Assembly (NCBI GenBank): GCA_029881555.1
Contig: JAOUMI010000012.1
Location: forward strand, 1-12,078
DNA: 12,078 nt
Direction of reading: 5' to 3'
From: Candidatus Bathyarchaeota archaeon
GTDB taxonomy: Archaea > Thermoproteota > Bathyarchaeia > Bathyarchaeales > Bathyarchaeaceae
The number at the start of each line of letters is the position of its first letter. The first letter of the stretch is position 1. Below the pieces are notes generated by a model, which was not told the origin of the DNA, ran no database searches, and was given only the letters and a program-made list of their open reading frames with translations. Shown here piece by piece: positions 1-12,078 of this stretch. Made by a program: the position numbers and the translations under genes.

Positions 1-588
1 GCCGTTCAGGTCTAGGACCACCACAGGGGCTCCATAATCGACGAGACCCAAAACCAGCAGCTTGGAGAGATGAGACTTCCCGGTTTCCTTCTTCCCAGTT
101 ACGATGTTGAGTTTTCCGTCTAAAGCCCGAGCGTCAATGCTGAACGAGGACAATTCCTTTGTCTCGCCGAGCTGAATGGGAAGACCATCGCATATCTTTG
201 CAAGGGTCAGAAGAGATGTCGTTGGAAGCTTTTTGATTGTAGACTGGGAGCGTGAGGGAAGCCACGAGGAGCCTACGCTTAACCTTCCGTCCTCTATGGT
301 CCCGCGAATCTTGCAGAAGAGCAGCCGCGAGTCTTGGATGTACGTCACATGGGAGGCAACCTCTAACGGGTCAAAGCTTTCCTCGTGAACAAGCTCGTTG
401 GTGGTGGAGTTTCGCAGAAGCTCTTCTAAGATGCCGGGAACGTTGGCGAACTGGATGTCTATCACCTGAGTGATCAGTCTTCTACGAGATGTAGGGTCTT
501 CTATGAGGAGGTATTCTCCCTTCTCAACGTTCTCGCTTGGAAGGGCAAGAATTTGAACCGTATTTCCCTCTTTTCTGTAAAGTCGCAC
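1..588 (-). CDS. herA: HerA-family DNA-translocating ATPase, N-terminal part (cut by window edge)
   Basis: Partial gene: 196 codons run from a GTG at 588 to the window edge, with no stop. Residues about 1-60 form a beta-rich segment like the HAS-barrel that opens HerA proteins. Residues 165-172 read GKKETGKS, a Walker A loop, followed by a hydrophobic helix and a strand ending VVVLDLNG, as in the HerA/FtsK-like fold. The Walker B and the rest of the motor lie outside the window. The GTG sits 2 bp after the nurA stop (TAA CG GTG) with GAGGG just before it, so the two genes are co-transcribed and probably translationally coupled. HerA is known as a hexameric DNA pump that works with the NurA nuclease in DNA end resection; that role is inferred here from family and neighbour. 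Archaea often carry several HerA paralogues, so this may not be the one paired with Mre11-Rad50. Confidence 0.88.
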   Translation of the reverse strand, partial: MRLYRKEGNTVQILALPSENVEKGEYLLIEDPTSRRRLITQVIDIQFANVPGILEELLRNSTTNELVHEESFDPLEVASHVTYIQDSRLLFCKIRGTIEDGRLSVGSSWLPSRSQSTIKKLPTTSLLTLAKICDGLPIQLGETKELSSFSIDARALDGKLNIVTGKKETGKSHLSKLLVLGLVDYGAPVVVLDLNG

Positions 589-590
589 CG

Positions 591-1685
591 TTAGCCCTCT
601 GAGCCCTTTCCGAAGGGTCCGAAAAGGAGTCGACGCACGTTTGGTCGTGTAACCATTTTCAACCCACACTTTTGAGCTATAAAGCGCTGAATGCCGATCA
701 CCTCGTTGGCGGTGAAAGTTGAGAATATGTGAGCCAAGCGCAGGGTTTCTGGGTAACTCTGAAGGAACAGATCGTTCCCAAGGAGTCTTTGTACCGCTTC
801 TAAACCCTGTTCCCACGGAATCTCTCTGTCGATGTCCAAGCGGAAGGAGCAACTCCCTTCGGTGAACCTCGCCACATAAAGGTCTCCTAGAAAGCGCACT
901 TTGCTCGAAACATAGGTGGGGAAGCCGTTGATCTGGAGTAGACTGGGCGGTGGAGACTTCCACGCTAGGTCGGTCAGTAGGTGTCCGGAAAGCCTTAGGC
1001 GCGTTATCTTGGAGAACGCCAAGACCGTGTTTAAGCGGTTTCTTGCCACTTCTAGAAGCTGAGAAACGACGTTCACTGGGCTGTCTATGGTTCCAGCGGT
1101 TAGAGAACCGTCCCAAAGAATGACGCTGCGGTTTGAGGAACAGCTGACGCCCATCTGAAGCCATCGTTCGAGCAGGTTGCACATTCGATTCTGCATGTTT
1201 ATGAGGCTAGGGGCGTTGGTGTCCCCTGAAACTTTGAAGTAGTATTGTCTGAGCATGCCGTATATTTCCCTCTTGTTTTCCTCTGTTATGTGAAAGGGAA
1301 ATGGTCCGAGGCGGAGGCACCGGTATCGACTTTTTTCCTTCCAAACTATGGCTCCCCTCACGGCGCAAATCACTCCTGTCTTGGTTTCTCCAACATTTAT
1401 GCTGGAAACGTCCACGGCAACGACTGTGGTGTAGTCCAAGGCGGGTTTTAGGGGTATGGGTCGTAATGTGAAGGAGTCGTGATGTTGAAAACCAAGTGTA
1501 ATGCCTTCAGAATTTTCTTTAGAGGGCCCATAAGATGTTATTTCGTGAGGCTGAAAACATTCTCCGTTGATTTTCTTCATGGACCTGAGGCTTAGCTCGA
1601 TGAATCGTTGCGGGAGTTGCAGGTCTTCTAGGGATTGAGGAAAATTATATTTTGGTGTTGTTGCATAATGGAATTGTTCAATCAC
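591..1685 (-). CDS. nurA: NurA-family 5'-3' nuclease
   Basis: A protein of about 364 residues, a usual size for NurA. Numbered from the TTG at 1688, the visible nuclease motifs are: AVDVSS at 91-96 with the first metal-binding aspartate D93; LWDGSL at 191-196 with D193; AFSK at 224-227; and the C-terminal SYPETLRLAH with H320. These match the RNase H-like NurA fold, which uses manganese to trim DNA ends together with HerA. The HerA gene follows 2 bp downstream, the classic pairing. The start is ambiguous: TTG at 1688 is directly followed by GTG at 1685. I prefer GTG, because a GGTGA ribosome binding site ends 6 nt before it but only 3 nt before the TTG. Mre11 and Rad50 are not in the window. 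The function call is firm at family level; activity is inferred. Confidence 0.88.
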   Translation of the reverse strand: MIEQFHYATTPKYNFPQSLEDLQLPQRFIELSLRSMKKINGECFQPHEITSYGPSKENSEGITLGFQHHDSFTLRPIPLKPALDYTTVVAVDVSSINVGETKTGVICAVRGAIVWKEKSRYRCLRLGPFPFHITEENKREIYGMLRQYYFKVSGDTNAPSLINMQNRMCNLLERWLQMGVSCSSNRSVILWDGSLTAGTIDSPVNVVSQLLEVARNRLNTVLAFSKITRLRLSGHLLTDLAWKSPPPSLLQINGFPTYVSSKVRFLGDLYVARFTEGSCSFRLDIDREIPWEQGLEAVQRLLGNDLFLQSYPETLRLAHIFSTFTANEVIGIQRFIAQKCGLKMVTRPNVRRLLFGPFGKGSEG

Positions 1686-1691
1686 CAATAT

Positions 1692-1696
1692 TCACC
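1692..1696 (-). promoter_or_regulatory. Ribosome binding site of nurA (decides GTG over TTG)
   Basis: On the minus strand GGTGA matches part of the AGGAGGTGAT complement of the 16S tail. It lies 6 nt upstream of GTG 1685 and 3 nt upstream of TTG 1688, so the GTG has the more normal spacing. Confidence 0.5.
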
Positions 1697-1723
1697 AATT
1701 TGCAATTAAAGGAGGATATGGGT

Positions 1724-1732
1724 ATTTAAATG
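1724..1732. promoter_or_regulatory. Shared TATA-like element between nurA and the divergent winged-helix gene
   Basis: TATTTAAAT is nearly self-complementary and sits between the two divergent genes. Reading right, its centre is about 52 bp before the ATG at 1780, giving a leader near 25 nt. Reading left, the expected start of transcription is near 1702, giving a leader of about 15 nt that still includes the GGTGA site. Archaeal TATA boxes sit about 25 bp before the transcript start, so one element could serve both directions. Seen: the sequence and distances. Inferred: promoter use. Confidence 0.45.
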
Positions 1733-1779
1733 TTGCGCATGAACAACATGTTCAATACAATAAACAATAAGGGACCACT

Positions 1780-2190
1780 ATGTCAGAAGAACTAAAACCC
1801 CCAATCCGCCTGAAAATGAAAGTTGGAGACATGGAGTTCGAAATCGAGTGCAGAGAGGACCAGCTTGAAGGGGCTGTCAAAAGAATTTTATCAACAATCA
1901 AGGAGTATGCGAGGGAGCCGATAGTGATGCCCGAGAGAGGGTTGCCTCCTGCCAGAGGTGAAACCTGCAAGGGACTCATACAGAAACTTTGGTCAGAGGG
2001 TTGGTTTGCATCTCCCAGAGGACTCGGCGAAGTGCACAGTGAAATGGCACGGAAGGGCTATCATTACGACCGTACTGCAGTGGCACACGCCCTCATCGAC
2101 TTGGTTAAGGATGGCCTACTAACCAGAGAGGGGAGACCTCGCCGTTACCGCTATGCCCAAAAGAGACCTCCGCTGACCAGTCAGGTTTGA
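1780..2190 (+). CDS. Small protein with beta-beta-alpha N-terminus and putative winged helix (family pair A, copy 1)
   Basis: Not a family I can name; 136 residues, ATG start. Residues 9-41 read as two short strands (IRLKMKV, MEFEIEC) and an amphipathic helix. A linker rich in proline and glycine (45-60) leads to a second domain at 62-128 that looks like a winged helix: helices around 63-75, 82-92 and 99-112, then a basic wing (RPRRYRY). It pairs with the gene at 3159-3572: C63, W75, PR at 79-80, HY at 95-96 and LV at 108-109 line up with C67, W79, PR84-85, HY100-101 and LV113-114, with a one-residue gap. It is divergent from nurA and overlaps the convergent gene at 2181 by 10 bp at the stops. 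A DNA-binding role is inferred from the basic wing only. No strong ribosome binding site is seen before the ATG. Confidence 0.8.
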   Translation: MSEELKPPIRLKMKVGDMEFEIECREDQLEGAVKRILSTIKEYAREPIVMPERGLPPARGETCKGLIQKLWSEGWFASPRGLGEVHSEMARKGYHYDRTAVAHALIDLVKDGLLTREGRPRRYRYAQKRPPLTSQV

Positions 2191-2687
2191 ATCTTTTCTC
2201 GAATCTTGACTAAGGTTTCTTCTTGAAGGCGTTTGATTCCAATTGTGGTTATTTTATAATCGCCTTCCCCGTTTTTTGTTGCCATTCCTTCCCGACAGAG
2301 TTCGCCCAGTCGTGTGCTCGTAATTTTGGAGCTTTTTCCAAGCCGAGTTTGCAGTTCTTCCTTGGAGGAGGAGTCTCTGCCTAAGCGTCCGAGTCTATGA
2401 CCTATATGAGCGGCTAAGAGATAGAGCTGAATTGTTTCGCTGTCCGTGAGCTCTTGTTTGGAGATGAGAAGCTCTGGACCTTCAGGAGCAATGGCGATGA
2501 CGCCTTCAACGTCTTCGATAATCTTTTGAAGATCAACGGTTAGCATCACTTTGTGTGTCAGGTTAAAGGAAGGAATCATTTGGCTGAAGAATCGGTTCAC
2601 GCTCACCCAAACATCATTTACATTGCCGACAAACGTCTGTTCAACATTCCTGTACTTGACATGAACCGTTATCTTCTCTTCACTCAA
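2181..2687 (-). CDS. Small protein with beta-beta-alpha N-terminus and putative winged helix (family pair B, copy 1)
   Basis: Unrecognised family; 168 residues from a TTG at 2687. A longer reading from GTG 2738 would add 17 residues, but these lie wholly inside the upstream gene and look unlike the family. The TTG lies 1 nt after the upstream stop, has GAGGG 7 nt before it, and gives MSEEKITVHVKY, which matches the relatives' starts. Residues 5-38 form the short N-terminal strand-strand-helix unit. Residues 60-71 (VEGVIAIAPEGP) and 80-84 (LTDSE) match residues 56-67 and 75-79 of the gene at 2689-3156. From 84 to about 156 it reads as a winged helix: helices at 84-97, 107-117 and 121-134, then a wing (GDYKITTIG) and a final helix. 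It is the last of three tightly packed minus-strand genes and overlaps the convergent plus-strand relative by 10 bp. A role in transcription or DNA binding is only inferred. Confidence 0.78.
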   Translation of the reverse strand: MSEEKITVHVKYRNVEQTFVGNVNDVWVSVNRFFSQMIPSFNLTHKVMLTVDLQKIIEDVEGVIAIAPEGPELLISKQELTDSETIQLYLLAAHIGHRLGRLGRDSSSKEELQTRLGKSSKITSTRLGELCREGMATKNGEGDYKITTIGIKRLQEETLVKIREKIQT

Positions 2688-2688
2688 C

Positions 2689-3156
2689 TCATTGCCCTCG
2701 AAGCCTAGCCAGCAACTCTTCCTCGATCCACCTCTCACCTTGTACGGTTAACTTGAACTCCGGTCTAGCAGGGTCTGGTTTGAACACCAGTCCCCGCTTG
2801 GTCATCTCGTTGAGGCGCGCAGGCACCATTGACTTGATCCCGCTTGAACTTAGCAGTCGGCTGATTTGGGCTGCGGTGCTGACTTTTTCTTCAGAAGCGT
2901 ATAAGACCAGGCCGATGGCTTCGTAGTGGGTTAGCCTCTCCCGGCTGGTTATTACAGGTCCCTCCGTGGTGAGTTCGACGATTCCCTCAAGCTGTGCTTT
3001 TATTGGTGGAGCAAATTTTGTGGAGACTAGGCTACTTATTTCGCTCATGAACTGGGGGGGCATGGTTCTCAGCGTCTCAAGGATTTCTTGGGCGTTGTCT
3101 CCCTCCAAAACTATATCGCCGAAAGGAGCTTTGATCTGCACCCGAATCTTTCCCAT
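2689..3156 (-). CDS. Small protein with beta-beta-alpha N-terminus and putative winged helix (family pair B, copy 2)
   Basis: Unrecognised family; 155 residues. The ATG at 3156 is 2 nt after the previous gene's stop and has a very good ribosome binding site (AAAGGAGG, 7 nt upstream). Residues 3-40 are the shared N-terminal unit: strands IRVQIKA and DIVLEGD, then a helix from 22 to about 31. Residues 56-67 (LEGIVELTTEGP) and 73-86 match the neighbour at 2181-2687. A winged helix follows at about 79-137: helices at 77-87, 93-103 and 109-121, then a wing (EFKLTVQG), and a C-terminal helix rich in glutamate and arginine. The gene sits between its two relatives with gaps of 2 bp and 1 bp, so all three are probably on one transcript. 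No transmembrane segment, signal peptide or enzyme motif is visible. Confidence 0.8.
   Translation of the reverse strand: MGKIRVQIKAPFGDIVLEGDNAQEILETLRTMPPQFMSEISSLVSTKFAPPIKAQLEGIVELTTEGPVITSRERLTHYEAIGLVLYASEEKVSTAAQISRLLSSSGIKSMVPARLNEMTKRGLVFKPDPARPEFKLTVQGERWIEEELLARLRGQ
2695..2699 (-). promoter_or_regulatory. Ribosome binding site supporting the TTG start at 2687
   Basis: GAGGG lies 7 nt before the TTG, inside the end of the upstream gene. It favours the short reading of the 2181 gene over the 185-residue reading that starts at 2738. Confidence 0.55.
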
Positions 3157-3158
3157 GT

Positions 3159-3572
3159 CTACGCCTCCTTTCCAGCCAAAACGTACACGTAGCCCCTATC
3201 CGTCTTCCACCGTTTAATCCCGCCCTTCCTAACCAGCCACACGAGCACCCCGGAGAGGGTAGTAGGTGGATAGTGTAATGCATTCGCTTTCATGGCTTCC
3301 GCCAGCTCGGGCAAGGTTCTGGGCTGCTGTTTTCCCCAATCCGTTTCCAGCAACTTCAAAACTGCCTCACTGCAGTTCGCGGAAGACGAGATGGTGGGAT
3401 AGAGTGTGGGAGTAGATTGAGGCGGATTTACGCTGATGTTAACTGAATCAAAAGCTTTAGAAACGCTTGCCACCAGACGCGGAAGTTCCTCGATGGTTTT
3501 TATCACTTCCTCACGGGTTCCGCTAATCTCTATCTCATGTTGACCGAATTTGACGCGAAGTGAAAATGGCAT
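3159..3572 (-). CDS. Small protein with beta-beta-alpha N-terminus and putative winged helix (family pair A, copy 2)
   Basis: Unrecognised family; 137 residues, ATG start with GGAG about 10 nt upstream. The N-terminus (SLRVKFG, HEIEISG, then a helix from 19 to about 30) is the clearest copy of the shared strand-strand-helix unit. A serine/proline-rich linker (43-65) leads to a winged-helix-like domain at 66-132. Conserved positions with the plus-strand gene at 1780 are C67, W79, PR84-85, HY100-101, LV113-114 and the aromatic YVYV wing strand at 128-131. It is the first of three packed minus-strand genes and lies 108 bp downstream of the pyrophosphatase, so it could be read from that promoter or from a weak one of its own. 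Pair A lacks the VEG...EGP stretch that marks pair B, yet the N-terminal unit is alike in both. Function unknown. Confidence 0.8.
   Translation of the reverse strand: MPFSLRVKFGQHEIEISGTREEVIKTIEELPRLVASVSKAFDSVNISVNPPQSTPTLYPTISSSANCSEAVLKLLETDWGKQQPRTLPELAEAMKANALHYPPTTLSGVLVWLVRKGGIKRWKTDRGYVYVLAGKEA
3164..3171 (-). promoter_or_regulatory. Strong ribosome binding site for the gene at 2689-3156
   Basis: AAAGGAGG on the minus strand overlaps the last codons of the upstream gene and lies 7 nt before the ATG. It fixes the start and implies coupled translation of the two genes. Confidence 0.7.
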
Positions 3573-3680
3573 CCACTATTTTCTCCATACTTCGAATACA
3601 GCGCCATCCCTTTTAGAATTTACGACAGGTGTTAACCCACACAACATTTGTGCAAGAGGCAAAACGACTTTTTCCGATCG

Positions 3681-4208
3681 TCAAAATTTCTTTTTAAACA
3701 AGTTAATCGAATAGTTGATGACCTTTCTGGCTTCTTCAGCGTTTTTCCACGATTTGAATTTGACCCACTTTTTCGGCTCTAATCTCTTGTAAACTTCAAA
3801 GAACTCTTGAATTTCCTTTAGAAGATGCGGATGAACATCGGTGATATCGTGGAATCCTTTGAATCTTGGATCACTCAGGGGCACAGACAATATTTTGGGG
3901 TCTTCTCCCTCCTCGTCCTCCATGATCAACACACCAATTGGTCTCACCTTAATTATGCAGCCAACTTCTGTGGGCTCGTAACTCAAAACCATAATGTCCA
4001 GCGGGTCATTGTCATCAAACCAGGTTTGAGGAATAAAGCCATACTCTACTGGAAATACAACTGAGGAATGAAGCACGCGATCCAGCACAAAAGCTTCCCA
4101 TTTCAAGTTGTATTCGTATTTGTCTCTCGACCTGCTTACGACTTCAACAACTACGTTGAGCAGGTCTGGAGGCTTGTCTCCTGGTGGAATGTCTCGCCAT
4201 AAATTCAT
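3681..4208 (-). CDS. ppa: Inorganic pyrophosphatase, family I (soluble)
   Basis: Hydrolyses pyrophosphate to two phosphates in the cytoplasm and so pulls forward tRNA charging and polymer synthesis. At 175 residues it has the normal length for prokaryotic family I enzymes. The active-site set is complete and follows the E. coli enzyme closely: E22, K30, E32, R44, Y56, the metal-binding D66-x-D68-P-x-D71 signature (DNDPLD), D98-E99, D103, K105, and Y140-K141. The fold segments VEYGFIP, VRPIGVL and KWVKFKSW are typical. The ATG at 4208 is followed by MNLWRDIP, the usual start of this family. It lies 71 bp downstream of gatE on the same strand, and a TATA-like CTCATATAAC at 4241-4250 could give it its own nearly leaderless transcript. 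No missing residue or frame problem was seen. Confidence 0.96.
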   Translation of the reverse strand: MNLWRDIPPGDKPPDLLNVVVEVVSRSRDKYEYNLKWEAFVLDRVLHSSVVFPVEYGFIPQTWFDDNDPLDIMVLSYEPTEVGCIIKVRPIGVLIMEDEEGEDPKILSVPLSDPRFKGFHDITDVHPHLLKEIQEFFEVYKRLEPKKWVKFKSWKNAEEARKVINYSINLFKKKF

Positions 4209-4240
4209 AAGACTTCAGACTATGCAGAAGGGTCTATCTT

Positions 4241-4250
4241 GTTATATGAG
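4241..4250 (-). promoter_or_regulatory. Possible TATA box of the pyrophosphatase gene
   Basis: CTCATATAAC on the minus strand is centred about 37 bp before the ATG at 4208, in the 71-bp gap after gatE. It would give a leader of about 10 nt. No clear ribosome binding site precedes the ATG, which fits a short-leader transcript. Inferred from position only. Confidence 0.3.
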
Positions 4251-4279
4251 TTTCTGATCCCAAGTTGTGTTCAGAGCCG

Positions 4280-6178
4280 TTAAACGAACTCTTTCAACCT
4301 TTTTTTCAACGTCTCGCTAACCCACTCAGCCTTGACTCGTCCTCGAGTTTTCTTCATAACCATGCCCATAAGGGATCCAAAAGCGCCTTCTTTTCTCTCC
4401 TCTATCAAGCTCCTGTTTTCTCTCATCAAGCTGTCTATCATTTTTTCCAGCTCCTCTTGCGCAATCATCGTTAATCCCAGAGTTTCAACAGCCTCCTTCG
4501 CTGTAGTGCCCTCATGCTTCGACAGCCAAGTGATGACCTCCGGTATCGCCTCCTTAGCCGTTTCTCCGGCATCCACAAGACGAAACAGCTCTCTCAACTG
4601 CTCATCACTAACCCTCTCAACCTCGACTCCATCGCGCCTCAACGCTTTCATAGTCTCCGTCAACGCAACCGCTATGACGGTGGGAGAAACCTTGGTTTCC
4701 TGAGCCAGCTTTTCAAACAAATCAATGTACTCTGAATCCAGAATTTGCCTCACCAACTTCAGATTTAAACCGTACTCTTCGGTTAAGCGCCTCATCTTCT
4801 GCTCCGGCAACTCCGGAAGACAAGCGCGCAACTTTTTCACATACTCTTCGCCTAACTGGATTGGAGGAACATCTGTCTCCGGATACATTCGAGCAGCTCC
4901 GGGCCTCGGACGCATGTATCGGGAAGTCCCATCTGGGTTTGCCGCACGTGTTTCCTCGGGAACACCTCTCACCGCCTCTCTGGCTCTCTGCGTCACGGCT
5001 TTCAAGGCGTCGGTTGCGTTTTCCACACTATCCGCCACGAATACAACGGCGTCTTGGGGTTCCGCTTTCAAAAGCTTCTTGAGATCATCTGTTTCTTTGG
5101 CGGTTACTCTGTAGGCTGGAAGCTCATCCGTGTGAAAAATCCCTCCTACCCTCCCCCAGAAATGAGCGATATCCGCTATCTCCATTCCAAGCCTCATGCC
5201 AGGCGCTAGCTCCATCTTGAGCAGCCCAGCAAATTTAGGCAATTTGACCGCCAGCACTTGCTGGTTTTGGCTGAGCGCTTTTTGGATAACCCGACACTCT
5301 GTTTGTTTAAAGGTAGGGGTGACGCCCATGAACTCGTCTTTGATGCTCTCTTCTGTTACTCCGCGCTTTTTCAATTCATCCTTTATCTTGAGGAGGCCAA
5401 GCTGGCGCTGAACCTCGTACTCAACAACTTTCGAGACCAGTTCGAGCTGTTGAACTCCCTTAATTTCTGTTAGGGCTCCGTCGCGAATGGATATGTTCAG
5501 GTCTTGGCGAATGGTTCCTAGTCCTCGCTTAACCCTTTGTGTGGCCCTCAGGGTTCGTCCGATGGCTAAAGCGGTTTCTTCCGCTTCCTGAGGAGAGTAT
5601 ATGACCGGCGCTGTGGTGACCTCGATGAGAGGGATTCCGAGGCGGTCGATTCGGTATCGGATGATGGAGTCTTTTTCTCCCATCTTTCTAGCAGCGTCTT
5701 CTTCAAGGCTTACGTGTTGTATAGGAACCTTTTTCCCTTCGATGTCCAGTTCCCCGTCAAGAGCAATGACGCATGTACGCTGAAAACCTGTGGTATTCGA
5801 CCCGTCTATAACGGTTTTGCGCATCACGTGAATCTCATCCAAGGGTTTGGCATTCATCATAAGAGCAGCTGTGAGAGAGATTTCCACTGCCTCTTGATTA
5901 AGATCATGGGGAGGCTCCTCGTCCATCTCTACGAGGCACGAGGTTTCCCTGTTCGCCTCGTACAGTATTTTCACTCCCTTCTGAAACTCAAAGAAGGCGG
6001 CCGGATCGATCTGACCCAACTCGCTCTGGGTTGGCCTTAGTCTCCTCAGAAACGCGATTTCTGGTTCTTCTTTGAAGAGTTTAGGCTGGCAAGAGCAGAA
6101 GAGTTTGGTCTCTGTGTCAAGTTGCTGATGCACCTCAAGCCCGGTTTTCAGTCCGACTTTGGAATAATCGATGTTCAT
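4280..6178 (-). CDS. gatE: Glu-tRNA(Gln) amidotransferase subunit E
   Basis: GatE phosphorylates the glutamate on mischarged Glu-tRNA(Gln) with ATP and then amidates it with ammonia passed from GatD, giving Gln-tRNA(Gln); archaea use this in place of GlnRS. The 632-residue length is normal. The N-terminus has the GatB/GatE signature (TGLEVHQQLDTETKLFCSC, residues 12-30). The cradle domain continues with RIDRLGIPLIEVTT at 176-189 and RQDLNISI at 224-231. Residues about 290-405 hold the AspRS-like GAD insertion that distinguishes GatE from bacterial GatB. The cradle resumes at RYMRPRPGAARMYPETDVPP (420-439). The helical and YqeY-like tail that binds tRNA runs from about 455 to 632 and ends with GSLMGMVMKKTRGR. 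The ATG at 6178 is 8 bp after gatD, with GAGGAG in the end of gatD as a likely binding site. Intact. Confidence 0.97.
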   Translation of the reverse strand: MNIDYSKVGLKTGLEVHQQLDTETKLFCSCQPKLFKEEPEIAFLRRLRPTQSELGQIDPAAFFEFQKGVKILYEANRETSCLVEMDEEPPHDLNQEAVEISLTAALMMNAKPLDEIHVMRKTVIDGSNTTGFQRTCVIALDGELDIEGKKVPIQHVSLEEDAARKMGEKDSIIRYRIDRLGIPLIEVTTAPVIYSPQEAEETALAIGRTLRATQRVKRGLGTIRQDLNISIRDGALTEIKGVQQLELVSKVVEYEVQRQLGLLKIKDELKKRGVTEESIKDEFMGVTPTFKQTECRVIQKALSQNQQVLAVKLPKFAGLLKMELAPGMRLGMEIADIAHFWGRVGGIFHTDELPAYRVTAKETDDLKKLLKAEPQDAVVFVADSVENATDALKAVTQRAREAVRGVPEETRAANPDGTSRYMRPRPGAARMYPETDVPPIQLGEEYVKKLRACLPELPEQKMRRLTEEYGLNLKLVRQILDSEYIDLFEKLAQETKVSPTVIAVALTETMKALRRDGVEVERVSDEQLRELFRLVDAGETAKEAIPEVITWLSKHEGTTAKEAVETLGLTMIAQEELEKMIDSLMRENRSLIEERKEGAFGSLMGMVMKKTRGRVKAEWVSETLKKRLKEFV

Positions 6179-6186
6179 TTGCTTGT

Positions 6187-7515
6187 TTACTCCTCTTCTT
6201 CTGGGGCGGTCCTAGGCGAGATTTCGTGGGCTATGTTTGTGATGAGAAGCTTTTTGACTTCTTCAACATCTTTTGTCTGTCCTAGGGCCCACATGAGCTT
6301 CACCAAGGCGGTTTCGGGTAGCATGTCTTCAAGCGGGATCACTCCCATTGCTAGAAGGTCTCGACCCGTGTCGTAAACGTTCATGCCCAAGCGCCCCCAA
6401 ATACACTGGGAGGTCATTGCAACAACCACATTGTTTTTAACAGCTTGCCTGATCGCTGAGAAACAGTAACTGCTCACGTGGCCCAGCCCTGTTCCCTCAA
6501 GAATTATGCCTCTGCAACCTTCTTCGACGTACCACTTGAGGACTTTGGGGTTCAAACCTGGATGAGACTTGACCAGAGCCACTTTCTCATCAAAGTCTGG
6601 TTTTAAGACCAGTTTTCTTGAGAGGTCGCGTTGGCGATAATCTTCCACCAACATAGTGATCTTCTCGTTTTCCATCCTAGCGAGCGGTAGGGCGTTCACG
6701 GACTGAAAAGTGTCCCGCCGACTCGTGTGGCATTTTCTAACCTTGGTTCCCCGATGGAGCACGATAAAAGTGTCTGAAATCGTTTCGTGCATAACTAAGA
6801 CCACCTCGGCAAAAGGAGCCCATGCAGCCGCCCTCACCGCTCCTATCAGGTTTGTTGCGGCGTCTGAACTGGGGCGGTCAGCGGATCGTTGGGAACCCAC
6901 CATTATCACGGGTACCGGCAGGTTTTGAAGTGCGAAGCTTAACGCGGCTGCGGTGTATGCCATCGTGTCGGTTCCGTGGGGCACCACAACTCCTGCTGCG
7001 CCTTTTTGGATGTGTTTGGCAACGGTTTTGGCTGCTTCTGACCAGTGTTTTGCTGTGATGTTTTCGCTGTAGAGGCTGAAGAGAATCCTAGCGTCTATTG
7101 TGGCGACTTCCGAGAGTTCTGGAACGACGCTGTAGAGGTCGCTTGCGGAGAGGGCAGAGCGCACTCCCCCTGTTCTGTAGTCCACTCGGCTGGCGATGGT
7201 GCCTCCGGTGCTGATGATCGCCACTTTAGGTAGGCCGGGCTTTTGTTTTGGAAGCGGTGGCGGTGTGAAGGTTGGTTTAGTTCCTACACCGATTTTTTGG
7301 ATGTGTGTATTAGGGGTGACGCGGATTCCTACATTATAGCCGCTCTTCATCTTGATTACAACGTGTTTTTCATCGCCGTATTCGGATCGAGGGATAAGGA
7401 GTCCCTCGTAGGTTTTTGCTTCTTTTGTGACACGGATGAGGTCGCCGATTTCGGCGCCAGCTTTCCTAAGAACTTGTAACGTTTTTCCTTTATATCCTAG
7501 AAATCCTTCGCTCAA
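6187..7515 (-). CDS. gatD: Glu-tRNA(Gln) amidotransferase subunit D (asparaginase-like)
   Basis: GatD is the glutaminase half of the archaeal GatDE enzyme: it frees ammonia from an amide donor and channels it to GatE. The 442-residue protein is full length. Residues about 1-76 form the small beta-barrel found in front of GatD (GDLIRVT...YEGLLIP...KMKSGYNVGI). A proline-rich linker (81-95) leads to the L-asparaginase fold. Catalytic residues are visible: T103 in ISTGGTIAS, T182-D183 in PHGTDTMAY, and K261 in KCHTSRRDTF. The linker and barrel separate it from a free asparaginase. The start is TTG at 7515, with GGAG 9 nt upstream; no better upstream start is seen. It is the first gene of a minus-strand run that continues with gatE, with a TATA box at 7583-7593. 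Confidence 0.96.
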   Translation of the reverse strand: MSEGFLGYKGKTLQVLRKAGAEIGDLIRVTKEAKTYEGLLIPRSEYGDEKHVVIKMKSGYNVGIRVTPNTHIQKIGVGTKPTFTPPPLPKQKPGLPKVAIISTGGTIASRVDYRTGGVRSALSASDLYSVVPELSEVATIDARILFSLYSENITAKHWSEAAKTVAKHIQKGAAGVVVPHGTDTMAYTAAALSFALQNLPVPVIMVGSQRSADRPSSDAATNLIGAVRAAAWAPFAEVVLVMHETISDTFIVLHRGTKVRKCHTSRRDTFQSVNALPLARMENEKITMLVEDYRQRDLSRKLVLKPDFDEKVALVKSHPGLNPKVLKWYVEEGCRGIILEGTGLGHVSSYCFSAIRQAVKNNVVVAMTSQCIWGRLGMNVYDTGRDLLAMGVIPLEDMLPETALVKLMWALGQTKDVEEVKKLLITNIAHEISPRTAPEEEE

Positions 7516-7582
7516 ACTTTATTTCTCCAATTCTTATACTGTACCGCACTACTACTGCCTATAATCACTGTCTAATATGTTA

Positions 7583-7593
7583 GATATATAAAA
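7583..7593 (-). promoter_or_regulatory. TATA box of the gatD-gatE operon
   Basis: TTTTATATATC on the minus strand fits the archaeal TATA consensus and lies in an AT-rich gap. The expected transcript start is near 7562, giving a leader of about 47 nt that contains the GGAG ribosome binding site of gatD. Confidence 0.55.
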
Positions 7594-7651
7594 TTAAATT
7601 GGAGTTTTTGACTGTTTGGCTTCACTTGTGTATGGTTGGGTTGACCTTTGT

Positions 7652-7912
7652 CTATTTTATTTTTAAATATTGCTTTAGTGCGTTGGTTACTGTCTCGGAC
7701 AATGTCAATTGTTTCTTGTGCATTCTTTTTGTAACTTCTTCCCATAATTCGTAATCTATGGCGAAAGCTACGTCTAGATATTGTCTAGGTGTTTTCTTGG
7801 TCTGTTCAGTTTCCAACACTTGTTCCGTTCGCAACGGTTTATCCCTCTGTACGGACCGAATAGTCTTGGGGGTGTGTGAGTGTTCGGTCTCAACTGAAAA
7901 AAGGTTGGACAC
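7652..7912 (-). CDS. Small ribbon-helix-helix (CopG/Arc-like) protein with disordered N-terminal tail
   Basis: 86 residues from a GTG at 7912. The first ~43 residues are charged and polar with no predicted fold (many T, E, K, R). Residues 44-85 look like a ribbon-helix-helix domain: a strand (LDVAFAI), a first helix (DYELWEEVTKRMHKK) and a second helix starting at the TLSETV turn and ending NALKQYLK. Such domains form dimers that insert the paired strands into DNA, as in CopG-type repressors and antitoxins. No toxin gene lies beside it: the next genes are gatD on one side and a secreted protease on the other, so an antitoxin role has no support here. The start is uncertain, as no clear ribosome binding site precedes the GTG and an internal start near residue 32 is possible. 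The domain assignment is by pattern. Confidence 0.7.
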   Translation of the reverse strand: MSNLFSVETEHSHTPKTIRSVQRDKPLRTEQVLETEQTKKTPRQYLDVAFAIDYELWEEVTKRMHKKQLTLSETVTNALKQYLKIK

Positions 7913-8078
7913 TAAGATAAGGGTTTTTGATTATCACTTATGATTTGGAAAGTGTAGCTGTTTTATTTCGAAATGATCTGTTTTAGAAAGAGTGATTTCA
8001 CCGAGTCTTCTGGCATACCTATTTGCGTGTGCAATGAATGTAGAGCAGAAGGAAATGGCTGTATTCTCCGAAGAAAGG

Positions 8079-10949
8079 TTACATGGTTTTTCCGTAGTTT
8101 TTGCTCAGCTCGAATAGGTCAGAAGCATCGATCTTGCCGTCGCCGTTGAAGTCGCAGTTTGGGTTCCAGTTTGGCTTTAAAGAGTCGCAAGCATACGCTT
8201 TGCTCACGTCAGACAAGTCAGAAGCGTCAACCGTGCCATCACCATCCACATCACCTATAATAGTCACGAAAACCGTGTCGTCGACGAATGTGTTGTTGGC
8301 TGTGTCTCTTTCGCGTGGGACTGGATGGGCGTAAGCGCTTATGGTATAGTTGCCGTGGGGAATGCCGGTTGTATTCCATGTGAAGAGGATGGTTGTGGAG
8401 TTTCCACTTGTTAGCGTTACATTTTGTATCCCAATAGTGACCTCGTCCCCGATTACTGTCGCATTTAGATCTGCGTAAGCTGTAACATTGAAAGTTTCAG
8501 TACTCCAGCCTTGGTTTATGATAGTTACGTTGGTGATTAGAGAGCATCCTTGTCCAACCACAGTTTTGGGAAGAGTAATGCCGCTAATCGCGATATTGGG
8601 AGGAACAAGCCAATCTACAGAATTAATTATTAGAGTATCTCTTTCGGATTGGTTTAGGCAAAAAATTGGGAACGCATAATACACAACAGATCCGTTGCCA
8701 GTTCCGGTTCCATCAAACACCGTGACAGCAGTCAAAGACGTGTCTGTGTAACGGATGACTTCGAACCCTCCATTTGTTGGGACAACACCATCATCATATG
8801 ATGGGTCTGAAAGCCATGTGAAGCTTGTTGGCAAATCTTGAGTTACTGGATGAGTTGGAGCGGTTACCGTTAATCCGAGTGCTTCGGTGTAGTCGACCTG
8901 AAAGATTGCATGTGCCACATTGGTCATAAAGTTGTCTGTCTCATGGTTGTAAGCAACGTCTTCGCCTTCGAGGAGGATATTTCCGCCCTGAGAGAGATAA
9001 GATTCTAATGTTGCCGCGTCGGTTTGGTCAACGGCCCAATCATAATAGTCGCCACAAGTCCAGATTACAAGCTTTGATTTGATTAGGCAGTCTAGGGGCG
9101 GGTTGCCCATAGATGATTCGCTCCAAACTGCATAGTCGTAGCCCGCAACCGTCAGAGCTGATTCGAACTCTGGAAGGCTGGTTCCATAAGCCCATGGGCG
9201 TCCGTCGTTGTCATCCACAATGAGGATGTCGGGCAGGTAGCGGGGCTCAATGATGACCCTCCAAGAAGGGTTCGCTGTGTCTGTGTTTCCTGCATTAGCT
9301 ATGATCAATGTCACATTCTCAAACGCGTCGTAAGACAGATCAACATACCCGTCTTTTTGAGCGTCGAGAGAAAATGTCTTGTTTGCAATCACTCCGCTTT
9401 TCTTCGTAGCGAGTATGACAAGGTAATTCGTTGTCAAGTCGAATCCATCGAAGAATATTCGGTAATCTTCTATTGTGGGATCCAACTTTAACGTTATGTA
9501 ATCCGTCGCCCACCTATCCATCCAAGCATCATAGTTCACGTTTCCCTGATCTATCACGACGTAGCCAAAAGGCAGAGCGGAAGCATTGTATTGGTATTCA
9601 AGCCATACTCCATCAAAGGTGGTTGTTCCAGTCAGGGTTGCTCTATAATCAGCGCCATCAACATACATGTTCTCCAGAAAGAAGTTTGCTATCGTAAATC
9701 GGCCAAATTCAATTAGTAAACTGGAACCTTTGCCGACTAAAACATTGTCTATCGCCGTAAGCCCGTCGGTTGTTTCCATTTCTTCCCAAATATCCCTGAT
9801 TACGACGTCTCCGAAGTCCTCAGACAAACGCTTGGCGAAAATGAAGTTCCCATACGCATGAGAATCTTGGGTTGATTCCAAACCCAGAACATCAGATCTC
9901 TGAAACCAGTAGGGAAGGTATTGATAGTTGTCATTTACATCTGGGTAGACTTCATCTTCCATGTATGTCGCCGTCGTCTCCATCCACCAGCTTTCCTCAA
10001 GAGTGTCATAATAAAATTGTATGGCATGGAAGAATTCGTGCGCCGCCGTGACCTGCATAGACGGTAATTGTGGTGTAGGAAATCCCACATAATCGTTGTC
10101 TACTCCAATGTAACTATAATAGGAAAGGCTGTCGATCCCGCTTTCTGGCATTGCATACCCGTAAAAACTCATGTTATAAACGAAAACATCGTATCTTCCG
10201 TCTGGGTTTCGTCCGTTAAGGTCGTTGGGTTCGGATGAGTCGTCGGGAGGCTGATGGAATCCTCTGATGACTACCTCAAAGTTCCTGACGTATTCAAAGA
10301 TCTCCCCAAAATTTTCGACGTAGTCCGGAACGCCGTTAGTATTGGCGTCTGACGGTGGCACCGCGTCTGCAACGTTCCCGCCATCTGAACCATTCGTCCA
10401 ATGTATTACGAAATTTGTTGTGTTGTAAAGTTGCGGAAGTAGATGCTGCTTTTCGTCAACACCCCCCTCCACATCAGTTGGCCTTTCAAGAACGAAGTCT
10501 AACTGGTTTTGTGTTTCGGAACTCAGCTTGTTCCATTGCTCCTTTATCTCCAAGAGTAACATTGTGCCGCTTTTTCTGTAAGCCTGTACTTCTTCCTGAG
10601 ACAAAGCGTATTCCGTGTTAGATAGTCTTGTTGGATCAAAAACAGCCCATGTCTTATACAACATATATAGATCAACAGATATTTTCCCAGACAAATAGTC
10701 TGCCTCCAGCCTTTGCAAACCATCTGATGAGGACCGCAAAAGTGTATTATGTACGAACCCATCCGAACTTCTTTGCTCAGCCGTATCTAAGGCAGCCCGC
10801 GAAACAATTGAAGGCTCTCGTGAACGCTCATTAACGGGGACACGCAAATCCGTTAACATCCCAGAAGTGTGTTGCACATATGTTGCAAAAACCGAAAACA
10901 ATAAAAGACCCGTCATAAACAAAGCCAAACTCTTTATTCCCATCTCCAT
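8079..10949 (-). CDS. Secreted multidomain zinc metalloprotease with C-terminal dockerin
   Basis: 956 residues, exported. A Sec signal peptide spans about 1-30 (hydrophobic SLALFMTGLLLFSVFATYV). After a pro-region, residues about 170-470 carry a gluzincin-like protease core: HEFFH at 304-308 with the zinc-binding histidines and catalytic glutamate, and WWMETTATYMED at 321-332 with E324 as a likely third zinc ligand. This resembles the MXAN_6640-type putative metalloproteases. Residues 573-781 (ILIVDDNDG... to SVDWL) look like a class I glutamine amidotransferase-like or ThuA-like fold, with no obvious catalytic Cys-His pair. Residues about 784-890 match a CARDB-type adhesion domain (IINQGWSTETFNVTAYA). 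The end is a type I dockerin with two calcium loops, GDVDGDGTVDASD at 899-911 and DFNGDGKIDASD at 933-944. Many N-x-S/T sites suggest glycosylation. The ATG at 10949 has AGGAAAGGAAG before it; a second ATG at 10943 is possible. No cohesin partner is in the window. Confidence 0.9.
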   Translation of the reverse strand: MEMGIKSLALFMTGLLLFSVFATYVQHTSGMLTDLRVPVNERSREPSIVSRAALDTAEQRSSDGFVHNTLLRSSSDGLQRLEADYLSGKISVDLYMLYKTWAVFDPTRLSNTEYALSQEEVQAYRKSGTMLLLEIKEQWNKLSSETQNQLDFVLERPTDVEGGVDEKQHLLPQLYNTTNFVIHWTNGSDGGNVADAVPPSDANTNGVPDYVENFGEIFEYVRNFEVVIRGFHQPPDDSSEPNDLNGRNPDGRYDVFVYNMSFYGYAMPESGIDSLSYYSYIGVDNDYVGFPTPQLPSMQVTAAHEFFHAIQFYYDTLEESWWMETTATYMEDEVYPDVNDNYQYLPYWFQRSDVLGLESTQDSHAYGNFIFAKRLSEDFGDVVIRDIWEEMETTDGLTAIDNVLVGKGSSLLIEFGRFTIANFFLENMYVDGADYRATLTGTTTFDGVWLEYQYNASALPFGYVVIDQGNVNYDAWMDRWATDYITLKLDPTIEDYRIFFDGFDLTTNYLVILATKKSGVIANKTFSLDAQKDGYVDLSYDAFENVTLIIANAGNTDTANPSWRVIIEPRYLPDILIVDDNDGRPWAYGTSLPEFESALTVAGYDYAVWSESSMGNPPLDCLIKSKLVIWTCGDYYDWAVDQTDAATLESYLSQGGNILLEGEDVAYNHETDNFMTNVAHAIFQVDYTEALGLTVTAPTHPVTQDLPTSFTWLSDPSYDDGVVPTNGGFEVIRYTDTSLTAVTVFDGTGTGNGSVVYYAFPIFCLNQSERDTLIINSVDWLVPPNIAISGITLPKTVVGQGCSLITNVTIINQGWSTETFNVTAYADLNATVIGDEVTIGIQNVTLTSGNSTTILFTWNTTGIPHGNYTISAYAHPVPRERDTANNTFVDDTVFVTIIGDVDGDGTVDASDLSDVSKAYACDSLKPNWNPNCDFNGDGKIDASDLFELSKNYGKTM

Positions 10950-10966
10950 TCTTCCTTTCCTATTAG

Positions 10967-11077
10967 CTATTTACTCCTACCTAGAGGGGCACGTCCTTTA
11001 AGCGCGCGCAATGCCAGCGCTAACATGCTAGTTAGAAGCAGTGTTAGCATTATTCCCGATACTGCTTTTATCTTCAT
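10967..11077 (-). CDS. 36-residue signal-peptide-like small ORF upstream of the protease
   Basis: ATG at 11077 to TAG at 10969-10967. A good ribosome binding site (GGAAAGGGA) directly precedes the ATG, as expected for a translated start. The peptide begins MKIKAVSG, then has a hydrophobic run IMLTLLLTSMLALAL, and ends with a basic tail (RALKGRAPLGRSK). This is the layout of a Sec signal peptide or a single-pass membrane microprotein. It stops 17 bp before the protease ATG, and that gap holds the protease's own ribosome binding site, so the two would be translated from one mRNA. It may be a real small peptide, a leader controlling the protease, or the 5' remnant of a lost secreted protein gene. 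The sequence alone cannot choose. It is too short for ordinary gene callers. Confidence 0.5.
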   Translation of the reverse strand: MKIKAVSGIMLTLLLTSMLALALRALKGRAPLGRSK

Positions 11078-11139
11078 TCCCTTTCCAATTTCCGCATTAA
11101 CTACGTGAATGACTGATATTTCTCATTTACGAAACAATC

Positions 11140-11151
11140 GTCTATAAGTCT
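11140..11151 (-). promoter_or_regulatory. Weak TATA-like element upstream of the small ORF and protease
   Basis: GACTTATAGACG on the minus strand lies about 68 bp before the small ORF start and would give a leader near 43 nt. It is a poor match to the archaeal consensus, and no better element is seen between 11078 and 11244. Confidence 0.25.
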
Positions 11152-11244
11152 AGAACAGGAAACATAGATAGGGTAACACCGATGACCTCTCCTGTATGCT
11201 TTCATCAAGTGTTTGCACACGGTACATTTTACCAGACCTGAGCC

Positions 11245-11566
11245 TCAATAATACTGCAAAACTAAGTATGCACATAGGATAAGCAACACAACACCCAGCC
11301 ATTCCTACAGAAACCCAAAAACCCAGAATACCGTGGCCTTAATGACACGCGAATTGTGGTTACCCGCTCCCAGCCTATTGTGATAAATATGTGTCCTCCA
11401 AACCCCCAGCCAGCCGCACCAACAAGCAACATAGCGAACGCTTCAAAAAGACGAGTGTGACCCACATGCCTACGTCCGTCAGAAGGTTAAGCAACCAAAG
11501 TGTAACAAGATCAACAGCCAAGACAGCTAGAGCTATACTCACAGCTATAATTAACGTTACTCCCAT
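11245..11566 (-). pseudogene. Frameshifted small membrane protein remnant
   Basis: Three minus-strand frames each give one part of what looks like a single protein of about 105 residues with three membrane segments. Frame one starts at ATG 11566: MGVTLIIAVSIALAVLAVDL and on to LLTDVG, a first membrane helix. Frame two takes over near 11460: RLFEAFAMLLVGAAGWGFGG, then HIFITIGWERV, a second helix and loop. After RVSLRPRY the reading moves to a third frame (ILGFWVSVGMAG). A further shift gives LGVVLLILCAYLVLQYY and a TGA at 11247-11245, a natural membrane end. At least two, probably three, frameshifts are needed. No ribosome binding site precedes the ATG. The family is not recognised. Either the gene is decayed or the assembly has indel errors; I cannot tell which. 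Confidence 0.5.
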
Positions 11567-11755
11567 GAATCAAAAATTTGCATTTATTATTTTTGGGAGT
11601 TTCTGTTAAGCAAAAATAGAAGTTAACGTCTAGGAAAATCACAGTTTTTGATAATCGAGTGTCTATGTAGCCATGTAAACTTTGTACAAATAATCGAAGA
11701 AACTGGTTTCTATGAATAGAGGCTACAGTGCTGTATGCGTGCATGCTTTAAGACT

Positions 11756-11947
11756 TTACTCTTCCAGGGGTTCTTCAAAGGGTTCTATAGTCAGTTTCTT
11801 GTTCCCGATCTTAAATGACACTTTAACTCTCACCGAAGACTCTGTCTTAAATGGAAACATTGAATCAGTCGCCATGTCTAATGGTAGATAGATCAGGTAT
11901 TTGCCGTCAGCCCTTCTGAACAACCTTCCTTTACCAACATTGACCAC
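11756..11947 (-). CDS. AbrB/SpoVT-like small archaeal protein
   Basis: 63 residues from a GTG at 11947. A near-perfect ribosome binding site (AGGGGGTGAT) ends 3 nt before the GTG, with its GGGGG core 7 nt away. The sequence has the swapped-hairpin pattern of AbrB-type domains: a short basic strand (GKGRLFRRADG), the strand KYLIYLPLD, a short helix (MATDSMFPF), and the strand pair SVRVKVSFKIGNKKLTIEP, then an acidic tail. AbrB-type proteins dimerise and usually bind DNA as regulators or antitoxins. This one has no recognisable toxin beside it, so its role is unknown. A TATA-like stretch at 12023-12031 upstream could drive it with a leader of about 55 nt. The residue pattern and start signal make a real gene likely; the fold call is by pattern. 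Confidence 0.75.
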   Translation of the reverse strand: MVNVGKGRLFRRADGKYLIYLPLDMATDSMFPFKTESSVRVKVSFKIGNKKLTIEPFEEPLEE

Positions 11948-11950
11948 ATA

Positions 11951-11960
11951 ATCACCCCCT
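11951..11960 (-). promoter_or_regulatory. Strong ribosome binding site of the AbrB-like gene
   Basis: AGGGGGTGAT on the minus strand differs in one base from the full complement of the archaeal 16S tail (AGGAGGTGAT). It selects GTG 11947 over the out-of-frame ATG at 11950. Confidence 0.7.
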
Positions 11961-12022
11961 ATGCTTCAATGAATTATAACATAGATAGCATACTCTTTAT
12001 TAAATATTTATGAAACATTGTT

Positions 12023-12031
12023 CTATATAAA
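12023..12031. promoter_or_regulatory. TATA box, probably bidirectional
   Basis: CTATATAAA on the plus strand (TTTATATAG on the minus) matches the archaeal consensus either way. Plus: its centre is about 25 bp before the ATG at 12052, the exact distance for a leaderless transcript. Minus: it would start transcription near 12002 for the AbrB-like gene. Confidence 0.45.
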
Positions 12032-12051
12032 TCAAAAGTGCTCACTGCTAC

Positions 12052-12078
12052 ATGGAAGTTAACAGCAGACACAGTTTT
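12052..12078 (+). CDS. First nine codons of a probable leaderless gene (cut by window edge)
   Basis: ATG at 12052 opens a frame that stays open to the edge (MEVNSRHSF). A good TATA box is centred about 25 bp upstream, so the transcript would begin at or next to the ATG; no ribosome binding site is present, as expected for leaderless mRNAs. Nine codons say nothing about function, and the call rests on promoter spacing alone. Confidence 0.3.

Follow-up and report, generated by a model that had tools for sequence, protein, structure and literature searches.

The window, the whole 12,078-nucleotide stretch analyzed here, comes from the start of contig JAOUMI010000012.1 of a Candidatus Bathyarchaeota archaeon (GCA_029881555.1). 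An ORF check of the window located four small adjacent genes, A1 on the forward strand followed by B1, B2, and A2 on the reverse strand, beside nurA and herA (Table 1). The positions that the first-pass annotation had assigned to all four ORFs were confirmed, except that the GTG-initiated ORF of B1 (2181-2738) exceeds the likely gene. B1 was assigned the shorter span because its TTG codon fits relatives better than the longer GTG ORF; with this start, B1 begins one base from the B2 stop codon. The ORFs upstream of A2 we take to be gatE and gatD.

The NurA of the window fell below the Pfam cut-off of 21 bits for PF09376, and a relative (L215:6181-7236) scored above it at 23.1 bits. Residues D93 and D193 were invariant and E174 was conserved in at least 90% of 43 sequences; these three are presumably the catalytic acidic residues. 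The contig ends within herA, which was identified via a relative (L102:12343-14022) that matches Pfam DUF87, and the locus in which Mre11-like and Rad50-like genes were seen in the same cluster is the related L215.

Table 1. Features of the window discussed in the text.
Feature	Position	Strand	Remarks
herA, N-terminal part only (contig ends)	1..588	-	Walker-A-type GKKETGKS; start codon inferred
nurA	591..1688	-	Divergent type; Pfam NurA 18.8 bits; D93, E174, D193 kept
A1-nurA intergenic region	1689..1779		91 bp; conserved regulatory element
TATA-like box of nurA, TTTAAATA	1723..1730	-	Directly adjoins element; putative, from sequence
Bathyarchaeia operator pattern TGNNCATGCRCAAYA	1731..1745	-	Sole match in this assembly (~71% complete); G000:C59
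Inverted repeat TGAACATGTTGTTCA (nurA strand)	1740..1754		Part of candidate operator
A1	1780..2190	+	Beta-beta-alpha unit (~residues 8-42) and BlaI/MecI-like winged helix (~60-128); candidate dedicated nurA-herA regulator
B1	2181..2687	-	Initiates at TTG (2685-2687); oriented tail-to-tail with A1; comprises beta-beta-alpha unit, EGP hairpin, and winged helix
B2	2689..3156	-	Architecture as B1; AlphaFold model
A2	3159..3572	-	Leads the A2-B2-B1 run; a variable linker separates the beta-beta-alpha unit from a BlaI-like winged helix
gatE and gatD (presumed)	4280..7515	-	Frequent neighbors upstream of A2-B2-B1

The arrangement of the four genes as two homologous pairs in the order A-B-B-A was borne out by hhalign, which aligned A1 with A2 over 120 columns (probability 97, E 9e-11) and B1 with B2 over 151 columns (probability 98, E 7e-14). 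Profile-profile comparison also upheld the claim that a single N-terminal beta-beta-alpha unit has been fused to winged helices of two kinds. With the N-terminal unit alone and larger alignments, the values were 95.8 for A1-B1 (E 7.6e-9, the lowest), 95.5 for A1-A2, 94.3 for A2-B2, and 93.8 for A2-B1, and the weakest of the six pairs were B1-B2 (58) and A1-B2 (46); for each pair, the observed score was reached by none of 100 column-permuted profiles. A search with a profile of this unit, some of whose source proteins are among those that it recovers, retrieved 364 of the 365 A/B ORFs in the examined loci, along with five non-A/B ORFs at E < 0.1, four of which are relatives at the A2 position. 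The proposal that the genes were duplicated locally did not stand. The families are separate across 80 loci, and A1 and B1 also occur in other classes; thus, the duplications look ancient.

None of the four window proteins passed any Pfam or NCBIfam cut-off, in agreement with their description as an unnamed family, and only subthreshold or weak winged-helix matches were found in Pfam, NCBIfam, PADLOC, and PHROGs. Against Penicillinase_R, A1 scored 15.2 and A2 16.6 bits (gathering cut-off, 22.6), at residues 75-126 and 73-131, respectively, of ~137, the N terminus being the shared unit. Across the A-type winged helix, 51 of 60 members matched BlaI/MecI at E ≤ 1 (best, 5.5e-4), and there was resemblance to the BlaI structure PDB 2g9w (E 1.6e-4). 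The winged helix of A1 was nearly constant in 81 sequences, with A100, H103, L105, R116, and G118 conserved in all of them. B1 and B2 of the window remained below the Pfam and NCBIfam cut-offs of MarR/PadR-type families. The AlphaFold model of B2 (pLDDT 87.4; pTM 0.67; N-terminal part less confident) comprises strands at residues 4-10 and 13-19, a helix at 22-31, a second helix, a hairpin, and a C-terminal domain predicted to have a winged-helix fold of the MarR/PadR/AspA type. Matches in the fold search were winged helices of AspA, RosR, MarR, and PadR, spanning residues 70-155 and barely covering the N-terminal unit; Foldseek with this model returned nothing at E ≤ 0.001.

PADLOC models of antiphage defense gave no match at E 0.01 for A1, A2, B2, or NurA; B1 matched only WH_III-A (E 0.004), and the HerA of L102 matched several HerA models. 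A defense island was ruled out by this result and the genomic context.

The first-pass annotation had hinted at a tie to DNA repair, and the tie proved to be stronger than that, since the placement of A1 divergent from nurA-herA recurs widely in the phylum sample. Of the 109 genomes for which a good A match was listed, 99 had one A gene divergent from nurA at a distance of <300 bp (median, 112 bp between the matched stretches of A and nurA), a count that took in A matches down to E 5.4e-14 (147 matches; 149 genomes had any match) and 50 selected B matches, left out three weaker listed A matches and all unlisted ones, and used the listed NurA matches minus six of the weakest (G313, G252:C30, G141, G110, G188, and G408). 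The related-locus set retained 80 of 124 loci, six of them labeled other than Bathyarchaeota or its genera. L141, labeled Njordarchaeum, was rejected as evidence of spread: its B2 is 65% identical to that of the window, and the contig is probably misbinned. Among the examined relatives represented as loci, the window aside, nurA was divergent beside A1 in 31/31 distinct A1 loci. In L102 to L181, 29 of 31 A1 genes had a divergent nurA; in the other two, the sequence breaks off at a contig end (L115) or runs into a stretch of N (L168). Sixty further regions (L203 to L262), chosen on A or B matches, contained 57 genes called A1, and the two without nurA (L209 and L219) were additional copies occupying the A2 position.

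Raw counts, uncorrected for contig ends, placed gatE in 52 and gatD in 43 of the 80 loci; this adjacency is frequent, and no functional reason for it was found.

It could be argued that gene order is simply conserved in slowly rearranging genomes, with no functional tie, as gatDE, for which we know of no repair function, likewise keeps its place next to the A/B genes. However, A1 adjoins nurA even where A2 or B2 lies tens of kilobases away (G314, G417, G275, and G370), and it also adjoins a canonical-type NurA (L208, L213, L214, and L223 to L226). B genes stay beside nurA where A1 is missing (see below). Furthermore, A1 and nurA are jointly missing in genus g29, for which 3 of the 15 genomes listed in the phylum sample had both and the other 12 neither. 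Passive synteny therefore appears very improbable.

The intergenic region between A1 and nurA contains a TTGnnCAw element that abuts the nurA TATA box. In 663 kb of sequence, 98 TTGNNCAW units were observed, compared to a mean of 10.9 (maximum, 22) in shuffled sequence, and 25 of the 27 A1-nurA intergenic sequences (two with long spacers were left out) contained 44 units versus a mean of 5.6 (maximum, 13). The tandem form had 57 of its 58 matches in the 663 kb, both strands counted, at A1-nurA. All 28 matches of TTGNNCAANATTWATAA in the 663 kb were at A1-nurA (26 in windows of the set and 2 in L243 and L254, outside the window set), compared to none for the reversed control; because the promoters that supplied the patterns were also those used for counting, the weight of such numbers lies in the rarity of the patterns elsewhere. 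In whole genomes, the Bathyarchaeia form had 45 matches in 61 genomes, 37 at A1-nurA (control, 4), and the general form had 41 matches in 80 genomes, 30 at A1-nurA (control, 4), with whole-genome and tandem matches assigned to A1-nurA by eye from coordinates. Three matches of the Bathyarchaeia pattern scored as off target (L123, L137, and L147) are in the A1-nurA region, ~35 bases upstream of trimmed A1 starts. With so few whole-genome matches away from A1-nurA, there is no sign of a wide regulon. The other whole-genome matches look scattered. A first candidate sequence for the element, TTGNNCAANNTTGNNCAA allowing 2 mismatches, was discarded, as its one match in the window was at chance level and outside the region.

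The element, A1, and this type of nurA are present and absent together. Only 3 of 53 windows lacked any unit (L230, L240, and L251), all from one genus and sharing a changed A1 helix, GFDSTAVGH; 12 of the 53 had a single unit only, and the general pattern was missing at A1-nurA in 20 of 50 A1-bearing genomes. The strict match was absent from 20 fetched nurA loci without A1, 18 of which are informative; in L305 and L310, the contig ends before nurA is reached, which leaves them silent on A1 and the element. The element was kept in five loci in which the fetched stretch shows no B gene (L239, L244, L249, L252, and L256). The conserved control site at which A1 sits opposite nurA looks like a dedicated switch for HerA-NurA. 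However, A1-less promoters differ in layout, and the element could therefore be the site of a different factor associated with this promoter.

B genes were directly upstream of nurA-herA on the same strand in 14 of the 20 A1-less loci, as B2-B1(-B1) in 12 and as B1-B1 in 2 (L306 and L307), which is no rate, because these loci were chosen for missing A1 and many for a B match already seen near nurA, and they are not independent (seven are from genus g59, three from g53, and two from g48). In the A1-less locus L312, B2-B1-B1-A2 precedes a canonical pair. In L215, the run B2-B1-B1-A2-nurA-herA leads into a second NurA-HerA pair and genes for Mre11-like (Metallophos) and Rad50-like (AAA_23) proteins, and in L222 one ORF fuses a HerA-like ATPase to a B core. 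These packed, codirectional loci, the L215 run, and the fusion would also fit a scheme in which a larger HerA-NurA complex includes all four proteins as structural components, acting in DNA-end recognition or in loading or gating of HerA, with A1 on the element representing autoregulation by a subunit or an unrelated factor binding there. We consider this unlikely: A1 retains its divergent placement, and the element is confined strictly to that site, which is the layout of a regulator; the fusion comes from a single assembly, and a B2 match occurred without a NurA match at E 1e-6 in 14 genomes, 11 of genus g29, although one of the 14 (G046) does carry a Pfam NurA match. In those genomes, B2 must serve another purpose or be vestigial, and they also count against B as a dedicated partner of HerA-NurA.

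The persistence of B2 where nurA and A1 were not found, as in genus g29, and the likeness of the winged helices to BlaI (2g9w), AspA, RosR, MarR, and PadR might instead indicate that all four proteins are transcription factors, with A2, B2, and B1 controlling gatDE or other genes and the B link to HerA-NurA reflecting shared regulation only. Yet the TTGnnCAw element was not enriched at the A2-B2-B1 promoter (6 units versus 4.1 expected in 48 sequences), and the B genes of A1-less loci are inside the nurA-herA run, a place more common for partners than for regulators of distant genes. This alternative appears quite improbable.

On balance, we think it probable, if narrowly, that A1 acts as a dedicated repressor of nurA-herA that also regulates itself and that B1, B2, and A2 are accessory winged-helix partners of the HerA-NurA machine, the four constituting a single two-domain winged-helix family with a tie to HerA-NurA. 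Counting against this reading are the windows with a single unit only, the A1-bearing genomes in which A1-nurA lacks the general pattern, and the lack of enrichment of the element at the A2-B2-B1 promoter. A1, as a putative dimer or row of dimers, would bind the palindrome-like TTGnnCAw element and, from the shared divergent promoter, would repress rather than activate both nurA-herA and its own gene. A signal, perhaps DNA damage, might release A1 and increase resection capacity. B1, B2, and A2, from their tightly packed operon, would serve as accessory subunits, with the winged helices contacting DNA and the N-terminal unit contacting each other or HerA-NurA. It is possible, if on the doubtful side, that a larger self-regulated HerA-NurA complex exists in a large part of the phylum, in which A/B subunits, linked via the beta-beta-alpha unit, are responsible for the loading or gating of HerA-NurA at DNA ends and the A1 repressor is titrated off its operator by partners or DNA ends, giving a local damage switch for resection.

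In the available text of two publications, the activation and direction of archaeal HerA-NurA are termed elusive or poorly understood (PMC7690668, PMC12977600). Because this companion family is widely retained and offers a candidate regulator, a defined candidate operator, and partners linked by operon, HerA-NurA control becomes directly testable, with two small proteins and 91 bp of DNA as the material. The family also supplies a concrete working function for winged-helix proteins in Bathyarchaeia and related archaea that have had no name.

BlaI/MecI repressors have an N-terminal winged helix followed by a C-terminal dimerization part and recognize palindromic DNA that overlaps the core promoter of the divergent genes they control. 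The A-type winged helix aligns with this family (Penicillinase_R, PF03965), and a conserved palindrome-like element is present at the divergent promoter of A1, to which A1 is predicted to bind. In contrast, the window proteins score below the Pfam cut-off, the winged helix of A-type proteins is C terminal, behind the beta-beta-alpha unit, and the proposed target of A1 is a DNA repair operon. Unlike AspA of pNOB8, RosR, MarR, and PadR, the window proteins have an added N-terminal unit and EGP hairpin and match no family above cut-off. As in the HerA-NurA-Mre11-Rad50 operon of other archaea, the NurA and HerA genes are adjacent, and L215 adds the Mre11-like and Rad50-like genes; the loci described here differ in having additional winged-helix genes and a promoter element dedicated to them. 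Neither feature is mentioned in the accessible parts of a review and a HerA-NurA paper (PMC7690668, PMC12977600), and a literature search, with most subscription journals outside its reach, found no paper on these A/B genes. A DNA damage network centered on Orc1-2 in Saccharolobus is reported to induce the herA-mre11-rad50-nurA operon (PMC10470591), and Orc1-2 contains a winged helix (PMC9738581). As far as these sources go, that network resembles the present proposal in the transcriptional control of archaeal herA-nurA by a winged-helix protein, but Orc1-2, an AAA+ protein, regulates dozens of targets globally, whereas A1 is small and appears to have a single target.

A1 belongs to a set of four small genes (A1, A2, B1, and B2) whose products join an N-terminal beta-beta-alpha unit to a C-terminal winged helix, which is BlaI/MecI-like in the A pair and of another kind in the B pair. 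The window, an entire contig of 12,078 bases, comes from an assembly of 841 kb, and in it B1, B2, and A2 are closely packed on the minus strand. The genes to the right of A2 are presumably those for a pyrophosphatase, gatE, and gatD. At 8079-10949 a protein of 956 residues is encoded; its start is signal-like, and near its C terminus are two repeats of the DxDGDGxxDxSD type, which we take to be dockerin/EF-hand-like. The small ORFs at 7652-7912 and 11756-11947 appear to us to encode ribbon-helix-helix and AbrB-like proteins, respectively.

Positions of herA, nurA, and the four two-domain genes in the window
Feature	Position	Strand
herA	left contig end, only start of gene present	-
nurA	between herA and A1	-
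A1	1780-2190	+
B1	2181-2687	-
B2	2689-3156	-
A2	3159-3572	-

The first-pass annotation had proposed two homologous pairs with a common N-terminal unit, and both proposals were borne out. Whole-length profile-profile comparison gave E values of 9e-11 for A1-A2 and 7e-14 for B1-B2, and none of 100 column-permuted controls matched the observed score of the N-terminal unit in any pair. With that unit alone, profile-profile probability was 94-96 for four of the six pairs, 58 for B1-B2, and 46 for A1-B2. None of the four window proteins passed Pfam or NCBIfam cut-offs. In the predicted structure of B2, two strands are followed by two helices, a hairpin, and the winged helix. The BlaI-like winged helix of A1 is almost invariant in 81 sequences, over which a T62-C63 pair is conserved at 98%; C63 (window 1966-1968) might have a redox- or metal-related function. 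The common N-terminal unit also occurs in a further family, which lies at the A2 position beside gatE in four loci (L219:9018-9500, L241:6200-6721, L245:3587-4111, and L255:6353-6952) and matches neither the A nor the B profiles at E 1e-4.

The suspected tie to DNA repair also held: nurA was the divergent neighbor of A1 in all 31 distinct A1 loci examined in relatives. An A gene and nurA were divergent neighbors in 99 of 109 genomes (those with good A hits among the matches listed). Sixty fetched regions contained 57 genes called A1, of which 55 likewise had nurA as their divergent neighbor and two were second copies. NurA was of the canonical type, rather than the divergent type of the window, in seven of these regions, where the B genes lie downstream of A1 on the same strand; elsewhere in this layout B genes are mostly convergent with A1. 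Of 61 genomes, the window's own among them, 46 had a match to A1 or its paralogue, 56 to B2, 51 to B1, and 41 to A2 (E ≤ 0.01, with cross-hits between paralogues included). In a B2-profile scan of named genomes 80 of 124 loci were kept; 74 are labeled Bathyarchaeota or one of its genera, and companions included B1 (59), A2 (48), A1 (31), gatE (52), and gatD (43; 53 and 44 for gatE and gatD with the window counted). Across 398 genomes of the phylum, matches at E ≤ 0.001 were obtained in 149 with the A profile and in 95 with the B2 profile, and the order gatD-gatE, A2, B, A1, nurA-herA recurs, whole or in part, in other classes.

The intergenic region between A1 and nurA, 91 bp long in the window, is conserved across 27 Bathyarchaeia sequences, in which a palindrome-like stretch, TTGTGCAT-N5-ATGCACAA, perfect in L120 and L125 and imperfect in the others, lies immediately upstream of the nurA TATA-like box. 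At the equivalent position, other classes often have one to three TTGnnCAw units, many spaced 9 bp, adjoining ATTTATAA-like boxes. In 663 kb, all 28 matches to TTGNNCAANATTWATAA were at A1-nurA (reversed control, 0), as were 57 of 58 matches to the tandem form (both strands counted). In whole genomes the corresponding figures were 37 of 45 for the Bathyarchaeia form (61 genomes; control, 4) and 30 of 41 for the general form (80 genomes; control, 4), with five of the other 11 in 30 genomes chosen as A1-less and six elsewhere in 50 A1-bearing genomes. The patterns were derived from the very promoters in which they were counted, so the weight of these counts lies in rarity elsewhere. The strict form occurred in 38 of 53 windows, a single unit in 12, and neither in three, all from one genus and with an altered A1 recognition helix in common; that helix change and element loss may have gone together, a single event that is suggestive. 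The 20 nurA loci fetched as lacking A1, of which 18 are informative, yielded no strict form. Because no enrichment of the element was seen before A2, and because it is retained in loci that showed no B gene in the vicinity, A1 is the best candidate reader. Several Bathyarchaeia loci, L109 and L121 among them, have a different recurrent string, similar to GTAAATTCTAAAAGG, before A2; it is perhaps the A2 promoter.

An element overlapping the site of TBP and TFB binding in archaeal promoters would act in repression, with the BlaI-like winged helix of A1 as its candidate reader; we infer this direction of control, as we do the signal and all physical contacts in the mechanism. We somewhat favor A1 as a dedicated, self-regulating repressor of nurA-herA, with B1, B2, and A2 as accessory winged-helix partners of HerA-NurA. 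In 12 of 20 fetched A1-less loci, nurA-herA is immediately preceded on its own strand by B2-B1(-B1), and in two more by B1-B1; four had no B gene, and in two of these a contig end truncates the locus. The choice of these 20 loci rested partly on B lying close to nurA, and seven belong to a single genus. Within the same set, canonical NurA-HerA pairs are preceded by B2-B1-B1-A2 in L312 and, at ∼1.7 kb, by A2 and B2 in L308. Taking A1's place beside nurA-herA, the B and A2 proteins would most simply be accessory DNA-binding subunits.

One strand of L215 (G077, 3-12750) carries gatD-gatE-B2-B1-B1-A2-nurA-herA, then a second, canonical NurA-HerA pair and Mre11-like (Metallophos) and Rad50-like (AAA_23) genes; two resection pairs thus lie within one cluster. 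In L217 (G249, 5674-7786), three ORFs of ∼154 residues, two with weak B2-profile matches, adjoin an ORF that may encode PCNA. In L216 (G378, 7994-9480), B2 and a canonical NurA-HerA pair are separated by five consecutive small ORFs, winged-helix by appearance. A 468-residue ORF, seen in a single assembly (L222; G064, 6776-8179), combines a HerA-like ATPase (DUF87 match, residues 5-78), a stretch resembling a coiled coil, and a B-like winged-helix unit at the C terminus. A larger self-regulated HerA-NurA complex, loaded or gated by A and B subunits and with A1 as a titratable repressor, is possible but unlikely, and that all four proteins are structural subunits of a larger HerA-NurA complex is unlikely too.

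Fourteen genomes have B2 and no NurA match at E 1e-6 (one, G046, has a Pfam NurA match), and B2 may therefore have a second role. In genus g29, 3 of the 15 genomes listed in the sample carry A1, nurA, and B2, 1 carries none, and 11 (G045, G048, G054, G057, G218, G224, G292, G325, G351, G358, and G366) have B2 with no match for A1 or this NurA; A1 and nurA are jointly absent and B2 is retained. B2-bearing genomes without nurA take weight from the repressor-with-partners, the self-regulated-complex, and the subunit readings and add it to the alternative that all four are transcription factors, with the B genes linked to HerA-NurA by shared regulation only. Set beside the position of B genes in the nurA-herA run of A1-less loci, that alternative seems to us improbable.

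Induction of the Saccharolobus herA-mre11-rad50-nurA operon within a damage network centered on Orc1-2 has been reported (PMC10470591), while in an older UV study repair genes reportedly did not increase (PMC2246294). The literature searched yielded no comparable damage-response study for the archaea considered here, nor, within its open-access scope, the combination of winged helix, divergent regulator, and HerA-NurA. Each of these three is of a known kind.
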